Source: Fusobacterium sp. IOR10 (GTDB lineage: Bacteria > Fusobacteriota > Fusobacteriia > Fusobacteriales > Fusobacteriaceae). Taken from it: a DNA stretch of 64,000 bases. This document shows, piece after piece, positions 1 to 64,000 of the stretch. Every line of letters starts with the position of its first letter. Positions within the stretch are counted from its first letter, which is position 1. Location of the stretch: positions 1 to 64,000 of the forward strand of contig NZ_WJWY01000011.1 of assembly GCF_010367435.1 (NCBI RefSeq), written 5' to 3'. The notes beneath the pieces were generated by a model, which was not told where the DNA came from, did not search any database, and was given only the letters and a program-made list of their open reading frames with translations. Position numbers and translations under genes: made by a program.

Positions 1-134
1 CATCCTTTCTTTTGGTGTCGCAACTTAATTGTAACGGATTTTTTTATTTGTCTCAATTTTTTTTTGCAAAAAATAAAGGCATTAGTATTTTTACAAATAC
101 CAACACCAAATATTATAGACCCAATAATTAATGC

Positions 135-166
135 AAAAATCCTTAAGTGTACACTTAAGGATTTTT
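135..166. terminator. Bidirectional hairpin terminator
   Basis: Positions 135-150 and 151-166 are perfect reverse complements, with A/T tracts on both flanks, so the hairpin can end transcription from either side. It lies 15 bases past the corA stop on the minus strand. To its left (1-134) I see no complete gene. A TATAAT-like -10 can be read on the minus strand near 113-118, and CAT at 1-3 could be the start of a minus-strand gene that continues outside the window. Confidence 0.85.
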
Positions 167-180
167 TATTAATCTATGTG

Positions 181-1155
181 TTATAGCATTTTATTTCTAT
201 TAAGCCAATAAGTTATAAATCCACTTATAACAACTGATAAAACTATCACTAGGGCAAAACCAAAATGATTTCTTGCAAAGGGAACAGAAACATTCATTCC
301 CCATATCCCTGAAATAATAGTAGGTATAGCTAAAACAACTGTAATAGATGTTAATCTCTTCATTACATTGTTCAAATTATTTGACATAATAGTTGAAAAA
401 GCATCTCTAGTTCCTCTTAAAATACTAGAATAAATATCAGCCATTTCAATAGCTTGTTTTGTATCAATTATTACATCGTCTAATACTTCCATATCATCTG
501 GATATTTTTTAACAAACTGCATTCTCATAATTTTGTCTAATACTAATTCATTAGATTTTAATGAAGTTTTAAAATATACCAAACTCTTTTCTAAATCCAA
601 TAAAAGTAATAGTTCATCATTTTCCATATTTTTCTTTAATCTTGTTTCAATAGCATCACTTACACGACCTATTTGTCTCAAGTAATACAAATAATAAGAT
701 GTATTTCTAAAAAGAAGTTGAAGTATAAATCTTGTCTTTTTATATGTGAAAAACTCTTTGATTCTTCCTTTTACAAATTCATCTATAAGAGGAAACCTCT
801 CTGTAGATATAGTGACAATATTGTCCTTTAGTAAAATTATTCCTAGAGGAAGAGTTGTAAAGGAACATTTATCTCCTTCACTGTGAAGAGGCACATCTAT
901 AATCAACAATAATATGTCTCCATCTATTTCCAAACGAGATTTTTCTTCCTCATCTAGAGCTGCTTTAATATGTTCTTCAGGAATTTCTAATATATTTTGT
1001 AGTGCTAAGATTTCTTCTTCATCTGGATCTGTTAGAGATATCCAGGTATTTTTTTCTTTTAAAATTGTTGGATCAATTTCTTTATGGCTATCTTCGTCTC
1101 TAAAATAAAGATAGTCCAACTTGAAATTTTCATCAGTTTTAATAACTTGTAACAT
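181..1155 (-). CDS. corA: CorA family Mg2+/divalent cation transporter
   Basis: This is a 324-residue inner-membrane channel protein for passive Mg2+ (possibly Co2+ or Ni2+) uptake. It has the long acidic and helical cytoplasmic N-terminal region typical of CorA, then two membrane segments at the C-terminus. The signature GMN motif (about residues 286-288) sits at the end of the first segment and is followed by the second helix and a basic tail. I chose ATG at 1155 because GGAAGGTG lies at the right distance before it. The in-frame ATG at 1170 would add five residues and has no ribosome binding site. A short ORF with its own strong ribosome binding site lies just upstream (1208-1252). The gene is followed by a clean terminator, so it ends its transcript. 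Confidence 0.9.
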   Translation of the reverse strand: MLQVIKTDENFKLDYLYFRDEDSHKEIDPTILKEKNTWISLTDPDEEEILALQNILEIPEEHIKAALDEEEKSRLEIDGDILLLIIDVPLHSEGDKCSFTTLPLGIILLKDNIVTISTERFPLIDEFVKGRIKEFFTYKKTRFILQLLFRNTSYYLYYLRQIGRVSDAIETRLKKNMENDELLLLLDLEKSLVYFKTSLKSNELVLDKIMRMQFVKKYPDDMEVLDDVIIDTKQAIEMADIYSSILRGTRDAFSTIMSNNLNNVMKRLTSITVVLAIPTIISGIWGMNVSVPFARNHFGFALVIVLSVVISGFITYWLNRNKML

Positions 1156-1207
1156 AATTTCACCTTCCATAATATACTAGACCCTTATTATGAAAAGTAA
1201 TAAAGGT

Positions 1208-1252
1208 TTAATATTTTTTTTTATTATTATTCCACCAGGAATATGGGTCCAT
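1208..1252 (-). CDS. Putative 14-residue leader peptide upstream of corA
   Basis: This short ORF encodes MDPYSWWNNNKKKY and ends in TAA 52 bases before the chosen corA start. The sequence before its ATG is TAAGAGGTGA, an almost complete anti-16S match, with 8 bases to the ATG, so translation initiation looks strong. A TATAAT can be read about 20 bases further upstream on the same strand. Seen directly: start, ribosome binding site, stop and position. Known from other bacteria: Mg2+ transporter genes such as Salmonella mgtA and corA carry short leader ORFs that regulate them. Inference: this ORF may play a similar role here. The DP near the start and the tandem Trp are notable. It could also be a non-functional ORF in a transcribed leader. 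Confidence 0.45.
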   Translation of the reverse strand: MDPYSWWNNNKKKY

Positions 1253-1352
1253 TTTTTTATTCACCTCTTAAAATATTATAATTATTAAAATCTTTACACT
1301 ATATTGTACTAAAATTTCACTAAAAAGTAAACCTTAAATAATATTATAATCT

Positions 1353-2564
1353 TTAATTAAAGTATCTATAAAAGAAACTTTTTAAGACTTTTACGCAATC
1401 ATTAATGTCACAAATAGATATTTTTTCTTTAGGATTATGACTAATTCCCTCTTCACATCTCATAAATATCATTCCAACATTTGTAACTTTAGACATTTCT
1501 TGTGCATCATGCCCTGCGCCACTTGAAATTATTTTAGGATCTATATTATTTTCAATAAAGGACTCTTTTAATTTTGAAATTATTTTTTCATTACAAAGGG
1601 TAACTTTATTTTCTGTTTTCATTTTAATTTTATATTTTAACTTTAATTTACAACAAGTATCCCTTATAATTTTGTTAATTTCTTCCATTGAAGATATTAA
1701 CAGTTCCTCTGACAGTGATCTAATATCTATTGAAAAGGATGCTTTTTGTGGGATTACATTTTCTGCTCCTGGAAAAAAATTCATTTTACCAACTGTTGCA
1801 ACTATCCCTTCTTTACTTCCTATTAATCTATTTATTTTATAAACTATTTCACTAGCTCCAACTCCAGCGTCATGTCTCATGTTCATAGGAACAGTTCCTG
1901 AATGCCCTGCTTGCCCTAAAATATCAACTTCATATCTTTTAAATCCTTGAATAGCATTAACTATTCCAAGGGAATTATTTTCATTAAAAAGAATTGGCCC
2001 TTGTTCTATATGAATCTCTATAAAATCATCAATATCTTCTATCTTGTCTTCCTTTAATTTTTCCAAGTTTCCCCTAAAGTTCTCTAAAGCTTCTCCCAAG
2101 GTTTTATTATATATTCCAACTCTAGACAAATCCTTTGTGTCAAAGGTTCCAGCTATAACACTACTCCCTGTGAAAGGCATGGCAAATCTAATTCCTTCTT
2201 CATCTCCAAAGGAAATTATCTTTATATTATAAGGAAGGTTTTTGTTTTCCTTTAAATATTCTCCAAATGTAATTATAGGTAATATTATTCCAAGGGGTCC
2301 ATCATACTTCCCTCCATTTTTAACACTGTCCTCATGAGATCCAATAACTAAAGTTTTACTATTTGTTTTATTTGAAAAATATTCACCTATAATATTTCCA
2401 GCGTTGTCTTCCCTGGGAATTAAACCATTTTCTGTCATAAGTTTTTTTATAAAGCTATTAGCTTTTCTATGTTCCTTTGTAAAAGAAATTCTAGTAACCC
2501 CTTCCCCTTCAATGGATATTTTTCCAAGTTCTTCTAAAATATCATAAATTTTTTTTCCTAACAT
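1353..2564 (-). CDS. M20-family amidohydrolase (allantoate amidohydrolase / N-carbamoyl-L-amino acid hydrolase type)
   Basis: This 403-residue cytoplasmic metal-dependent hydrolase releases the carbamoyl or ureido group of N-carbamoyl amino acids or allantoate-like substrates. Metal-ligand motifs are visible in order: GSHEDSV and the following KYDGPLG, DEEGIRF, HIEQGP, and GAGHDAQEMS near the C-terminus. The dimerisation-lid segment with MNMRHDAG supplies the conserved substrate-binding arginine region. I chose ATG at 2564 because AGGGAGTGG lies just before it. An upstream ATG at 2612 would add 16 residues with no ribosome binding site. No hydantoinase, allantoinase or purine-degradation gene is next to it, so the exact substrate cannot be assigned. 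It is monocistronic or read with corA downstream. Confidence 0.85.
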   Translation of the reverse strand: MLGKKIYDILEELGKISIEGEGVTRISFTKEHRKANSFIKKLMTENGLIPREDNAGNIIGEYFSNKTNSKTLVIGSHEDSVKNGGKYDGPLGIILPIITFGEYLKENKNLPYNIKIISFGDEEGIRFAMPFTGSSVIAGTFDTKDLSRVGIYNKTLGEALENFRGNLEKLKEDKIEDIDDFIEIHIEQGPILFNENNSLGIVNAIQGFKRYEVDILGQAGHSGTVPMNMRHDAGVGASEIVYKINRLIGSKEGIVATVGKMNFFPGAENVIPQKASFSIDIRSLSEELLISSMEEINKIIRDTCCKLKLKYKIKMKTENKVTLCNEKIISKLKESFIENNIDPKIISSGAGHDAQEMSKVTNVGMIFMRCEEGISHNPKEKISICDINDCVKVLKSFFYRYFN

Positions 2565-2700
2565 GAACCCACTCCCTATTCTCTTATTTAAAGTATTATA
2601 TAAGTATATCATATTTAATAATTAATATTAAAAAATTCCTAGAATATTTTTTCATTATACTGTATAATTTAAATGTATATACGATTTTTAGGAGGATAAA

Positions 2701-3792
2701 ATGAGATTTAAAGTAAACAGAGAACAGTTTGTAAATGTACTTTCAGATTTTCTACTGATATTAAAAGAAAATCCGATTAAACCTATAATAGTTGGTTTAA
2801 AAATAGAAGTTACCAAGGAAAATATAATTCTTACAGGTACAAACTTAGAGTCAACATTAATTAAAAAAGTTGAAGGGGAAATATTAGAAGAGGGAATTAT
2901 AATTATTAAGCCTCAACTTATGTTAGAATATATAAAACTTTTAGAAATATCTCAATTGGAAATTTATTCAGATAACAATTCATTATTTGTTCATCAAGCT
3001 GAATTTGTTACAATGAATGCAGAAGAATATCCAAATATTGAAGAATATTTACCAATTGAAGTGGCTAAATATAATTCTGATAGTTTTTCTAAAGCTTTGG
3101 AAAAAACTAAGTTTTCCTCATATCAAACTGCTGACAACTTAGCTCTTAATTGTGTAAGGGTTATCTTTTCCCAAGAAAAAACAGAATTTGTTTCCACAGA
3201 CTCATATAGACTAACTTACTTAAAGGAAAATGTAAATGCAATTATGAACAAGGAATTCTCTATTCCATTGGAAAGCGTAAATGCCCTTATAAAACTTTTA
3301 AAGGATATTGGAAAGGAAATAACAGTTGGATTCAGTGATAAATACTTAATTTTCACATGGGAAAATAATTATTATGCAACTAGAATTATTGAATTACCAT
3401 ATCCTGACTTTAAACAAATTTTAGGTTATAATGCCTTTGATAAGTTCTTAGAATTTAACACACCTGAATATAAAAGTGCTCTTAAAAAAGTTCTTACTGT
3501 TGCAAGAACAAGTTACGATAAAAAATATGGAGCTATATTTGATTTTAAAGGGAAAATGCTTAAAATTGAATCTCAATCTGGAAAGGGTAAAACTGTTCAA
3601 AAAGTTAATATGTTAAAGGATGGAGATGACTTTAAGGGATCTTTAAACATTAAATTTATATTGGAATTTTTAAATAATATATCTAAAAATCTTGTGATCA
3701 AAGCAACTAATTCTTCTTCTATGTTTAAAATGGAAGAATTTGAAAATAGCGACTACGTATATATACTAATGCCCCTTGCTTTAAGAGATTAA
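2701..3792 (+). CDS. dnaN: DNA polymerase III beta subunit (sliding clamp)
   Basis: This 363-residue protein is the ring-shaped processivity clamp that tethers the replicative polymerase to DNA. Length and sequence pattern match DnaN over its three repeated clamp domains (roughly residues 1-120, 125-240 and 245-363). Examples are the N-terminal MRFKVNREQF start, the mid-protein FVSTDSYRL region and the C-terminal YVLMPL-like ending (here YVYILMPLALRD). The ribosome binding site AGGAGG sits six bases before ATG. A TGTATAAT extended -10 lies at 2661-2668. It is followed 19 bases later by tdk and probably forms a two-gene transcript with it. dnaA, recF and gyrB are not next to it, as they would be in the classic origin arrangement. 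Confidence 0.9.
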   Translation: MRFKVNREQFVNVLSDFLLILKENPIKPIIVGLKIEVTKENIILTGTNLESTLIKKVEGEILEEGIIIIKPQLMLEYIKLLEISQLEIYSDNNSLFVHQAEFVTMNAEEYPNIEEYLPIEVAKYNSDSFSKALEKTKFSSYQTADNLALNCVRVIFSQEKTEFVSTDSYRLTYLKENVNAIMNKEFSIPLESVNALIKLLKDIGKEITVGFSDKYLIFTWENNYYATRIIELPYPDFKQILGYNAFDKFLEFNTPEYKSALKKVLTVARTSYDKKYGAIFDFKGKMLKIESQSGKGKTVQKVNMLKDGDDFKGSLNIKFILEFLNNISKNLVIKATNSSSMFKMEEFENSDYVYILMPLALRD

Positions 3793-3811
3793 TTATTATG
3801 AGGAGTGGATT

Positions 3812-4363
3812 ATGTGTCTTAATATAATATGTGGTAGTATGTACTCAGGGAAGAGTACTGAACTTTTAAAAAGATATGAAAGAAATAAATATGCTAAAAA
3901 AAAAGCATTACTTTTTAATCATTCACTAGATAAGAGATATGGGGAAAATGTTGTTGCAACTCATTTGCAAGATCAAGAGAAATCTTATTCCATATCAACT
4001 GTTTACGAGATGCTTTCTATTTTGCACGAACATAAAGAAATAAAAAATGTTTATATTGATGAATTTCAATTTTTCCCAAAGGAATTTTCAAATGTTATAG
4101 TTTCCTTAGTGGAAAAGGAGAATTATTCAATTACTGTGGCAGGTCTTGATTTAACTTTTGATAACAAACCCTTTAAAAGTATGGAAAAACTTATGCCCTA
4201 TGCTGATGAAATTTTAAAGTTAAAGGCTGTTTGCTGTGAATGTGGAAAAAATGCAAGCAAATCCTATAGATTAACTTCTAGCAAAGAAAAGGTAGAAGTT
4301 GGATCAAACGATTCCTATATAGCCCTGTGCAAAAAGTGCTATAATAAAATATATAAATTGTAA
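3812..4363 (+). CDS. tdk: Thymidine kinase (type II)
   Basis: This 183-residue cytoplasmic enzyme phosphorylates thymidine to dTMP with ATP, for nucleoside salvage. The P-loop GSMYSGKST is at residues 8-16. The Walker B-like DEFQFF (about 89-94) carries the DEFQ signature. The zinc site is formed by a CCEC pair followed later by a CKKC, and the lasso region precedes YIALCKKC. Length is usual for the family. It starts 19 bases after dnaN with GAGGAG in the gap and is followed at once by a terminator, so dnaN-tdk is probably one transcript linking replication and dTTP supply. Confidence 0.92.
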   Translation: MCLNIICGSMYSGKSTELLKRYERNKYAKKKALLFNHSLDKRYGENVVATHLQDQEKSYSISTVYEMLSILHEHKEIKNVYIDEFQFFPKEFSNVIVSLVEKENYSITVAGLDLTFDNKPFKSMEKLMPYADEILKLKAVCCECGKNASKSYRLTSSKEKVEVGSNDSYIALCKKCYNKIYKL

Positions 4364-4364
4364 A

Positions 4365-4394
4365 AAAAGAGACCTAATTTATTAGGCCTCTTTT
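4365..4394. terminator. Hairpin terminator between tdk and the converging ABC operon
   Basis: An AAAAGAG/CTCTTTT outer stem and a CCTAAT/ATTAGG inner stem form a near-perfect hairpin flanked by A and T runs. It begins one base after the tdk stop and ends six bases before the stop of the convergent ABC permease, so it can serve both strands. Confidence 0.85.
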
Positions 4395-4400
4395 AATATG

Positions 4401-5147
4401 TTATATATCTAATTTACGTTCCATTAAATAAATGAGAGCATAAATAATAATAAATAAATACAATACATCCACAAGAATAATATAACTACTGATGTTACTA
4501 AACATACCATTTCTAAAATGGACTCCCCTATAAAAACTAAGGTTTAAAATTTCATACAAATAACTTCTTAAAAAAAATAGTACATTTGCAAAAATAAAAG
4601 TTATAATTCCTTTGAATTTTATATTTTTAAGTAGAACATTTCTAATAATAATGGACAACATAAATATAGTGATCAATGTTAAATATTGCATGGAAAGATA
4701 AAATATTATTTTAAAGCCTTGAATAACTAGAACTGAAATATCACCATTTTCAACATTAAAAAATGAACTATAAAAATTTACATCTATATTTACATTTCTC
4801 ATTTCCAACAAGAAGACTGTTACAATAAAAGTTCCAATGAAAAAACTTTCAAGAAAAAAAGTGAGAATTTTTGTTAAAACATATTCTTTTCTACTAATAT
4901 TTCCCATAAAAATCATATATCCAGGTTGGGGAGAAAGATGATTTTTAAATGAAGTTAAATTCAAGAAAAAAGAAAAACATACAAATATTAAAAACATGAA
5001 AATCATATTTACAAAAAGTATTTCATTTACATTGAAGCTATCCCCACTTTTTATAATCACATAAATATTTTCTATAATAAATAAAAGTATAAGGGTAAGA
5101 AATATTTTACTTTTACTTTTAAAATCGTATTTTATTAAATTAAACAT
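4401..5147 (-). CDS. ABC transporter permease, membrane protein
   Basis: This 248-residue protein has about six hydrophobic segments, with the first two near residues 15-30 and 40-65 and others through the C-terminal half. No binding-protein or sugar-transport signature is visible. It matches the loose pattern of the membrane partner in YtrA-type (GntR-controlled) ABC exporters. It is the last gene of a three-gene minus-strand operon, after the ATPase (9-base gap) and the GntR regulator. The substrate is unknown. Such systems are commonly induced by cell-envelope stress or peptide antibiotics, which is inference here. Confidence 0.75.
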   Translation of the reverse strand: MFNLIKYDFKSKSKIFLTLILLFIIENIYVIIKSGDSFNVNEILFVNMIFMFLIFVCFSFFLNLTSFKNHLSPQPGYMIFMGNISRKEYVLTKILTFFLESFFIGTFIVTVFLLEMRNVNIDVNFYSSFFNVENGDISVLVIQGFKIIFYLSMQYLTLITIFMLSIIIRNVLLKNIKFKGIITFIFANVLFFLRSYLYEILNLSFYRGVHFRNGMFSNISSYIILVDVLYLFIIIYALIYLMERKLDI

Positions 5148-5156
5148 GGACTCCTC

Positions 5157-5846
5157 CTAATCGTATATTGTTTTATAAAAATCATTAACTGACATATTTT
5201 TTTCCAAACGTAATTCTTCACAATCCTTATCAAATAAAATTTCACCATTCTTTAAAAATAAAACCCTATCTAAAATAACTTCAAATTCTTTTATTAGGTG
5301 ACTTGATATAATAATAGTTTTTTTCTCATTTAATTCACTTGAAATTAAGTTAACTATCTTATCTCGACTAACTGGATCCACACCATTTAATGGTTCATCT
5401 AATAGATATAGTGGAACATCCCTTGATAAAGTTAGAGCTATTTTCAATCTAACCTTTTGACCAGTACTAAGGGAAGAAACTTTTTCTTCTAAACCAACTT
5501 GCATTTCCCCAATTAATTTAATTGCTTTTTCTCTATTAAAATCCTTATAGAAATCCCTATAAAAATCAATTGCATCTATAACCTTCATCCACTTATAAAA
5601 ATAATCCTCTGTTGGTTGATAGGCAATTTTATATCTAGTTTTTAAATTATAATTTTCCCCTTGAAATAAAATCTCTCCACTTGTTTTTTGAATTAGTCCA
5701 ACTAAAATTTTCATAAATGTTGACTTTCCACTTCCATTTGGTCCAACTAATCCGTAGATATATCCTTTTTTTAGTTGGAGATTAAAATTATTTAAAACTT
5801 TTTTCTTGAAAAATCCTTTTTTTAAATTTTTAACTTCAAGTAACAT
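5157..5846 (-). CDS. ABC transporter ATP-binding protein
   Basis: This 229-residue cytoplasmic ATPase energises the downstream membrane protein. Walker A is GPNGSGKST (about residues 35-43). A degenerate signature LSTGQK (about 126-131) precedes the Walker B stretch LYLLDEPLNGVDP, and the switch histidine is in IIISSHL. Length is usual for a stand-alone ATPase of the YtrB/CcmA type. The gap to the permease gene is nine bases and to the upstream GntR regulator eight bases, so all three are co-transcribed. Confidence 0.92.
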   Translation of the reverse strand: MLLEVKNLKKGFFKKKVLNNFNLQLKKGYIYGLVGPNGSGKSTFMKILVGLIQKTSGEILFQGENYNLKTRYKIAYQPTEDYFYKWMKVIDAIDFYRDFYKDFNREKAIKLIGEMQVGLEEKVSSLSTGQKVRLKIALTLSRDVPLYLLDEPLNGVDPVSRDKIVNLISSELNEKKTIIISSHLIKEFEVILDRVLFLKNGEILFDKDCEELRLEKNMSVNDFYKTIYD

Positions 5847-5854
5847 ATTTCCTC

Positions 5855-6196
5855 CTATTTTAAAATTTCTAATATTTCTTCCTTAGAGTAACCTAAGTCA
5901 TACATACCATTAAAAAAATCTTCAATTATTTTATTTCCCATACTATCCTTTAATTCATTTAAAATTTTCTCATCCTCTGTTATAAATGTTCCAAGGCCTC
6001 TCTTTGTAAAAGTAATTTTTTCCTGCTCTAGCTCTTTATATACTCTGGTAATAGTATTTGGATTAACTTGAAATTTTTGTGCCATTTCCCTTGTGGATGG
6101 CAGCTTTTCTCCTAATATTATATTTTTTTTAATAATATCCTTTTTAATAATACTTTTTATTTGCATATAAATAGGCAACTTATTATTATACTCCAT
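5855..6196 (-). CDS. GntR-family transcriptional regulator, YtrA subfamily
   Basis: This 113-residue DNA-binding repressor has a winged helix-turn-helix at about residues 10-75 with the typical LPSTREMA...NPNTITRVYKEL pattern. The short C-terminal tail lacks a large effector domain, which defines the YtrA subfamily. It is the first gene of the regulator-ATPase-permease operon. An 11-bp inverted repeat overlaps its own promoter (6208-6253), so autoregulation is very likely. The signal sensed by such short regulators is usually not known. Confidence 0.9.
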   Translation of the reverse strand: MEYNNKLPIYMQIKSIIKKDIIKKNIILGEKLPSTREMAQKFQVNPNTITRVYKELEQEKITFTKRGLGTFITEDEKILNELKDSMGNKIIEDFFNGMYDLGYSKEEILEILK

Positions 6197-6207
6197 AGAA
6201 CCTCCTC

Positions 6208-6253
6208 ACTAGTGTACTAGTTAGATAGTACACTAGTCTTTGTGAAAAGTCAA
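6208..6253 (-). promoter_or_regulatory. Promoter and inverted-repeat operator of the GntR-ABC operon
   Basis: On the minus strand a -35 TTGACT (6248-6253) and a -10 TACTAT (6225-6230) are separated by exactly 17 bases. A perfect 11-bp inverted repeat, ACTAGTGTACT ... AGTACACTAGT with an 8-base centre (6208-6237), covers the -10 and the expected start site. This is where a YtrA-type repressor would block polymerase. Binding by the adjacent regulator is inferred from position. Confidence 0.8.
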
Positions 6254-6372
6254 GGTCTTATTTTGTAAAAACATTTTTAATTTTTTTAATCAAATCTTAA
6301 TTAAATTATAGTATTCTAATGGAAGAAGAAAATATTTTTATTAATAAATTTTTTTATAATAAGGGAGGACAT

Positions 6373-7971
6373 ATGAAAAGTGAAAAAAAAGATTTAATAT
6401 ATCTTTTTTTAGTTAGCACAATATCTTTTTTTTCTAGTTTATGGGCTAGCAAAGCAGATTTAATGGAAGCTAGAAATTTTGTTACAGCAAGGGAAATGGT
6501 AAGAAGTGGAAATTGGCTTATTCCCACAATGAATGGACAGTTTAGATTTGAAAAGCCACCATTTCCAACATGGATCACAGGTATATTTATGAAAATATTT
6601 GGTACAACAACTAATGAATTTATATTAAGAATACCAGTGGCATTACTTAGTATAGGAATGATATTTTTAATATATTACCTTGTTAAATTAGGAACAAATA
6701 ATCATAGACTAGCTTATATTACAGGTTTAGTAACTTCCACAACTTTTATGTTAATAAAGCTTGGAAATAAAAATACCTGGGATATGTTTGGATATGTACT
6801 TATGCTTGGATTTTTAACCTTTATTTTTAAAGGATTAAAAGAAAGTAACAATAAAAATTTTTTAATTGCCAGTTTATTTTTAGGGTGCTCACTTCTAAGC
6901 AAGGGGCCAATTCCTTTATATGGAATGGGATTACCTTTTTTTGGAGCATATATATTTGTATATGGATTTAAAGATATAAGAAAAAACTTTTGGAAATTAT
7001 TGTTGTCAATATTTGTAGGAATTATCATTGCAGGTATTTGGCCTCTTTTAATGATAATACATGAAAAAAATATCTTTATAAAAGTTATGAATAAGGAAGC
7101 TTCAACTTGGACAAATAAACATGTTCGATCAATTTTTTATTATCTTGATTATTTTATTTATACAGGGGTTTGGATAATATTTGTACTAGCTTCTTTTTAT
7201 AAAAAATGGGTTAAAACAAAAATTCAAAATAAAGATTTTTTTTCCTTCTTATTTTTCTGGAATTTTTTAGCTTTAATCTTGCTTTCCCTTATTAAAATGA
7301 AAAAGGATAGATATGCTATTCCCATGTATATTTTATCCCCTATGATGGGAGCACATTTAATTGACTACTACTTAAATAAAAATTGGTCAGAAATTTTTAA
7401 AAAAGAAAAAATATTTCTCAAACTTCATTTTTTAATTGTGACAATAATTGCATTTGGAATTCCTATTCTTTTTTATATTAAAGGTTATACAAAGGGATAT
7501 ATAGGAACCTTTTATTTTGCCTTTGTAGGTTTTGGTTTTTTATACTTGGGACATATTTTTATACAAGTTATTTTTGAAAAGGAAAATCTCAAAAAGGGAT
7601 TATACGCAACTGGGGTTTTAATGCTTTTTACAAGCATTTCAACAACATGGTTTGTTCAAAGAATAGTGATGGATGGAGTAAGGGATAAATATCTTCCCCT
7701 TAGTATTTTAAAGGATCAAGAGCAAATAACCTTACCTGTACTCACTATGGATAGTGATGAAATTTTAAATGTTTGGAATGTTGGGGAAAAAATAGTGAAA
7801 ATAAAAAACAGTTCTAATTTACCTAAGGAATTTCTATTACTAGAAGAATCAGATAAAAGCCTTGTTTTAAAAAGATTTTATCCAAAATATAAATTGGAAA
7901 ATTTTGGAACTTATTATAAGTATGAAGACGAAGATAAATTAATATATTTATACCATGTGAAAAAAAGCTAA
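6373..7971 (+). CDS. ArnT/PMT-like glycosyltransferase, multi-span membrane protein
   Basis: This 532-residue protein resembles the GT-C enzymes that move a sugar from a polyprenyl-phosphate donor to lipid A or protein. The first extracytoplasmic loop has the acidic motif in ADLMEARNF, followed by REMVRSGNWLIP and FEKPPFPTW, all typical of the ArnT/PMT superfamily. About ten to twelve membrane segments follow, then a soluble C-terminal tail. I chose ATG at 6373, preceded by GGGAGGAC. The in-frame ATG at 6319 has no ribosome binding site. It stands alone between the divergent GntR operon and a strong terminator. Acceptor and sugar cannot be told from sequence. Confidence 0.8.
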   Translation: MKSEKKDLIYLFLVSTISFFSSLWASKADLMEARNFVTAREMVRSGNWLIPTMNGQFRFEKPPFPTWITGIFMKIFGTTTNEFILRIPVALLSIGMIFLIYYLVKLGTNNHRLAYITGLVTSTTFMLIKLGNKNTWDMFGYVLMLGFLTFIFKGLKESNNKNFLIASLFLGCSLLSKGPIPLYGMGLPFFGAYIFVYGFKDIRKNFWKLLLSIFVGIIIAGIWPLLMIIHEKNIFIKVMNKEASTWTNKHVRSIFYYLDYFIYTGVWIIFVLASFYKKWVKTKIQNKDFFSFLFFWNFLALILLSLIKMKKDRYAIPMYILSPMMGAHLIDYYLNKNWSEIFKKEKIFLKLHFLIVTIIAFGIPILFYIKGYTKGYIGTFYFAFVGFGFLYLGHIFIQVIFEKENLKKGLYATGVLMLFTSISTTWFVQRIVMDGVRDKYLPLSILKDQEQITLPVLTMDSDEILNVWNVGEKIVKIKNSSNLPKEFLLLEESDKSLVLKRFYPKYKLENFGTYYKYEDEDKLIYLYHVKKS

Positions 7972-7976
7972 GTGAC

Positions 7977-8010
7977 AAAAGGGAGATACAATTAATTGTA
8001 TCTCCCTTTT
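7977..8010. terminator. Strong bidirectional hairpin terminator
   Basis: A perfect 16-bp stem (AAAAGGGAGATACAAT and its complement) with a two-base centre lies five bases after the glycosyltransferase stop. It also sits ten bases past the end of the minus-strand mini-gene at 8021, so it can end both transcripts. Confidence 0.9.
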
Positions 8011-8020
8011 ATTAACTAAA

Positions 8021-8146
8021 CTATTTATTTCTCATACAATGAACAGCAATTTTTTCATCCATGTGTTTTGTTATACATTCTAAACAATTTCCATGTAAAG
8101 GACATTCAGCTGGACATGTACATCTTTCATTTAATTTTTTTTCCAT
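8021..8146 (-). CDS. Small cysteine-rich protein (41 residues)
   Basis: This short gene has an excellent ribosome binding site (AAAGGAGGTG, nine bases before ATG) and a 41-residue product. Six cysteines stand at positions 9, 11, 15, 21, 24 and 37, with a His at 18 (CxCxxxCxxHxxxCxxC). That pattern suggests a metal or Fe-S site rather than secretion, as there is no signal peptide. It follows the MerR regulator by 25 bases on the same strand and precedes a terminator, so it is probably the second gene of that transcript. I recall similar small Cys-rich proteins in anaerobes but cannot name a function. Confidence 0.75.
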   Translation of the reverse strand: MEKKLNERCTCPAECPLHGNCLECITKHMDEKIAVHCMRNK

Positions 8147-8171
8147 TTTTAATAAAACACCTCCTTTTTCT

Positions 8172-8981
8172 TTATTTTATAGGAATGATTATTTCTATAA
8201 CTTCACCAACTCCTCCTTTTAAGTGGAGCTTTTCCTTATTGGATATCTCTATGGAATCTCCTATTATTTCATAGGAATTTTTATTTATAAATTCTAGGAG
8301 CTTTATATAACTATCCTTTAAATTTTCAAATAAACCCTTATGAGTAATAGTTGCATATTTTTTTATGTTTTTTTTCAATATAATCTCATGATATTTTTCA
8401 TCAATTTCATTGTTTTTAACTATGGCTCCCACATATTTTAAAGGACATATTTCTAGTTTTTTTAAATTAGTTATATCCACCACAGCTAAATGTCTATTTG
8501 ATTTAATATTATAATCTTGTAATTTTTTATAGGCTTTTTCAACTTGCATATATTTATAGGGAGCTTCAACCTTTAACAATAACATATTAAGGGAAATATT
8601 CTCTCCTGCCCTTGCCTTTAAACCACTGGAAGATTTTACCCTTTGTAATTCATTATATTTTATTTTTACTATTTCTATGGATCCCCTTAGAGTCTCTATT
8701 TTATCTTCCATTATTTTTATTTTTTCCTTTAAAAATTCTTGGCTTTCTTCCACAGTTTCACAATTTGTATATTTTTTTATTTCATTTAATGAAAATCCTG
8801 AGTTTTTAAGAGCTATTAGAAATCTCAACACATATATTTGATGTTCTGAATAATATCTATAGTTATTTTCTGGATCCACGTAATCAGGCTTAAATAAATT
8901 TATTTGATCATAATATACTAATGTTCTTCTTGAAATATTGAAAATACTAGCTATTTCATTAATTTTATATTTTTTTTCCAT
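8172..8981 (-). CDS. MerR-family regulator with C-terminal effector-binding domain
   Basis: This 269-residue regulator has an N-terminal winged HTH (about residues 1-75: INEIASIFNISRRTLVYYDQ and the YRYYSEHQ wing), a dimerising coiled coil (about 80-115) and a GyrI/BmrR-like ligand-binding domain to the end. This architecture is that of drug- or metabolite-responsive activators. I chose ATG at 8981 because AGGAGG precedes it at normal spacing. The ATG at 8999 would add MFRRKF and lies within the regulatory region. The divergent LysE exporter gene begins 92 bases away behind a MerR-type promoter, and the Cys-rich mini-protein follows it. The effector is unknown; a basic amino acid or related compound is a guess from the exporter. 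Confidence 0.88.
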   Translation of the reverse strand: MEKKYKINEIASIFNISRRTLVYYDQINLFKPDYVDPENNYRYYSEHQIYVLRFLIALKNSGFSLNEIKKYTNCETVEESQEFLKEKIKIMEDKIETLRGSIEIVKIKYNELQRVKSSSGLKARAGENISLNMLLLKVEAPYKYMQVEKAYKKLQDYNIKSNRHLAVVDITNLKKLEICPLKYVGAIVKNNEIDEKYHEIILKKNIKKYATITHKGLFENLKDSYIKLLEFINKNSYEIIGDSIEISNKEKLHLKGGVGEVIEIIIPIK

Positions 8982-8998
8982 AAATTTCCTCCTAAACA

Positions 8999-9030
8999 TT
9001 GACCTGTACCCATAGGTTATAGTTTATAAT
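8999..9030 (+). promoter_or_regulatory. MerR-type long-spacer promoter of the LysE exporter gene
   Basis: TTGACC (8999-9004) and TATAAT (9025-9030) are 20 bases apart, longer than the normal 17. The ACCT...AGGT dyad (9002-9017) lies between them. A 19-20-base spacer with a dyad inside is the hallmark of promoters that MerR proteins activate by twisting the DNA. The regulator gene is divergent and adjacent, so it is the obvious candidate. Confidence 0.8.
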
Positions 9031-9073
9031 AACTTATATACAAAATTATAGCAAATATTTTTAGGAGGAAATT

Positions 9074-9724
9074 ATGAATTTATCAGTGGCAATCCAAGGC
9101 TTTGAAATTGGAATTAGTTTAATTGTAGCCATAGGAGCACAAAACAGTTATATTTTAAAAATGGGGATCCAAAAAAAACACGTATTTACAACTGCGTTAT
9201 TATGCTCTTTTTTGGATATTATCTTAATTACATCTGGAACTCTAGGTCTTAGTTCTATTATAGATGGAAATAAAACATTAATGCTTTTTTCCACTATTTT
9301 TGGTATTTTATTTCTTAGTTATTACGGTTTATCTTCAATTATAAGAGCTATTAAAAGTAATGAAGCCTTTCATATTGAAAATAGCAATAAAGAAGATTCC
9401 CTAAAAAAAACAATATTAACAATACTAGCATTAACTCTATTAAATCCACATGTATATATTGATACTGTTATATTAATAGGAAGTATTGGTTCAAAATTTC
9501 CAGCTCACCAACAAATAGATTTTATTATAGGAGCTTGTTTAGCATCAATTGTTTGGTTCTTTTCCCTAGCTTATGGAGCAAGAATACTTATTCCTCTATT
9601 TAAAAAGGAAATTACATGGAAAATTTTGGACATAATTATTGGTTTAATTATGCTTAGAATTGCAAGTAAATTAGTCTTCTTTGGAATTGAAAATAATTTA
9701 TTTAGTAATTTCAGCTTGTTTTAA
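9074..9724 (+). CDS. LysE/ArgO-family amino acid exporter
   Basis: This 216-residue inner-membrane protein has about six membrane segments. The family motif GAQN is at residues 21-24 within the first segment, and the LNPHVYIDT motif is near residue 130. Known members export lysine, arginine or other amino acids. The start has AGGAGG eight bases upstream. Expression probably responds to the divergent MerR regulator through the long-spacer promoter at 8999-9030. Its last 27 bases overlap the end of the convergent frnE-like gene. Confidence 0.88.
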   Translation: MNLSVAIQGFEIGISLIVAIGAQNSYILKMGIQKKHVFTTALLCSFLDIILITSGTLGLSSIIDGNKTLMLFSTIFGILFLSYYGLSSIIRAIKSNEAFHIENSNKEDSLKKTILTILALTLLNPHVYIDTVILIGSIGSKFPAHQQIDFIIGACLASIVWFFSLAYGARILIPLFKKEITWKILDIIIGLIMLRIASKLVFFGIENNLFSNFSLF

Positions 9725-10333
9725 AGCCATTTTAAAATATTCTATACTTTGAGCTCCAGAAATTGTTATTTTGTCATTAATAATAAAAAAGGGAACACCT
9801 GTTATTCCTATGCTAGAAGCTTCTTTTCTGTCCTTAAGAATTTCAGGTAAATAGGATTCTTCTTCAATTACTTTTTTTAATTTTTCAATGTCTAAGCCAA
9901 CTTTCTTACACATATTAAATAAAGTATCCACGTCTCCTAAATCTGCTCCCTTTTCAAAATATCCTTTGAAAAAGCAATTAACAATTTCTATTTCTTTTCC
10001 AACAGTTTTTGCATATTTAGCAATTTCATGTGCAAAAGTTGTTTTATTTCTTATTAAAATATCATATCTTAAGTTTAGTCCTAATTCTGCTGCAGAATTT
10101 ATCATTCCATCAACTTGAACCTTAGCTTGAGCATAGGGAATATTATATTTTTTTGATAAATGTTCACTGTAATCTGATATTTCTTTTCTTTCTTCAGATG
10201 GATTTAGCTGAAAAGTTTTAAAAGTTATATTAATTTCTTCTTTACCTTTAAATTCTTCTAAAGCTTTCTCAAGTCTTTTTTTCCCTATATAGCAATAGGG
10301 ACAAGCAAAATCTGACCAAATTTCTATTTTCAT
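9698..10333 (-). CDS. DsbA-family oxidoreductase, FrnE type
   Basis: This 211-residue thioredoxin-fold protein has an inserted helical domain. The active site CPYC is at residues 11-14 in SDFACPYCYIG, and the cis-proline loop is GITGVPFFII. There is no signal peptide, so it is cytoplasmic, in line with FrnE/2-hydroxychromene-2-carboxylate isomerase-like members linked to polyketide chemistry or oxidative stress. It follows the MFS transporter gene by 18 bases and should be co-transcribed with it. Its 3' end overlaps that of the convergent LysE gene by 27 bases, with no terminator between. Confidence 0.85.
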   Translation of the reverse strand: MKIEIWSDFACPYCYIGKKRLEKALEEFKGKEEINITFKTFQLNPSEERKEISDYSEHLSKKYNIPYAQAKVQVDGMINSAAELGLNLRYDILIRNKTTFAHEIAKYAKTVGKEIEIVNCFFKGYFEKGADLGDVDTLFNMCKKVGLDIEKLKKVIEEESYLPEILKDRKEASSIGITGVPFFIINDKITISGAQSIEYFKMALKQAEITK

Positions 10334-10351
10334 ATTTTTCCTCCTTGTATA

Positions 10352-11536
10352 TTACTTTTCAATTTTATAAAAACTTTCTTTTTTTCTCATTTCAAATTTT
10401 GCAACAAATATGCACGATAGAATTCCAATTCCTAAAATAATATAAGAGGCATTGGAAAATATTCTTGTGACTCCATAGGACTTTATAACAATACCATTGA
10501 CTGATGTACCAATGGCTCCACCTACAAAGAGATTAAAGGATGCCATTGACATTGCAGTTCCCTTCATTTTAGAAAGCTTTTCTTGGACCACTAACAGCAA
10601 TGTAGATTGTAAACATATAAATGAAATCCCAAAAAATAAAAGACTAATTACCAATACAAGAACATTTTTTGATGATGATAATAAAAATAATGAAACACTA
10701 CCTATGGCCCCTGCAGAAAGTAAAAATTTATATCCTAATTTTTTTCTTAATTTAGGTGCAATTCTTCCTCCAAAAACAGTTCCTATTCCAAAGGCAGAAA
10801 GGATTAATCCAACAATTAAAACATTGAAACCTGTTATTTCTTGAATCAATTTTCCTGAATATGTAAAACTTCCAAGTACAGTGAATCCAACTAAAAGTAT
10901 TAGAGTAACTATTCTCATAAATCTATAGTTAGTTAAGGCACTTTTATAAGCTGAAAAAATATTAAGCTTTTTAACAACAGGAGTATCTCTTTCTAACACT
11001 TTAAATATTATTATAGATAGCACTAATTCCCCAAGTCCATATAAAAAATATACTAATCTCCAAGATCCAGCATAGGCAATTGCTCCACCTATGGCACTTG
11101 CTGAGGCTGCTCCTAAAAACATTAATCCTAGTAATTTTCCAATAGCCTTTTGTCTATGGTCAACATCATAGCTTTCTCCAATTAAAGCTATTGTTACAGG
11201 AAATATACCAGCTCCAAAGGCACCATTCATAGCTCTAAAAAATATTAAAGAGGGCAAATTAAATGTAAATGCTCCTAAAATACTAAATATTGAAGTTCCT
11301 AAAGCTGCAATATTTATAATCTTAACCTTACCAAATCTATCAGATAAGGGTCCAAATAACAAAGTGAAAAAACCAAATGCTAGCATGTATGCAGTAACTG
11401 ACATAGCTGCAGAACTTATTGTAAGGTTTAAATCCTTTGATATATTCAAAAGTAAAGGAGCTGCAGCATAATTATCCCCATTGGCTAAAAATCCCATTAT
11501 TCCAAGTATCATAAATGTTCTCTCTTTGTTTTTCAT
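10352..11536 (-). CDS. Major facilitator superfamily transporter
   Basis: This 394-residue protein has twelve predicted membrane helices. The conserved loop 2-3 motif is GPLSDRFGKVKI (about residues 62-73), typical of drug:H+ antiporter-like MFS members (AraJ/Bcr group pattern). The start is preceded by AAGGGGAG. It is first in a two-gene unit with the FrnE-like oxidoreductase. The substrate is not apparent. Between 11537 and 11689 I see only AT-rich leader sequence. Confidence 0.85.
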   Translation of the reverse strand: MKNKERTFMILGIMGFLANGDNYAAAPLLLNISKDLNLTISSAAMSVTAYMLAFGFFTLLFGPLSDRFGKVKIINIAALGTSIFSILGAFTFNLPSLIFFRAMNGAFGAGIFPVTIALIGESYDVDHRQKAIGKLLGLMFLGAASASAIGGAIAYAGSWRLVYFLYGLGELVLSIIIFKVLERDTPVVKKLNIFSAYKSALTNYRFMRIVTLILLVGFTVLGSFTYSGKLIQEITGFNVLIVGLILSAFGIGTVFGGRIAPKLRKKLGYKFLLSAGAIGSVSLFLLSSSKNVLVLVISLLFFGISFICLQSTLLLVVQEKLSKMKGTAMSMASFNLFVGGAIGTSVNGIVIKSYGVTRIFSNASYIILGIGILSCIFVAKFEMRKKESFYKIEK

Positions 11537-11689
11537 TTTTCTCCCCTTAATAATTATTCCTAAATAATTTTGTATTATGTAAATTTATTTGTTAAAATAT
11601 TGGGTTTTATACCTAAAAATAAAATAATATATAAATAGTTTTATAGGACTTTATGATAGACGTAAAAAATATTAAATAATTTTAATTTT

Positions 11690-12727
11690 TTAAAAACATC
11701 TTCCCACTTTATTTTTTGTACATTCTTTTTTATTGGAACTTTCTTCACATTGATAACAAATTTCATTAGTTAATTTTGATCCATCAAAGTATTCATCTAG
11801 GTTTTCCAAAGTAACTTTTGCAATATTTTTTAAAGCTTCCTTTGTAAGAAATCCTTGATGGGAAGTTATAATTACATTTGGTTTGGAAACTAAAAGGGAT
11901 AGCACATCATCATTTACTATGCTGTTTGAAAAATCTTCAAAAAATAAATTAGCTTCCTCTTCATAAACATCTAATCCTGCCCCTGCAACTTTCTTAGTAC
12001 TTAAGGCTTGTAACAATGCTTCACTTTCAACTAATTCTCCTCTAGATATATTTATAATATATACTCCCTCTTTCATCTTTTCAAAGGCTTTAAAGGATAA
12101 TATATGTTTAGTTTCCTCTGTTAAAGGACAGTGAAGGGAAATAATATCACTTTCTTTTAATAAAGTGTCCAAGTCAACATAATTTATTTCTGCCTTTTTA
12201 TCAGGAAATAAATCATAGGCCAATACTTTCATTCCAAATCCCTTACATATATTTATAAATATTTTCCCAATTTTACCAGTTCCTATTACCCCAACAGTTT
12301 TACCATGTAAGTCCATTCCAACTAATCCTGATAAACTAAAGTTAAAATCTCTAGTACGATTATAGGCTTTGTGTATTTTTCTATTTAAAGTTAATAACAA
12401 TGCCATTCCATGTTCTGCAACAGCGTAAGGGGAGTAAGCAGGAACCCTAAGTATATTTATTTTCCCATATGCCTCTTTAAAATCAACATTATTAAAACCT
12501 GCACATCTTAAAACTATTGCTCTAACTCCAACTTCATAAAGAATATCAATTGTTTCCTTCCCTATATCATCATTAACAAAGGCACAAATTGCCTCACAAC
12601 CCTTTGCCAATTGAGCTGTTCTTGGATTTAATTTCCCCTCTATAAATATAAATTCATACTTTTCATTAAGCTTATTAAACCATTCTTTATCATATGATTT
12701 TGTATCAAAAAATGCAACTTTTTTCAT
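11690..12727 (-). CDS. ldhA: D-lactate dehydrogenase (D-2-hydroxyacid dehydrogenase family)
   Basis: This 345-residue cytoplasmic NAD-dependent enzyme reduces pyruvate to D-lactate. The Rossmann motif GTGKIGK is at about residues 149-155. The catalytic Arg (INISRGE), the Glu in YEEEANLFFED and the His in ITSHQGFLT are all present, and the LFFED block is typical of true D-LDHs. Unusually it ends in a cysteine-rich tail with Cys at about 324, 327, 336 and 344, beyond the catalytic domain. GGAGATG precedes the start, and an extended -10 (TGATATAAT) lies upstream near 12764-12772. It is separated from the next operon by a terminator and is probably monocistronic. Confidence 0.88.
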   Translation of the reverse strand: MKKVAFFDTKSYDKEWFNKLNEKYEFIFIEGKLNPRTAQLAKGCEAICAFVNDDIGKETIDILYEVGVRAIVLRCAGFNNVDFKEAYGKINILRVPAYSPYAVAEHGMALLLTLNRKIHKAYNRTRDFNFSLSGLVGMDLHGKTVGVIGTGKIGKIFINICKGFGMKVLAYDLFPDKKAEINYVDLDTLLKESDIISLHCPLTEETKHILSFKAFEKMKEGVYIINISRGELVESEALLQALSTKKVAGAGLDVYEEEANLFFEDFSNSIVNDDVLSLLVSKPNVIITSHQGFLTKEALKNIAKVTLENLDEYFDGSKLTNEICYQCEESSNKKECTKNKVGRCF

Positions 12728-12787
12728 AATATCATCTCCTGTTTAAGTTTCCTAATTATTACATTAATTATATCACTTTAGAAAAAG

Positions 12788-12813
12788 AAGTATGTTGCTT
12801 TTGCAACATACTT
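12788..12813 (-). terminator. Hairpin terminator after the ACP/small-protein genes
   Basis: An 11-bp stem (AAGTATGTTGC/GCAACATACTT) with a four-base loop lies six bases past the 12819 stop. A T-rich tract (CTTTTTC) follows on the minus strand. It separates the upstream M42-ACP unit from ldhA. Confidence 0.85.
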
Positions 12814-12818
12814 TCAAG

Positions 12819-13145
12819 CTATTCATCTAACTCTAGATAATATTCTGCCATCATTTTGTTTAAAGAAACCCTAAACCTTTGATTATAAGAGATTAATAAT
12901 TCTTTCATATGGCCTTTCCCATTTATACTTAATTGATTATTTTTCAAATAAAAATCATAGAGAGATTTTAAAGTGAAATCTCCATTTAACACTTCTTCCT
13001 TTTCATCTAAATTTAAAATAAACTTATGTAATTCTTTATAAAAACTAATTTCACTGGCATTATTAAATAATTCTTCCTTTGTTTCAAGTAAAATTTCTTT
13101 TTTAAATTCTTCAAACTCCCTAGCAATACTCTCTTGTTTTTTCAT
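12819..13145 (-). CDS. Hypothetical protein (108 residues), partner of an orphan ACP
   Basis: I do not recognise this family with confidence. The product is small, acidic and mostly helical, with charged N-terminal helices rich in Glu and Lys and a C-terminal segment (LISYNQRFRVSLNKMMAEYY). The middle part (ELFNNASEISFYKELHKFI) loosely resembles DUF3848-type proteins, which is a weak impression. It lacks a signal peptide and membrane segments. It starts nine bases after the acyl carrier protein stop with GAGGAG before ATG, so the two are translated from one message. A role with the ACP is inferred from this position only. Confidence 0.7.
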   Translation of the reverse strand: MKKQESIAREFEEFKKEILLETKEELFNNASEISFYKELHKFILNLDEKEEVLNGDFTLKSLYDFYLKNNQLSINGKGHMKELLISYNQRFRVSLNKMMAEYYLELDE

Positions 13146-13154
13146 ATATCTCCT

Positions 13155-13403
13155 CTAAAATTTGTTTTTATAATTTTTATCAATATACTCTATAACATCC
13201 TTAATCCTAAGAATATTTTTAGAAAATACATAGGGTATATTTATATTAAAACACATTTCATACTCAATAATTATATTAGCCACATCAAAGGAATCTGCAT
13301 CTAAATCTTTATAATAACTAGATTCTTCCTTTACAATATTCCTATTTATCCCTAAATAATCAGATGTTATTTCTTCTAATTTAACAACATTTTCCCTCTT
13401 CAT
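13155..13403 (-). CDS. Acyl carrier protein-like protein
   Basis: This 82-residue protein has a four-helix acyl-carrier pattern. The phosphopantetheine site is DLDADSFDVANII, with the serine at about residue 38, followed by an acidic helix II (IIIEYEMCF). Compared with FabC-type ACP (DSLDTVELVM) the motif is divergent (DSF in place of DSL), and the flanks are less acidic. No fatty-acid synthesis gene is adjacent. Instead it sits between an M42 peptidase gene (35 bases upstream) and a small unknown gene (nine bases downstream). It may be a specialised carrier rather than the housekeeping ACP. Confidence 0.8.
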   Translation of the reverse strand: MKRENVVKLEEITSDYLGINRNIVKEESSYYKDLDADSFDVANIIIEYEMCFNINIPYVFSKNILRIKDVIEYIDKNYKNKF

Positions 13404-13438
13404 AATTTACATCTCCATATATTATTATATCATAACTT

Positions 13439-14509
13439 TTAAAAATTATTGATTATGCTTGCATTTAATTCAATTAAAATTCCCTTTACCAGTTTGTATA
13501 TCTCTAAATAATCCTCATAGGCTATAAAGTTATAATGGGAATGAGTATAACGAACAGGAACCCCTAATACAACAGTTGGAATTCCTAAGTTTTCCAAATG
13601 AACCTTCCCTGCATTTGTTCCTCCACTTTCTCTCACTGCCTCTTGAATTTTAACATTATATTTTTTAGATACTTCCTTTACAAATTTAACAAATCTTGGA
13701 TTTGCCATCATAGTAGGATCAAAATGACGAAGCTGTACTCCTTTTTTTAATGTTCCTTGACTATTATATTTATTTCTAAAGCTATCATCTGCTGGTGGCC
13801 CTTCTAAAACTATAGCAAGATCTGGTAAAACTCTTTTTGTAGAAACAACAGTTCCCCTAGTTCCTATTTCCTCTTGAGAGGAAAAAACTCCAACAACATC
13901 CACATCTAAATTTTCATTTTTTATATCTCTCATTATTTCAATAACTGCAGCGCAACCTATTCTATTGTCAAAGGCCTTTCCTAAAAACATTTTTGATTTC
14001 TCATTATATGTGCACTGAACATCTGGAACAACAGGGGCACCTATTTCTATTTTAAAATCATTTACTGTTTCTTCGTAAGAAGTTGTTCCAACATCTATGA
14101 ACATGTCTTTAACATCTGTAACCTTCCCACGATTTTCACTAGATGTAAAATGAGGTGGTATTGAAGAAATAATCCCCTCAATATAAACTCCTTCACTATT
14201 TAATACCTTTACTTTATGAGCTGGAATTTGTTGATTACTCCATCCTCCAATTGTTATAAACTTAAGAAGACCATTTCCCTCTATTGATTGCACCATAAAT
14301 CCAACTTCATCTGAATGGGCATCTAACATAACCACTGGAGCTTTCCTATCCTCTTTTTTTATATTATTAATATATAGATTTCTCATTGAATCTTCTTTTA
14401 TAGAATATTTATCTTGTAATTCTTCCCTAGCAATATCATTAACTTTATCTTCAAACCCAGAAATACCTTCCACATCACTTAACTTTTTAATAAGTTCTAT
14501 ACTATTCAT
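13439..14509 (-). CDS. M42-family glutamyl/leucyl aminopeptidase (co-catalytic metallopeptidase)
   Basis: This 356-residue tetrahedral-aminopeptidase-family enzyme trims peptides in the cytoplasm. Metal ligands are visible: His in DAHSDEVGF, Asp in KAFDNRIGCA, Glu pair in SSQEEIGTRGT, Asp/Glu in VLEGPPADD and His near the end (RYTHSHYN). Length and motif order match YsdC/FrvX-like M42 enzymes. The start has AAGGAGG five bases upstream. It leads a minus-strand unit that continues with the ACP and the small protein. Between it and the divergent feoAB gene lie 221 AT-rich bases. Confidence 0.9.
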   Translation of the reverse strand: MNSIELIKKLSDVEGISGFEDKVNDIAREELQDKYSIKEDSMRNLYINNIKKEDRKAPVVMLDAHSDEVGFMVQSIEGNGLLKFITIGGWSNQQIPAHKVKVLNSEGVYIEGIISSIPPHFTSSENRGKVTDVKDMFIDVGTTSYEETVNDFKIEIGAPVVPDVQCTYNEKSKMFLGKAFDNRIGCAAVIEIMRDIKNENLDVDVVGVFSSQEEIGTRGTVVSTKRVLPDLAIVLEGPPADDSFRNKYNSQGTLKKGVQLRHFDPTMMANPRFVKFVKEVSKKYNVKIQEAVRESGGTNAGKVHLENLGIPTVVLGVPVRYTHSHYNFIAYEDYLEIYKLVKGILIELNASIINNF

Positions 14510-14730
14510 TTGTCCTCCTTTTTTAATCTTTCAATTTATTAAATTATAAAGAATTAAGGAATTAAAGTCAACTTTTTGAACATATATTCTTTTTTTATTT
14601 TTATTATTAAAATTTATTTATAATTTTGATTATAAAATGATATAATAAATAAACAATTGTTACATCTTGTAATTTATATAAAACATTTACAGAAAGGAAT
14701 ATATATATTAATTTATATATTAGGGGATTT

Positions 14731-17130
14731 ATGATTAAAACATTAGACAAATTAAAAATAGGAAATTCAGCAGAAATTGTAAAAATTGATGGAAAAAATG
14801 ATTTAAGACATCACTTTTTAGAAATGGGGCTAACACCAGGAACTCACATTAAACTTGTTAAAGCAGCACCTATGGGAGATCCTCTTGAGATTAAAGTAAG
14901 GGATTACACTTTAACATTAAGAAAAAATGATGCTGCTAAAATTGAGATTTTGGAAACACCTGAGTTTAGATGCCATAGGAAAAGAAACAGAAACATAAAC
15001 CTAGTAAACCATCCTCAATTAGGTGAAAGGGATAAGGGACAGGGTAGAAATTGCGAAAAAAATAATTATGAAAGAGGAAAATGTCAGAAAAAATATTATA
15101 AACAAAAAATTTATTTACAGGGATCTGATTTAAAATTTGCCTTAGTTGGTAACCAAAATTCTGGTAAAACAACTTTATTCAATCAGTTAACAGGGGCTAA
15201 TCAACATGTGGGAAATTTCCCTGGAGTTACAGTTGAACACAAGGAAGGGACTTTAAAAAACTACCCTTCTGTGAAAATTATAGATCTTCCAGGTATATAT
15301 TCTTTATCCCCTTATTCAACAGAGGAAATAGTAACTAGAGATTTTATAATTAAAGAAAAACCAAATGCAATCATTAATATTTTAGATGCTACTAATCTAG
15401 AAAGAAATCTTTATTTAACTATGCAGTTATTAGAGCTTAATGTTCCAATGGTTATTGCTCTTAATATGATGGATGAAGTAAGGGAAAACAATGGAAGTAT
15501 ACTTATAAATAATTTAGAAGAAATTTTAGGAGTTCCTGTTGTTCCAATATCTGCATCTAAAAATGAGGGTATTCAAGAACTTGTACATCATACTATCACT
15601 GTTGCTAAATCTAAAATTACTCCTCAACATTTGGATTTATGTGATAACTCTGGTACTAAGGAAGAGCAGGCAGTGCATAGGGGTATTCATTCTATTTTAC
15701 ATATAATTGAAGACCATGCCCTTGACATTGGTGTAAATCCTAGATTTGCAGCTACTAAGGCTATTGAAAAGGATAAGCTAATGATTGAAGCCTTAAACTT
15801 AGATAAAAATGAAAAGGATACAATAGAACATATTGTTGCACAAATGGAAGAGGAGAGTAAAAAAGATCGGGTATCTGCAATTGTAAATATGAGATTTTGT
15901 TTTATTGAAAAATTATGTGAACAAACAGTTCAGAACTTAGAAGAAAGTAAGAGTCATAAAAAAAGTGTTAAAATTGATAAAATTTTAACAGGAAAATATA
16001 CTGCAATACCTACTTTTATAGGAATTTTAGCATTTATATTTTGGGCAACCTTTGGGATACTTGGCCCTTTTTTATCAGAATTACTTGGGTATCTTATTGA
16101 TAATTTCACTGTATATACTGATTCACTTTTAAGTGCTTTAAAGATTAATTCAGTTGTTCATTCCCTTGTTATTGATGGAATATTTGCTGGTGTTGGAAGT
16201 GTTTTAAGCTTCTTACCTTTAATTGTTGTATTGTTCTTCTTCCTTTCTTTAATGGAAGACAGTGGATATATGGCAAGGGTAGCCTTCATTATGGATAAAC
16301 TTCTTAGAAAAATAGGATTGTCTGGAAAAAGTTTTGTTCCAATGCTTATTGGATTTGGATGCTCAGTTCCTGCAATTATGTCAACTAGAACTTTATCTTC
16401 TAACAGGGATAGAAGAATGACTATGTTTTTAATACCATACATGAGTTGTTCTGCAAAGTTACCAATTTATATTATGCTTACATCTGCATTTTTCCCTAAG
16501 CATCAAGCTCTTGTGATTATTTCTTTATACTTACTTGGAATATCATTTGGAATAATTTATGCTCTTATTATGAAGGAAACACGTTTTAAAGGGGAACCAA
16601 TTCCCTTTGTTATGGAACTGCCTAACTATAGATTACCTAGTTTTAAAAGTGTTCTTCTTTTAGTTTGGGAAAAGGCTAAAGATTTTATGACTAAAGCATT
16701 TACAGTTATATTTGTAGCTTCAATTGTTATTTGGTTCTTACAAAATTTTGATATTAGATTCAATGTTGTTCAAGATTCTTCAGCTAGTTTACTTGCTGGA
16801 CTTGGAAACCTAATCGCTCCAGTTTTTGCTCCTATAGGATTAAATGATTGGAGAATATCAACAGCTTTAATTACAGGGCTTATGGCTAAGGAAAGTGTTG
16901 TTAGTACCCTAGCTGTACTACTTGGTCCAAATGAAACTATTCATGACTTATTGTCCCCTGTAACAGCATTTGCTTTCCTTGTGTTTACTCTTTACTATAC
17001 ACCTTGTATTGCTGCTATGGCTGCTTTTAAAAGGGAAACTAATTCAACACTGTTAACTATTGGAATGGTAATTGCCCAGTGTGTTATTGCTTGGTTACTT
17101 GCATTTGTATTTTATTTAATATTAATTTAA
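14731..17130 (+). CDS. feoB: Fused FeoA-FeoB ferrous iron transporter
   Basis: This 799-residue protein drives uptake of Fe(II), the form available to anaerobes. Residues 1-75 are a complete FeoA SH3-like domain (HFLEMGLTPGT, VRDYTLTLRKNDA). A basic, Asn/Lys-rich linker of about 60 residues follows. Then comes the FeoB G-domain with G1 GNQNSGKTT (about 140), G3 DLPG and G4 NMMDE, then the core membrane domain with two Gate motifs around CSVPAIM and the YTPCIA region. The FeoA-FeoB fusion removes the usual need for a separate feoA. The ribosome binding site is modest (AGGGGA). A Fur-like site is not clearly visible upstream, though the -10 region (TGATATAAT) is very AT-rich. Confidence 0.93.
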   Translation: MIKTLDKLKIGNSAEIVKIDGKNDLRHHFLEMGLTPGTHIKLVKAAPMGDPLEIKVRDYTLTLRKNDAAKIEILETPEFRCHRKRNRNINLVNHPQLGERDKGQGRNCEKNNYERGKCQKKYYKQKIYLQGSDLKFALVGNQNSGKTTLFNQLTGANQHVGNFPGVTVEHKEGTLKNYPSVKIIDLPGIYSLSPYSTEEIVTRDFIIKEKPNAIINILDATNLERNLYLTMQLLELNVPMVIALNMMDEVRENNGSILINNLEEILGVPVVPISASKNEGIQELVHHTITVAKSKITPQHLDLCDNSGTKEEQAVHRGIHSILHIIEDHALDIGVNPRFAATKAIEKDKLMIEALNLDKNEKDTIEHIVAQMEEESKKDRVSAIVNMRFCFIEKLCEQTVQNLEESKSHKKSVKIDKILTGKYTAIPTFIGILAFIFWATFGILGPFLSELLGYLIDNFTVYTDSLLSALKINSVVHSLVIDGIFAGVGSVLSFLPLIVVLFFFLSLMEDSGYMARVAFIMDKLLRKIGLSGKSFVPMLIGFGCSVPAIMSTRTLSSNRDRRMTMFLIPYMSCSAKLPIYIMLTSAFFPKHQALVIISLYLLGISFGIIYALIMKETRFKGEPIPFVMELPNYRLPSFKSVLLLVWEKAKDFMTKAFTVIFVASIVIWFLQNFDIRFNVVQDSSASLLAGLGNLIAPVFAPIGLNDWRISTALITGLMAKESVVSTLAVLLGPNETIHDLLSPVTAFAFLVFTLYYTPCIAAMAAFKRETNSTLLTIGMVIAQCVIAWLLAFVFYLILI

Positions 17131-17133
17131 ATA

Positions 17134-17160
17134 AAAAAGGAGAGATAATCTCTCCTTTTT
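17134..17160. terminator. Hairpin terminator after feoAB
   Basis: GGAGAGA and TCTCTCC form a stem with A5 and T5 flanks and a three-base loop, starting three bases after the feoAB stop. The converging mini-thioredoxin gene ends 14 bases beyond it, so it may act on both strands. Confidence 0.85.
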
Positions 17161-17173
17161 TATTATGATTTTT

Positions 17174-17416
17174 TTAAAGATTTTTTTTTATTATTTCCTT
17201 TGCTTCATTTACTTTTAAAACTTTCCCAGTTGACACTACCTTATCATTAATTACAAGAGCTGGTGTTGACATAACTCCATAGGCCATTATTTTTCCCATA
17301 TCAGTTACATGTTCAATATTTGCCTCTAAATTAAGTTCTGCCATTCCTTCCCTAGTGTTAGCCTCTAAAGCTTTACATTTTTTACATCCTGATCCTAGTA
17401 TTTTTATTGTATTCAT
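17174..17416 (-). CDS. Small thioredoxin-like redox protein (CxxC)
   Basis: This 80-residue minimal thioredoxin-fold protein of the MTH895/redox-active disulfide protein type has active-site CKKC at residues 11-14 (GSGCKKC) and the cis-proline segment MSTPALVI. It follows the ArsP-like permease gene by 41 bases on the same strand and is the last gene of that unit. Such mini-thioredoxins are recurrent neighbours of COG0701 permeases. The expected role is thiol redox support of the transport or detoxification reaction, which is inference. Confidence 0.88.
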   Translation of the reverse strand: MNTIKILGSGCKKCKALEANTREGMAELNLEANIEHVTDMGKIMAYGVMSTPALVINDKVVSTGKVLKVNEAKEIIKKNL

Positions 17417-17457
17417 AATTTCCTCCTATATATTTATGTTAAAATTTATTTCCTATT

Positions 17458-18429
17458 TTATGAAATAAGCCAAGGAGCTATTCCATTAAATAAATACCCA
17501 ACTAAAACAATTGAAAATCCTGCTATTAAAACAAAGGCCACAATTAATTTTGGCTTAATTACTTTCCTAAGTAATATCATTTCTGGTAAGGAAAGTGCTG
17601 TTGTTCCCATCATAAAGGCTAGAGCTGTTCCTATACCAACTCCCTTTGCTATTAATGCTTCTGCAATGGGAATAGTTCCAAGGGCATTTGAGTATAGTGG
17701 CACTGCAACTGCAACTGATATTAATACTGCAAAGGGATTATCAGGACCTGCATATTTGCTTAATAACTCTGCTGGAGCCCATCCATGAATTACTGCTCCT
17801 AATCCAATACCAATTAATAAGAATAACCAAACTCTTTTTACAATATCCTTTACATTTTCAAGGGCGAAATTTAATCTATCTGACTTAGATAATGTTTCAA
17901 TTGAAACTTCCCCAACACGCATTTTAAATACATACTCTTCTATTGAACCTTCTAATTTTAAAGCTCCAATTAACATTCCTCCAACTACTCCAATTACAAC
18001 TCCTGTAACAACATATACAAAGGCTATTTTCCAACCAAATGAAGCTAGTAAAATTGCAAAGGCTGCTTCATTTACTATTGGAGAAGTTATTAAAAATGAA
18101 AATGTAACTCCTAGGGGAACTCCTCCTTCAATAAATCCTATAAATATAGGAACTGAAGAACAAGAACAAAAGGGAGTAACAATTCCCAAAAGAGAAGCTA
18201 TAATGTTTCCTGAAACCCCTGAAAATCTTTCTAATATTTTCTTAGTTCTCTCAGGTGGAAAATAACTTCTAATGTAAGATATTACAAAAATCATTATCCC
18301 TAATAAAATTACAATTTTCACAGTATCATAGAAAAAAAAGTGAACTGAACTTCCAAGGGGAGTATCCACCTGAATTCCAAAAACATTTTCAACTAACAAT
18401 GTTACTAAATAATCTAACCAACTAAACAT
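17458..18429 (-). CDS. Permease of the COG0701/DUF318 (ArsP-like) family
   Basis: This 323-residue inner-membrane protein has about eight membrane segments. The signature PFCSCSSVPIFIG carries the cysteine pair conserved in this family (about residues 82-94), and a second repeat-like half carries AVPLYSNALGTIPIAEAL. ArsP members export trivalent organoarsenicals, and others are of unknown substrate. I chose ATG at 18429, preceded by AGGAGG. The ORF extends upstream to 18486 without a ribosome binding site. It has its own consensus promoter overlapped by a dyad, sits just downstream of an ArsR regulator with a CxC metal motif, and is followed by a mini-thioredoxin. A metalloid or thiol-stress efflux role is likely. 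Confidence 0.85.
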   Translation of the reverse strand: MFSWLDYLVTLLVENVFGIQVDTPLGSSVHFFFYDTVKIVILLGIMIFVISYIRSYFPPERTKKILERFSGVSGNIIASLLGIVTPFCSCSSVPIFIGFIEGGVPLGVTFSFLITSPIVNEAAFAILLASFGWKIAFVYVVTGVVIGVVGGMLIGALKLEGSIEEYVFKMRVGEVSIETLSKSDRLNFALENVKDIVKRVWLFLLIGIGLGAVIHGWAPAELLSKYAGPDNPFAVLISVAVAVPLYSNALGTIPIAEALIAKGVGIGTALAFMMGTTALSLPEMILLRKVIKPKLIVAFVLIAGFSIVLVGYLFNGIAPWLIS

Positions 18430-18505
18430 AAAACCTCCTAACGTATCTATGGATATCGATATATACTTGTAAAATATAAACCACATTAAATGGTTTTATG
18501 AAGTT

Positions 18506-18534
18506 ATTATACTCTTCATATCTATGAATGTCAA
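18506..18534 (-). promoter_or_regulatory. Consensus promoter with central dyad for permease-thioredoxin genes
   Basis: On the minus strand TTGACA (18529-18534) and TATAAT (18506-18511) are separated by exactly 17 bases, a textbook promoter. The spacer holds a perfect 14-bp dyad TTCATATCTATGAA (18515-18528), an ideal place for a repressor such as the adjacent ArsR. A related CATAGAT sequence recurs in the leader near 18441-18450. Confidence 0.85.
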
Positions 18535-18544
18535 TATGAATATT

Positions 18545-18814
18545 TTAATTTTTATACATTTGAAGAATATTAATAAGTTTATCTAGTCCCTTATTATTAA
18601 TTGAATAATGAGTCCACTTTCCTTCTTTTCTCGACTTTATAACCCCTGCATCTCCTAATACCTTCATATGATGAGATAATGTAGATTGGCTAATATGAAG
18701 TTCTTCTAAAAGTTTACACGCACATTTTTCATCATTTTTTATAACTTCCAATATTTTCAACCTATTTTCATCACAAAAAGCTTTAAATATTTTAGCTGAT
18801 TTTTTCTTATCCAA
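18545..18814 (-). CDS. ArsR-family metal/metalloid-responsive repressor
   Basis: This 89-residue winged-helix repressor has the recognition region LHISQSTLSHHMKVLGDAGVI and the wing KEGKWTHYSI. Helix 3 begins with KCACKLLEEL, so Cys31 and Cys33 form the CxC pair that binds As(III)/Sb(III) in classical ArsR (ELCVCDL motif). This supports metalloid sensing. The start is TTG at 18814 with AGGAGG nine bases upstream, and no in-frame ATG fits. A 13-bp inverted repeat lies directly before it, and the permease promoter lies 10 bases after its stop. Confidence 0.9.
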   Translation of the reverse strand: MDKKKSAKIFKAFCDENRLKILEVIKNDEKCACKLLEELHISQSTLSHHMKVLGDAGVIKSRKEGKWTHYSINNKGLDKLINILQMYKN

Positions 18815-18826
18815 AACATCTCCTCC

Positions 18827-18860
18827 TTTATATGTTATATTTTAAATTATAACATATAAA
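18827..18860 (-). promoter_or_regulatory. Inverted-repeat operator upstream of the ArsR gene
   Basis: TTTATATGTTATA (18827-18839) and its exact complement (18848-18860) flank an 8-base centre, directly upstream of the arsR ribosome binding site. The length and position fit ArsR autoregulation. Its sequence differs from the 14-bp dyad in the permease promoter, so one regulator would need to tolerate both, or a second regulator acts. Confidence 0.7.
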
Positions 18861-18891
18861 GGGCAATCTTTATAATTAAAGATTGCCCTTT
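18858..18891. terminator. Hairpin terminator after aspartase
   Basis: A perfect 15-bp stem (AAAGGGCAATCTTTA and its complement) with a four-base loop lies 11 bases beyond the aspA stop. It touches the arsR operator on its other side. Confidence 0.85.
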
Positions 18892-18902
18892 GGTAAATTT
18901 TC

Positions 18903-20324
18903 TTATTTATTTTTTTTATCTAATAAAATTTTTCCTGAAATTCCAGGTTTAGTCATTTCAAATGGATTTAGAATAATATCCAATTCTTCTGAATTTAAAA
19001 GTCCTTCATCTAAAATTAATTTTCTCACAGGAACCCCTGTGTCCAAAGATATTTTAGCTATATTAGCTGCATTTTTATAACCTATGTGAGGAGTTACAGC
19101 AGTGATGATTCCAATACTGTTTTCAACCATTTCCTTACATCTTTCTTCATTTACTGTAATACCGATTAAACAATTATCTATAAAGGTTTTTATTCCATTT
19201 TTTAAAATTTCAAGGGATTGAAGTAAATTAAAAAACAATACAGGTTCAAAAACATTTAATTCAAATTGCCCTGCCTCTGCTGCCTTTGTTATAGTTAAAT
19301 CATTTCCAAATATTTGAAAGCAAACTTGATTTAAAACTTCTGGTATAACTGGATTTACTTTCCCTGGCATAATAGAAGAACCTGGTTGTTGCTTTGGTAA
19401 ATTAATTTCTGCTAGTCCTGTTTTAGGTCCTGAAGCCATTAATCTAATATCATTAGCTGTCTTTGATAAATTTGTTGCACAGGTTTTTAAAGCTGATGAC
19501 AACCATACAAAACCATCTAAATTTCTTGTTCCATCAACTAAATCCTTTGCTTGGGTAAACTTTATTTCTGTTATTTCTGATAATATTCTCACAACGCATT
19601 CCATATAATTAATATCTGCATTAATTCCTGTTCCAACTGCAGTTGCTCCCATATTTATTATTTTCAAATCGTCTAAAGCTGATTTAATTCTTTTTACATC
19701 TCTTTTTATAGGTCCTGAAAAAGCTCTAAATTCTTGTCCTACTCTAATTGGAACAGCATCTTGTAAATGAGTTCTTCCCATTTTTATCATATGATCAAAT
19801 TCTTTTGCTTTTTTTTCTAAAACCCTATCTAATCTTTTCATTTCAATTAAAAGTTCTTTTCCAAAAAGTTGAACTGCAATTTTCCCACCTGTTGGAAAGT
19901 CATCATTGGTAGATTGCCCAAAATTAACATGATCATTTGGATGAACCTTATCATAAATACCTAACTGTCCCCCTAGTAATTCATTTCCTCTATTTGCTAT
20001 AACTTCATTTATATTCATATTTACAGAAGTTCCAGCTCCCCCTTGAATCACGTCTGTTATAAATTGGTCATCAAATTTTCCTGCTAAAATCTCCTCAGAA
20101 GCTTGAACCATAACATTTGCTATTTCTTTTTTCACAACACCTGCATGGGCATTTGCCATTGAGGTAGCCTTTTTCACATAGGCTAACCCTCTAACAAAGG
20201 CTGGATGTGTATGGTATCCTGTAATATGAAAATTATGCACTGCTCTCCAAGTTTGAGCACCAAAATATGCATCCTTTGGAACTTTTATTTCTCCTATTGA
20301 ATCCACTTCTATTCTATATTCCAT
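18903..20324 (-). CDS. aspA: Aspartate ammonia-lyase (aspartase)
   Basis: This 473-residue cytoplasmic tetramer converts L-aspartate to fumarate and ammonia. The fumarase/aspartase superfamily signature GSSIMPGKVNPV is near residue 316. Upstream blocks GGAGTSVNMN, NDHVNFGQSTND and GRTHLQDAVP are complete and closer to aspartase (VYQGGAGTSVNMN, PAEAGQLQLN-like AAEAGQFELN) than to class II fumarase. GGAGG precedes the start. It follows the fumarase beta gene by 33 bases in the same direction, so fumarate formed here is passed to the co-encoded fumarase. Confidence 0.9.
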   Translation of the reverse strand: MEYRIEVDSIGEIKVPKDAYFGAQTWRAVHNFHITGYHTHPAFVRGLAYVKKATSMANAHAGVVKKEIANVMVQASEEILAGKFDDQFITDVIQGGAGTSVNMNINEVIANRGNELLGGQLGIYDKVHPNDHVNFGQSTNDDFPTGGKIAVQLFGKELLIEMKRLDRVLEKKAKEFDHMIKMGRTHLQDAVPIRVGQEFRAFSGPIKRDVKRIKSALDDLKIINMGATAVGTGINADINYMECVVRILSEITEIKFTQAKDLVDGTRNLDGFVWLSSALKTCATNLSKTANDIRLMASGPKTGLAEINLPKQQPGSSIMPGKVNPVIPEVLNQVCFQIFGNDLTITKAAEAGQFELNVFEPVLFFNLLQSLEILKNGIKTFIDNCLIGITVNEERCKEMVENSIGIITAVTPHIGYKNAANIAKISLDTGVPVRKLILDEGLLNSEELDIILNPFEMTKPGISGKILLDKKNK

Positions 20325-20357
20325 TATACATCCTCCAAAATAATTTTAAAATAACTT

Positions 20358-20906
20358 TTAATCTTCCCTATTCCATTTTTTTTGTCCCTCTTCATAAAGG
20401 TCCCCACCATATATATCATTTACAACTATAACTGGAAAGTTTTCAACTTCTAATTTTCTTATAGCCTCTGCACCTAAATCTTCATAGGCAATTAATTCAG
20501 CTTTCTTTATACATTTTGAAAGTAATGCACCTGCTCCACCAATTGCTCCTAAATAAACTCCCTTATATTTTTTCATTGCCTCTTTAACTTCCTTTGATCT
20601 TCCACCTTTCCCTATCATTACTTTTAAACCATGTTCCATTAAGATTGGAGCAAAGGAATCCATTCTATAACTAGTTGTTGGTCCTGCACTTCCTATAACC
20701 TTTCCTGGTTTTGGTGGAGTTGGTCCCACATAAAAAATACCTTGATCTTTTATGTTAAAGGGTAATTCCTTTCCTTCTTTAATTAATTCAACTAGTCTTT
20801 TATGTGCTGCATCCCTTGCTGTATATAGTGTTCCTGTTATTTCTACACTGTCACCTATTTTTAATTTTTTTAAATCCTCTTCCTTAAAAGGTGTAGTTAA
20901 TTTCAT
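20358..20906 (-). CDS. fumB: Fumarate hydratase class I, beta subunit (C-terminal domain)
   Basis: This 182-residue subunit is the swivelling C-terminal half of the two-subunit [4Fe-4S] fumarase/tartrate dehydratase family. Conserved segments include GTLYTARDAAHKRL, FYVGPTPPKPGKVIGSAGPTTSYRMD and YLGAIGGAGALLS. It starts 27 bases after the alpha-subunit stop with GGGAGG before ATG. L(+)-tartrate dehydratase beta is the alternative, but the neighbours aspA and malic enzyme argue for fumarase. The symbol follows the common alpha/beta naming and is not the E. coli fumB isozyme. Confidence 0.88.
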   Translation of the reverse strand: MKLTTPFKEEDLKKLKIGDSVEITGTLYTARDAAHKRLVELIKEGKELPFNIKDQGIFYVGPTPPKPGKVIGSAGPTTSYRMDSFAPILMEHGLKVMIGKGGRSKEVKEAMKKYKGVYLGAIGGAGALLSKCIKKAELIAYEDLGAEAIRKLEVENFPVIVVNDIYGGDLYEEGQKKWNRED

Positions 20907-20933
20907 CTTATCCTCCCTAAAACTTACTTATGT

Positions 20934-21776
20934 CTATAAAACAACTGATTTATGTCTAGAAGCATGACAATTAATATTTATTGCAAGTGGTAATGAAGCT
21001 ATGTGACAAGGGAAGCTTTCAACTTTTACTGCAATGGCAGTGGTCATTCCCCCAAGTCCCATTGGACCAATACCAGTTTTATTAATAAGCTCCAATAAAT
21101 CTTTTTCAAGTTTAGCATCAATTAAATTATCACTTTCATCGTTAACATCTCTAAATAAAGCTTGTTTTGCTAGTAAAGCTGCTTTTTCAAAAGTTCCACC
21201 AAGTCCTATTCCTACAAATATTGGAGGACAAGGATTCCCACTTGCATTTTTAACAAAATCAACTACAAATTTCTTAACTCCCTCTATTCCATCAGCTGGT
21301 TTTAACATTTTAACAGTACTCATATTCTCAGCACCTCCACCCTTTGGAGCCATTATTATTTTTATTTTATCTGATCCTGCCACTAATTTTGTGTGTATTA
21401 TTGCAGGGGTATTGTCCTTTGTGTTAACTCTATCTAAGGGATGTTTTACAGCTGACTTTCTTAAATAACCATTTGTATACCCTCTTCTAACTCCTTCATT
21501 AATAGCCTCATAAATATCTCCATTTATTTTAACTTCTGTTCCCACTTCAAGAAAAATTACTGCTAGTCCAGTATCTTGACAAATTGGAACTTGTTCTTCT
21601 GCTGCAATTTTGTCATTTTCTAAAATTTGTCCTAGTATATTCTTTCCAACAGTTGATTCTTCTTTTTCATAGGAATCCTTTAATTTTTCTAGAACATCTT
21701 CACAAATGAAATAATTAGACTCAATACATAATCTTTCCACTTCCTTTGTTACAAGATCTAATTCTATCTCTCTCAT
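20934..21776 (-). CDS. fumA: Fumarate hydratase class I, alpha subunit (N-terminal, Fe-S)
   Basis: This 280-residue catalytic subunit holds the oxygen-sensitive [4Fe-4S] cluster. The expected cysteines lie in PICQDTGLAV, NPCPPIFVG and the C-terminal NINCHASRH. The blocks KGGGAENMS and GIGPMGLGGMTTAIAV are family markers. It is the first gene of fumA-fumB-aspA. AGGGGAG precedes ATG. The malic enzyme gene is divergent across a 188-base gap that holds a nested dyad (21837-21876), hinting at joint control. Confidence 0.9.
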   Translation of the reverse strand: MREIELDLVTKEVERLCIESNYFICEDVLEKLKDSYEKEESTVGKNILGQILENDKIAAEEQVPICQDTGLAVIFLEVGTEVKINGDIYEAINEGVRRGYTNGYLRKSAVKHPLDRVNTKDNTPAIIHTKLVAGSDKIKIIMAPKGGGAENMSTVKMLKPADGIEGVKKFVVDFVKNASGNPCPPIFVGIGLGGTFEKAALLAKQALFRDVNDESDNLIDAKLEKDLLELINKTGIGPMGLGGMTTAIAVKVESFPCHIASLPLAININCHASRHKSVVL

Positions 21777-21836
21777 ATAATCTCCCCTTTAACATTTTTT
21801 ATATGTAGATTTTAACATACTTAATTTAAAACCTAA

Positions 21837-21876
21837 AGGTATAAATGAATATATTTCATTATTCTTAAATATACCT
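21837..21876. promoter_or_regulatory. Nested dyad between fumarase and malic enzyme genes
   Basis: AGGTATA (21837-21843) and TATACCT (21870-21876) enclose an inner dyad AATGAA-TATAT-TTCATT (21844-21860). It is the only conspicuous symmetric element in the divergent intergenic region. Two TATAAT hexamers for the malic enzyme direction lie further right (about 21908-21930). A shared operator is plausible. No known consensus was matched. Confidence 0.4.
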
Positions 21877-21964
21877 AGATATAACTATCTTTTTTTCTTT
21901 CTTATGATATAATAAATTAATGATATAATACAATAACTTAAGAAGAAATGAGGGAGGATTTTAA

Positions 21965-23131
21965 ATGACTGTTTATGAAAGAGCTCTTAAACTACATGAA
22001 GAAAAAAAAGGTAAAATAGAAATTGTATGTAAGGTTGATGTAAATACTAAAGATGATTTATCTCTTGCTTATACACCTGGAGTTGCAGAACCTTGCAGAA
22101 AAATCCATGCAAATCAAGAGGATATTTATAAATATACAGGAAAGGGAAATACTGTTGCAGTAATAACAGATGGAACTGCTGTACTTGGACTTGGAGACAT
22201 TGGTCCCTATGCTGCTCTTCCTGTTATGGAAGGTAAATGTGTTCTTTTCAAAAGATTTGCAAATATTGATGCTTTTCCAATTTGTCTAGATTCTAAGGAT
22301 CCAGAAGAAATTATAAAAACTATAAAACTTCTTGCTCCTAGTCTTGGGGGAATAAATTTAGAAGATATTTCTGCTCCTAGATGTGTTGAAATAGAAACAA
22401 GATTAAAAGATGAACTAAATATACCAGTTTTCCATGATGATCAACATGGTACTGCTATTGTTGTTACTGCTGCACTTATAAATTCATTTAAATTATTAAA
22501 AAAGAAATTTGAAGATGTTAAAATTGTTATAAGTGGTGCTGGAGCTGCAGGTTCTTCAATTTGTAAACTTCTTAATAAAATGGGAGCAGGGGAAATTGTT
22601 CCTGTGGATATAGATGGAATATTAACAAAGGATGATGTTGATTCTTATAATGATCTTAAAAAACATTTGGTTACCTTTGTAAATCCTAAAAATATAAAGG
22701 GTGGATTAAAAGAAGCTATTGTTGGGGCAGATGCCTTTATTGGAGTTTCAGCTCCTGGACTATTAACAAAGGAAATGGTTTCAACTATGAATAAAGATGC
22801 TGTTGTATTTGCAATGGCAAATCCTGAGCCTGAAATTTATCCTGAAGAAGCCATTGCTGGAGGAGCTAAAATAGTTGGTACAGGACGTTCTGACTATCCT
22901 AATCAAATAAATAACATTCTTGCCTTCCCTGGTATTTTTAGAGGAGCTTTAGATTCAAGGGCAGAACAAATAACTGATGAAATGAAAATAGCTGCTGCTA
23001 AGGGAATAGCTGCTGTTATTGATGAAAAAGATTTAAGAAATGACTATATTATCCCTGATGCCTTTGATGAGAGAGTAGTCAAAGTAGTGGCAAAATCTGT
23101 TGCTGATTTTGTTTTAACTCATAAAAAATAG
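21965..23131 (+). CDS. NAD(P)-dependent malic enzyme
   Basis: This 388-residue short bacterial malic enzyme decarboxylates malate to pyruvate with reduction of NAD(P). The N-terminal catalytic part carries SLAYTPGVAEPCRKI and the Lys/Asp region FHDDQHGTAIV. The Rossmann part has ISGAGAAGSSICKLL (about residues 185-199). The C-terminal block FAMANPEPEIYPEEA is typical. GGGAGG precedes ATG. With aspA and fumAB across the divergent gap it completes aspartate to fumarate to malate to pyruvate. The next gene follows within 12 bases of its stop. Confidence 0.92.
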   Translation: MTVYERALKLHEEKKGKIEIVCKVDVNTKDDLSLAYTPGVAEPCRKIHANQEDIYKYTGKGNTVAVITDGTAVLGLGDIGPYAALPVMEGKCVLFKRFANIDAFPICLDSKDPEEIIKTIKLLAPSLGGINLEDISAPRCVEIETRLKDELNIPVFHDDQHGTAIVVTAALINSFKLLKKKFEDVKIVISGAGAAGSSICKLLNKMGAGEIVPVDIDGILTKDDVDSYNDLKKHLVTFVNPKNIKGGLKEAIVGADAFIGVSAPGLLTKEMVSTMNKDAVVFAMANPEPEIYPEEAIAGGAKIVGTGRSDYPNQINNILAFPGIFRGALDSRAEQITDEMKIAAAKGIAAVIDEKDLRNDYIIPDAFDERVVKVVAKSVADFVLTHKK

Positions 23132-23142
23132 GGGGTAATCTT

Positions 23143-23829
23143 ATAAATATAATAGTTATATTATTTTTCTTTTTAATTGTACTAGATATTCTTCTTTCTG
23201 ATATATTTACAGTAATGTTTAGATTAACTGGAATGAGTGAAGATAAAGCTAGATTTCAAGTTATTTCTCTTTTAACTAATTCTGGTTTTACAACATCTGA
23301 AAGTGAGCTTATTTTAAAGAGTAAAAAAAGAAGAAGTTTAGCTAAAATAATTATGATATTTGGTTATACTTTCACTGCAACAATTGTTTCTGGAATCATA
23401 AGTATGATTGTAGCTTACAACCTTAAGGACAATAGTTTTTCCTTGGTAGAAGTATTTGTACTTATAGCTTTACTTATAACATTTTACTTTGTTAGAAAAT
23501 TCTTTTTAGTGAAATTTATATTTAATAAATTGTCAGAAAAAATTTATCGTTACTTTATTGCCAAGGAAAACATTAATTCAGTAATGGTTATTGAAAATTT
23601 TGGAACAAATGTAATTGCTCAAGTTTTTTTAAATGAAGTTCCTTTGGAACTTTCAAATAAAACCTTAGCTGAAATGGATATTAAAAACAAGTATAATCTC
23701 CTTATACTTACAATAACATTATCTGATAATAAACCATCTGAAGTTACTGCTAAAACTATTTTCCAAAAGGACACAACAGTTACAGTAATGGGGAAAAAGA
23801 AGGATATTAAAAAAATTTTATGTCCCTAG
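23143..23829 (+). CDS. Membrane protein with C-terminal TrkA-C (RCK-C) domain; probable non-ATG start
   Basis: The readable protein has two or three membrane segments, a conserved loop LTGMSEDKARFQVISLLTNS and GFTTSESE, and a TrkA-C-like regulatory domain over the last 80 residues. The first ATG in frame (23215) has no ribosome binding site and would cut off a hydrophobic helix encoded just upstream. AGGGGG lies seven bases before an in-frame ATA at 23143, the same spacing as AGGGGG before the desulfoferrodoxin ATG. I therefore propose AUA initiation, giving 228 residues with an N-terminal membrane segment. It is translationally close to malic enzyme (11-base gap). Function is unknown; relatives sit with ion or metabolite transporters. 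Confidence 0.65.
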   Translation: MNIIVILFFFLIVLDILLSDIFTVMFRLTGMSEDKARFQVISLLTNSGFTTSESELILKSKKRRSLAKIIMIFGYTFTATIVSGIISMIVAYNLKDNSFSLVEVFVLIALLITFYFVRKFFLVKFIFNKLSEKIYRYFIAKENINSVMVIENFGTNVIAQVFLNEVPLELSNKTLAEMDIKNKYNLLILTITLSDNKPSEVTAKTIFQKDTTVTVMGKKKDIKKILCP

Positions 23830-23912
23830 TTGATTTATTTGAATAAATGTTATAAACTTTAAATAGAGATTCATAATTTTACACATTATTTATAAAAATA
23901 GGGGGAATTAAT

Positions 23913-24296
23913 ATGTTAGAAACTAAATTTTATGTTTGTAGTCACTGTGGTAACATTGTTAAAAAATTTCATGATTCAGGAATTCCAGTTTTTTGTTGTG
24001 GAGAAGCTATGAAAGAACTTGTTCCTAAAACTGCTGATGCTGCTGGGGAAAAACATGTTCCTTTAATTGAAGTTAATGGAGAAGATGTTAAAGTAACTGT
24101 TGGATCTACTCTTCACCCAATGATTGAAAGTCATTATATTGTTTGGATCTATCTTGAAACTTCAAATGGTGGACAATTCCATTCTTTCAAACCTGGTGAC
24201 GAACCAATTGCAAACTTTAAACTAGCTAAAGATGAAAAAGTTATTTCAGCATATGAATATTGTAATATTCATGGTTTATGGATTGCAAAATTATAA
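23913..24296 (+). CDS. dfx: Desulfoferrodoxin (superoxide reductase)
   Basis: This 127-residue cytoplasmic enzyme reduces superoxide to peroxide without making oxygen, a key defence in anaerobes. The N-terminal desulforedoxin centre is Cys9, Cys12, Cys28 and Cys29. The catalytic Fe site is His48 (in GEKHVP, with the Glu-Lys pair before it), His68, His74, Cys117 and His120 (YCNIHG). All ligands are present. AGGGGG precedes ATG, and a hairpin terminator follows. It probably has its own transcript; a PerR-like box is not convincing in the 83-base gap. Confidence 0.95.
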   Translation: MLETKFYVCSHCGNIVKKFHDSGIPVFCCGEAMKELVPKTADAAGEKHVPLIEVNGEDVKVTVGSTLHPMIESHYIVWIYLETSNGGQFHSFKPGDEPIANFKLAKDEKVISAYEYCNIHGLWIAKL

Positions 24297-24310
24297 AATA
24301 AAATAAAAAT

Positions 24311-24341
24311 AAAAAATCCTTCAAATTTTGAAGGATTTTTT
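24311..24341. terminator. Hairpin terminator after desulfoferrodoxin
   Basis: AAAATCCTTCAA and TTGAAGGATTTT form a stem with a three-base loop, followed by a long T run on the plus strand. It starts 15 bases after the stop and also ends the minus-strand mini-gene at 24345. Confidence 0.88.
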
Positions 24342-24344
24342 TTA

Positions 24345-24434
24345 TTATTTATTTTTAAAATATACATAGCATGCTCCTAATACAGCTCCTATGGAAACTC
24401 CAAAAAATATTTGACTTAATGTATCATTGCTCAT
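24345..24434 (-). CDS. Small single-span membrane protein (29 residues)
   Basis: The ORF encodes a short polar N-terminus, a glycine-rich hydrophobic helix (FFGVSIGAVLGACYVYF) and a basic end KNK. This is a typical one-pass small membrane protein, like the start of YtxH-type proteins but truncated. A G-rich ribosome binding site (GGGGGGAAG) precedes ATG. It stands alone on the minus strand, with an A/T-rich promoter-like region to its right and the shared terminator to its left. Function is unknown. Confidence 0.5.
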   Translation of the reverse strand: MSNDTLSQIFFGVSIGAVLGACYVYFKNK

Positions 24435-24561
24435 GGCTTCCCCCCAATCAAGAAAAAATAATAGCTACTTAAACAAACCTTTTTGTACTAATTTAATAAC
24501 AAATATCCTATTACAATATATTATAGCATTAATTTATAGTTTTTTAAATATATTATAAAAA

Positions 24562-24589
24562 AAGATTAGTTTATTACTAAACTAATCTT
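24562..24589 (-). terminator. Hairpin terminator after nrdG
   Basis: A perfect 12-bp stem (AAGATTAGTTTA and its complement) with loop TTAC lies seven bases past the nrdG stop and is followed by TTTTTTT on the minus strand. Confidence 0.88.
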
Positions 24590-24595
24590 CCTTAT

Positions 24596-25279
24596 TTATA
24601 TTTCTATATTCTTCTGAAATTCAATTAAATCTTTTTTTATCTTTATCATATCATATTTTATTAAAGCTTTTCCTCTCAGTCTTTTTAAATCTTCCTTTTT
24701 AAATGTTTCAGGCATATGAAAATAATTAAATCTCCAAAGAGGTAATGTACCAAAGTTCTTGGCAATTGAAACCAAATCATTTTTTGTTATCCCTGGATAT
24801 AAAGTTGTTCTTACTTCAAAATCACAATTATTTTCCAAAAGATAATTTATAGTTTCTGATGTTTTTTTATAATTTGCATTTTTACCACAAACATTTATAT
24901 ACTTATCTTCTGTAGCTTTTAAATCTATAGCAAAGTAATCAACAACCTTTGATTCCACAAGTTTTTTTATAATTTCAATATTTTGTCCATTACTATCTAA
25001 TTTAGTTGCATAACCTAATTTTTTTAGATATTTAAAAAAGCCAAGTAAGTCTTTTTGTAAAGTAGCTTCTCCACCACTTACTACAACCCCTTCCAATAAA
25101 CCCTTTCTTTTTTCTAAAAATAATTTTATATCCTTTTGTGATATTTCTTCACCATTTTCTATAAGTTCCCTATTATGACAGTAAAAACAATCTAAATCGC
25201 AACCTAATGTAAAAACTACACAACTTAATTTTTTAGGAAAATCTATTGTACTAGTCCTCTGTATTCCACCAAATTTCAT
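24596..25279 (-). CDS. nrdG: Anaerobic ribonucleotide reductase activating protein (radical SAM)
   Basis: This 227-residue enzyme uses a [4Fe-4S] cluster and S-adenosylmethionine to install the glycyl radical on NrdD. The radical SAM cysteines are Cys27, Cys31 and Cys34 (CDLDCFYC). The glycine-rich SAM contact follows in VVSGGEATLQ. The N-terminus with TSTIDFPKKLSCV fits the PflA-like NrdG variant found with the longer NrdD. It starts 15 bases after the nrdD stop and shares the NrdR-controlled transcript. Confidence 0.93.
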   Translation of the reverse strand: MKFGGIQRTSTIDFPKKLSCVVFTLGCDLDCFYCHNRELIENGEEISQKDIKLFLEKRKGLLEGVVVSGGEATLQKDLLGFFKYLKKLGYATKLDSNGQNIEIIKKLVESKVVDYFAIDLKATEDKYINVCGKNANYKKTSETINYLLENNCDFEVRTTLYPGITKNDLVSIAKNFGTLPLWRFNYFHMPETFKKEDLKRLRGKALIKYDMIKIKKDLIEFQKNIEI

Positions 25280-25294
25280 AGAACGAACCTCTCT

Positions 25295-27379
25295 TTAATT
25301 TTTTATCACATATTTTACTCTCTCTGAGTATTCTTGTGTTTTACCCTTATTAAAATTCTTAACTGGACGAAGATAACCTACAACCCTTGTCCACACTTCA
25401 GTTTCTTTTCCACACTGTGGACATATTTCAACTTCCCCTGTTATATATCCATGTTCTGGACAAATTGAAAATGTGGGAGTTAAAGATAAATATGGTAATT
25501 TATAATTTGTAAAAGATTTTTTCAATAAAGTTTTAGCTATTTCTATATCTTTAATTTGTTCACCTAAATATAGATGTAAAACTGTTCCCCCTGTATATTT
25601 ACATTGTAATTCATCTTGCAAATCTAAAGTTTCAAATATATCGTCAGTGTAACCTACAGGAAGTTGAGAAGAGTTTGTATAATAAAAAACTTCATCCCCT
25701 GCAGTAATTATATCCCTATATCTTTTTTTATCCTTAGCAGCTAAATTATAGCTTGTTCCCTCAGCTGGAGTTGCCTCTAAATTATACACATGTCCTGTTT
25801 CTTCTTGGTATTTAGCTATTACTTCTCTCATGTAATCTAAAATTTCCAAAGAAAATTCCTGTCCCTCTTTACTTGTAATATCTTTATTTTCTCCTAGGAA
25901 ATTTAAACATGCTTCATTCATTCCTATAAGACCTATTGTATTAAAATGATTGAACCAATATTCCCCAGTTCTTTCATGTACTTCCTTTAAATAATTTTCT
26001 GAATAAGGATACATTCCATGAACAGTTTGTTTTTCAACAGTTTTACGTTTAATTTCAAGACTTTCCTTTGCTATATCCATGAATTTTTTCAATCTATCTT
26101 TGAATTCTTCCACTGTAGAGGATAAATATCCAATTCTAGGAAGGTTTATAGTTACAACTCCTATTGATCCTGTTAAAGGATTTGAACCAAATAATCCTCC
26201 ACCTCTTTTACGAAGTTCCTTTGTGTCTAGTCTTAAACGACAACACATTGAAAGGGCATCCTCTGGAGATAAATCTGAATTTACATAATTTGAAAAATAA
26301 GGAATTCCATACTTACAAGCTATTTCCATAACTTTATCAGTAACCTTACTGTTCCAATCAAAATCCTTTGTTATATTTATAGTTGGAATTGGAAAAGTAA
26401 ATACTCTTCCCTTTCTGTCTCCCTCTTCCATTACTTCACAAAAAGCTTGATTTAATATATCCATTTCCCCTTGAAATTCTCCATATGTTTCTTTCATTAA
26501 TTTTCCACCAATAATAACTGGTTGATCCTTTAATGTTGATGGAGCCTTTAAATCAAATGTTAAATTTGAAAATGGACATTGAAATCCAACTCTTGTAGGT
26601 ACATTTAAATTAAATATAAACTCTTGTAGAGCTTGCTTAACTCCCTTATAATCAAGTTTGTCATATCTTATAAATGGAGCACAGTAAGTGTCAAAACTAC
26701 TCCACGCTTGAGCTCCTGCAGTTTCCCCTTGAGTTGTAAAAGTTGAATTAACAATCTGTCCTAGAAAACTACGAAAATGTTTAGCTGGGCTTGATTCAAT
26801 CTTTCCTTCCACTCCTCCAAAACCTTGTACAAGAAGTTGTCTTAAATCCCAACCTGCACAATAGGGACCAAAGAATCCTAAATCATGTAAATGTAAGTCC
26901 CCTGATAAATGAGCATCTCTAACTTCTTTAGGATAAATTTCATGTAACCAATATCTTTTGGTAAAATTTTCTCTAATATAATTATTCATTCCATTTATTG
27001 ACTTTTGAGTGTTGGCATTTTCTTTTATCCTCCAATCTCCGTCATCTAAATATTTTGAAAACAAATCTATTGTTGCACCTACTAAAGCGTTCTTTTCCCT
27101 TGCACTACGACGTTTTTCTCTATATAAAATATAGGCCTTGGCTGTTTTTGCATGCCCTGCTTCTATTAAAACTTTTTCCACTGTATCTTGAACATATTCC
27201 ACATCAACTGTGTTTTTATATTTTTCAAAAAGCATATTTGTTACATCTGAAGACAATTTTTCAGATTTCTCCCAGTCGTTTCCACCAACTGCAGTTGCTG
27301 CTTTAAATATTGCTCTTGTTATTTTATCACTACAAAATGAAACTAAATCCCCATTACGTTTCCTTATTGTTTGAATCAT
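25295..27379 (-). CDS. nrdD: Anaerobic ribonucleoside-triphosphate reductase (class III)
   Basis: This 694-residue oxygen-sensitive enzyme makes deoxyribonucleotides from NTPs. An ATP-cone domain is at residues 1-95 (IRKRNGDLVSF). The catalytic barrel follows, with the conserved cysteines in the body. A zinc ribbon is formed by CPEHG and CPQCG, and the glycyl-radical site is RVVGY with Gly at about 668. GGAG precedes ATG. Two NrdR boxes overlap its promoter (27428-27479), so it is repressed when dATP is sufficient. It is first in nrdD-nrdG. Confidence 0.95.
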   Translation of the reverse strand: MIQTIRKRNGDLVSFCSDKITRAIFKAATAVGGNDWEKSEKLSSDVTNMLFEKYKNTVDVEYVQDTVEKVLIEAGHAKTAKAYILYREKRRSAREKNALVGATIDLFSKYLDDGDWRIKENANTQKSINGMNNYIRENFTKRYWLHEIYPKEVRDAHLSGDLHLHDLGFFGPYCAGWDLRQLLVQGFGGVEGKIESSPAKHFRSFLGQIVNSTFTTQGETAGAQAWSSFDTYCAPFIRYDKLDYKGVKQALQEFIFNLNVPTRVGFQCPFSNLTFDLKAPSTLKDQPVIIGGKLMKETYGEFQGEMDILNQAFCEVMEEGDRKGRVFTFPIPTINITKDFDWNSKVTDKVMEIACKYGIPYFSNYVNSDLSPEDALSMCCRLRLDTKELRKRGGGLFGSNPLTGSIGVVTINLPRIGYLSSTVEEFKDRLKKFMDIAKESLEIKRKTVEKQTVHGMYPYSENYLKEVHERTGEYWFNHFNTIGLIGMNEACLNFLGENKDITSKEGQEFSLEILDYMREVIAKYQEETGHVYNLEATPAEGTSYNLAAKDKKRYRDIITAGDEVFYYTNSSQLPVGYTDDIFETLDLQDELQCKYTGGTVLHLYLGEQIKDIEIAKTLLKKSFTNYKLPYLSLTPTFSICPEHGYITGEVEICPQCGKETEVWTRVVGYLRPVKNFNKGKTQEYSERVKYVIKN

Positions 27380-27427
27380 ACTCCTCGTCTCCTTTTAAAT
27401 AAATGTAATTATTTGCCTCGCAAGAAA

Positions 27428-27479
27428 ATTATACTATATATTGTGCTACCTTTCAACTTAAATACTATATATTGTGTAG
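27428..27479 (-). promoter_or_regulatory. nrdDG promoter with two NrdR boxes
   Basis: The sequence ACTATATATTGTG occurs twice, at 27433 and 27464, exactly 31 bases apart. It reads on the minus strand as CACAATATATAGT, the NrdR box. The downstream box lies inside a promoter with TTGAAA (27451-27456), a 17-base spacer and TATAAT (27428-27433). Paired NrdR boxes about three helical turns apart are the standard arrangement for repression of nrd operons. The nrdR gene itself is not in the window. Confidence 0.92.
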
Positions 27480-27556
27480 GCAACCTTCTCAATTCCTTCT
27501 ATTTCAATGCTTTCTTAAATCATTCTTTTTTTATATGATAATTTCCATTGACAGGG

Positions 27557-27585
27557 TTGACTTTATCTAGAGAACCCACTATTAT
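27557..27585 (+). promoter_or_regulatory. Promoter of purine nucleoside phosphorylase gene
   Basis: TTGACT (27557-27562), a 17-base spacer and TATTAT (27580-27585) lie 35 bases before the ATG. A second TTGACA starts nine bases upstream of the first hexamer. Confidence 0.75.
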
Positions 27586-27620
27586 ATTAATAGAACTATT
27601 TATTCAAAAAGGAGAACTCT

Positions 27621-28436
27621 ATGTATGAAAAAATATTAGAAAGTATAAAATTTATAAAATCTAAAACTAATTATGAGCCCAAAGTTGGAATTATTCTTGG
27701 AAGTGGACTTGGAAGCTTAGCAAATGAAATTACAGATTATATTGAAATAGATTACAAGGATATTCCTAATTTCCCTATTTCAACTGTTAAAGGTCACGAT
27801 GGGAAACTAATTTTTGGAAAAATTGGAGATACTGAAGTTATGGCTATGAAAGGAAGAATTCATTTTTATGAGGGATATCCTATGAAAGAAGTTACTTATC
27901 CAATTTATGTTATGAGAATGTTTGGAATAGAAAAATTAATTTTAAGTAATGCTGCAGGGGGGATAAATACAAGTTTTCAAGATGGAACTTTAATGATAAT
28001 TAAAGATCATATTAATTTTTTTGGAACTAACCCTTTAATTGGAAAAAATGACGATAGATTTGGAAGTAGATTTCCAGATATGACTGAAATTTATTCAAAG
28101 AATTTTATTAACATTGCTAAAGAAAAAGCTAAAAACTTAAATATTAAATACAGTGAAGGGGTTTACCTTGGAACTACTGGACCATCATATGAAACTGCTA
28201 GTGAAATTAAAGCTTTCTCATTAATGGGAGGAGATGCTGTTGGAATGTCCACTGTACCTGAAGCTATTGTTGCTAAATATTTAGGCATGGAAATTTTAGG
28301 AATCTCTTGTATTACAAATATGGCAACTGGTATTGCAACTAAGCCTCATTCTCATCAATCTGTTATGGAAATTGCTAAAAAGGTTGAAAAAGATTTTTGT
28401 ATATGGATAAAAACAATTGTTGAAGATTTAGATTAA
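27621..28436 (+). CDS. punA: Purine nucleoside phosphorylase (trimeric, PunA type)
   Basis: This 271-residue cytoplasmic enzyme cleaves purine (deoxy)nucleosides with phosphate to the base and (deoxy)ribose-1-phosphate. The phosphate-binding start is GIILGSGLGSLA (about residues 23-34), followed by VKGHDGKL and KGRIHFYEGY. The LSNAAGGIN block and the purine-site region GMSTVPEA are present. Length and motifs match the class II trimeric enzyme rather than hexameric DeoD. AAGGAG precedes ATG. It is monocistronic behind its own promoter, with a terminator about 115 bases downstream. Confidence 0.93.
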   Translation: MYEKILESIKFIKSKTNYEPKVGIILGSGLGSLANEITDYIEIDYKDIPNFPISTVKGHDGKLIFGKIGDTEVMAMKGRIHFYEGYPMKEVTYPIYVMRMFGIEKLILSNAAGGINTSFQDGTLMIIKDHINFFGTNPLIGKNDDRFGSRFPDMTEIYSKNFINIAKEKAKNLNIKYSEGVYLGTTGPSYETASEIKAFSLMGGDAVGMSTVPEAIVAKYLGMEILGISCITNMATGIATKPHSHQSVMEIAKKVEKDFCIWIKTIVEDLD

Positions 28437-28448
28437 TTATAATAAAAT

Positions 28449-28510
28449 CTCTTTGTCAACTATATGGGGATTAAGAAATTCTTAGCATAAGTAAATTACT
28501 TAAATTATCA
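28449..28510. repeat. 62-bp direct repeat, copy A
   Basis: This segment recurs at 29025-29086 in the same orientation with about 55 of 62 matching bases and no gap. The last 35 bases (28476-28510) are identical in both. The two copies are 576 bases apart and enclose the small lipoprotein gene. It lies just after the purine phosphorylase gene and encodes nothing obvious. It may be an intergenic repeat family or the footprint of an element. Confidence 0.85.
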
Positions 28511-28550
28511 CAATACTTTCCTCCTATTAGATATCCTTAATACACTACGA

Positions 28551-28588
28551 AAAAAGATGATTCCTATATATATAGGAATCATCTTTTT
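28551..28588. terminator. Bidirectional hairpin terminator
   Basis: A perfect 18-bp palindromic stem (AAAAAGATGATTCCTATA and its complement) with a two-base centre lies between the converging punA and lipoprotein genes. It has A and T tracts for both directions. Confidence 0.88.
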
Positions 28589-28663
28589 AAGGATTAAATT
28601 ATTAATCCATTCTATTTTATACATTGAACGGAGTATAATATATAATTTTCCATCACAAAGTTT

Positions 28664-28888
28664 TTAGAATGATGCATCTTTTATCTCTGATGCTTTCTTT
28701 GAAGTTGCATCCTTTATCTCTGATGCTTTCTCTAAAGTTGCATCTTTTATCTCTGATGCTTTCTCTTGAGTTTTAGGAGACTCTTCTCTAATAACTTCTT
28801 GTGAAGTTGCAGGAGGATTTTCTTCTTTAGTTTTATTATTACATGCTACCATTGAAAGAACAGCTAATACTATCAATATTTTTTTCAT
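28664..28888 (-). CDS. Small lipoprotein with 11-residue tandem repeats
   Basis: This 74-residue protein has a lipoprotein signal peptide ending in the lipobox SMVAC (Cys16), then a polar linker rich in Asn, Glu and Pro. Three 11-residue repeats of the type KASEIKDATxx fill the C-terminal half. The DNA repeats have a period of 33 bases (28673, 28706 and 28739). Eleven-residue periodicity with Lys/Glu/Ala alternation predicts a long amphipathic helix. It would be anchored on the outer face of a membrane. No enzyme motif is present. It is flanked by the 62-bp direct repeats. A TATAAT lies at 28919-28924 upstream. Confidence 0.8.
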   Translation of the reverse strand: MKKILIVLAVLSMVACNNKTKEENPPATSQEVIREESPKTQEKASEIKDATLEKASEIKDATSKKASEIKDASF

Positions 28889-29024
28889 CTAAACATCTCC
28901 TTAATTATTTTTTTGTCTATTATAGGATTGTAACTCTGTAAATAAAAAAAATTAATTTTTTTTAATCTTTATTCTCTTATACTTACTCAGACATCAATTA
29001 AGTAGAAAAAGTTTAATTTTTTAG

Positions 29025-29086
29025 CTCTTTGACAACTGTGTAGGAATCAAAAAATTCTTAGCATAAGTAAATTACTTAAATTATCA
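29025..29086. repeat. 62-bp direct repeat, copy B
   Basis: Second copy of the segment at 28449-28510, with its 35-base identical core at 29052-29086. It lies upstream of the lipoprotein gene and downstream of the antiporter gene. The rest of this 243-base gap holds the lipoprotein promoter region and AT-rich sequence. Confidence 0.85.
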
Positions 29087-29131
29087 AATTTTCTGATCCC
29101 ATAAAATTGTTTTTTAATTGCTTTAATTTTG

Positions 29132-31153
29132 TTAAATTTTAAAGTCACAGTAAGAGTTATTACCATCACTACAAGATAAATATATTCCAACAAAATTACT
29201 TTCTAAATCCTCTATTAAGCTTTTAGCAGATTTATCTTGGGAATTACACCATATACTTTCCCCTTCTCTTCCTAGGAAGAAAATGATTAAGTCTCCAGAT
29301 TTAATTAAATTTTCAACAAATTCATCTAGAATTTCCCATTTATTAACAGTTAAGAAAGTATAATCCTTACTATTTTTAATAACCTTATCTAAATTTTCCT
29401 TAGTTTCATCCTTACAAATAAAAACAATTTTAGTATTTAATTCTCTTAAATTTTTCAAAGTGCTTTCAAGTATCTTTAAAAATCCAATATGTTTAGTTAT
29501 TAATTTAGGTATTAAAATATATGTTTTAGAGGCTATCCCTAACTTATGTTCTAGCTTTAAGATATATATAAGGGATGTACTTTCCCTAGTATACTTATCT
29601 ATCACATCTCCAAATACTACATTTTCCTCAGGATGTTTTCTGTCCCAAGTAAACATCACTTTTGAAATTCTGTTTTCTTTAACTGTTTCTACTATTCCAT
29701 TGGAAATATCTCTTTTTATTCTTATTAAAGGAATTATTTCTCTTTTTAATTCCTTACCCCTTTTCACAACTTTTTCTAATAATTTTTCACTTTCTATAAT
29801 TTCTTCATTACTATCATTTTCTTTTAATACTATTTTTAGAAAATATATTGGATCATTCTTTTTTAAGTTTTGAAATAGAAAACTAAACTCCATTAAATTT
29901 TCCAAATTTATATCCCTATTAACTGGAACTAAAATTCTATGGGAAGAAATTCTCCCCTCCTCTTTATCCTCTGAAAAGGCCATTTTTCTAGCTGAATACT
30001 CAGTGAAAAAAGTTCCCACAAAACAAGTGATCATTATCATTGTTATTGTTCCTGCTAAAATATATTTATTTAAAATTCCAATATTATATCCAACTGTAAC
30101 TGCTGCTAAAGTTGCTGCTGCTTGGTTTACAGTCATGGAAAAAATTAAAATATTTTCTATGCTCTTTAATTTTATAATTTTCCCAAAAATAAAAGCTGCA
30201 ATAAGTTTAGATAAAACCCCTATAACAATCATAAATATTGCTACTTTCATAGTTTCCCTATTTTTTATAAACTGGCTTACATCTATTAACATCCCAACTG
30301 AAATTAGAAAAAATGGTATAAATAAAGTTTCCCCTATAAACTTTACCCTGGCCATTAGAATACTTCTTTCTGGGATAAGACTATTTAGCACTAGTCCTGA
30401 TAAAAATGCTCCTATTATAGGTTCTAATCCTATCATATGAGAAATTTGAGCTAGTATAAAGGTAATTGTTATTATAAAAACATATTCTTCACTTCCATTT
30501 CCCTTAGCGTACTTAATAAAAAAATATTTTGCTATTTTAGGTATATACTTTGCTGAAAATATAACATATATTGTTGTTAAACCTATGAATTTCCCCCAAA
30601 ATAAAAATGTTGAATTTCCTTGATACACTGCAATTACAATTACTAAAACCACTAGGGCTAAAATATCAGTTATAATTGTTCCTCCAATTGCTGCAGTTAC
30701 ACCTTTTCTTTTATTTAATCCAAACCTACTAACAATTGGATAGGTTATCAATGTATGGGAAGAAAATAAACTAGCTAACAAAAGAGAGCTTAGTGCACTC
30801 ATTTTCAATATATATACTCCCCCTAAAAATCCTAAAAACATAGGAATAGCAAATGTTAATAGACCAAAAATCAAACTATAGGATTTATTTTTATTTACCT
30901 CATGTAAATTTATTTCCAGCCCTGCTTCAAACATTATGTACAGGAGACCTATTGCCCCTAAAAGTTCTATTTTTAAAGTTCTAGAAACTATATCTAGTCC
31001 ATATGGTCCAACTACCATTCCACCTATTAACAAGTAAATTATTGACGGGATTTTAGTTTTAATTGCTAATATTGGAGCAACTAAAACAATTCCCATGAAA
31101 ATAGTAAACATTAAAATAGGATCAACTGTATGCAAATTAATAATATTAAACAT
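29132..31153 (-). CDS. CPA2-family cation:proton antiporter with C-terminal cytoplasmic domain
   Basis: This 673-residue protein has about twelve membrane helices over residues 1-390, with the family patterns LLYIMFEAGLEINL, FSSHTLITYPIV and GLEPIIGAFLSGLVLNSLIP (Kef/NapA-type Na+/H+ exchangers). The C-terminal 270 residues are soluble and resemble two universal-stress-protein-like lobes rather than a TrkA-N domain. It probably exchanges Na+ or K+ for H+ across the inner membrane for pH and salt control. AAGGGGG precedes ATG. It is monocistronic, between the repeat region and the PTS operon terminator. Confidence 0.85.
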   Translation of the reverse strand: MFNIINLHTVDPILMFTIFMGIVLVAPILAIKTKIPSIIYLLIGGMVVGPYGLDIVSRTLKIELLGAIGLLYIMFEAGLEINLHEVNKNKSYSLIFGLLTFAIPMFLGFLGGVYILKMSALSSLLLASLFSSHTLITYPIVSRFGLNKRKGVTAAIGGTIITDILALVVLVIVIAVYQGNSTFLFWGKFIGLTTIYVIFSAKYIPKIAKYFFIKYAKGNGSEEYVFIITITFILAQISHMIGLEPIIGAFLSGLVLNSLIPERSILMARVKFIGETLFIPFFLISVGMLIDVSQFIKNRETMKVAIFMIVIGVLSKLIAAFIFGKIIKLKSIENILIFSMTVNQAAATLAAVTVGYNIGILNKYILAGTITMIMITCFVGTFFTEYSARKMAFSEDKEEGRISSHRILVPVNRDINLENLMEFSFLFQNLKKNDPIYFLKIVLKENDSNEEIIESEKLLEKVVKRGKELKREIIPLIRIKRDISNGIVETVKENRISKVMFTWDRKHPEENVVFGDVIDKYTRESTSLIYILKLEHKLGIASKTYILIPKLITKHIGFLKILESTLKNLRELNTKIVFICKDETKENLDKVIKNSKDYTFLTVNKWEILDEFVENLIKSGDLIIFFLGREGESIWCNSQDKSAKSLIEDLESNFVGIYLSCSDGNNSYCDFKI

Positions 31154-31221
31154 TCTCTACCCCCTTTATTAAGTATATAATATTATTATATCACTTTAAT
31201 TTTAATCCTGTTATTTTTTCT

Positions 31222-31248
31222 AAAAAAAAAAGAGCATAGCTCTTTTTT
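31222..31248 (-). terminator. Hairpin terminator at the end of the PTS-kinase operon
   Basis: AGAGC and GCTCT with extended A and T flanks form a hairpin with loop ATA, overlapping the last bases of the kinase gene stop codon. A long T run follows on the minus strand. Confidence 0.8.
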
Positions 31249-32143
31249 ATTTTTCTTTTAATTTTTTATAAACTTCTTCTAAGTGTGGAATTGAATTTCT
31301 TCCACCTAATTTTTCAACTGAAAGAGCTGAACATGCTGATGCAAATCTAATGTTTTCATCTATGGAAAACCCATTGCTAAGTCCATAGACAAAGGCTCCA
31401 TGGAATATGTCCCCAGCACCTGTTGTATCAATTGCAGAAGCTTTAAAAGCTTCATATTTAATTATCTTGTCTTCTTTTTTCATAATAGCTCCCCTTTCAC
31501 CAAGGGTAACTATTATTGTGTTTTTATTTAATTCTTTTAATTTTTCCAAAACATAATCAAAATCTTTTTCTTCTATCTTATTTATCTTACAGTATTCCAT
31601 TGCAAAATCTTCAGAACAAATGAAATAATCAACTAGTTTTCCCAATACTAAAGTACCTTCTTTATAACTTCCTGCATCTAAAACAGAAATAGCTGATGGA
31701 AACAATTTATTTACAGTAAGGGCTATTTGTAATTCATGACCATCATAAAGAATTATTTTAGGAGAAGTTTTATAATTAACCTTTAAATCAAAAATTTCCT
31801 TTTCTTCCCTATAGTTTATAATAGTTCTTGACCCTGTACTTCCATTTGCAATTATTAAACTGCAAGGGGTTATATACTTTTTATCCATTACTATATTTTT
31901 AGTATCAACCCCTACATTTTTTAAATCCTTTATAATTTCATTTCCATAAGAATCATCACCTAGAACAGTTATATAGGATACTTTTTCTCCATATTTTCCA
32001 AGTAAATATGCTGCATTTCCTGCAGGTCCCCCACTAACCATAGTTCTTTCCTCTGCTTGATATTTTTTATTTTCCACTGGAAATTTCTTCAATAAATAAG
32101 TAATATCAAAAGCTGAATGTCCAACACAAAGTATTTTATTCAT
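31247..32143 (-). CDS. PfkB-family carbohydrate kinase
   Basis: This 298-residue ribokinase-type sugar kinase has an N-terminal substrate region GGPAGNAAYLLGKYG (about residues 38-52). The C-terminal ATP/anion-hole signature DTTGAGDIFHGAF contains the catalytic base Asp near residue 245. It is the last gene of the IIA-IIB-IIC-kinase operon, 17 bases after the IIC gene. A second phosphorylation of a PTS-imported sugar phosphate, or phosphorylation of a metabolite from it, is the likely role. The substrate is not readable from sequence. Confidence 0.88.
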   Translation of the reverse strand: MNKILCVGHSAFDITYLLKKFPVENKKYQAEERTMVSGGPAGNAAYLLGKYGEKVSYITVLGDDSYGNEIIKDLKNVGVDTKNIVMDKKYITPCSLIIANGSTGSRTIINYREEKEIFDLKVNYKTSPKIILYDGHELQIALTVNKLFPSAISVLDAGSYKEGTLVLGKLVDYFICSEDFAMEYCKINKIEEKDFDYVLEKLKELNKNTIIVTLGERGAIMKKEDKIIKYEAFKASAIDTTGAGDIFHGAFVYGLSNGFSIDENIRFASACSALSVEKLGGRNSIPHLEEVYKKLKEK

Positions 32144-32160
32144 AGATATCTTCCTTCTTT

Positions 32161-33528
32161 TTAATATTCGTCCTTAGCATTTATAACATGTGTCTTTGTT
32201 TTTATAAAGTTTGGTACAATTAAAACAATTAAGAATACTGCAATTATTGAAATAATACCTGTATTACCAAATTTATTAATTAAGTTTCCTATGATGATTC
32301 CTATTACTCCAAAATCAAAATCTCCAAATGTTGTATTTTGGAATCCTAAATTTCCTAGTACTGGTAACAATAATGCTGGTAAAAATGATAAGAATAATCC
32401 ATTAACAAATGCTCCAACAACTGCTCCCCTTTTACCTCCTGTTGCATTACCATAAATACCTGCTGTAGCTCCACAGAAGAAATGTGGTACAAGACCTGGA
32501 ATAATTAATACTGCTCCTATTCCACCTAAAATAAACATTCCTATAATACCTCCAATAAATGAAGATATGAATCCTATTAATACTGCATTTGGTGCGTATG
32601 TGAAAAATACTGCACAGTCAACTGCTGGTATTGCTTTAGGAATAATTCTTTGGGATACACCTTGAAATGCTGGAATAAGTTCTGATAATATCATTCTTAC
32701 ACCGTTATAAACTATTGTTACCCCAACTGCAAAACTTAAAGCTGCAGTTAATGAATAAACAATATAGTTTGTTCCCCCTGATAATTGTGAAACATATTTA
32801 GGTCCTGCAACTATAGCAGCAATTAAATAAAATACAATCATTGTAATAGCTGTTGAAATTGTAGAATCTCTTAAGAAATTATATTTTTCTGGAATTTCAA
32901 TATGTTCAGTACTTTTTTCTTTATTTCCTATTTTACTTCCAATCCAAGCTGAAATATAATAACCTAATGATCCAAAATGTCCCATGGCTATACCATCATC
33001 ATCTGTAACTAAATCAGTATATTTTTGACCAATTGCAGGGGATATTGCTGACCATGCTCCTAGTAAAAATCCACCAGCCAATACTAAACTTCCACCTTTT
33101 AATCCTGAAGTTGATAATACTGCTGACAACATACATGCCATAAAAAAGCTGTGATGTCCTGTTAAAAATATATATTTATATTTTGTAAATCTTGCAATTA
33201 AAACATTTATTATTAATCCTGCCAAAAGTATAAACATTGTTTCTTTTCCTAAAATATCTTGAGCAATGGAAGTTATTGCTTCATTATTTGGAACTACCCC
33301 TGTTATGTTAAATCCATGTTCAATCATTTTTCCAAGGGGATCAAGATTTTTTACTATAACCCCAGCACCAGCACCTAACATAATATAACCAATTATAGGT
33401 TTTAATGTTCCTGTAATAAGTTTATTAAAAGGTTTTTTCAAGGCAACTAAACCTATTAATGATATTATTCCCAATAAAAATGCTGGACTTGTTAAAATAT
33501 CATTTCCAATAATTCTAAGTAAATTCAT
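32161..33528 (-). CDS. PTS system EIIC component, UlaA/SgaT family
   Basis: This 455-residue inner-membrane permease of the ascorbate (L) PTS family has about ten to twelve membrane segments. Family-like stretches include GYIMLGAGAGVIVKNLDPL, TGHHSFFMACMLSA and VVGAFVNGLFLSFLPALLLPVLG. It accepts phosphate from the IIB protein encoded 15 bases upstream and moves the sugar inward as a phosphate ester. Ascorbate is the archetypal substrate, but the operon lacks the UlaG lactonase and UlaDEF genes, so another sugar or polyol acid is possible. Confidence 0.88.
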   Translation of the reverse strand: MNLLRIIGNDILTSPAFLLGIISLIGLVALKKPFNKLITGTLKPIIGYIMLGAGAGVIVKNLDPLGKMIEHGFNITGVVPNNEAITSIAQDILGKETMFILLAGLIINVLIARFTKYKYIFLTGHHSFFMACMLSAVLSTSGLKGGSLVLAGGFLLGAWSAISPAIGQKYTDLVTDDDGIAMGHFGSLGYYISAWIGSKIGNKEKSTEHIEIPEKYNFLRDSTISTAITMIVFYLIAAIVAGPKYVSQLSGGTNYIVYSLTAALSFAVGVTIVYNGVRMILSELIPAFQGVSQRIIPKAIPAVDCAVFFTYAPNAVLIGFISSFIGGIIGMFILGGIGAVLIIPGLVPHFFCGATAGIYGNATGGKRGAVVGAFVNGLFLSFLPALLLPVLGNLGFQNTTFGDFDFGVIGIIIGNLINKFGNTGIISIIAVFLIVLIVPNFIKTKTHVINAKDEY

Positions 33529-33543
33529 AATTTCCCTCCTATT

Positions 33544-33819
33544 TTATTTTACTAATTCTTTAATTTTGTCTAATACATCTTCTTTTATTTTTCTTTTATT
33601 AGTATAACTTCTTATTTCAGCTACATTATAATTCTTTAATTGTTCTGCTAGTTGTTTTATTGTAACTATTAGATCCACTTGTTTTCCTGCAACTGAATTA
33701 AAATCAGATGAAGTTACATCTGCTTCAATTCCCTCTTCTTTGCAAATTTCTTCAATTTTCATTGCACACATAAGACTACTTCCAATTCCATTTCCACATA
33801 CAGTAACTATTTTTATCAT
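33544..33819 (-). CDS. PTS system EIIB component, UlaB type
   Basis: This 91-residue cytoplasmic phosphocarrier has its phospho-cysteine at residue 8 in VTVCGNGIGSS, the standard IIB loop. Length is normal for a free-standing IIB of the Ula/lactose-like fold. It takes phosphate from the IIA protein encoded 11 bases upstream and passes it to the sugar at the IIC membrane component encoded downstream. The GGAGAG ribosome binding site is well placed. Confidence 0.9.
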   Translation of the reverse strand: MIKIVTVCGNGIGSSLMCAMKIEEICKEEGIEADVTSSDFNSVAGKQVDLIVTIKQLAEQLKNYNVAEIRSYTNKRKIKEDVLDKIKELVK

Positions 33820-33830
33820 TTATCTCTCCT

Positions 33831-34262
33831 TTATTTAAGTAATTTTTTTGTTTCTTCAATAGATTTAGCTAAAATTAATTTTTCAATACGTTCCTCATCA
33901 TCAATTATATCCATTAAACCTTTTAATATATCAATGTGAGAATTATTGTCCTTTGCTGCTAACATAAATATTAAGTAAACCTTTTCATCTTCCCCTTCAA
34001 ATAAAACTCCTTCATTTACCTTAAGTAAAGAGATGCATGTTTTATTTACTCCATCTTCTGGTCTTGCATGGGGCATGGCTATTTTAGGTTCTATGATAAT
34101 ATAATTTCCCATTTTTTCAATTTTACTAAAAATTGCTTCCACATAGGAATTTTCTATATCCCCCCTTTCCAATAGCGGTTTGGCTACTTCTTTTATTGTT
34201 TCTTTCCAGTCTTTTACCTGGTCAACAATAACTATCTTTCCTTCTAGCTCTTTTTCTAACAT
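33831..34262 (-). CDS. PTS system EIIA component (mannitol/fructose-type fold, UlaC type)
   Basis: This 143-residue phosphocarrier has its active histidine in IAMPHARPEDGV (about residue 66). I chose ATG at 34262, since AGGAG lies nine bases upstream of it. The earlier ATG at 34271 overlaps that ribosome binding site. It is the first gene of the PTS operon. A -10 (TATAAT) can be read about 40 bases upstream, between the regulator's terminator and the start. The regulator upstream carries its own IIA-like and IIB-like domains, so phosphorylation state probably controls the operon. Confidence 0.88.
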   Translation of the reverse strand: MLEKELEGKIVIVDQVKDWKETIKEVAKPLLERGDIENSYVEAIFSKIEKMGNYIIIEPKIAMPHARPEDGVNKTCISLLKVNEGVLFEGEDEKVYLIFMLAAKDNNSHIDILKGLMDIIDDEERIEKLILAKSIEETKKLLK

Positions 34263-34344
34263 TGTATCCATCTCCTATCCTCTTATTCTAAATATATTAT
34301 AGCTTCTTTTGAACTTTCCTAAAAGATAGTATTTTTTTCAAAAA

Positions 34345-34369
34345 AAAAAGAGGATATTAATCCCCTTTA
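34345..34369 (-). terminator. Terminator overlapping the end of the PRD regulator gene
   Basis: AAAGGGGAT and ATCCTCTTT pair with one mismatch around a TAAT loop that includes the gene's own stop codon, and a run of T follows on the minus strand. It separates the regulator from the PTS genes. Confidence 0.65.
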
Positions 34370-36360
34370 AAATATTCTAAAATCTTTTTAGAATTATTTG
34401 TATTTTTTATTTTATTTTTCAAGTCCCTCTCTTCAAATTCAGTTATAATTTTATTTAAAATATTCAAATGTTCCTTTTTATCCTTGGAACAAAAAGCAAT
34501 TACAAAATTTATTTTTTTATTATTTAAAAATTCTATTTCATTGTCATATCTCACAAGGGCAAAACCTGTTTTATTAACATTTCCTGTACTTTGAGCATGG
34601 GGGAAAAGTACCCCTGGTACAAGCATTATATAGTCTCCATATTCTTCCACAACTTCTATCATCCCTTGTATATAATCTTTTTTTATACAATTTGAATCTA
34701 GTAAAATATTTCCCGCTTCCCTTATTGCATCCTTCCAGTTTTTAGCATTTCCTGAAACTTTAATCATATTTTCATTAATAAAGTCTAATTTTGTAAGTTT
34801 TTTTTGAAAAATATCATCTATCAATTTATTATCTAAGAAAGCCCTTAAACTTTCAATAAGTTTCTCATTTATTTCTATATCACTATTTTCCTCTAAAACC
34901 CCTAGAAGTTCTGAAAACACAATTTTCTTATTGTCCTTTTGAACAGGAAATTCATCTAGTTTTTTCATATCCTCCTTAGTTAAAATAGAATTAACCTTAA
35001 GTATTTTTTTATCCCCTGTGTAATTATCTATGGAAACTGTTGTAAGTATTAAATCCACTTCTTCCTTTTCTATCTTTTTTTCAAATAAATATCTAGGGAT
35101 GGTGTCTACTATTTTAATTCTATACCTATCTTTTAATTGCTGAGCTAATAATTTTGAGCTTCCATATCCTGAGGCACAAACTAATAGAACTTTTAATTTT
35201 TCTCTTTTTTTCTTTATATTTCTATCCATAGCTAACTTAAAATGAACTGTTAAAAAGGCTATTTCATCATCTGTAAATTTTTCATCTATGAATTTTTCCA
35301 AATTTCCAACTGATTCTTTTACATTTTCAAATAATTTAGGATAACTTTCTATTACCTCTTTATATATTGAATTATCTAAAATTATTTTATTTTTTATTCT
35401 ATATATTGTTGGTTTTATATGATTAACTAATTCTAAAAATAATGTTTCATCCCTTGAAATATCCACATCAAGTTTTTCATTAACTAAATTAATTAATCTT
35501 CTTACTGTTATTTCTATTTCAACCCAGTTTTCATAATAGGAATAATTAATATTGTATGTATGGCTCCCTAAAAAATAATCTGTAATCTTTAGGTATTCTT
35601 CCTTTAAAACCTCTATTTCATAATAGCCTTCAATTAAAGCCTTTGATTTTTTAATACATTTATATTCAAAGGTATCTTCTAAAAATTTACTGTTTTTTAT
35701 GTTTTTAATTTCCCATTTGTTTTTATTAAAGTAAATCATTAATTTTATATATTTTAATATTATAATGTAAGCTTCATCAGAAATTATCCTATCCATTAAT
35801 TTTTGACAGTAATTTATAAAAATTTTTATTCCCTTTACATCAATATCTCCTATGTATTTTTCAATAACATCCCTTAGAAATTTACTTTCTAGTTTCTCTG
35901 AAAAAACCAATGTTTTCAGGGCTAACTGTCTTATTTGTTCCTCTTCCCCTATTATTTCAAGGCCTTTTTTAGGAAGTAACTCTAACTTTAAATTATAGTC
36001 TATTAATTTTTTTCTTATTTCCCTTAGATGAACTTTTATAGTGCTTTTACTTAAATCAAGTTCATTTGCAATATCCCTTTGATTAATATATCTTTCAAAG
36101 GATATTTTTAGCATTATATAAAGTTCCCTTTCTTCATAGGATGGAATGTATTTTTCCACTGTTTTTAAAAAATTCTCAAGGGCATTGTAGTCACTAACCA
36201 CACATTCTCCCTTTAATATTTCCAATATATTGTTTTTTTCTATTTCATATCTAATACTTCTTTCACTAAGGGAGAAATATTTGGATAAATATTTCAATGA
36301 AATTGGCTCTTTTTTTTCTAGTAGTAAATTTATTATTTGTATGGATCTACTTCTTATCAT
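34357..36360 (-). CDS. PRD-domain transcriptional activator/antiterminator (MtlR/LicR type)
   Basis: This 667-residue multi-domain regulator has in order: an HTH (about residues 1-55, LSKYFSLSERSIRYEI), a second HTH (about 95-130, IANELDLSKSTIKVHLREI), two PTS-regulation domains (about 180-400) and an EIIB-like domain with its cysteine in VCASGYGSSKLL (about 395-405). The last part is an EIIA-like domain with LFPHAQSTGNVNKT (about 590). Such proteins activate a PTS operon when dephosphorylated by substrate transport. The PTS operon follows directly in the same direction after a terminator, so it is the obvious target. Confidence 0.9.
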   Translation of the reverse strand: MIRSRSIQIINLLLEKKEPISLKYLSKYFSLSERSIRYEIEKNNILEILKGECVVSDYNALENFLKTVEKYIPSYEERELYIMLKISFERYINQRDIANELDLSKSTIKVHLREIRKKLIDYNLKLELLPKKGLEIIGEEEQIRQLALKTLVFSEKLESKFLRDVIEKYIGDIDVKGIKIFINYCQKLMDRIISDEAYIIILKYIKLMIYFNKNKWEIKNIKNSKFLEDTFEYKCIKKSKALIEGYYEIEVLKEEYLKITDYFLGSHTYNINYSYYENWVEIEITVRRLINLVNEKLDVDISRDETLFLELVNHIKPTIYRIKNKIILDNSIYKEVIESYPKLFENVKESVGNLEKFIDEKFTDDEIAFLTVHFKLAMDRNIKKKREKLKVLLVCASGYGSSKLLAQQLKDRYRIKIVDTIPRYLFEKKIEKEEVDLILTTVSIDNYTGDKKILKVNSILTKEDMKKLDEFPVQKDNKKIVFSELLGVLEENSDIEINEKLIESLRAFLDNKLIDDIFQKKLTKLDFINENMIKVSGNAKNWKDAIREAGNILLDSNCIKKDYIQGMIEVVEEYGDYIMLVPGVLFPHAQSTGNVNKTGFALVRYDNEIEFLNNKKINFVIAFCSKDKKEHLNILNKIITEFEERDLKNKIKNTNNSKKILEYFKGD

Positions 36361-36388
36361 TTGTCCTACCTTTAAATTGTTATTATCT

Positions 36389-37159
36389 TTATTTTAACAT
36401 ATTTTCCCTTGGTAGCATATAATCATCAAAGAAAAACCTAGAAGCTAGTATTAATATGAAAAAAGCATTGTACATCTGTGCCCCAAATATAAGTATCATA
36501 ACTGCAATTTGATATTTTATAGCTATCATAGGTAGATTCCCTGCTAAAATTTGACCTGTCATCATTCCTGGAAGTTTAACTATTCCAAGTGTTGCCATTG
36601 TAGCTATTGCTGGCCTTAAACTTAAATTTATACTCTCTGCCATATATGGTTTCAAAGCTTCTAATTTACTAGCTCCTAAACTCAAAGTATATAAATACTC
36701 TTTCTTTCTATTTTTGAAAATAGATAAAAATGAAGTCATGGATATTATTGATGTATTTAAGCAATTACCAAGAACCATTCCAGATATGGGAATTAAATAT
36801 TTTGCTTCAAAAAATCCAACTTTCAATATAATTATATTAAAAAATAATGAAAATCCAAATATTAAAAAAAACATTGGGAAAAAAATAACTAAAAAAGCTT
36901 TCATTTTCACTTTAATGGATTTTATTGTTGTAAATGTTGCTGCAATTATCATAATGCATAAATATATTCCGTTTACAAATGGATTATTATAAATAAAAAT
37001 ATACTGCAAGTATAACCCCACTAAACTAAGTTGAATGAACATTCTTAAAATTGAAATTGTTGAGGATTTTAAAATTCCCAACTTAAAATATTTTTCTAAA
37101 AATATTCCTGGAAGTAGTAAAATTAATGTTAAAAATAGAGAGTAATAAGAAATATCCAT
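36389..37159 (-). CDS. fetB: FetB/UPF0014-family ABC permease
   Basis: This 256-residue membrane protein has about seven helices and matches the FetB (YbbM) family, with GASKLEALKPYM and GIVKLPGMMTGQILAG as clear markers. In E. coli, FetAB helps export iron under oxidative stress. The ATG at 37159 overlaps the fetA stop as TAATG, with AAGGAGG upstream. An in-frame GTG six bases earlier is the alternative. It is translationally coupled to the ATPase gene. The PRD regulator gene starts 28 bases after its stop but is probably functionally unrelated. Confidence 0.88.
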   Translation of the reverse strand: MDISYYSLFLTLILLLPGIFLEKYFKLGILKSSTISILRMFIQLSLVGLYLQYIFIYNNPFVNGIYLCIMIIAATFTTIKSIKVKMKAFLVIFFPMFFLIFGFSLFFNIIILKVGFFEAKYLIPISGMVLGNCLNTSIISMTSFLSIFKNRKKEYLYTLSLGASKLEALKPYMAESINLSLRPAIATMATLGIVKLPGMMTGQILAGNLPMIAIKYQIAVMILIFGAQMYNAFFILILASRFFFDDYMLPRENMLK

Positions 37160-37752
37160 TACCACTTCACCTCCTTAAAATCCCAAATATCATCGTGGGA
37201 AATAATTAAAACTGTTGCATTGCTATTTAAAATATAGTCTTTCACCTTTAGTTTCATTTCCATATCCAAAGAGGCTGTAACCTCATCTAAAAGCCATATT
37301 TCACGATTTAATCCCATACAAATAGCAAAGCCCAATCTTTGTCTTTCCCCTCCAGAAAGCTCCCTTACATTTTTGTAGAGAGCATCTAAAATATTAAAAT
37401 CTTCCAAATATTTTAGTATCTCATCATAATAAACTTTATTTTTATTTAAATTATAGTTAATAATTTCTATTATTAACTCTTTCACATTTTTATTTTGAAA
37501 ATCAATATCTTGGCTTACATAGGAAATTTTTTTTCTAATATCTAAAATAGTGTACTTATTTAATTTACATCTATCAATATATATTTCCCCTTGAGCCTTT
37601 TGAAAACCTAATAAAATATTAAACAAGGTAGTCTTCCCTTTACCAGATACAGCATTTAAAACTATCTTCTCCCCTGCTTTAATTTCCAAATTAAAATTTT
37701 TAAATATTTCTTTTCCTCCCAGTTGACAATTTAATCCCTTTATCCTAATCAT
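37159..37752 (-). CDS. fetA: FetA-like ABC transporter ATP-binding protein
   Basis: This 197-residue ATPase is shorter than most. Walker A reads NAVSGKGKTTLFN (the usual GxSGxGKT position), the signature is RELSGGERQRLGFA, and Walker B is IWLLDEVTASLD with the ISHD switch. I chose ATG at 37752, preceded by AAGGAG. The longer ORF start at 37785 lies at the predicted transcription start of the promoter at 37789-37817, so it would be leaderless at best. It pairs with FetB through a TAATG overlap. Confidence 0.87.
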   Translation of the reverse strand: MIRIKGLNCQLGGKEIFKNFNLEIKAGEKIVLNAVSGKGKTTLFNILLGFQKAQGEIYIDRCKLNKYTILDIRKKISYVSQDIDFQNKNVKELIIEIINYNLNKNKVYYDEILKYLEDFNILDALYKNVRELSGGERQRLGFAICMGLNREIWLLDEVTASLDMEMKLKVKDYILNSNATVLIISHDDIWDFKEVKW

Positions 37753-37788
37753 AAATATTGCTCCTTGTAATATAAATTTGTCCATATT

Positions 37789-37817
37789 ATTTTACCCTAA
37801 GAGATTTTAAAAGTCAA
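37789..37817 (-). promoter_or_regulatory. Promoter of fetAB
   Basis: On the minus strand TTGACT (37812-37817), a 17-base spacer and TAAAAT (37789-37794) precede fetA. Transcription would start near 37782, which supports the ATG at 37752. Confidence 0.75.
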
Positions 37818-37847
37818 AATATACTATTAATTCTTTTTCTCCTTTCA

Positions 37848-37876
37848 TTGACTAAACAAATAATATTTGGTATGAT
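37848..37876 (+). promoter_or_regulatory. Promoter of proC
   Basis: TTGACT (37848-37853) and TATGAT (37871-37876) are separated by 17 bases, 34 bases upstream of the proC ATG. It is divergent from the fetAB promoter. Confidence 0.75.
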
Positions 37877-37909
37877 TAAGAAAATATTATTTAAAAAGAG
37901 GTCTTAATT

Positions 37910-38710
37910 ATGAGTAGAAAAATAGGATTTATAGGTACAGGAAATATGGGGCAAGCAATGATTAAAGGAATCATTTCTTCTAAAATAGTTTCTAGTGAAA
38001 ATATTTTGGTTTCAGACAAGGATACTGCTAAATTACAAGATGTTTCTAATAAATTTAACATAAAAGGTGAAACTTCCAATGTGGACCTTGCTAAAAATGT
38101 TGATATTTTAATACTTTCTGTTAAACCAAATATTTATAAAATATTAATTGATGAAATTAAAGATGTTATAAAAGAAGAAACTATTATTATAACCCTTGCT
38201 CCTAATCTTTCCCTTGAAGATTTAGGAAAAATGTTTAATAAAGAGCTTAAAATAGTTAGATCAATGCCAAATACTCCTGCCTTTGTTGGAGAAGGAATGA
38301 GTGCTATAGTTCCTAATTCAAATATAACAAAGGAAGATTTGGACTATGTTTTTGAAATTTTTAATAGCTTTGGAAAGGTTGAAGTAGTTAATGAAAATAT
38401 TATGAGTACTGTTGTTGCCACAAGTGGTTCTTCACCTGCTTATGTTTTCATATTAATTGAAGCTATGGCTGACGCTGCTGTGGCTGGGGGAATGAGTAGA
38501 GATTCTGCCTATAAATTTGCAGCTCAATCTGTATTAGGTAGTGCTAAAATGGTTCTTGAAACTAACCTACATCCAGGAATATTAAAGGATATGGTGTGCT
38601 CTCCAGGGGGAACTACCATTGACGCTGTTAAAGAACTTGAAAAATGTGGATTTAGAAACTCAATAATTCAAGCTATGGAAGTTTGTAAAAACAAAGCTAA
38701 AAATATGTAA
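37910..38710 (+). CDS. proC: Pyrroline-5-carboxylate reductase
   Basis: This 266-residue cytoplasmic enzyme carries out the last step of proline synthesis, reducing P5C with NAD(P)H. The N-terminal dinucleotide motif is GFIGTGNMGQAM (about residues 5-16). The conserved VRSMPNTPAFVGEGMS and the C-terminal signature VCSPGGTTIDAV are complete. Length is normal. A promoter and GAGG ribosome binding site precede it, and a strong terminator follows, so it is monocistronic. proA and proB are not nearby. Confidence 0.95.
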   Translation: MSRKIGFIGTGNMGQAMIKGIISSKIVSSENILVSDKDTAKLQDVSNKFNIKGETSNVDLAKNVDILILSVKPNIYKILIDEIKDVIKEETIIITLAPNLSLEDLGKMFNKELKIVRSMPNTPAFVGEGMSAIVPNSNITKEDLDYVFEIFNSFGKVEVVNENIMSTVVATSGSSPAYVFILIEAMADAAVAGGMSRDSAYKFAAQSVLGSAKMVLETNLHPGILKDMVCSPGGTTIDAVKELEKCGFRNSIIQAMEVCKNKAKNM

Positions 38711-38726
38711 AAAATTTCTATAAATT

Positions 38727-38763
38727 AAAAGGGTGATTTCAATGTATTTGAAATCACCCTTTT
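38727..38763. terminator. Hairpin terminator between proC and the GGDEF gene
   Basis: A perfect 16-bp stem (AAAAGGGTGATTTCAA and its complement) with a five-base loop lies 16 bases after the proC stop and 11 bases before the converging gene's stop. It is usable by both strands. Confidence 0.9.
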
Positions 38764-38774
38764 CTATTTTTTAT

Positions 38775-40901
38775 TTAAGCATCCTTTCCATTGTAAACTG
38801 TATATTTATTTTTTCCCTCTGATTTTGCTTTGTATAAAGCGTCATCTGCTTCCTTATACATTCTTTCAAAAGTTTTTTTCTCCTCTTTAATAAAAGTAAT
38901 ACCAAAGGAACATTTAACTATCATTTTATTTTTTTCATCTTTTTCTTCCATCATACAGTTGTTAATATCAACAATTAATCTTTCAATTTTAGAATTCACA
39001 TAATTTTCTCTATCAAGATTATATATGAATACAGCAAATTCATCTCCTCCCATTCTTCCTAAAATATCTGAATTTTTGAAGGATTTTTTCAATAAACTTG
39101 TCACTTTAATTATAACTTTGTCACCTATAAAATGTCCATAGGTATCGTTTATAGATTTAAAGGAATCTATATCCACCATTATAAAAGCTGACATTTCATA
39201 TGGATTTCTAGTATCTAACAATTTAGTTACTACCTTTTCAAAGGTTTCTCTATTGTATAATTTCGTCATTGAATCTTTTTTAGATAAAGCTGTAACTTTT
39301 TTTATTAATTTATCTTTCCTGTTTATTCTGAAATAATAAATAAAATGTAATATACTAAATATTAAAATTATTCCAATTATAAAAGATTCAATTGAATTTA
39401 AATAAATCCAATTTAATATGTGACTATTTTTAGGCTTATAATCTAAATTATCAGAAACAATTTGAATAATGTCTTTTTCCTTTATGGAAGAAATTGTCTT
39501 ATTAATTACCGAATTAAATATAGGAGAACTTTCATTTAAAACAAAGGAAGACATATTTTCAAAAGAAATATATTCTTTAAATAGCTTATTATATTTATAG
39601 TTATTAAAATAAAAATTTCCAACTAAATGATCACAGAAGGTTATGTCACATTCCTCTGAGTAAACTGCTTCTAAACACTCTTCTATACTGTCATAATAAC
39701 ATATACTAGATGGTCTAAAATTTTTCTTCACATAGGAATTTGTAAAATTACTATTCTTAACAACTGCAACCTTTAACTTATCCTTAGAATAAATTGGTTT
39801 ATTACTATTTCTTATTTTATAATATTTTCTTTCTAGATATTCAGATGTTAAATTTAAATCATTTTTTTCTGCCCAATTCATGTCAAAGTAATTTCCGCAG
39901 ATTACAACATTTTCCCCTAATTTTTTAATTTCTTGAGCATTTAAATAATTATCCACAACTTTATAATCAAGTTCAACATTTAATTTATCACAAATTAATT
40001 TAGCTAAATCATAATCTATTCCCCTATTTTTTCCATTTTTTTTATAGGCAAAATACCCTCTTCCACTTGGAGATATAAATGTTATTTTAGTTAAATTTTT
40101 TAATTTATCCCTTTCTTCTTGATTAAAAAACAATGACATTTTATTATTTCTTTTAGATGTAGTATACTTATATTTTTTGATAACATCCTTATTATACTTT
40201 TTCATTGTTTTAATAGATTCATTAATGTCATTTAATAACTTTTCATCTCCCTTTTTAACAGCAATATATGTAAATTGTGGATCAAAATAATCTACTATTT
40301 TAATATTTCTTCCTTTCATAGAAGCAATTGAAGATGTATATGACAGGGCCATATCTATTTTTTCCATATAAAAATTTTCCCACAATTCTTTATATGTATC
40401 ATAATAAATTATCTGATTTTTATAGTTATTTAATTTTGATATTCTTGCGTATTCCTCACCTAAAAATTCCCCTTTAATAGCACCTACTTTTTTAGAACTT
40501 GTAAAATTGTACTTGGATAAATTTAATTTATTATCTGAGCATACAACCATAACTCCTTCTAACATTCCTATACTATATTTTGAAAATTTAAATTTTTTTT
40601 CCCTTTCTTTAGTTTTTATCATCCCAGCTATTATGTCTATTTTCCCTTTGGATAAATTATCTTCACATTCATTCCATGTTCCATGGATGTAATTATATTT
40701 AAAATTTGAATATTTCTTTATTTGCTGAATATAGTAATAGTTATATCCTGATTTATTACCATAATAATCCTCTTCCATTTCATTTTCTATATTATAAAAT
40801 CCAACCTTTACTTCTTTATACTTATTTGCAAAAGAACAATTGAATAGTATAAACATGTGTATTAAAGCTATTAATACTAATTTAGTGTATCTTTTAGTCA
40901 T
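38775..40901 (-). CDS. Diguanylate cyclase with two periplasmic solute-binding domains
   Basis: This 708-residue membrane sensor starts with a signal sequence (about residues 1-25). Two SBP_bac_3-like amino-acid-binding domains follow (about 30-245 and 265-480), then one membrane helix (about 495-515) and a GGDEF domain. The catalytic motif GGDEF is intact at 618-622, so c-di-GMP synthesis is likely. The RxxD product-inhibition site five residues before it reads KNSD, so feedback inhibition may be lost. The likely role is sensing an amino acid or similar ligand outside the cytoplasm. It ends a unit of thrE-type exporter genes and ylmH, 29 bases after ylmH. Confidence 0.88.
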   Translation of the reverse strand: MTKRYTKLVLIALIHMFILFNCSFANKYKEVKVGFYNIENEMEEDYYGNKSGYNYYYIQQIKKYSNFKYNYIHGTWNECEDNLSKGKIDIIAGMIKTKEREKKFKFSKYSIGMLEGVMVVCSDNKLNLSKYNFTSSKKVGAIKGEFLGEEYARISKLNNYKNQIIYYDTYKELWENFYMEKIDMALSYTSSIASMKGRNIKIVDYFDPQFTYIAVKKGDEKLLNDINESIKTMKKYNKDVIKKYKYTTSKRNNKMSLFFNQEERDKLKNLTKITFISPSGRGYFAYKKNGKNRGIDYDLAKLICDKLNVELDYKVVDNYLNAQEIKKLGENVVICGNYFDMNWAEKNDLNLTSEYLERKYYKIRNSNKPIYSKDKLKVAVVKNSNFTNSYVKKNFRPSSICYYDSIEECLEAVYSEECDITFCDHLVGNFYFNNYKYNKLFKEYISFENMSSFVLNESSPIFNSVINKTISSIKEKDIIQIVSDNLDYKPKNSHILNWIYLNSIESFIIGIILIFSILHFIYYFRINRKDKLIKKVTALSKKDSMTKLYNRETFEKVVTKLLDTRNPYEMSAFIMVDIDSFKSINDTYGHFIGDKVIIKVTSLLKKSFKNSDILGRMGGDEFAVFIYNLDRENYVNSKIERLIVDINNCMMEEKDEKNKMIVKCSFGITFIKEEKKTFERMYKEADDALYKAKSEGKNKYTVYNGKDA

Positions 40902-40930
40902 ATTTTCTCCCTATTTTATACCTCAAACTT

Positions 40931-41695
40931 TTAAATATATTTATTTAAACTTATTCTTTTTTTCCCTTTTTTAGTTATAGTAATCTCATTTCCTAGTTTA
41001 AATTTTCCAAATTTTCTTATTGAGATAATATCCCCCTCTTTAATTTCAAAGGACTTTTCCTTGTTTATTACATAATTTAACATTATATTCCCTTTAACTA
41101 TTTCATCTGCTGCCCTTTGTCTAGAAATATTCATAGTTTCTGAAATAACTGAATCTAATCTTAGGGAAGAAACTGTAATTATTATTTTTTTGAAATTTGT
41201 CTTTGGAACTTCCTCTTCCTTTGCAAATTCTACTTTTACAGGAACATTTGAAATTTTATCTATATTCTCTATAATTTTATAATTTTCTTCAAATATAACC
41301 CCATAGGAAACATTGTTTTCCACTATTAAATCCCCTAATATCTCTCTTCTTATACCTAAACTCATTATGGTCCCTAGAAAATCTTTATGTAAAAGATTTT
41401 TAAACTTATTTTTACCATTGATTTTGAAATATACTAAATTAAAATCAGGAATTTCCCCTAAATAATTTTTTGGTATTATTAGTATGACTTTTTTTTCTGA
41501 TTCCCCTGTTAGTCCCTTGGTTAAAAAAGTCATTCCATTAATATTATTTAATTTTGTCCATATTCCTGGAGGATAAAACTTAGTTGTCTGAATAGGATAA
41601 TCAATGCTTTCACTAAGTTTGATGTCTTCCCAAAGTTTAACCACTTTATTTTCATCCATTTCTTTCATGGAATTTAAAAAATATTTCTTATCCAT
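40931..41695 (-). CDS. ylmH: YlmH-like S4-domain RNA-binding protein
   Basis: This 254-residue cytoplasmic protein has an N-terminal YlmH/RqcP2-type domain. The central segment LGTIMSLGIRREILGDLIV is the family marker. A C-terminal S4 RNA-binding domain occupies about residues 180-240 (RLDSVISETMNISRQRAADEIVKGNI). Known members act in ribosome-associated quality control or division-gene clusters. Here it overlaps the ThrE-like gene by eight bases and is followed by the GGDEF gene, an unusual setting without divIVA or sepF. Confidence 0.85.
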   Translation of the reverse strand: MDKKYFLNSMKEMDENKVVKLWEDIKLSESIDYPIQTTKFYPPGIWTKLNNINGMTFLTKGLTGESEKKVILIIPKNYLGEIPDFNLVYFKINGKNKFKNLLHKDFLGTIMSLGIRREILGDLIVENNVSYGVIFEENYKIIENIDKISNVPVKVEFAKEEEVPKTNFKKIIITVSSLRLDSVISETMNISRQRAADEIVKGNIMLNYVINKEKSFEIKEGDIISIRKFGKFKLGNEITITKKGKKRISLNKYI

Positions 41696-42137
41696 ATAAT
41701 CTCCAACTTTTTATAAATTTATATGATCTTATCATAGCTATTGCTGTTACCACTCCTAGAGCCATTGACCCTGCTAATAAAAATGTCTCTATTCCATTTT
41801 CAAATGAAAGTAAATAATTTTTATATATTAAATTTTGCATAGTATAGTATACTCCTCCTCCTGGTGCTAAGGGTATTAAAGCTGCTATTAATATATTATT
41901 ACTTGGAGCATTTAATTTAATTGCAATTATTTCAGAATAAAGACCTATTATCACTGAAGATATAAAATATGACATTTCCTCTGAAAACCCTAAATTTTTA
42001 CATGATAAATAACATAACCAACTTAAACACCCTGCTACACTTGTATGAATTAAATTTCTTCCTTGAATATTAAATAGAAGTGCAAATCCAAAGGTGACTA
42101 TTCCAGCTGATATTATTTGTATTACAATTTTTAACAT
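41688..42137 (-). CDS. Threonine/serine exporter family, small subunit (YjjB/DUF3815-like)
   Basis: This 149-residue membrane protein has four to five helices and corresponds to the C-terminal half of ThrE. The pattern IAALIPLAPGGGVYYTMQNLI is diagnostic of the family. It starts eight bases after the YjjP-like gene, and together they make the split exporter. It overlaps the ylmH start by eight bases, so translation is coupled. Export of threonine, serine or succinate-like compounds is known for relatives. The substrate here is uncertain. Confidence 0.87.
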   Translation of the reverse strand: MLKIVIQIISAGIVTFGFALLFNIQGRNLIHTSVAGCLSWLCYLSCKNLGFSEEMSYFISSVIIGLYSEIIAIKLNAPSNNILIAALIPLAPGGGVYYTMQNLIYKNYLLSFENGIETFLLAGSMALGVVTAIAMIRSYKFIKSWRLYG

Positions 42138-42145
42138 ACAGCCTC

Positions 42146-42904
42146 CTAAAATTTTAATAATTTAACTGCAATTCCTGAGCCTATGGCAAGGGAACACCCA
42201 ACTAATATAACCTCTGAAAGTCTTGATAAACCTGTTACTAAATCTCCAGAAAATATATCTCTAATTGAATTTATAAAGGGTACCCCTGGAACCATTATCA
42301 TAAGTATTGAAATTATAGAAATTTTTATGTCATTTATAATTCCAAAATTAAAACACATAATTACAAATAATGAGGTTATAAATCCACATATTATATTTGT
42401 ATAAACTAACCCTATTTTAAATTTCTTTTGAATATTACAAATACCAGCTATTATTGCTCCCCCTAAAAATCCAACAAAAAAATCATTTTTTTCCCCATTA
42501 AAAAGAACTGTGAAAAAACTAGCTCCTAAACAACTTCCAATAATATTTACTAAAAATGAATAGGATTTTTCTACCTCTATTTTTTTTAGTAAGTCTTCAA
42601 TTTCATCTAAGGAATAATTATCTATATTTTTTATTAGATGATCAACCTTATTTACTTTGCTTAAATTAGTTCCTCTTCCTTGAACTCTTTCAACTAAAGA
42701 AACAATTTCCCCATCTGTATTTTTTAATGACACAATTATACAAGTTAAAATAACAAAACTTTGAGGTATATATCCATAATGATTAACTATATCACAAATT
42801 GATTTTTCCACTCGATCTGTTTCTGATCCATTTAATAGTAATATTTTTCCAGCTAAACAAGCAGTGCTTACTACTTTAGATTCAAATTTTCTATTTTTCT
42901 CCAT
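42146..42904 (-). CDS. Threonine/serine exporter family, large subunit (YjjP/DUF1212-like)
   Basis: This 252-residue protein has a cytoplasmic N-terminal part with the family patterns ACLAGKILLLNGSETDRVE and VQGRGTNLSKVNKVDHL. Five membrane helices follow, with MIMVPGVPFINSIRDI being typical. It is the N-terminal half of ThrE as a separate protein and works with the small subunit encoded downstream. A hairpin terminator lies directly upstream, so this is the first gene of thrE-thrE-ylmH-ggdef. Confidence 0.88.
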   Translation of the reverse strand: MEKNRKFESKVVSTACLAGKILLLNGSETDRVEKSICDIVNHYGYIPQSFVILTCIIVSLKNTDGEIVSLVERVQGRGTNLSKVNKVDHLIKNIDNYSLDEIEDLLKKIEVEKSYSFLVNIIGSCLGASFFTVLFNGEKNDFFVGFLGGAIIAGICNIQKKFKIGLVYTNIICGFITSLFVIMCFNFGIINDIKISIISILMIMVPGVPFINSIRDIFSGDLVTGLSRLSEVILVGCSLAIGSGIAVKLLKF

Positions 42905-42923
42905 ACATTTTCTCCTCTAACAA

Positions 42924-42952
42924 AAAATACAATCTTAAAAAGATTGTATTTT
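42924..42952 (-). terminator. Hairpin terminator after the orphan membrane sensor gene
   Basis: A perfect 13-bp stem (AAAATACAATCTT and its complement) with a three-base loop lies 10 bases after the stop at 42963 and 20 bases before the YjjP-like start. Confidence 0.8.
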
Positions 42953-42962
42953 AAAAATATTT

Positions 42963-43565
42963 CTAAAGTTTTTCCTTTAATTCAGCTATAATTCTTTGAT
43001 TTTTCACATAATTTTTAACAAAAATCTTAGTTGTATAATATATAAATAAAGCAGTCATTACAAAACTTGTAATTGTAAATCTTAAGTTTAATTCATCAGA
43101 AACATTAAAAACTAAAATAGGATAGTCATAGGATATTTTTATAATTAGAGCATACCAAATAATTATTCCTCTACAAACTATAGTTCTTGTAACTCCTCTT
43201 AGTAATATTCCATTTAAAAATGTTCCAAGAACAAAATATATTACCACTCCACTTTTCATGCCCCCTGTAAAGAAAAACATAAGGGGAAAAATGAAAAGGT
43301 TCAATGCTAAACATAAAAAAATTGATCCTCTATATGAATTTTTAACCATAAATCCATATATACACATTGCTGTAACAAAAATGAAAATGAAAAAATTCAC
43401 AACAATTCCTATTCTTAAACTTCCTCCAAATGTGGAAGATAAAAATCCTGAAAAGGAAGAAATGATTCCTAGAATACAAGTTGTATAATATAATTTCTTT
43501 TCAATTGGAAGATCATCTCCAAAATATTTTTCTTTTTCCTCTTTCATTTTATCTATTATTTTCAT
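42963..43565 (-). CDS. Six-span membrane protein resembling a sensor input domain without output
   Basis: This 200-residue protein has about six membrane helices between residues 25 and 185. The extracellular-loop pattern FFFTGGMKSGVVIYFV resembles the membrane input domains found before GGDEF or histidine-kinase modules. The final residues KNYVKNQRIIAELKEKL look like the start of the coiled coil that normally leads into such an output, but the gene stops there and a terminator follows. I see no continuing output domain in any frame downstream. It may be a true stand-alone protein or a shortened sensor. It follows the YoaK-like gene by 11 bases. Confidence 0.65.
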   Translation of the reverse strand: MKIIDKMKEEKEKYFGDDLPIEKKLYYTTCILGIISSFSGFLSSTFGGSLRIGIVVNFFIFIFVTAMCIYGFMVKNSYRGSIFLCLALNLFIFPLMFFFTGGMKSGVVIYFVLGTFLNGILLRGVTRTIVCRGIIIWYALIIKISYDYPILVFNVSDELNLRFTITSFVMTALFIYYTTKIFVKNYVKNQRIIAELKEKL

Positions 43566-43576
43566 ATTAGTCCTTT

Positions 43577-44245
43577 CTATTGATTCTCTAATTTATAAAA
43601 CATTAGGAAAAATACTATACTTAATCCAAAACAAGCTAAAAATATTGTTTTTTCCAAATATATTTTTGTTAGTTCAAAACCAGTAACTCCTCCTAAAATA
43701 AATATTAAAATAATTCCAAAATATTTCAAACTCATTTCCACTGAAAATTTATCCTTAGTTATGAAAAAATGATATAGCAATTCACTTCCACTTCTTAAAT
43801 TTCCAGTACACATAGTTGTTGCATAATTTCTTCCATGCATTTTTCTAAATGTTTCCACCTGCAGTGAACAAACAAAGGAAACAATTACATTTGCTATAAC
43901 ATTATAATTTCCCATTGGAATAAAAGCTACTATAGATAACATTATAATTTCAAAAAGAACTATAGATTGTCTCCAATGAAGCATTTTATTTGAATGATTA
44001 GTTCTTACAAATTCAGATATTAACACCCCTAAAACAAAGGCTAATATTGGAGCTAAGTAACTTCCAGCTTTTAGATAGTTTTTATTAGAAAGCTCCATTC
44101 CTAAAAGTACCATATTACCAGTTTGAGCATTGGCAAAAACTTGTCCCCTACTAACAAATGTGTAGGAATCTAAAAACCCTCCTACAAAAGCTAACACCAT
44201 CCCCAATATATATCGTTCTGACATTTCAAAATTTTTGATTTCCAT
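43577..44245 (-). CDS. YoaK/DUF1275-family membrane protein
   Basis: This 222-residue protein has about six membrane segments. The family opening LAFVGGFLDSYTFVSRGQVFANAQTGN (about residues 17-43) and ATTMCTGNLRSGSELL are clear markers of DUF1275. Its biochemical role is not established in general. It starts a two-gene unit with the orphan sensor-like protein. GAGG precedes ATG. Confidence 0.85.
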   Translation of the reverse strand: MEIKNFEMSERYILGMVLAFVGGFLDSYTFVSRGQVFANAQTGNMVLLGMELSNKNYLKAGSYLAPILAFVLGVLISEFVRTNHSNKMLHWRQSIVLFEIIMLSIVAFIPMGNYNVIANVIVSFVCSLQVETFRKMHGRNYATTMCTGNLRSGSELLYHFFITKDKFSVEMSLKYFGIILIFILGGVTGFELTKIYLEKTIFLACFGLSIVFFLMFYKLENQ

Positions 44246-44318
44246 TTTTTACCTCTTAAATAATTTATATTTACATCATTAATTATACCCTAATCAATAC
44301 TAAATTTCAATAAAATAA

Positions 44319-44350
44319 AAATACTGTAAACAATTTAGTTTACAGTATTT
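44319..44350 (-). terminator. Hairpin terminator after the TAXI binding-protein gene
   Basis: AAATACTGTAAAC and its complement form a 13-bp stem with a six-base loop, 22 bases past the TAXI gene stop, followed by a T-rich stretch on the minus strand. Confidence 0.85.
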
Positions 44351-44371
44351 CCATAATAGTTAAATGAAGTT

Positions 44372-45298
44372 TTATTTTATTCCCATTTCATCAAAATATT
44401 TTTTTGCACCTGGATGTAATTTAATACTCATTCCATCTAATGCTGTATCCTTTGTTATATATTTTCCAACTGCATGAGCTGCTTTAATTCTATCAGTATT
44501 TTCAAACATTGTTTTTAACATGTCATAAACCATATCATCTTTAACCTTAGAGCTAACAATTAACATAGATTTTACTGTTAAAGTATTTACATCTTCTTTT
44601 TGAGTTTTGTAGCTACCTCCTGGAATTACAAAGTCTGTATAATATGAATATTTTTCTTTTAATTTTTTAGCAATATCCTTGTCTATATTTACTATTTTTA
44701 CATCTCTTTGAGTTGATAAATCAACTATTGCTGATGTAGGTACTCCAGCAACTATGAAAGCTGCATCTATTTGTCTATCTCTTAAACCTGTAGCTGCTTC
44801 AGAGAAAGATAAATATTGAGGTTTAATATCTTCTTCAGATAATCCTGCTGCTTCTAAAATTTGTTTAGCATTGGCATTTACTCCACTTCCTATTGCTCCT
44901 AAAGCAACTCTTTTTCCCTTTAAATCTTTAATTGATTTTATACTAGAATCTGTAGTAATACATTGAATTGGTTCTGAGTATAAAGTTGCCATACCTCTAA
45001 TATCTTTTATTTTAGTTTTAAATAACTCTATCCCATTTTCAGCATAATAAGCTACATCATTTTGAATTATAGCTACATCAATATCTCCCTTTCCTAACAT
45101 TTGTGAGTTGGCAACTGAAGCTCCAGTTGACTCAGCAGTAGCATTTACTCCATCTAAATTGGCATTCCATATTTCTGCTAAGGCTCCTCCTAAAGGATAA
45201 TAGGTTCCAGCTGTTCCACCTGTTCCTATATTCACATAAGTTGTCCCAAAAACTGTTAAGTTAAACGCCATTACTAAAAATAAAATAAACTTCTTCAT
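44372..45298 (-). CDS. TAXI-family TRAP transporter solute-binding protein
   Basis: This 308-residue periplasmic or lipid-free binding protein has a signal peptide at residues 1-18 (KKFILFLVMAFNLTVFG). The family signature GTGGTAGTYYPLGGALAEIWN follows directly, and LKGKRVALGAIGSGVNANAKQ and IDAAFIVAGVPTSAI mark the ligand region. It delivers substrate to the fused TRAP permease encoded upstream; its ATG overlaps the permease stop as TAATG. TAXI systems take up glutamate, 2-oxoglutarate or other organic acids. Which one applies here is unknown. Confidence 0.92.
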   Translation of the reverse strand: MKKFILFLVMAFNLTVFGTTYVNIGTGGTAGTYYPLGGALAEIWNANLDGVNATAESTGASVANSQMLGKGDIDVAIIQNDVAYYAENGIELFKTKIKDIRGMATLYSEPIQCITTDSSIKSIKDLKGKRVALGAIGSGVNANAKQILEAAGLSEEDIKPQYLSFSEAATGLRDRQIDAAFIVAGVPTSAIVDLSTQRDVKIVNIDKDIAKKLKEKYSYYTDFVIPGGSYKTQKEDVNTLTVKSMLIVSSKVKDDMVYDMLKTMFENTDRIKAAHAVGKYITKDTALDGMSIKLHPGAKKYFDEMGIK

Positions 45299-47280
45299 TA
45301 AATCCCCCCTTTTAATATTTTTATATTTTGTAAATCCTTGCTTCCTTTACTTTGTAAGAAATAAATTACACCTATTATTACAATAGCTACACCATCACTT
45401 ACGTACCCTGTGTTTAATGCCATTATTCCAGCTGCAACTATAAATACTCTTTCTAATATATTCATATTCTTTTTAAAATATCCTGTAAGTCCCACAGCAA
45501 CACAAATCATTCCTAACACTGCTGTTATTAATTTTGGTATAATACTTATGTCAGGATTTATTAATATTAATTCTGGAGAAAGTACAAACATATATGGAAT
45601 TAGGAAAGCTCCTATTGCAAGTCTTGTTGCTTGCATTCCTGTTTTCATAGGCTCTGATTTTGCAACTCCTGAAGCTGCCACTGCAGCTAAACAAACTGGA
45701 GGTGTTACATCTGCTATAATTCCAAAATAAAATACAAATAAATGAGCTGCTAGGATTGGAACCACTTGAGCTCCTGATGCATCCTTTATCATTAATATTG
45801 CTGGAGCTGCTATTGTTGAAGTTATTACATAGTTAGCTGTTGTTGGAACACCTATTCCTAGAACTAGGGAAGTTATCATTGTAAAAAATAATGTTAAAAC
45901 TAAATTTCCCTTTGCAATTCCCACTAAGATTGATCCCATTTTTAATCCTAACCCTGTTTTAGTAACAACTCCTATAATAATACCAGCACAAGCACAAGCT
46001 GCTATTACTGTTAGAGCACTTTTAGCCCCTTGAACCATTCCATTTAATAAATCTTCAAATGATAATCTTGTTTCCTTTTTTATTGCTGCACAAATTATAG
46101 TTGAAACCACAGCTCCTAAAGCTGCATATATTGGTGACCATCCACTTACAAGTAAGGCTATTACCACAAATATTGGTATAATTAATTGACCTCTTTGTCT
46201 TAGTACAAATAATAATTTTGGTATTTCATCCTTTGGAATTCCCTTTAATCCTAATTTTTTTGCTTCATAATGAACTCCAATGAAAACTCCCAAATAATAT
46301 AAAGCTGCTGGAACTAACGCTGCTAGTATAACCTTTGAATATGGAGATCCTGTTATTTCAGCTAATAAGAATGCTGCTGCTCCCATGATTGGTGGCATTA
46401 ATTGTCCCCCTGTGGAAGCTGTTGCTTCAACTGCCCCTGCAAATTCAGGTTTATATCCTAATTTTTTCATCATTGGAATTGTAAAACTTCCTGTTCCCAC
46501 AACATTTGCAACTGAACTTCCTGATAAAGTTCCCATACAAGCACTTGATATTACTGCAACCTTTGCTGGACCTCCTGGGGAATCTCCTGAAATTGAATTA
46601 GCCAGTTGAATAAAGAATTCTCCCATTCCAGTTTTTTCCAAATAAGCTCCAAATAATAAAAACATAAATATAAATGTAGAAGATACTTGAATTGGCAATC
46701 CTAATATTCCCTCTGTTGTAAAAAATAAATGTTGTACTAAACCTTCAACACTAACTCCTCTATGCCCCAAAGATCCTGGAATACTTCTTCCAATTAAAGC
46801 ATATACTATAAATACTAATGAAATTATAACCATTGGAAGACCAATAACCCGTCTAGCTGCTTCTAAAACTAAGATTATTGCAATTCCTCCAACAATCATA
46901 TCCACATGATTAATTAATCCCTGTCTCATTACTATATCCTTGTAAAAAACAACTATGTACATACAACAACTTGCAATTGTTATTCCAAGTAAGCAATCAA
47001 ACCAATGCAGTTTTTTTCTACTCATTTTTCCATTGGATGGATATAAAAAGAATACTGCTGAAAGTCCAAAGGATAAATGAATACATCTTGCAATCATAGC
47101 ATCTATTCCCCCTCTAATTGCATAGTATAACTGAAACATTGTAAAACAAAACAATAGAACTGTTATCATTTTACCTTGAACCCCTGATAAAACTCTAAAT
47201 CTAGAGCCCTTATCATATTTAGCCATAAGTTCGTCAACCTTTACTTCTTCTTCTTTAATCATCTCTTCTCTCATGTGCAT
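45298..47280 (-). CDS. TRAP transporter fused permease (DctQ-DctM type)
   Basis: This 660-residue protein has about eighteen membrane helices, joining the small 4-TM and large 12-TM TRAP subunits as is usual for TAXI systems. Family blocks include GGQLMPPIMGAAAFLLAE, TGLGLKMGSIL and LGIGVPTTANYVITST. Energy comes from a sodium or proton gradient. The ATG at 47280 overlaps the upstream gene stop as TGATG. The ATG at 47274 (AGGG eight bases before it) is an equally good start and GTG at 47283 is possible, so the N-terminus is uncertain by a few residues. Confidence 0.92.
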   Translation of the reverse strand: MHMREEMIKEEEVKVDELMAKYDKGSRFRVLSGVQGKMITVLLFCFTMFQLYYAIRGGIDAMIARCIHLSFGLSAVFFLYPSNGKMSRKKLHWFDCLLGITIASCCMYIVVFYKDIVMRQGLINHVDMIVGGIAIILVLEAARRVIGLPMVIISLVFIVYALIGRSIPGSLGHRGVSVEGLVQHLFFTTEGILGLPIQVSSTFIFMFLLFGAYLEKTGMGEFFIQLANSISGDSPGGPAKVAVISSACMGTLSGSSVANVVGTGSFTIPMMKKLGYKPEFAGAVEATASTGGQLMPPIMGAAAFLLAEITGSPYSKVILAALVPAALYYLGVFIGVHYEAKKLGLKGIPKDEIPKLLFVLRQRGQLIIPIFVVIALLVSGWSPIYAALGAVVSTIICAAIKKETRLSFEDLLNGMVQGAKSALTVIAACACAGIIIGVVTKTGLGLKMGSILVGIAKGNLVLTLFFTMITSLVLGIGVPTTANYVITSTIAAPAILMIKDASGAQVVPILAAHLFVFYFGIIADVTPPVCLAAVAASGVAKSEPMKTGMQATRLAIGAFLIPYMFVLSPELILINPDISIIPKLITAVLGMICVAVGLTGYFKKNMNILERVFIVAAGIMALNTGYVSDGVAIVIIGVIYFLQSKGSKDLQNIKILKGGI

Positions 47281-47765
47281 CACCCTTTTATTTTAATTTT
47301 TAAATTTATACTTCTAACTTGTCCTTCTAATAATTTACTAAGCATATATTTTTTATTATTTATTTTAAGATAATGCTCTGCTATAGGGGAAATAGTCATA
47401 TTAATTTCTTTAAAACTTCTATTCATTTTTAATATAAATTTTCCATCCCTTACCTCTAGTTGACCTTCTTCTGGAAGAAATGGAAGTCCAACTCCATAAT
47501 CTTCATATACTGTTTCCCATAAAATTATGTCTCCAGATTTATCAACCTTAAACAATTCTTCAGCTTGTGTTTTTTCTACTGAATGTTTATACCCTATTGA
47601 AAACTCATTTGTTTTTAATTTGTATTCCCATTTTTTATCACTATTTCTATCTTTAACAATTAAATAAGTCCCAGAATTATAAGTTTTATGACAAAATAAA
47701 ACTGCTAAAATAAATAAAGAAAATAATAAGACACTTAAATATTCCCTTTTTCTAATTATTGACAT
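47280..47765 (-). CDS. DUF1850-family protein of the TAXI-TRAP operon
   Basis: This 161-residue protein has one N-terminal membrane helix (about residues 10-25) followed by an extracytoplasmic domain. FSIGYKHSVEKTQAEELF and DYGVGLPFLPEEG are DUF1850 markers. These proteins recur next to TAXI-TRAP genes and are thought to assist them; the role is unproven. I chose ATG at 47765, preceded by AAAAGGAG at good spacing. The ORF runs on to 47891 without a ribosome binding site. It is the first gene of the three-gene operon. Confidence 0.85.
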   Translation of the reverse strand: MSIIRKREYLSVLLFSLFILAVLFCHKTYNSGTYLIVKDRNSDKKWEYKLKTNEFSIGYKHSVEKTQAEELFKVDKSGDIILWETVYEDYGVGLPFLPEEGQLEVRDGKFILKMNRSFKEINMTISPIAEHYLKINNKKYMLSKLLEGQVRSINLKIKIKG

Positions 47766-47886
47766 AATATATACTCCTTTTGTATGAAATTCATTTTGTA
47801 TATTTATAGGGATAATAGTATCATTTATGCTTATGAAAGTCAAGCAACAAATTAAAAAAATATATATGTTATGCAAAAAATAAAAA

Positions 47887-47914
47887 AACATTGTTATTTT
47901 TCAATAACAATGTT
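47887..47914 (-). terminator. Hairpin terminator after the aminotransferase gene
   Basis: AACATTGTTATT and its complement form a 12-bp stem with a four-base loop, 33 bases past the aminotransferase stop, followed by a T run on the minus strand. Confidence 0.85.
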
Positions 47915-47946
47915 CTTTATTTAAGTATAATATTAACCTTAGTTAA

Positions 47947-49143
47947 TTATTTTTCTAAATATTTTTTTAATCCCAAATCTAAAATTTTAATTGATTTTTC
48001 CAATTTTTCTAGTTCAATACAGTAGGAAATTCTAATTTTATTTCTACCTAATTCTTTATTTGAATAGAATCCCTCTGCTGGAGCTAGCATAATAGTTTCT
48101 CCATTTAAGTCAAAATCTGTTAATAACCAGATACAAAAATCCTCTGCATTTTCAATTGGTAAAGTTACCACAACATAGAAAGCACCCTCTGGTTTAGTCA
48201 CTTGAATTCCACTTATTTTAGATATACCATTATATACTAAATCTCTTCTTTTTTCATATTCTTCTCTATTTTTTCTAAAATAATCATCTGATAATTTACT
48301 ATATAGTCCCTGTGCCCCAACCATATCCAAAGTGGATACAGATAATCTAGCTTGGCACAATTTGTAAATTTCATTCATAAGTTTTTCATTTTTACTTATA
48401 ACAGCACCTACTCTTGCTCCACAAGCTGAATAGATTTTAGATATTGATTCTATTAAGACTACATTTTCTTCTAATCCTTCTATTTCTCCAAAACTAATAG
48501 CTCTATTTTTTCCATAAGAAAATACTTTATATACCTCATCGCTGATAATATATAGTCCATATTCCTTGGCAATTTCTCCTATTAATTTCATCTCTTCTTC
48601 TCTGTATACTACTCCAGTTGGATTCCCTGGATTAGTTAGAACAATTCCCTTAGTCTTAGGAGTTATTTTGCATATAATATCCTCTCTTTTAGGTAAATGA
48701 AATCCTGTTTTAGGGTCTGCTGTAAAGGCATTAACTTTTATATTTAAAAGATCAAAAAAGTTATTGTAGTTGGCGTAGTAAGGTTCTGAAACTAATACTT
48801 CATCCCCTTCATCAAAAATACTTAATAATGTAAATAATATAGCTTCACTTCCACCAGTTGTTATAAGAATATCTTCATATTTATAATCAATATGAAAATG
48901 TTTTTTGTAAAATTTTATCATCTCTTCTATTAATTCTTTTCTTCCCCTTGAGTGAGCGTAGGTTAAAGTATCCTCTTTAAAATCACTGATACTTTGAAAA
49001 AATTCTTTAGGAGTCTTTAAATCAGGCTGCCCTATATTTAAGTGATAAATTGTTTTTCCTTTTTTTAGAGCTTCCTCTTCATAGGAAATTAATTTTCTTA
49101 TTGGAGAAAATTCCACATTATTAATTCTATTTGATGTATCCAT
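47947..49143 (-). CDS. PLP-dependent aminotransferase, class I/II (AspC-like)
   Basis: This 398-residue enzyme has LNIGQPDLKTP near the start. NPGNPTGVVY and the ISDEVYKVF cofactor contact are present, and the PLP lysine is in ESISKIYSACGARVG (about residue 240). The C-terminal arginine for the substrate carboxylate is in NKIRISY. It likely transfers amino groups between aspartate, aromatic or branched amino acids and 2-oxoglutarate; substrate specificity cannot be read. It follows the PBP gene by nine bases on the same strand with AGGAGG before ATG, so it is probably co-transcribed. Confidence 0.88.
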   Translation of the reverse strand: MDTSNRINNVEFSPIRKLISYEEEALKKGKTIYHLNIGQPDLKTPKEFFQSISDFKEDTLTYAHSRGRKELIEEMIKFYKKHFHIDYKYEDILITTGGSEAILFTLLSIFDEGDEVLVSEPYYANYNNFFDLLNIKVNAFTADPKTGFHLPKREDIICKITPKTKGIVLTNPGNPTGVVYREEEMKLIGEIAKEYGLYIISDEVYKVFSYGKNRAISFGEIEGLEENVVLIESISKIYSACGARVGAVISKNEKLMNEIYKLCQARLSVSTLDMVGAQGLYSKLSDDYFRKNREEYEKRRDLVYNGISKISGIQVTKPEGAFYVVVTLPIENAEDFCIWLLTDFDLNGETIMLAPAEGFYSNKELGRNKIRISYCIELEKLEKSIKILDLGLKKYLEK

Positions 49144-49152
49144 AAAAACCTC

Positions 49153-51192
49153 CTACTTATATAAAATATCTTGAATATTTTTATTGTATTTGTCTTCTTT
49201 TTCTAACTCTATCCTATTATTTTTTAATAAGAATTTTCTTTTTGTTTTTGAGCTTTCTCTAAGTCCTGAAAGGGCACCTAAATCTTGATAATATAATTCA
49301 CCATTTAGAACTAAATTATCTATAAATTCAAATTTACTTGGAGCATAATACCCCTCATCAATTATTTTTTTATAATATTCTCTCCAGATAGGAGCTGCAA
49401 GGCCACCACCAGTTTTTTTGTGCATTTTTGAATTATCATCATAACCTAAATAAACAGTTGTTGCATATTCAGGAGTTATTCCAGCATACCAAACACTTCT
49501 TGAATCATTAGTGGTACCTGTTTTTCCCCCTTGGGAAATTCTCTTTCCTCTTTTTGTTATAACCTTTGCCCTTGTACTAGTTCCACTTTCCACAGAATTT
49601 TCAAGTAAATTTGTAGTTAAGGCTATGTCCTTTGAATCAAAAACCTTTGTTATTTTAGGAGTATTTTTAATCAATGTATTTCCATTTTTGTCCTTAACTT
49701 CTATAACCACTAGTGGTTCTACTACATAACCTCCATTTGAAAAAACAGAGTATGCTTTGGCTAAGTTTAAGGGACTAGATGACACTGACCCTAAGGCTGC
49801 TGTTAGATCCCTAGGAGGGTTAAGATTTGAATCTAATTTTCCAACAACATCAAAAAGTTTATTGAATCCAACACCTTTTAGTAATTTTATAGCTACCATA
49901 TTTATTGATCTATTTAATCCTTCAACTAAAGTTATATTTTTTCTAAACAATGTACCGTAGTTTCTAGGAGCCCAATTACCTTGCACAAGTCTTGAATCTT
50001 CTATAATTGTATTTTCACTTTTACCATCTAAAATTGCAGTGAAATATACAAAGGGTTTAAAGGAAGATCCTATTTGTCTATTTGCCATGATTGCTCTATT
50101 AAAATTCCTAGGTTTAAAATTCTTTCCTCCAACTATTGAAGTTATGTATCCATTGGAAGAGTTTATACTTATCATTCCACCTTGTAATTTTTCATCTTCC
50201 ATCATTGGTTTATAATTATCAAATGTCTCTTCTGCTATTTTTTGCATGTCAAAATTTAATGTTGTATACACTTGTAATCCATCATTATAGATTGCTTCTT
50301 CATCAAAATTTTCAATTAAATAGTCATGAACTAAGTCTGTAAAACTAGGAGCTAGTGATTTATTTATAACTTCTCTGTTATAAATAATTGTGGTATTTTT
50401 CAAATTGATTTTCCCAATATCCTTAACATCATCTATCTTTACAAATTTATGTTTCATAGCTATTTCATATTCTTCTTTTGTTATCATATTAAATTTTTTC
50501 ATTTGACTTAATACAATTCTCATTCTATTTAAAGATGCCTCTAAATTTCTTCTAGGATTATAGTATCTTGGCCTATTTGGAATACCTGCAAGAACTGCTG
50601 CCTCTGGAATGTTAATATTACTTATATCCTTGTGAAAAAGAGATTTAGCTGCACTTTTAATACCATAGTCTCCCTCTCCAAAATATATCTCATTTAAATA
50701 TTTTTCAAAGATTTCATCCTTAGTATAAGTCTTTTCTATTTCTATTGTTAATATAGCTTCTTTTATTTTTCTAGATAGTTTTTTGTCGTGACTTAAAAAG
50801 GCATTTCTTGCAAGTTGTTGAGTAAATGTACTTGCTCCTTGCCTTGCACTTTTATATCTTATATTTATTACTATAGCTCTTAAAATACCTATAGGGTCTA
50901 TTCCATAATGACTATAAAATCTCCTATCTTCAATTGCTAAAAAAGCATTTCTTGAAATCATTGGTACTTCTTCTATTCTAGCTGGAATTCTTATTTCCTT
51001 GTATAACTCGTCTATTTGTTTACCATTAATATCGTAAACTCTAGTTGGAATTGAAGGTGAGTAAGATTCTATTAGTTCTGCTATATTTGGAAGCTCTTTC
51101 TTGTAATGATGAACAATTCCAAATACTCCTATTACTCCCACTAAAAAGCTTAAAATACAACCTGCTAATATTATTTTAAAAATTTTTTTCAT
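49153..51192 (-). CDS. Class A penicillin-binding protein (PBP1A family)
   Basis: This 679-residue bifunctional peptidoglycan synthase is anchored by one N-terminal helix (about residues 5-28). The GT51 transglycosylase domain has EDRRFYSHYGIDP (about 90-102) and RQGASTFTQQLARN. The transpeptidase domain has SSFK (about 375), SxN-like SVSSSPLNLA and KTGTTNDSRSVW (about 557). All catalytic motifs are present. It makes and cross-links cell-wall glycan outside the inner membrane. It is flanked by rlmN (21 bases upstream) and the aminotransferase in one direction. Confidence 0.92.
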   Translation of the reverse strand: MKKIFKIILAGCILSFLVGVIGVFGIVHHYKKELPNIAELIESYSPSIPTRVYDINGKQIDELYKEIRIPARIEEVPMISRNAFLAIEDRRFYSHYGIDPIGILRAIVINIRYKSARQGASTFTQQLARNAFLSHDKKLSRKIKEAILTIEIEKTYTKDEIFEKYLNEIYFGEGDYGIKSAAKSLFHKDISNINIPEAAVLAGIPNRPRYYNPRRNLEASLNRMRIVLSQMKKFNMITKEEYEIAMKHKFVKIDDVKDIGKINLKNTTIIYNREVINKSLAPSFTDLVHDYLIENFDEEAIYNDGLQVYTTLNFDMQKIAEETFDNYKPMMEDEKLQGGMISINSSNGYITSIVGGKNFKPRNFNRAIMANRQIGSSFKPFVYFTAILDGKSENTIIEDSRLVQGNWAPRNYGTLFRKNITLVEGLNRSINMVAIKLLKGVGFNKLFDVVGKLDSNLNPPRDLTAALGSVSSSPLNLAKAYSVFSNGGYVVEPLVVIEVKDKNGNTLIKNTPKITKVFDSKDIALTTNLLENSVESGTSTRAKVITKRGKRISQGGKTGTTNDSRSVWYAGITPEYATTVYLGYDDNSKMHKKTGGGLAAPIWREYYKKIIDEGYYAPSKFEFIDNLVLNGELYYQDLGALSGLRESSKTKRKFLLKNNRIELEKEDKYNKNIQDILYK

Positions 51193-51213
51193 AAATATAC
51201 TCCATAAATAAAA

Positions 51214-52266
51214 TTATTTAGTTACGTTTCTTCTTCTCAATTGACCGCAAGCACCGTCTATATCTGTTCCCTTTTCTCCTCTAATTATTACATTAACTTT
51301 TCTGTCATTTTTTAAATAATTATAGAATTTTTCTATTTTCTTTTGACTTGGTCTTTCAAATTCATTATCTAAAACTGGGTTGTAAGGAATTAAATTTAAT
51401 GCATGATCAAATGAATGAATGAAATTAGCTAAAACTTCAGCATCTCCTTGAGAAACATTAACTTCTTTTATTAGAATATATTCAAAAGTTATTCTTCTAT
51501 TAGTTGCTCTTTGATATTGAACTAATGTACTAAATAAATCTTCTAAAGGATATTTTTTATTTATTGGAACAAGCATGTTTCTTTTTTCATTATCAACTGC
51601 ATGTAAAGAAATTGCCAATCCAACTGGTAATTTTTCCTCTAAAAGTCTTTCAATTCCTGTTACTATACCTGAAGTAGAAACTGTTATTTTTCTCTTTGAA
51701 ATATTTAATCCATTTTCATCTGATAAAATTCTAATTGATTTTATTAAATTTTCAATGTTTAAAAATGGTTCTCCCATTCCCATGAAAACAATATTATTTA
51801 TTGTTTCCCCTTTGTTTCTAAGTCTTCTTTCCACTGTGTAAACTTGATTTAATATTTCATGAACATCTAAATTTCTTTCAAAACCAGAAGCTCCTGTTGC
51901 ACAAAAAGCACATTTAACTGGGCATCCAACTTGACTAGATATACAAATAGTGATTCTTTCTTTATGTTTTAATAAAACTGTTTCTATTGTATTTCCATCT
52001 TGTAATCCGAATAAAAATTTCTCTGTTCCGTCTTTCTTTGATACTTGATGATTTAGTAAATTTAATAATGGGATATATGCATGTTCTGCTAAAACTTCCC
52101 TTGATTTCAATGAAAGATTAGTCATATCATGTACATTCCTTGCAATTTTACTGTGTAGCCATCCGTATATTTGTTTACCGTTAAACTTTTTCATTCCCAA
52201 AGAAACTACTAAGTCTGTAAGTTCCTTTTCGTTTAAGTTTAAAAGCTCTTTTTTTAAGTTTTCCAT
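51214..52266 (-). CDS. rlmN: 23S rRNA A2503 / tRNA A37 C2-methyltransferase RlmN
   Basis: This 350-residue radical SAM enzyme methylates A2503 of 23S rRNA and often tRNA. The cluster cysteines lie in [12 protein letters not shown]. The SAM glycine block is [11 protein letters not shown], and the catalytic cysteine is in [11 protein letters not shown] near the end. I chose ATG at 52266, which has GGAGG just upstream. The ORF continues to 52326 but without a site. It follows the AlaX-like gene and precedes the PBP gene on the same strand. Confidence 0.93.
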
Positions 52267-52334
52267 TTTTCCTCCAAAATTATAAAGTCTAAGATTAATT
52301 ATACCAAACTTTCTTGAAAATAACAATCTTTATA

Positions 52335-53453
52335 CTATAAAATGTTTTTAAAAATTTTAAAAATTTCCTCTTTTTCAATACTTCCCTTAATATTTCCTTG
52401 TTTTCCTTTCCCTCCACCTTTAAAGTTAGGGTGTGTTTTTCTTATTTTTTGTATTAGTTCTCCGCAATCTAGACAATTACTAATAAGCATTATATTTTCA
52501 TCAGTTAGACCTATTAAAGTTAGGTTTTTATCAAATATTTTTTTCATACAATTGATTACTTCTTTAGGCTCTTCTAATATAACTATTTTGTTTCCATTTA
52601 TGTCTATAATATTATCATCTAAATTATTATACAATACATGGGTATATTTTTCATTAATATCGTTAAATTCTTTCTTTAAAATGTCATAATTTTTAAATTG
52701 ATTATCCACATATGAAACTATTTCATTATCTTTACAACTAAATTTATGTTTTAATTCCTTTACAATTTCACTTTTCATTTCATAATCATCTATTGCTCTT
52801 TGTCCTGCTATTATTGAAAATCTTGTGTTTTTACCCTTTGTTTCTCTAGATATAAGTTTAACTAATCTTATATCTTTTAAATCACTAGCATGAAATCCTG
52901 CACAGGCACAAGTATCAAACTTTGAAATCTTTACAATTCTAATGTCTTCATTTTTTATTTTTGAACTTACAGGTTTTCTTAGGGCTATTGCTTCAGCTTC
53001 CTCTGGGGAACAAATTTTAGTCTTTATTTCTCCACCTTTTTTCACAGCTAAATTAACTTCTTTCATTAAATTTTTAACATCTTCATCTGTTATGTTATTT
53101 GAATCTAAGTCAACTGTTGTAAATGTTTCTGTCATTCTAAATCCAACATTATTTAAATTAAATTTTTCTTTGGCAATTCCTGAAAATAAATGTTCTGCAC
53201 TATGTTGAATAGCTATATCTTCTCTTCTTTCTAGATCTATTTCATAATCATATGTTCCAGCATCTATTTTATTTTCCAATATAACCTTATCTTCAGCTAC
53301 TTTTAATATTTTTGATCCTCCAATATTTCCTCTATCTCCCAATTGTCCACCTTTTCCATCAGGATAAAGCTTTAGGGAAAATATATCAACATATTGAACC
53401 TCTACTTCATACCCTTCCTTTGTTTTATTGCAAGAATTCACTTGTATTTTCAT
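52335..53453 (-). CDS. AlaX-type alanyl-tRNA editing protein with DHHA1-like C-terminus
   Basis: This 372-residue protein corresponds to the editing and C-Ala-like parts of alanyl-tRNA synthetase without the aminoacylation core. The zinc-binding editing motifs are HSAEHLF (HxxxH, about residue 84) and CACAGFH (CxxxH). GGQLGDRG lies in the N-terminal part, and the C-terminal DHHA1 domain ends with GGGKGKQGN. It hydrolyses Ser-tRNA(Ala) or Gly-tRNA(Ala). It has AGGAGG before ATG and heads the run alaX-rlmN-pbp-aminotransferase. Confidence 0.9.
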   Translation of the reverse strand: MKIQVNSCNKTKEGYEVEVQYVDIFSLKLYPDGKGGQLGDRGNIGGSKILKVAEDKVILENKIDAGTYDYEIDLERREDIAIQHSAEHLFSGIAKEKFNLNNVGFRMTETFTTVDLDSNNITDEDVKNLMKEVNLAVKKGGEIKTKICSPEEAEAIALRKPVSSKIKNEDIRIVKISKFDTCACAGFHASDLKDIRLVKLISRETKGKNTRFSIIAGQRAIDDYEMKSEIVKELKHKFSCKDNEIVSYVDNQFKNYDILKKEFNDINEKYTHVLYNNLDDNIIDINGNKIVILEEPKEVINCMKKIFDKNLTLIGLTDENIMLISNCLDCGELIQKIRKTHPNFKGGGKGKQGNIKGSIEKEEIFKIFKNIL

Positions 53454-53539
53454 CTAAATTTTCCTCCTATCTTTCTTCTATCTTTATCTATTACATTATA
53501 CTACACTTTTTAAAAATAATTAATTTTTTAAAAAAAATA

Positions 53540-53568
53540 TTGACATATTTCATAAAATGAGATATCAT
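53540..53568 (+). promoter_or_regulatory. Promoter of tRNA-Leu
   Basis: TTGACA (53540-53545), a 17-base spacer and TATCAT (53563-53568) place the start site a few bases upstream of the mature tRNA. Confidence 0.85.
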
Positions 53569-53579
53569 AACTGAGTAGT

Positions 53580-53666
53580 GCCTGAGTGATGGAATTGGTA
53601 GACGTAGGAGACTCAAAATCTCCCGGTGCTTGCACCTTGCGGGTTCGAGTCCCGCCTTAGGCACCA
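53580..53666 (+). tRNA. tRNA-Leu (anticodon CAA)
   Basis: The 87-base gene folds into a type II tRNA. The acceptor stem is GCCTGAG with CTTAGGC (one G-T pair), the D arm contains TTGGTAGAC, and the anticodon stem is GGAGA/TCTCC with loop CTCAAAA, giving CAA (codon UUG). A long variable arm (CGGTGCTTGCACC) marks it as leucine, the T arm is GCGGGTTCGAGTCCCGC, and the CCA end is encoded at 53664-53666. It has its own promoter. It lies at the border between housekeeping genes and an accessory region. Confidence 0.95.
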
Positions 53667-53915
53667 TTAAATTTATAACTTTGCATAAAGTTATAAAACC
53701 CTTGTAAAACAATGCTTTGAGCAAATCATTATTCTTTTTGTCGGTATACAATTGCATATGTTTTCAAATTTACAACAAACAAGAAACAAACAAAAGCTAG
53801 AATTAATTTTCTAGCTTTTTTATTTTTTTGAAATTTTATAATTCCAATTTTAAAGAAAATACTCTCTTTTAAAAATTATTATAGAATTTTAATAAGTAAT
53901 TAATATTTTAAAGTA
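53667..53915. other. Non-coding region after tRNA-Leu with two hairpins
   Basis: An 11-bp perfect hairpin (53672-53697, loop GCAT) directly follows the tRNA but lacks a T run, so it may be processed rather than terminating. A second hairpin, AAAAGCTAGAA with its complement (53792-53819), is followed by T-rich sequence and is a good terminator. I see no gene between them. Confidence 0.7.
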
Positions 53916-53944
53916 TTGATTTTATTTAATTGATGTTATATAAA
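53916..53944 (+). promoter_or_regulatory. Promoter of the YwqK-like lipoprotein gene
   Basis: TTGATT (53916-53921), a 17-base spacer and TATAAA (53939-53944) lie about 90 bases before the ATG, leaving an AT-rich leader. Confidence 0.6.
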
Positions 53945-54036
53945 TATAGTGTTAGTGTTTTTAATTACTTAAATGAAAGTAACTTAGAAATAAAAAAATT
54001 CTTATAAAAAATATAATTAATCAAAAGGAGATAGAT

Positions 54037-54555
54037 ATGAAAAAAATATTAACTGTTTTAATTTTAGGAATGTGTTTTATGGTTACAGGATGCAAAGATA
54101 AACATCCTGTGTTAGAAAATAGGATGATTAATGGTTCTGTTGTTGTTTATAATACTAATAATAATAAGCCCTATACTGGAGAATATAATGTGACTAGCTA
54201 TAATAAATTAAATGATGCCTATGTTATAACAGAAAAAAATTCTTATAAAAAAGGCTTGAAAGATGGTGCATGTTATATTTATAGCCAAGATGGAGTATTA
54301 GAAAAGAAAGATATATATATAAAAGGAAAATTATTAACTTCTAATACATATTATGAAAATGGGCAGCTTAAAATAAAATATGCTTTAGGTGAGAATGGAA
54401 AGCCTATGGGACCTTTTGAAACATATTATGAAAACGGTCAACTTCAATCAAAAGGTACTATTGGAGAATTAGAAGAAAAAATAGGAATTTGGGAATATTA
54501 TTATGAGAACGGCCAGTTAAAAACTAAGGAAAATTATAATCGTGTTGAAAATTAA
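54037..54555 (+). CDS. Lipoprotein with MORN-like YENGQL repeats (YwqK-like)
   Basis: This 172-residue protein has a lipoprotein signal peptide with lipobox MVTGC (Cys19). The C-terminal half has three or more copies of the motif YYENGQL followed by Lys-rich strands, typical of MORN-variant beta-hairpin repeats seen in YwqK-family proteins. YwqK of Bacillus is the antidote of a toxin, while many homologues are of unknown role. No toxin gene is adjacent here, so an antidote role is not supported by context. AAAGGAG precedes ATG. Confidence 0.82.
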   Translation: MKKILTVLILGMCFMVTGCKDKHPVLENRMINGSVVVYNTNNNKPYTGEYNVTSYNKLNDAYVITEKNSYKKGLKDGACYIYSQDGVLEKKDIYIKGKLLTSNTYYENGQLKIKYALGENGKPMGPFETYYENGQLQSKGTIGELEEKIGIWEYYYENGQLKTKENYNRVEN

Positions 54556-54696
54556 AGAATTAATTTGTTTGTTAATGTTATTAAGACACTCAAAAAAATT
54601 AAACAATATAAAAAATATGAGGTATAATTGAGAATATAAAATAATTTTATAAATAAATAATATAACATCAAGTGGGATGAAAGGAGATGATAATAC

Positions 54697-54864
54697 TTGT
54701 TATTAACAATAATAATAATTTTAGTAATAGGTTATATTATAGTTAAAAGTTTTATTAATGATCTAGCATTTTTGGTAGGTAAGATATTTGATAAAATAGA
54801 TAGAGAAGAAGATGAATTAGAAAGAATAGAGAAGGAAAAGAAGAAAAAGGAAGAAAAATATTAA
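54697..54864 (+). CDS. Small membrane protein with charged coiled-coil tail (55 residues)
   Basis: The ORF begins at TTG with AAAGGAG ten bases upstream. The product has one N-terminal membrane helix (LLLTIIIILVIGYIIV), a short amphipathic stretch and a highly charged C-terminus rich in Glu and Lys, predicted as a helix. A -10-like TATAAT lies at about 54623. No in-frame ATG is available. It sits 141 bases after the YwqK-like gene and before a hairpin terminator. Function is unknown. Confidence 0.6.
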   Translation: MLLTIIIILVIGYIIVKSFINDLAFLVGKIFDKIDREEDELERIEKEKKKKEEKY

Positions 54865-54919
54865 AAATATAAAAGTGAACTGTTGATAAATAATACCTTT
54901 TATAATAAATATAAAAATT

Positions 54920-54941
54920 AGGGTGCCTTAAATGGCACCCT
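54920..54941. terminator. Hairpin terminator between converging small genes
   Basis: AGGGTGCC and GGCACCCT form an 8-bp GC-rich stem with a six-base loop, 55 bases after the 54697 gene and 67 bases past the converging repeat-protein gene stop. The minus strand has the better T-rich tail. Confidence 0.7.
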
Positions 54942-55008
54942 TCTCTTATACTATTTTTTCTGAGTATTCTTTTGATTTATTTTTAAATATTAGATTTGAA
55001 AATTATAA

Positions 55009-55491
55009 CTAATATACTTCTCTATCATAGATATATTGCTGCATTGAGTAATCATTAGGATATTTTCTAATAGCTTTATTTCTAGCCCTGGAATTTGTTG
55101 TGGACCTCATGTAGTTTTTTGAAGAGAGTTGTCTATTGTAGGTATATTGTTGCATTGAGTAATCGTTAGGATATTTATAAATTGCAATATTTTTAACTTC
55201 ATTATCAGTAACAGTCTTCATATAGTTTTTCGAAGAGAGCTGTCTATTATATGTGTATTGTTGCATTGAGTAATCATTAGGGTACTCATAGGTTGCAATA
55301 TCTTCAACTTCTTTGTCACTAACAGTAGCCATATAATTATAAGCAGAGAGTTGTCTGTTATAGATGTATTGCTGCATTTGTTTATCGTTGGGATATTCTC
55401 TTTTAGCTATATTCATTATCTCACTATTATAAGAAAAAGAAATACTACATGTTAATACCATCGTTACTAAAAATATTAATCCTTTTTTCAT
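55009..55491 (-). CDS. Secreted protein of 37-residue tandem repeats
   Basis: This 160-residue protein has a signal peptide at residues 1-20. Three full 37-residue repeats follow (33-69, 70-106 and 107-143) plus a partial fourth (144-160). Each begins YPNDYSMQQYxYNRQ and continues with a variable Lys/Val-rich part. Repeats 2 and 3 are the most alike, also at DNA level. No catalytic motif is visible. The pattern of aromatic and Gln residues suggests a helical surface or periplasmic binding repeat. GAGGAGG precedes ATG and a consensus promoter lies at 55548-55576. I recall similar NDYSMQ repeats in other secreted bacterial proteins but no function. Confidence 0.8.
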   Translation of the reverse strand: MKKGLIFLVTMVLTCSISFSYNSEIMNIAKREYPNDKQMQQYIYNRQLSAYNYMATVSDKEVEDIATYEYPNDYSMQQYTYNRQLSSKNYMKTVTDNEVKNIAIYKYPNDYSMQQYTYNRQLSSKNYMRSTTNSRARNKAIRKYPNDYSMQQYIYDREVY

Positions 55492-55547
55492 TTTATTTAT
55501 CTCCTCCTCATAAATTTATTTAGTTTCTTTGCATAACTCTTTACTTG

Positions 55548-55576
55548 ATTATATACCCATATGTTATTTAGTTCAA
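55548..55576 (-). promoter_or_regulatory. Promoter of the 37-residue-repeat gene
   Basis: On the minus strand TTGAAC (55571-55576), a 17-base spacer and TATAAT (55548-55553) precede the gene by about 57 bases. Confidence 0.75.
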
Positions 55577-55640
55577 GGTGTTTGTACACTGTAAACTTAA
55601 AACAGAATATAGATATATAGAAAATATTTTAGAATGTGGT

Positions 55641-55738
55641 ATAATATCAGAGGTGATTAATATATGTGGACTAAAGAAAAAATAAAAGAAATATTATTAG
55701 AAGAATATTATAATAATAACTGTTTAACACTAAGTTAA
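55641..55738 (+). pseudogene. Decayed gene start (possible remnant)
   Basis: TATAAT (55641), GAGGTG (55651) and ATG (55665) look like an intact promoter, ribosome binding site and start. The frame then stops after six codons (MWTKEK). Adding one A in the following A run would extend it as IKEILLEEYYNNNC and on to a stop at 55736. A further frame change would continue with YKEEYPSLKKT. The pattern suggests a frameshifted leftover of a small gene. It could also be chance. The rest of 55492-55875 holds promoter sequence and a terminator only. Confidence 0.3.
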
Positions 55739-55781
55739 ATAGAAATAGACAAAATATAAAGAAGAATATCCCTCTCTAAAA

Positions 55782-55807
55782 AAACCTTAGAAATTAATCT
55801 AAGGTTT
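55782..55807 (-). terminator. Terminator of the restriction-modification operon
   Basis: AAACCTTAGA and its complement form a 10-bp stem with a six-base loop, followed by T7 on the minus strand, about 70 bases past the metalloprotease gene stop. Confidence 0.75.
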
Positions 55808-55875
55808 AAATGTTATTTATTTAATATTTATAAACTTTATTCTAACTTTAGTTTTTTTGTATTAAAATTTAAAGT

Positions 55876-56607
55876 CTACAATTTCAAATACTTCCCTTGT
55901 TCCTCTAACCTTGCCTTTCTCTTCTTCCAGTCAGGCATAAACACTGTAACTAAATTATAAAAATCCTTAGAATGATTAGGATGTACAAAATGGGATAATT
56001 CATGAAGTACTACATACTCTATACACTCCCTATCAATTTCTATAAGTTTTTTATTTAATATAATAGCTTCTTTTTTATAAAGACAAGAGCCCCATCTTTT
56101 AGTCATTTTTCTTATTTTTATTTTTGGTAAATTAACACCATATTTTTTAAATTTAGGATAAATGTTTTCTAAAATTTCTCCAAATATTTTTTTAGAAAAA
56201 TCAGCATAATAACTTTCCATCATGTTTTTTTTCTTATTAAAATTATCTGGATTTTTAATATATAGATAAATATACACACCATCAGTTTTTATATATTCTT
56301 CTAATGATTTTATTACCTTAAGCCTCACAGCTCTACCTAAAAATATAAAAGTTTCTCCTGGTATATATCTTTTATCTGACTCCTTATAAATATTTTTATC
56401 ATCTTCTACTTTCTCCAGATGATTTAGAATTAAATGCTCTTTTTTTCTTATAAAATTTTCAATTGCTTCAATAGAAAGTTCTAAATTAGCTGAAACAAAA
56501 ATACTTCCGTCACTTTTTATTCTTAAATTTATATGTTTTACATTTTTTCTTTCTAAAGTAAATTTTAATATGTTTTCAGATAACTTAATTTCCATTTCTT
56601 CCTTCAT
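55876..56607 (-). CDS. YgjP-like (DUF45/WLM) metalloprotease
   Basis: This 243-residue protein has the zinc-peptidase motif HELSHFVHPNH at about residues 203-213 (HExxH with the third His) preceded by RWGSC, the standard DUF45 pattern. It has no signal peptide. Its ATG overlaps the hsdR stop as TAATG, so translation is coupled to the restriction subunit. DUF45 proteins are frequent fourth genes of type I restriction operons. Their job there is not settled; turnover of HsdR or another subunit to prevent self-damage is a reasonable guess. Confidence 0.88.
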   Translation of the reverse strand: MKEEMEIKLSENILKFTLERKNVKHINLRIKSDGSIFVSANLELSIEAIENFIRKKEHLILNHLEKVEDDKNIYKESDKRYIPGETFIFLGRAVRLKVIKSLEEYIKTDGVYIYLYIKNPDNFNKKKNMMESYYADFSKKIFGEILENIYPKFKKYGVNLPKIKIRKMTKRWGSCLYKKEAIILNKKLIEIDRECIEYVVLHELSHFVHPNHSKDFYNLVTVFMPDWKKRKARLEEQGKYLKL

Positions 56608-59600
56608 TAGAATCTCCTTATTGCCACTGTTTTAACATTTTCAATTATTTGATCAATAGCATCTATGGATATTGTAATTTTCTTTTCATCCCCCATATCA
56701 AAAATTAAATCTTCAATAGCTCGGGATATTCTATTGTGAATTGTTTTATTTTCTCTCCAATCCACTTGGCTATGCTCTTTTATAATATTAGTTATTCCTA
56801 TTGCTAAATCAGAAATAAAATCTTCATCTATAGATTCATTTAAATCATTTAATATAGGTAATAGCACCCCATAAAAAGCCCTTGCATGAACATTATCTTT
56901 AATTTTATCTGGACAACTAATATCTGATTTTTTGTTTGTGAAATCATCCATAAGTCTTTCCATTTTAGATAAATATTCTCCCTCTGATATTATTTTATTT
57001 TTATATTCTTCTAAAGTTTCTTTAATCTTTTTAGAAAAACTATCATAATATGCTGGATCCTCTTCTCTTTTGCTAGTAATAGTCTTTGTTAATCCACTTC
57101 TAATAGCATCTGCCTTTGATCTAGGAGAATTTAATCCCTTTAGTTGTTCCTTAAAATCATCCTTATTTAAAATATCTATAGGAGGAGTTATTTTTTTAAG
57201 ACCTGAAACTAATATATGCTTATCTAATAAATTTTGCATTTGTTTTTCATATTCTTTATTGTCAATTCCATCTGCATATCTTATTTTTATTGTTCTTCTA
57301 ACTTTTGAATAAAAAGCAAATTCACTTTTATATTTATTTACTTCTCCCCTCTTCATTGTTTTGTAAGCTTTTTCTGAATTAAGAACAGAATTTAAGTTTC
57401 TACCAAATTCACTTAATAAATTATAAAAATTTTCCCTTAGTTTTTTATCTTCCAATGATGCTTCAATCTCTTCAATATCATTTTTATTATTTAAATTAGT
57501 AAATAAACTTTTAAGTTGGCTATATGATTCTCTTAATTTTCCTAAGAAACTTAAAATATCAACTACTGTTCCTTTTAAATCTGCTTCTTCAAAATTTTCA
57601 AGTCCACTTTCTCCACTATAAGTTTCCATCGCTTCATTTAAATTAGGAAGTAAGCCTCTGTAATCAACAATAAGTCCATAATCCTTTCCTTCATGTATTC
57701 TATTTGCCCTAGCAATAGCTTGTAAAAGTCCATGTTCTTTTAATTGTTTATCAATATATAGTATTTGACATATTGGTGCATCAAATCCTGTTAAAAGTTT
57801 ACTACAAACTATTAATATATCTATTTCTCCATCTTTAAATTTATTTGTAATAGTCTCTTCATAAGATTCAGGTGTTTTATATTTTTTCATCATTCTGTTC
57901 CAAAAATTTATAACTTTATTGTCAGTTTCAGAATCTATATCTTCCACTCCTTCTCTCATATCTGGAGATGAAATAATAACTTCACATTTTAAATCACTAA
58001 ACTCCTCAAAACAATCTAAATATCTAACTGCATCCTTTTTTAAATTAGTTGCAAGCATTGCTTTAAAACCACTTGCCTTGTATCCTTTAGTGAAATGCTC
58101 ATCTATATCCAAAGCTATCCTTCTAATTCTTCCATCTGTTGAAGTTAATCTTTTTACGCTACTCCATTTCTTTTTTAAATCTATTCTATTTTCTTCCACC
58201 ATATTTTCAGTAGTTTTATCAAACCATAAATCTATATTTTCTTCATCTACTTTTTGTTCAACAAATTTTCCTTCATATACTAATGGAACTATTGTTCCAT
58301 CTTGAACACCGTCAGAAATTGTATATTTGTGAATTATTTTCCCAAATTTACTCATTGTATTTTTTTCTTTTTTCATTAGTGGAGTCCCTGTAAATCCAAC
58401 ATAACAAGCATTTGGAAATACTACTCTCATTTTTGTTGCAAGTTGCCCATAGTTTGATCTATGGCTTTCATCTACTAGTACAAATATATTTTTTGATTCA
58501 TTTTTTACATTTGATTTTTCAGCTATTTCAAATTTATTTATTACTGTAGTTATAATATCAACTTTGTTGCTATTAATAAGTTCTACTAGATTACTTCCAG
58601 AAGAAGCTTTTGCAACATTTAGTCCCACATGGGCAAATGTAGTTGATATTTGTCCGTCTAAAGCTTTTCTATCTGTCGTTATTATTATTTTAGGGTTAAC
58701 TTTTCCCATTTCCATTAATATATATTTTGCTAGCATTACCATTGTTAAACTTTTTCCACTTCCTTGAGTATGCCAAATAACCCCACCTTGTCTATTTCCA
58801 TGAGAATCATCAGTGTTAATTGTTTTTATAATTTCTTTAATGGCAAAATATTGTTGATATCTACATATTTTTTTAGTACCTGCATCGTATAGAATAAAAT
58901 ATTTTATAAATTCTTTAATACGTTCTAGAGAAAAAATTGATATTATATTTTTATCTTGAAGTGTTACTGTTCTCCCTGTAATATATTTGGAAATTTCAAA
59001 GTTAAGAAATTCTAAATCTTGTTCTTTCCATATATTCCAATATTTTTTAGGAGTTCCTGTTGTTGCATATTTAACATCATTTTTATTAGTTCCCATTATA
59101 ATTTGAGAAAATTTAAATAATTGTGGAATATAATCATCTGTTTGATTTCTCAAATTTTGTTCAATAGCTTGACTTGTTGGAATATGTGGAGCTTTACATT
59201 CTATTACTCCAAAGGGAATTCCATTTATAAATAATACAATATCAGGTCTTGCATTCCTTTCTTTATCTAAACTATCCACTGAAAATTCTTCAGTTACATG
59301 AAATACATTATTTTCAAAATTATCCCAATCAATGTATTTAATATTAAAACCTAAACTTCTCCCATTATTAAGGGTTTCACTATAGGTTCCACCTAGTAGT
59401 AACATATCATATATTTTTTCACTAGTTGTTATTAAACCAGTAGTTAATGGCTCATCTAAATCCTTTATAGCTTTATGTATATTTCCAAGAGAAAAATTCT
59501 TTTCTTCCTCACCAAATTTAACTTTATTTATTTTTTGCAATTGTTTTTCTAAAATATCTTTTAAAAGAACATTATATAAATTTCCCCTTTGACTATTACA

Positions 59601-59699
59601 TTCATCTGGGGATATGTATTCATACCCCATATTCTTCAATAGTTCAATAGCTGGAATTTGACTAGCTTCTAATTCTGAGTATGATTTTTCTTTCCCCAT
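56607..59699 (-). CDS. hsdR: Type I restriction enzyme, R subunit
   Basis: This 1030-residue motor and nuclease subunit has an N-terminal PD-(D/E)XK nuclease with RPDIVLFINGIPFGVIECK (about residues 152-170). The SF2 helicase core has Walker A TQGSGKS (about 310), VDESH in motif II, GFTGTP in motif III and LLTGFDAPICQ with ARANRIHEG in motifs V-VI. A helical C-terminal region binds the methylase. It translocates and cuts unmethylated DNA away from the recognition site. It is 14 bases downstream of hsdS. All core motifs are intact, so the system should be active. Confidence 0.93.
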   Translation of the reverse strand: MGKEKSYSELEASQIPAIELLKNMGYEYISPDECNSQRGNLYNVLLKDILEKQLQKINKVKFGEEEKNFSLGNIHKAIKDLDEPLTTGLITTSEKIYDMLLLGGTYSETLNNGRSLGFNIKYIDWDNFENNVFHVTEEFSVDSLDKERNARPDIVLFINGIPFGVIECKAPHIPTSQAIEQNLRNQTDDYIPQLFKFSQIIMGTNKNDVKYATTGTPKKYWNIWKEQDLEFLNFEISKYITGRTVTLQDKNIISIFSLERIKEFIKYFILYDAGTKKICRYQQYFAIKEIIKTINTDDSHGNRQGGVIWHTQGSGKSLTMVMLAKYILMEMGKVNPKIIITTDRKALDGQISTTFAHVGLNVAKASSGSNLVELINSNKVDIITTVINKFEIAEKSNVKNESKNIFVLVDESHRSNYGQLATKMRVVFPNACYVGFTGTPLMKKEKNTMSKFGKIIHKYTISDGVQDGTIVPLVYEGKFVEQKVDEENIDLWFDKTTENMVEENRIDLKKKWSSVKRLTSTDGRIRRIALDIDEHFTKGYKASGFKAMLATNLKKDAVRYLDCFEEFSDLKCEVIISSPDMREGVEDIDSETDNKVINFWNRMMKKYKTPESYEETITNKFKDGEIDILIVCSKLLTGFDAPICQILYIDKQLKEHGLLQAIARANRIHEGKDYGLIVDYRGLLPNLNEAMETYSGESGLENFEEADLKGTVVDILSFLGKLRESYSQLKSLFTNLNNKNDIEEIEASLEDKKLRENFYNLLSEFGRNLNSVLNSEKAYKTMKRGEVNKYKSEFAFYSKVRRTIKIRYADGIDNKEYEKQMQNLLDKHILVSGLKKITPPIDILNKDDFKEQLKGLNSPRSKADAIRSGLTKTITSKREEDPAYYDSFSKKIKETLEEYKNKIISEGEYLSKMERLMDDFTNKKSDISCPDKIKDNVHARAFYGVLLPILNDLNESIDEDFISDLAIGITNIIKEHSQVDWRENKTIHNRISRAIEDLIFDMGDEKKITISIDAIDQIIENVKTVAIRRF

Positions 59700-59713
59700 T
59701 AGTACACTCCTTA

Positions 59714-60928
59714 TTATATAAACATTTGCTGTAATAAACCTTTTTTAATTTCCTTTAACTTCTCTATTTTATTTTCCATTAATTCTATTTCTTCATCTGC
59801 CATTGATAAGAAATTAGCTATTTTTTCTTGTTCTGGGAGAGAAGGTAAGATACATCTTATATTAGGAAAATCTTTTTTACTCATAACTCTATTTCTTCCA
59901 GCTCCACCAGGAGAAATCATAGCTAAAGAAAACTTAAATTGTTTTCTTTTTATATAGTGTTTAAAATAGTTAATATTTAGATTGAGTTTAGCTACATATG
60001 TTGGGAATCTGTGAGAAACTAATCTTCCAGTATCTTCTTTTTTGCAAATAGCAACCGCATGTTCCCAAGCGAAAGTGATCCTAACAATAAAATCATTTTC
60101 TTTTACTTTATATAGAGTATCCATAGAAATATTATTTGGATTTTCAATTTTTTTATGCATTGTTCCTTTAGCATGACTTCTAATTCCTAAAGTTTCATAT
60201 GGAATTGAAGGTTTTGGAACGGGCCTTAAATTTAATATTAAAATTTCTCCTAATTTTTTTTCTTCCCACTGAGGATAATCATTTCCAAATTCATCTTTAA
60301 ATCTTAATTCTTGACTAAATATCTTTTGCATATATCCTTTTTTATTTTCTTTTAGTAACTCTAATTTCTTTTCTTCTAGCTCTATCTCTTTATCAAATAA
60401 AGTTAAAAAATCAGCTATTTTTTCTTGTTCTGGAAGAGAAGGAAAATTAATTTTTAAAATTTTATATTCTTCAGCATTTATTCCTGGTTGACCAGAACGG
60501 AAAGACATAATTTTAATCCATTTTTTATAACTATTTTTTAATGTATTATAAAAAACAAATTTAGAATTATAACTATTTTTGATTTCAAATTTAATTAAAA
60601 ATCCTGCAAAAAAAATATTTCCGTCTTCTTCTTTATATAAATATGTTTTCCCGGTACTCGCTCCTGTTCTTGCAAATAATAAATCATTTTTTTTTAATTT
60701 AAATTTCTCGTCAACTATTTCTAATGGCGATGTTAAAGGATTTGGAATAAATCGATTATTCTTTTCACTTATATCTGTAATTCTAATATATTTATTTTTT
60801 CCATCATACACAGTAGAAGCAGAATTCATTCCATAACTTATGTTTTTAGAAATATCTCCTAATTTTTTCTCTTCCCACTCCCCTGTAAATTCAGGAAATC
60901 TTAATTTAGGTACTTTTTGTTCATTCAT
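59714..60928 (-). CDS. hsdS: Type I restriction enzyme, S (specificity) subunit
   Basis: This 404-residue protein has two target-recognition domains (about residues 10-160 and 215-350). Each is followed by a conserved helical spacer beginning LPEQEKIA (about 163-205 and 357-400), and each half opens with the pattern WEEKKLG. This internal duplication is the hallmark of HsdS and defines a split DNA recognition sequence. It lies 13 bases after hsdM. The recognition site cannot be predicted by eye. No inverted repeats or second hsdS that would indicate phase variation are seen in the window. Confidence 0.92.
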   Translation of the reverse strand: MNEQKVPKLRFPEFTGEWEEKKLGDISKNISYGMNSASTVYDGKNKYIRITDISEKNNRFIPNPLTSPLEIVDEKFKLKKNDLLFARTGASTGKTYLYKEEDGNIFFAGFLIKFEIKNSYNSKFVFYNTLKNSYKKWIKIMSFRSGQPGINAEEYKILKINFPSLPEQEKIADFLTLFDKEIELEEKKLELLKENKKGYMQKIFSQELRFKDEFGNDYPQWEEKKLGEILILNLRPVPKPSIPYETLGIRSHAKGTMHKKIENPNNISMDTLYKVKENDFIVRITFAWEHAVAICKKEDTGRLVSHRFPTYVAKLNLNINYFKHYIKRKQFKFSLAMISPGGAGRNRVMSKKDFPNIRCILPSLPEQEKIANFLSMADEEIELMENKIEKLKEIKKGLLQQMFI

Positions 60929-60941
60929 AGTTATGTCCCCC

Positions 60942-62474
60942 TTATAGTCCTAATTCTTTAAGATATTCTTGAAGTTTACTTCTTACTTCTACTAATTCTT
61001 CGTCAATTTTTTCTATTTCCTGTTTTACTTCTTGTATATTTACAGGTTCTTCCTCTTCAAAAGTATCTACATATCTTGGAATATTTAAATTAAAATCATT
61101 TTCTTTTATTTCTTCCAAAGTTGCAATATGAGAGAATTTTTCTATTTCTTTACGTTCTTTATAAGTTTCTACTATTCTTTTAATATCTTCTTCTCTTAAG
61201 GTATTTTGATTTTTTCCTTTTTCAAAACAATCTTCACCACTAGCATCTATAAATAATACATCTTTATTATTTTTATTTTTCTTAAAAATCATTATACAAG
61301 CTGGAATACTTGTTCCAAAGAATAAATTTGGTGGTAATCCTATAACTGCATCAACTAAATTAAGTTCTAATAAACTTCTTCTAATCTTTCCTTCACTTGA
61401 ACCTCTAAACAATGTTCCATGAGGTAATACCACAGCCATTCTTCCATTTTCTTCATCTAATGAATTTATCATATGCAAAACAAAAGCATAGTCTCCCTTT
61501 GATTTTGGTGGAACTCCCAATGTAAATCTTTTATAAGGATCTAAACTAGCGCTCATTTTTGCTGGCTTTCCTTTTTCATCTAATCCAGAGTCTGGTAAAA
61601 ATCCACTATCCCATTTATCTAAACTAAATGGTGGATTAGCTACAACCACTTGGAACTTCATTAAATTGTCGTTTTCTATGTTCTTAGGACTTGCTAAAGT
61701 ATCTCCTAACCAAATATTTGCATCTTCTACCCCATGAAGAAACATATTCATTAAACAAAGAGCTCTTGTTTGTGCATTACTTTCTTGCCCGTATATAGCT
61801 ACTTTTTTATTTAAAACTTTTTTATAAGCTTTTAATAATAAACCCCCTGACCCACAAGTTGGATCATATATTCTATCATTTTCCACAGGCTCTGCTAATC
61901 TTGAAACTAATTCTGAAATTTCACTTGGAGTAAAAAACTCTCCACCTTTTTTACCTGCATCAGATGCAAATTTTGAGATCATATATTCATAAGCATCTCC
62001 AATAATATCATTACTTTCTATTTCTTCTGGTCTTAAATCCAGTCCATTAAAATCATCTAATAAATTCTTAAGAATTGCATTCTTTTCCTTTGCTGCTCCA
62101 AAATCAACTTGTGAATTAAAATCAATAGCTCTAAATACATCTTTTAATTTATCACTGTTTTTATCTTCAATGTGAGACAATGCTACATTAATTTTTTGTC
62201 CTATTTCACTATCATTTTTATTGGCATATAGATAATCAAAAGTAGATTCTTCATCTAAAACAAAACTTTCATAGCTTAAGGCTCTTTCTATTCTAACCTT
62301 ATTCCCTTTATAATTTTCTGTTAATTTTTGAACTTTTGATTTATGTACATCACTTAAATATTTTACAAATAGCATTGATAAAATATAGTCCTTATATCTT
62401 GAACTATCTATTTTACCTCTAAAACTATCACTGGCACTCCATAAAACATTTTCTATATCTGTTTTCGTTGTCAT
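60942..62474 (-). CDS. hsdM: Type I restriction enzyme, M (adenine methyltransferase) subunit
   Basis: This 510-residue N6-adenine methylase has an N-terminal helical domain. The SAM-binding motif is YDPTCGSGGLLLKA, and the catalytic motif IV is NPPF in VVANPPFSLDKWD. The C-terminal helices contact HsdS. With HsdS it methylates the host site, and with HsdR it restricts foreign DNA. I chose ATG at 62474, preceded by AAAGGAG. The ORF extends to 62516 without a site. It is the first gene of hsdM-hsdS-hsdR-DUF45. Confidence 0.93.
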   Translation of the reverse strand: MTTKTDIENVLWSASDSFRGKIDSSRYKDYILSMLFVKYLSDVHKSKVQKLTENYKGNKVRIERALSYESFVLDEESTFDYLYANKNDSEIGQKINVALSHIEDKNSDKLKDVFRAIDFNSQVDFGAAKEKNAILKNLLDDFNGLDLRPEEIESNDIIGDAYEYMISKFASDAGKKGGEFFTPSEISELVSRLAEPVENDRIYDPTCGSGGLLLKAYKKVLNKKVAIYGQESNAQTRALCLMNMFLHGVEDANIWLGDTLASPKNIENDNLMKFQVVVANPPFSLDKWDSGFLPDSGLDEKGKPAKMSASLDPYKRFTLGVPPKSKGDYAFVLHMINSLDEENGRMAVVLPHGTLFRGSSEGKIRRSLLELNLVDAVIGLPPNLFFGTSIPACIMIFKKNKNNKDVLFIDASGEDCFEKGKNQNTLREEDIKRIVETYKERKEIEKFSHIATLEEIKENDFNLNIPRYVDTFEEEEPVNIQEVKQEIEKIDEELVEVRSKLQEYLKELGL

Positions 62475-62800
62475 TTTCTTTTCTCCTTTTATTTGCTTAT
62501 CATATGTTACTTTCAATAAATCTAATAATTTATTTGTTTGGCTATTTTCCTTAAATGTTCTCAGGAGGAAAATTTTCTAATATAAAGCATCCATATTTCT
62601 TAACCCTTATATAAAACAATTATACACTAATTCATTGAGTTTAAAAATAGATAATTTTATTTTCAATTAAAATATATTTATAAACATATATTTATTTTTT
62701 ATAAATCGCCCACAATTAAAATTTCTAAAATTTTTATGATTATTTATTGTTAAAATATAAACACTTTTATTTTAAATATAACAATTTAAAATAAAATTAC
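62475..62800. other. AT-rich leader region upstream of hsdM
   Basis: This stretch between AbiH and hsdM is very AT-rich. A minus-strand TATAAT can be read at about 62621-62626 and is the best promoter candidate for the hsd operon. No gene, tRNA or clear operator is visible. Confidence 0.5.
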
Positions 62801-62829
62801 AAAGGAAGAGAAAATTTCCCTCTTCCTTT
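62801..62829 (-). terminator. Hairpin terminator after the AbiH gene
   Basis: AAAGGAAGAG and CTCTTCCTTT pair around a nine-base loop, 20 bases past the AbiH gene stop. It separates the abi gene from the hsd operon, so the two are transcribed apart. Confidence 0.75.
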
Positions 62830-62849
62830 TATTCCCAAGAATATTATTT

Positions 62850-63962
62850 TCAATTACAAGAAAATTCTTTTATTTCTCCTTCAAATCCTATTTTTTTTAT
62901 TAATTCTATATAGTTTAAATTTTCTTTATGATTATAATCGTTTAAATACCAAGTAACATCTTTTCCATTAACTTTTTTTATTATTTCTTCTATATAAACC
63001 TGATCTACTTTACCATAAGAAAATCCATAAGAATAAATTTCATCTACATTTTTAAATTTTTCGAAAAAATCTTTTACCTTTTTTCTCTTAATAATTTTTT
63101 CTGTTTTTTTCCTTAATTTTTCATCCAACTCATAGATTGCCTCTCCATTAGTTGTTTGTATTAATTCACACTCCTTTAAATATTCATCTTTTTCAGATAA
63201 CAATTCAAAGCCCTCATGCCCATAAATAATTTTTTCACCTACTTTCCCATGTATATGAAGAATATTATTCAATTTAACATTATAAATTTCTTCTAAAAGA
63301 TTAGTGTAATTAAAAGTTAAAAAAAGAGTTTCCTCATTTGTTCTCTCTTCTAAATCTTTAAATTTATTAGCTTTATTCACATCAACTAAACCAATCCAAT
63401 TTCTAAAAGAAATATGTAAGTCTTCTAACATTTCAAATATTTCACTCTGAACCTCTCTATTTTGATCTAAAATTCTATTCGCTTCGTTATAATCTAGACT
63501 CTTAAAAGGATTAGAATAATTATTAACTACTTCTAAATATATTTTTCCCAAAGAACTTTCAAATTCTTGCCAAGAATAAACTACTTCTATCAAATTTATA
63601 AAATATTTAGACCAATTGCTTTCATTTTCTAAATATTCTTGAAAATACATATCAATATCCTCTTTAGGGTAAGAATCAAAAAAATACTCTTCAATAATTT
63701 TTTTCATTACCATCGAAATTTTCTCTATACTATCATCTTCTAAAATCAAAGTGATTTCACTTTTCAAAATCTTTTCATTTGGACTATAATTTGTTAAATA
63801 ATCATCACAATAATTGCAAAACTCTTCTAAAAAATTTAATTCTTCTTTTCTATATTTTTCCTTTAAAATTTGAATAATTAAAAATATTTTAAAATCATTG
63901 TATGATGTTTCTAACCTATGCCTCAAATCAAATCCATTACCTGTAATGAATAATTTACTCAT
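62850..63962 (-). CDS. AbiH-family phage abortive-infection protein
   Basis: This 370-residue protein matches the AbiH family. It opens with KLFITGNGFDLRHRLETSYNDF (NGFD-H-TSY-DF pattern). The middle contains FLTFNYTNLLEEIY followed by ILHIHGKV and the GHE loop, and the C-terminus has YSYGFSYGKVDQVY. In Lactococcus AbiH reduces phage yield by an incompletely known mechanism; the N-terminal pattern suggests nucleotide or NAD-like binding, which is inference. AGGAGGGGG precedes ATG. It stands next to the type I restriction operon, supporting a defence cluster that may continue beyond the right edge. Confidence 0.85.
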   Translation of the reverse strand: MSKLFITGNGFDLRHRLETSYNDFKIFLIIQILKEKYRKEELNFLEEFCNYCDDYLTNYSPNEKILKSEITLILEDDSIEKISMVMKKIIEEYFFDSYPKEDIDMYFQEYLENESNWSKYFINLIEVVYSWQEFESSLGKIYLEVVNNYSNPFKSLDYNEANRILDQNREVQSEIFEMLEDLHISFRNWIGLVDVNKANKFKDLEERTNEETLFLTFNYTNLLEEIYNVKLNNILHIHGKVGEKIIYGHEGFELLSEKDEYLKECELIQTTNGEAIYELDEKLRKKTEKIIKRKKVKDFFEKFKNVDEIYSYGFSYGKVDQVYIEEIIKKVNGKDVTWYLNDYNHKENLNYIELIKKIGFEGEIKEFSCN

Positions 63963-64000
63963 AACCCCCTCCTACTATATAATAATCAAATTAATTTCTT

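Follow-up and report, generated by a model that had tools for sequence, protein, structure and literature searches.

A short leader ORF and a predicted three-segment RNA switch before corA of Fusobacterium sp. IOR10, with similar leader peptides before magnesium transporter genes of Fusobacteriota and Clostridia

Sensing of Mg2+ by leader peptides is established for the enteric transporter genes mgtA, corA and mgtB. MgtL, the leader of mgtA in E. coli and Salmonella, senses Mg2+ through ribosome drop-off at the residues E2-P3-D4-P5 (PMC11282234), and completed translation of mgtL, or of the corA leader corL in the same two bacteria, represses the transporter (PMC11552253). MgtL acts mainly by Rho-dependent transcription termination; CorL, which has a UUG start and lies inside a long leader, also works with Rho. 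In the third system, the mgtC-mgtB intergenic ORF mgtQ of Salmonella, control is purely translational: the ORF has a strong Shine-Dalgarno (SD) sequence, Asp2 and Glu5, and is associated with alternative hairpins hiding or freeing the mgtB SD (PMC8092293). Lastly, the M-box before pe20 of M. tuberculosis precedes a conserved uORF (uORF2, Rv1805A) in which a proline is likewise conserved, and whose peptide is reported to be mycobacteria-specific (PMC12810186). Among the open-licence papers we found no description of such leaders in Fusobacteria or Clostridia. The "mgtE motif" described in PMC11109978 is a Thioalkalivibrio RNA.

The corA locus of Fusobacterium sp. IOR10 lies on the minus strand of the window (the whole stretch of 64,000 nt analysed here). 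We consider it likely, with a probability of about two in three, that its leader is MgtL/CorL-like and acts by translational attenuation, low cytoplasmic Mg2+ being the likeliest signal. The locus is composed of the following features:

1303 to 1331, minus strand: promoter-like site TTTACT-17-TACAAT for leader and corA, a candidate matching the consensus at 9/12 positions
1261 to 1269, minus strand: Shine-Dalgarno sequence of the leader ORF (AAGAGGTGA), 8 nt upstream of the ATG; GAGGTG is invariant in seven species
1208 to 1252, minus strand: leader ORF of 14 codons (45 nt), peptide MDPYSWWNNNKKKY, with ATG at 1252-1250 and stop TAA at 1210-1208; present a single time in each of the 7 species' genomes, ahead of corA
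1198 to 1207, minus strand: segment 1 (ACCUUUAUUA), directly after the leader stop, pairing with 1190-1181 on the evidence of covariation
1181 to 1200, minus strand: segment 2, of which 1190-1181 pairs with segment 1 and 1200-1186 (UUACUUUUCAUAAUA) with segment 3, according to folds, energies and pair counts
1160 to 1174, minus strand: segment 3 (UAUUAUGGAAGGUGA), which includes the corA SD and is paired with 1200-1186 in the minimum-energy fold
181 to 1155, minus strand: corA, a CorA-family Mg2+ transporter (Pfam PF01544, E 5e-56; orthologues), with a start at 1155 common to relatives

The original prediction had placed a 14-codon ORF with a strong ribosome binding site directly before corA; its coordinates and its SD agree with that description, and, its pattern being matched in 7/7 genomes, the ORF is confirmed as real and more than a chance occurrence. 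The functional start of corA is probably the one at 1155 (MLQVIK..), not the in-frame ATG at 1170, and the gene's own SD is therefore GAAGGTG (1166-1160). As this site does not look clearly weaker than that of the leader, the further claim that the leader has the stronger ribosome binding site could not be upheld. An Rfam search of the window leader returned no M-box (ykoK, RF00380) or other element, and the M-box was found in 0/7 genomes of the genus. Nor does the minus strand carry a terminator-like site from 1252 to 1155, as a trp-type attenuator would; a role of the Trp-Trp pair as tryptophan sensor was rejected, the pair not being conserved and most species having Leu-Cys. In three genomes of the genus, including that of the window (G000, G004, G006), the search found no mgtE, and corA may therefore be their main Mg2+ importer.

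Conservation was assessed in seven related species of this Fusobacterium genus, a small number, with a search pattern consisting of an SD followed by ATGGAC-NC-NNR-TTCC. Exactly one match per genome was obtained in all seven, always directly before corA, and none in the genomes of 34 further relatives. The upstream neighbour varies among species, and the promoter, leader ORF and hairpin remain with corA, TTTAC and the -10 region of the promoter-like site being conserved in 7/7. The peptides, 11-19 residues long, start with MDPYSWW, MDTYSWW, MDTYSPW, MDTYSLC (three genomes) or MDTSSLC. Met-Asp and the position of the stop codon are invariant; length, Trp-Trp and Pro3 are variable. Two traits singled out by the original prediction as distinctive do not hold as such: Trp-Trp is common only to the window and its nearest sister species, and the Pro of Met-Asp-Pro is unique to the window genome (Pro6 occurs in G002), what is kept being Asp2 and, in the relatives discussed below, Pro5. 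No second acidic residue accompanies the universal Asp2 near the start. A functional small protein, for example one binding the transporter, would account for the conserved start and the strong ribosome binding site; we regard it as scarcely credible, since likeness is limited to the first five residues and length and remainder vary freely.

At the codon level, the corA leaders are more constant than the peptide requires. The third positions of GAC and TCC are fixed in 7/7 leaders and ACG is kept in 5/7, a retention of rare codons seen at 1252-1230 of the window and in its relatives, although in the window ACG accounts for 1% of Thr, GAC for 15% of Asp and TCC for 11% of Ser codons. Four-fold sites of corA itself are only ~50% alike between lineages, with synonymous sites near saturation, so that codons or RNA, and not the peptide alone, must be constrained in these leaders. 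The synonymous-biased conservation that the original prediction proposed to look for is accordingly absent when corA leaders of the genus are compared with one another, and is found across the mgtE and Clostridial leaders described below. Two alternatives build on this constancy. The same attenuator might respond to another signal, ribosomes slowing on the conserved rare codons (GAC ACG TAT TCC) and reporting elongation speed, tRNA charging or antibiotics instead of Mg2+; the rarity and fixation of these codons against the divergence of corA, as well as the single acidic residue, speak in its favour, and we nevertheless hold it to be unlikely for reasons given with the mgtE leaders. Alternatively, the conserved nucleotides could form a small RNA element (GGA/UCC, CAC/GUG) sensing an ion or binding a factor, coding being incidental. 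This is distinctly improbable: the corA leaders are indeed constant at the nucleotide level and GGA pairs with UCC in the consensus fold, but the pairs comprise 3 bp and are invariant, and for that reason have no covariation to support them.

Returning to translational attenuation, the stop codon of the leader is separated from the downstream segment 1 by 0-5 nt in the seven species, while the ORF itself varies from 11 to 19 codons. The hairpin between segments 1 and 2 has 10-13 bp; with its arms aligned by hand, 96.7% of cells are paired and 4 pair positions are altered on both sides, a result equalled by 1 of 500 shuffles. The helix between segments 2 and 3, which buries the corA SD, displays little covariation beyond G-U changes. 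Both mutually exclusive folds are present in 7/7 species, and at most 3 of 1000 shuffled sequences contain both. When segment 1 was covered in order to mimic a ribosome at the stop codon, the cost of opening the corA SD rose from 0.7-3.6 to 4.0-9.9 kcal/mol in 7/7 species (energies computed at 37 °C and without Mg2+ dependence). Shuffled versions of the covered stretch matched the native one in 0-8% only, and a shuffled segment 1 seldom freed the SD. By computation, the leader has two RNA structures that exclude each other and are linked to translation of the ORF.

From this arrangement we infer the behaviour of the ribosomes and the direction of control in vivo. Ribosomes completing the leader ORF would terminate at its stop and cover segment 1, whereupon segment 2 would pair with segment 3 and bury the corA SD, switching corA off. 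Should they pause or drop off within the first 5-7 codons, segment 1 would stay free, the hairpin between segments 1 and 2 would form, and the corA start would be open, switching corA on. Because the leader ORF ends before segment 1, its translation can only prevent the first hairpin, and the direction of control follows from this geometry; in the folding model, production of the transporter thus probably depends, through refolding of the RNA, on translation of the leader. The signal, we infer, would most likely be low cytoplasmic Mg2+, which, in the manner of enteric MgtL, would weaken ribosomes where the peptide begins with Met-Asp-x-x-(Pro/Ser). In the corA leader of the genus, which has one acidic residue and Ser for Pro at position 5, the destabilising motif is consequently incomplete. 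The same geometry bears on translational coupling, in which ribosomes ending the leader would re-initiate at corA and the ORF would raise corA expression. The short distance from ORF end to corA (52-69 nt in the seven species) and the raising of mgtB by mgtQ translation (PMC8092293) are compatible with it, but the whole of the sequestering helix lies beyond the end of the ORF, and in the calculations a ribosome on the stop codon favours this helix instead of opening it, which makes coupling very unlikely.

Compared with MgtL, the locus shares a short ORF before an Mg2+ importer, with early drop-off expected to turn the transporter on (PMC11282234, PMC11552253), and an acidic residue 2, to which relatives add an acidic residue 4 and Pro5, at positions matching E2-P3-D4-P5 (PMC11282234). 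It differs in its predicted readout, the transporter SD being buried instead of transcription being terminated, in its genes (corA, mgtE) and phyla, and in the lack of D4/P5 in the Fusobacterium corA version. As with CorL, a leader ORF precedes corA, and its efficient translation, which in the CorL system lowers corA (PMC11552253), is predicted to do so here; unlike the Rho-dependent CorL leader, the predicted switch here is compact, translational and of three segments, with the stop codon adjoining the first. With mgtQ it shares a short ORF with a strong SD and Asp2, alternative hairpins hiding or freeing a transporter SD, and a purely translational mode of control, predicted here (PMC8092293). 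The mgtQ fold, however, has four segments, the mgtB SD is freed when a ribosome occupies the ORF, and translation of the ORF is needed for expression, whereas here the leader ORF ends before a switch of three segments and its completion should, as predicted from the folds, close the SD.

Leaders of the same type occur before another transporter gene. MDTYP leader ORFs precede mgtE in three genomes of the same Fusobacterium genus, and MDSYP(K/Q)R leader ORFs precede it in Cetobacterium-type genomes, making MD[ST]YP uORFs present at 12 of 30 mgtE loci in all; a similar uORF is absent before mgtE or corA in three Cetobacterium-type and several Fusobacterium-type genera. Their codons differ synonymously (GAT/GAC, ACC/ACT/AGT, TAT/TAC), so that there the peptide is what is conserved. 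The three-segment switch is found in 12/12 of these leaders, built from sequence unrelated to that of corA: in the energy test the SD opening cost is 0.3-6.2 versus 9.2-14.0 kcal/mol, and at most 4 of 200 shuffles were as good, except for one leader (L245) with 26. An MDx-Y-(P/S) pattern applied irrespective of the downstream gene matched short ORFs at 17 sites where mgtE or corA follows; three further short ORFs with a match lay at other places. The corA leader is therefore tied to Mg2+ transport and not to corA alone. These leaders also bear on the two alternatives raised above: they have the same peptide start with other codons, and the peptide class is tied to Mg2+ transporters and not to biosynthesis genes, which argues against a rare-codon signal, and they retain the peptide but not the nucleotides of the supposed RNA element. 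Being natural replicates of unrelated sequence, the leaders of corA and mgtE make it possible to test directly whether ribosome stability itself is the Mg2+ sensor. Relative to the enteric systems, they have a different predicted readout (SD burial) and follow one simple rule, namely that the stop codon adjoins segment 1.

Two corA leaders from other Fusobacteriaceae genera, MDGSQKLSVRKR and MDCFNCDDDSKYKPP, were submitted to the energy test and the switch was not found. The leader ORF MDCFNCDDDSKYKPP (L017, genome G008), just before corA, encodes three consecutive Asp and a Pro pair and, from its sequence, is a strong candidate for ribosome destabilisation. The ORF MDGSQKLSVRKR (L013, genome G012) is followed by TTTGGACAA, TTGTCCAAA and TGGACAA, possibly a competing-helix set, to which the energy test gave no support.

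The peptide type extends to Clostridia. An SD-preceded uORF starting with [MV]-[DE]-x(x)-P was present at 39 of 75 Clostridial corA loci, while among the remaining genes of these loci and of the window 2 of 271 had one (Fisher p ~4e-28, kinship among genomes being ignored). A search of 341 genomes for M[DE]xxP, blind to the downstream gene, gave 33 matches, the reversed control pattern giving 6; on inspection of all 33, 4 proved to be internal to long ORFs, and each of the 29 short ORFs stands before an Mg2+ transporter gene (14 corA and 15 mgtE, the latter assigned by Pfam for four representatives and by sequence similarity for the others). The two sets overlap in part (e.g. L193 = L092). A loose MDxD/GP pattern was discarded as too unspecific. 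In the 59 distinct uORFs, residue 5 is always Pro, residue 2 is D or E and residue 4 is D/G in 48, with synonymous codons used freely; the acidic/Pro motif (E2-P3-D4-P5 type) is complete in many Clostridial leaders. Together with the conservation and the covarying switch at the uORF stop, the recurrence of this peptide type before mgtE in the genus and before corA and mgtE in Clostridia supports the original suggestion of an attenuating leader peptide before an Mg2+ transporter gene.

An M-box aptamer lies upstream of the uORF at 12 distinct loci of 40 scanned, before corA or mgtE (L054, L059, L064, L092/L193, L112, L181, L190, L200, L209, L211, L212, L213), and two Mg2+ sensors may possibly be combined in one leader. 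The order of M-box and conserved uORF with a conserved proline recalls M. tuberculosis pe20 (PMC12810186), although the peptide there is reported to be confined to mycobacteria and the Fusobacterium genus has no M-box. Among 27 Clostridial corA leaders the folding is not uniform, 6 switching as in Fusobacterium and 14 in the opposite sense; a single mechanism for all of them was rejected, and the switch mechanism is consequently not extended to them. Intrinsic terminators were not consistent across the Clostridial leaders. A fluoride riboswitch match was noted near one Clostridial corA locus (L207:271-342).

Tiny leader peptides resembling Met-Asp-x-x-Pro, among them the one before corA of the window, form a widespread and, it appears, undescribed family, and many unannotated leader ORFs probably precede Mg2+ transporter genes. 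Whether M-[DE]-x-x-P marks a new family of nascent-peptide Mg2+ sensors across Fusobacteriota and Clostridia, controlling the unrelated importer families corA and mgtE through translational attenuation in Fusobacteria and, in Clostridia, partly alongside the M-box, is in our judgement evenly balanced. If so, the idea established in enterics would apply in two other large groups and, taken with MgtL, ribosome destabilisation by acidic/Pro starts would serve bacteria in general as a gauge of Mg2+.

CorA relatives in viral contigs were also examined and added nothing. Matches to ATGGACACGGATCCC in another Fusobacteriaceae genus were rejected as leaders, since they represent the N-terminus of a CNNM/CorC protein. 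Proteins of this family (Pfam CNNM, CorC_HlyC, CBS) start with MDTDP, MDTGP or MEPDP, an MgtL-type motif, at loci of another Fusobacteriaceae genus (L218, L219) and of another family of the same order (L230, L231). A ribosome-destabilising N-terminus has been reported for E. coli CorC (PMC12421838), and at low Mg2+ the start of an Mg2+ efflux-type protein may therefore hold back that protein's own synthesis.
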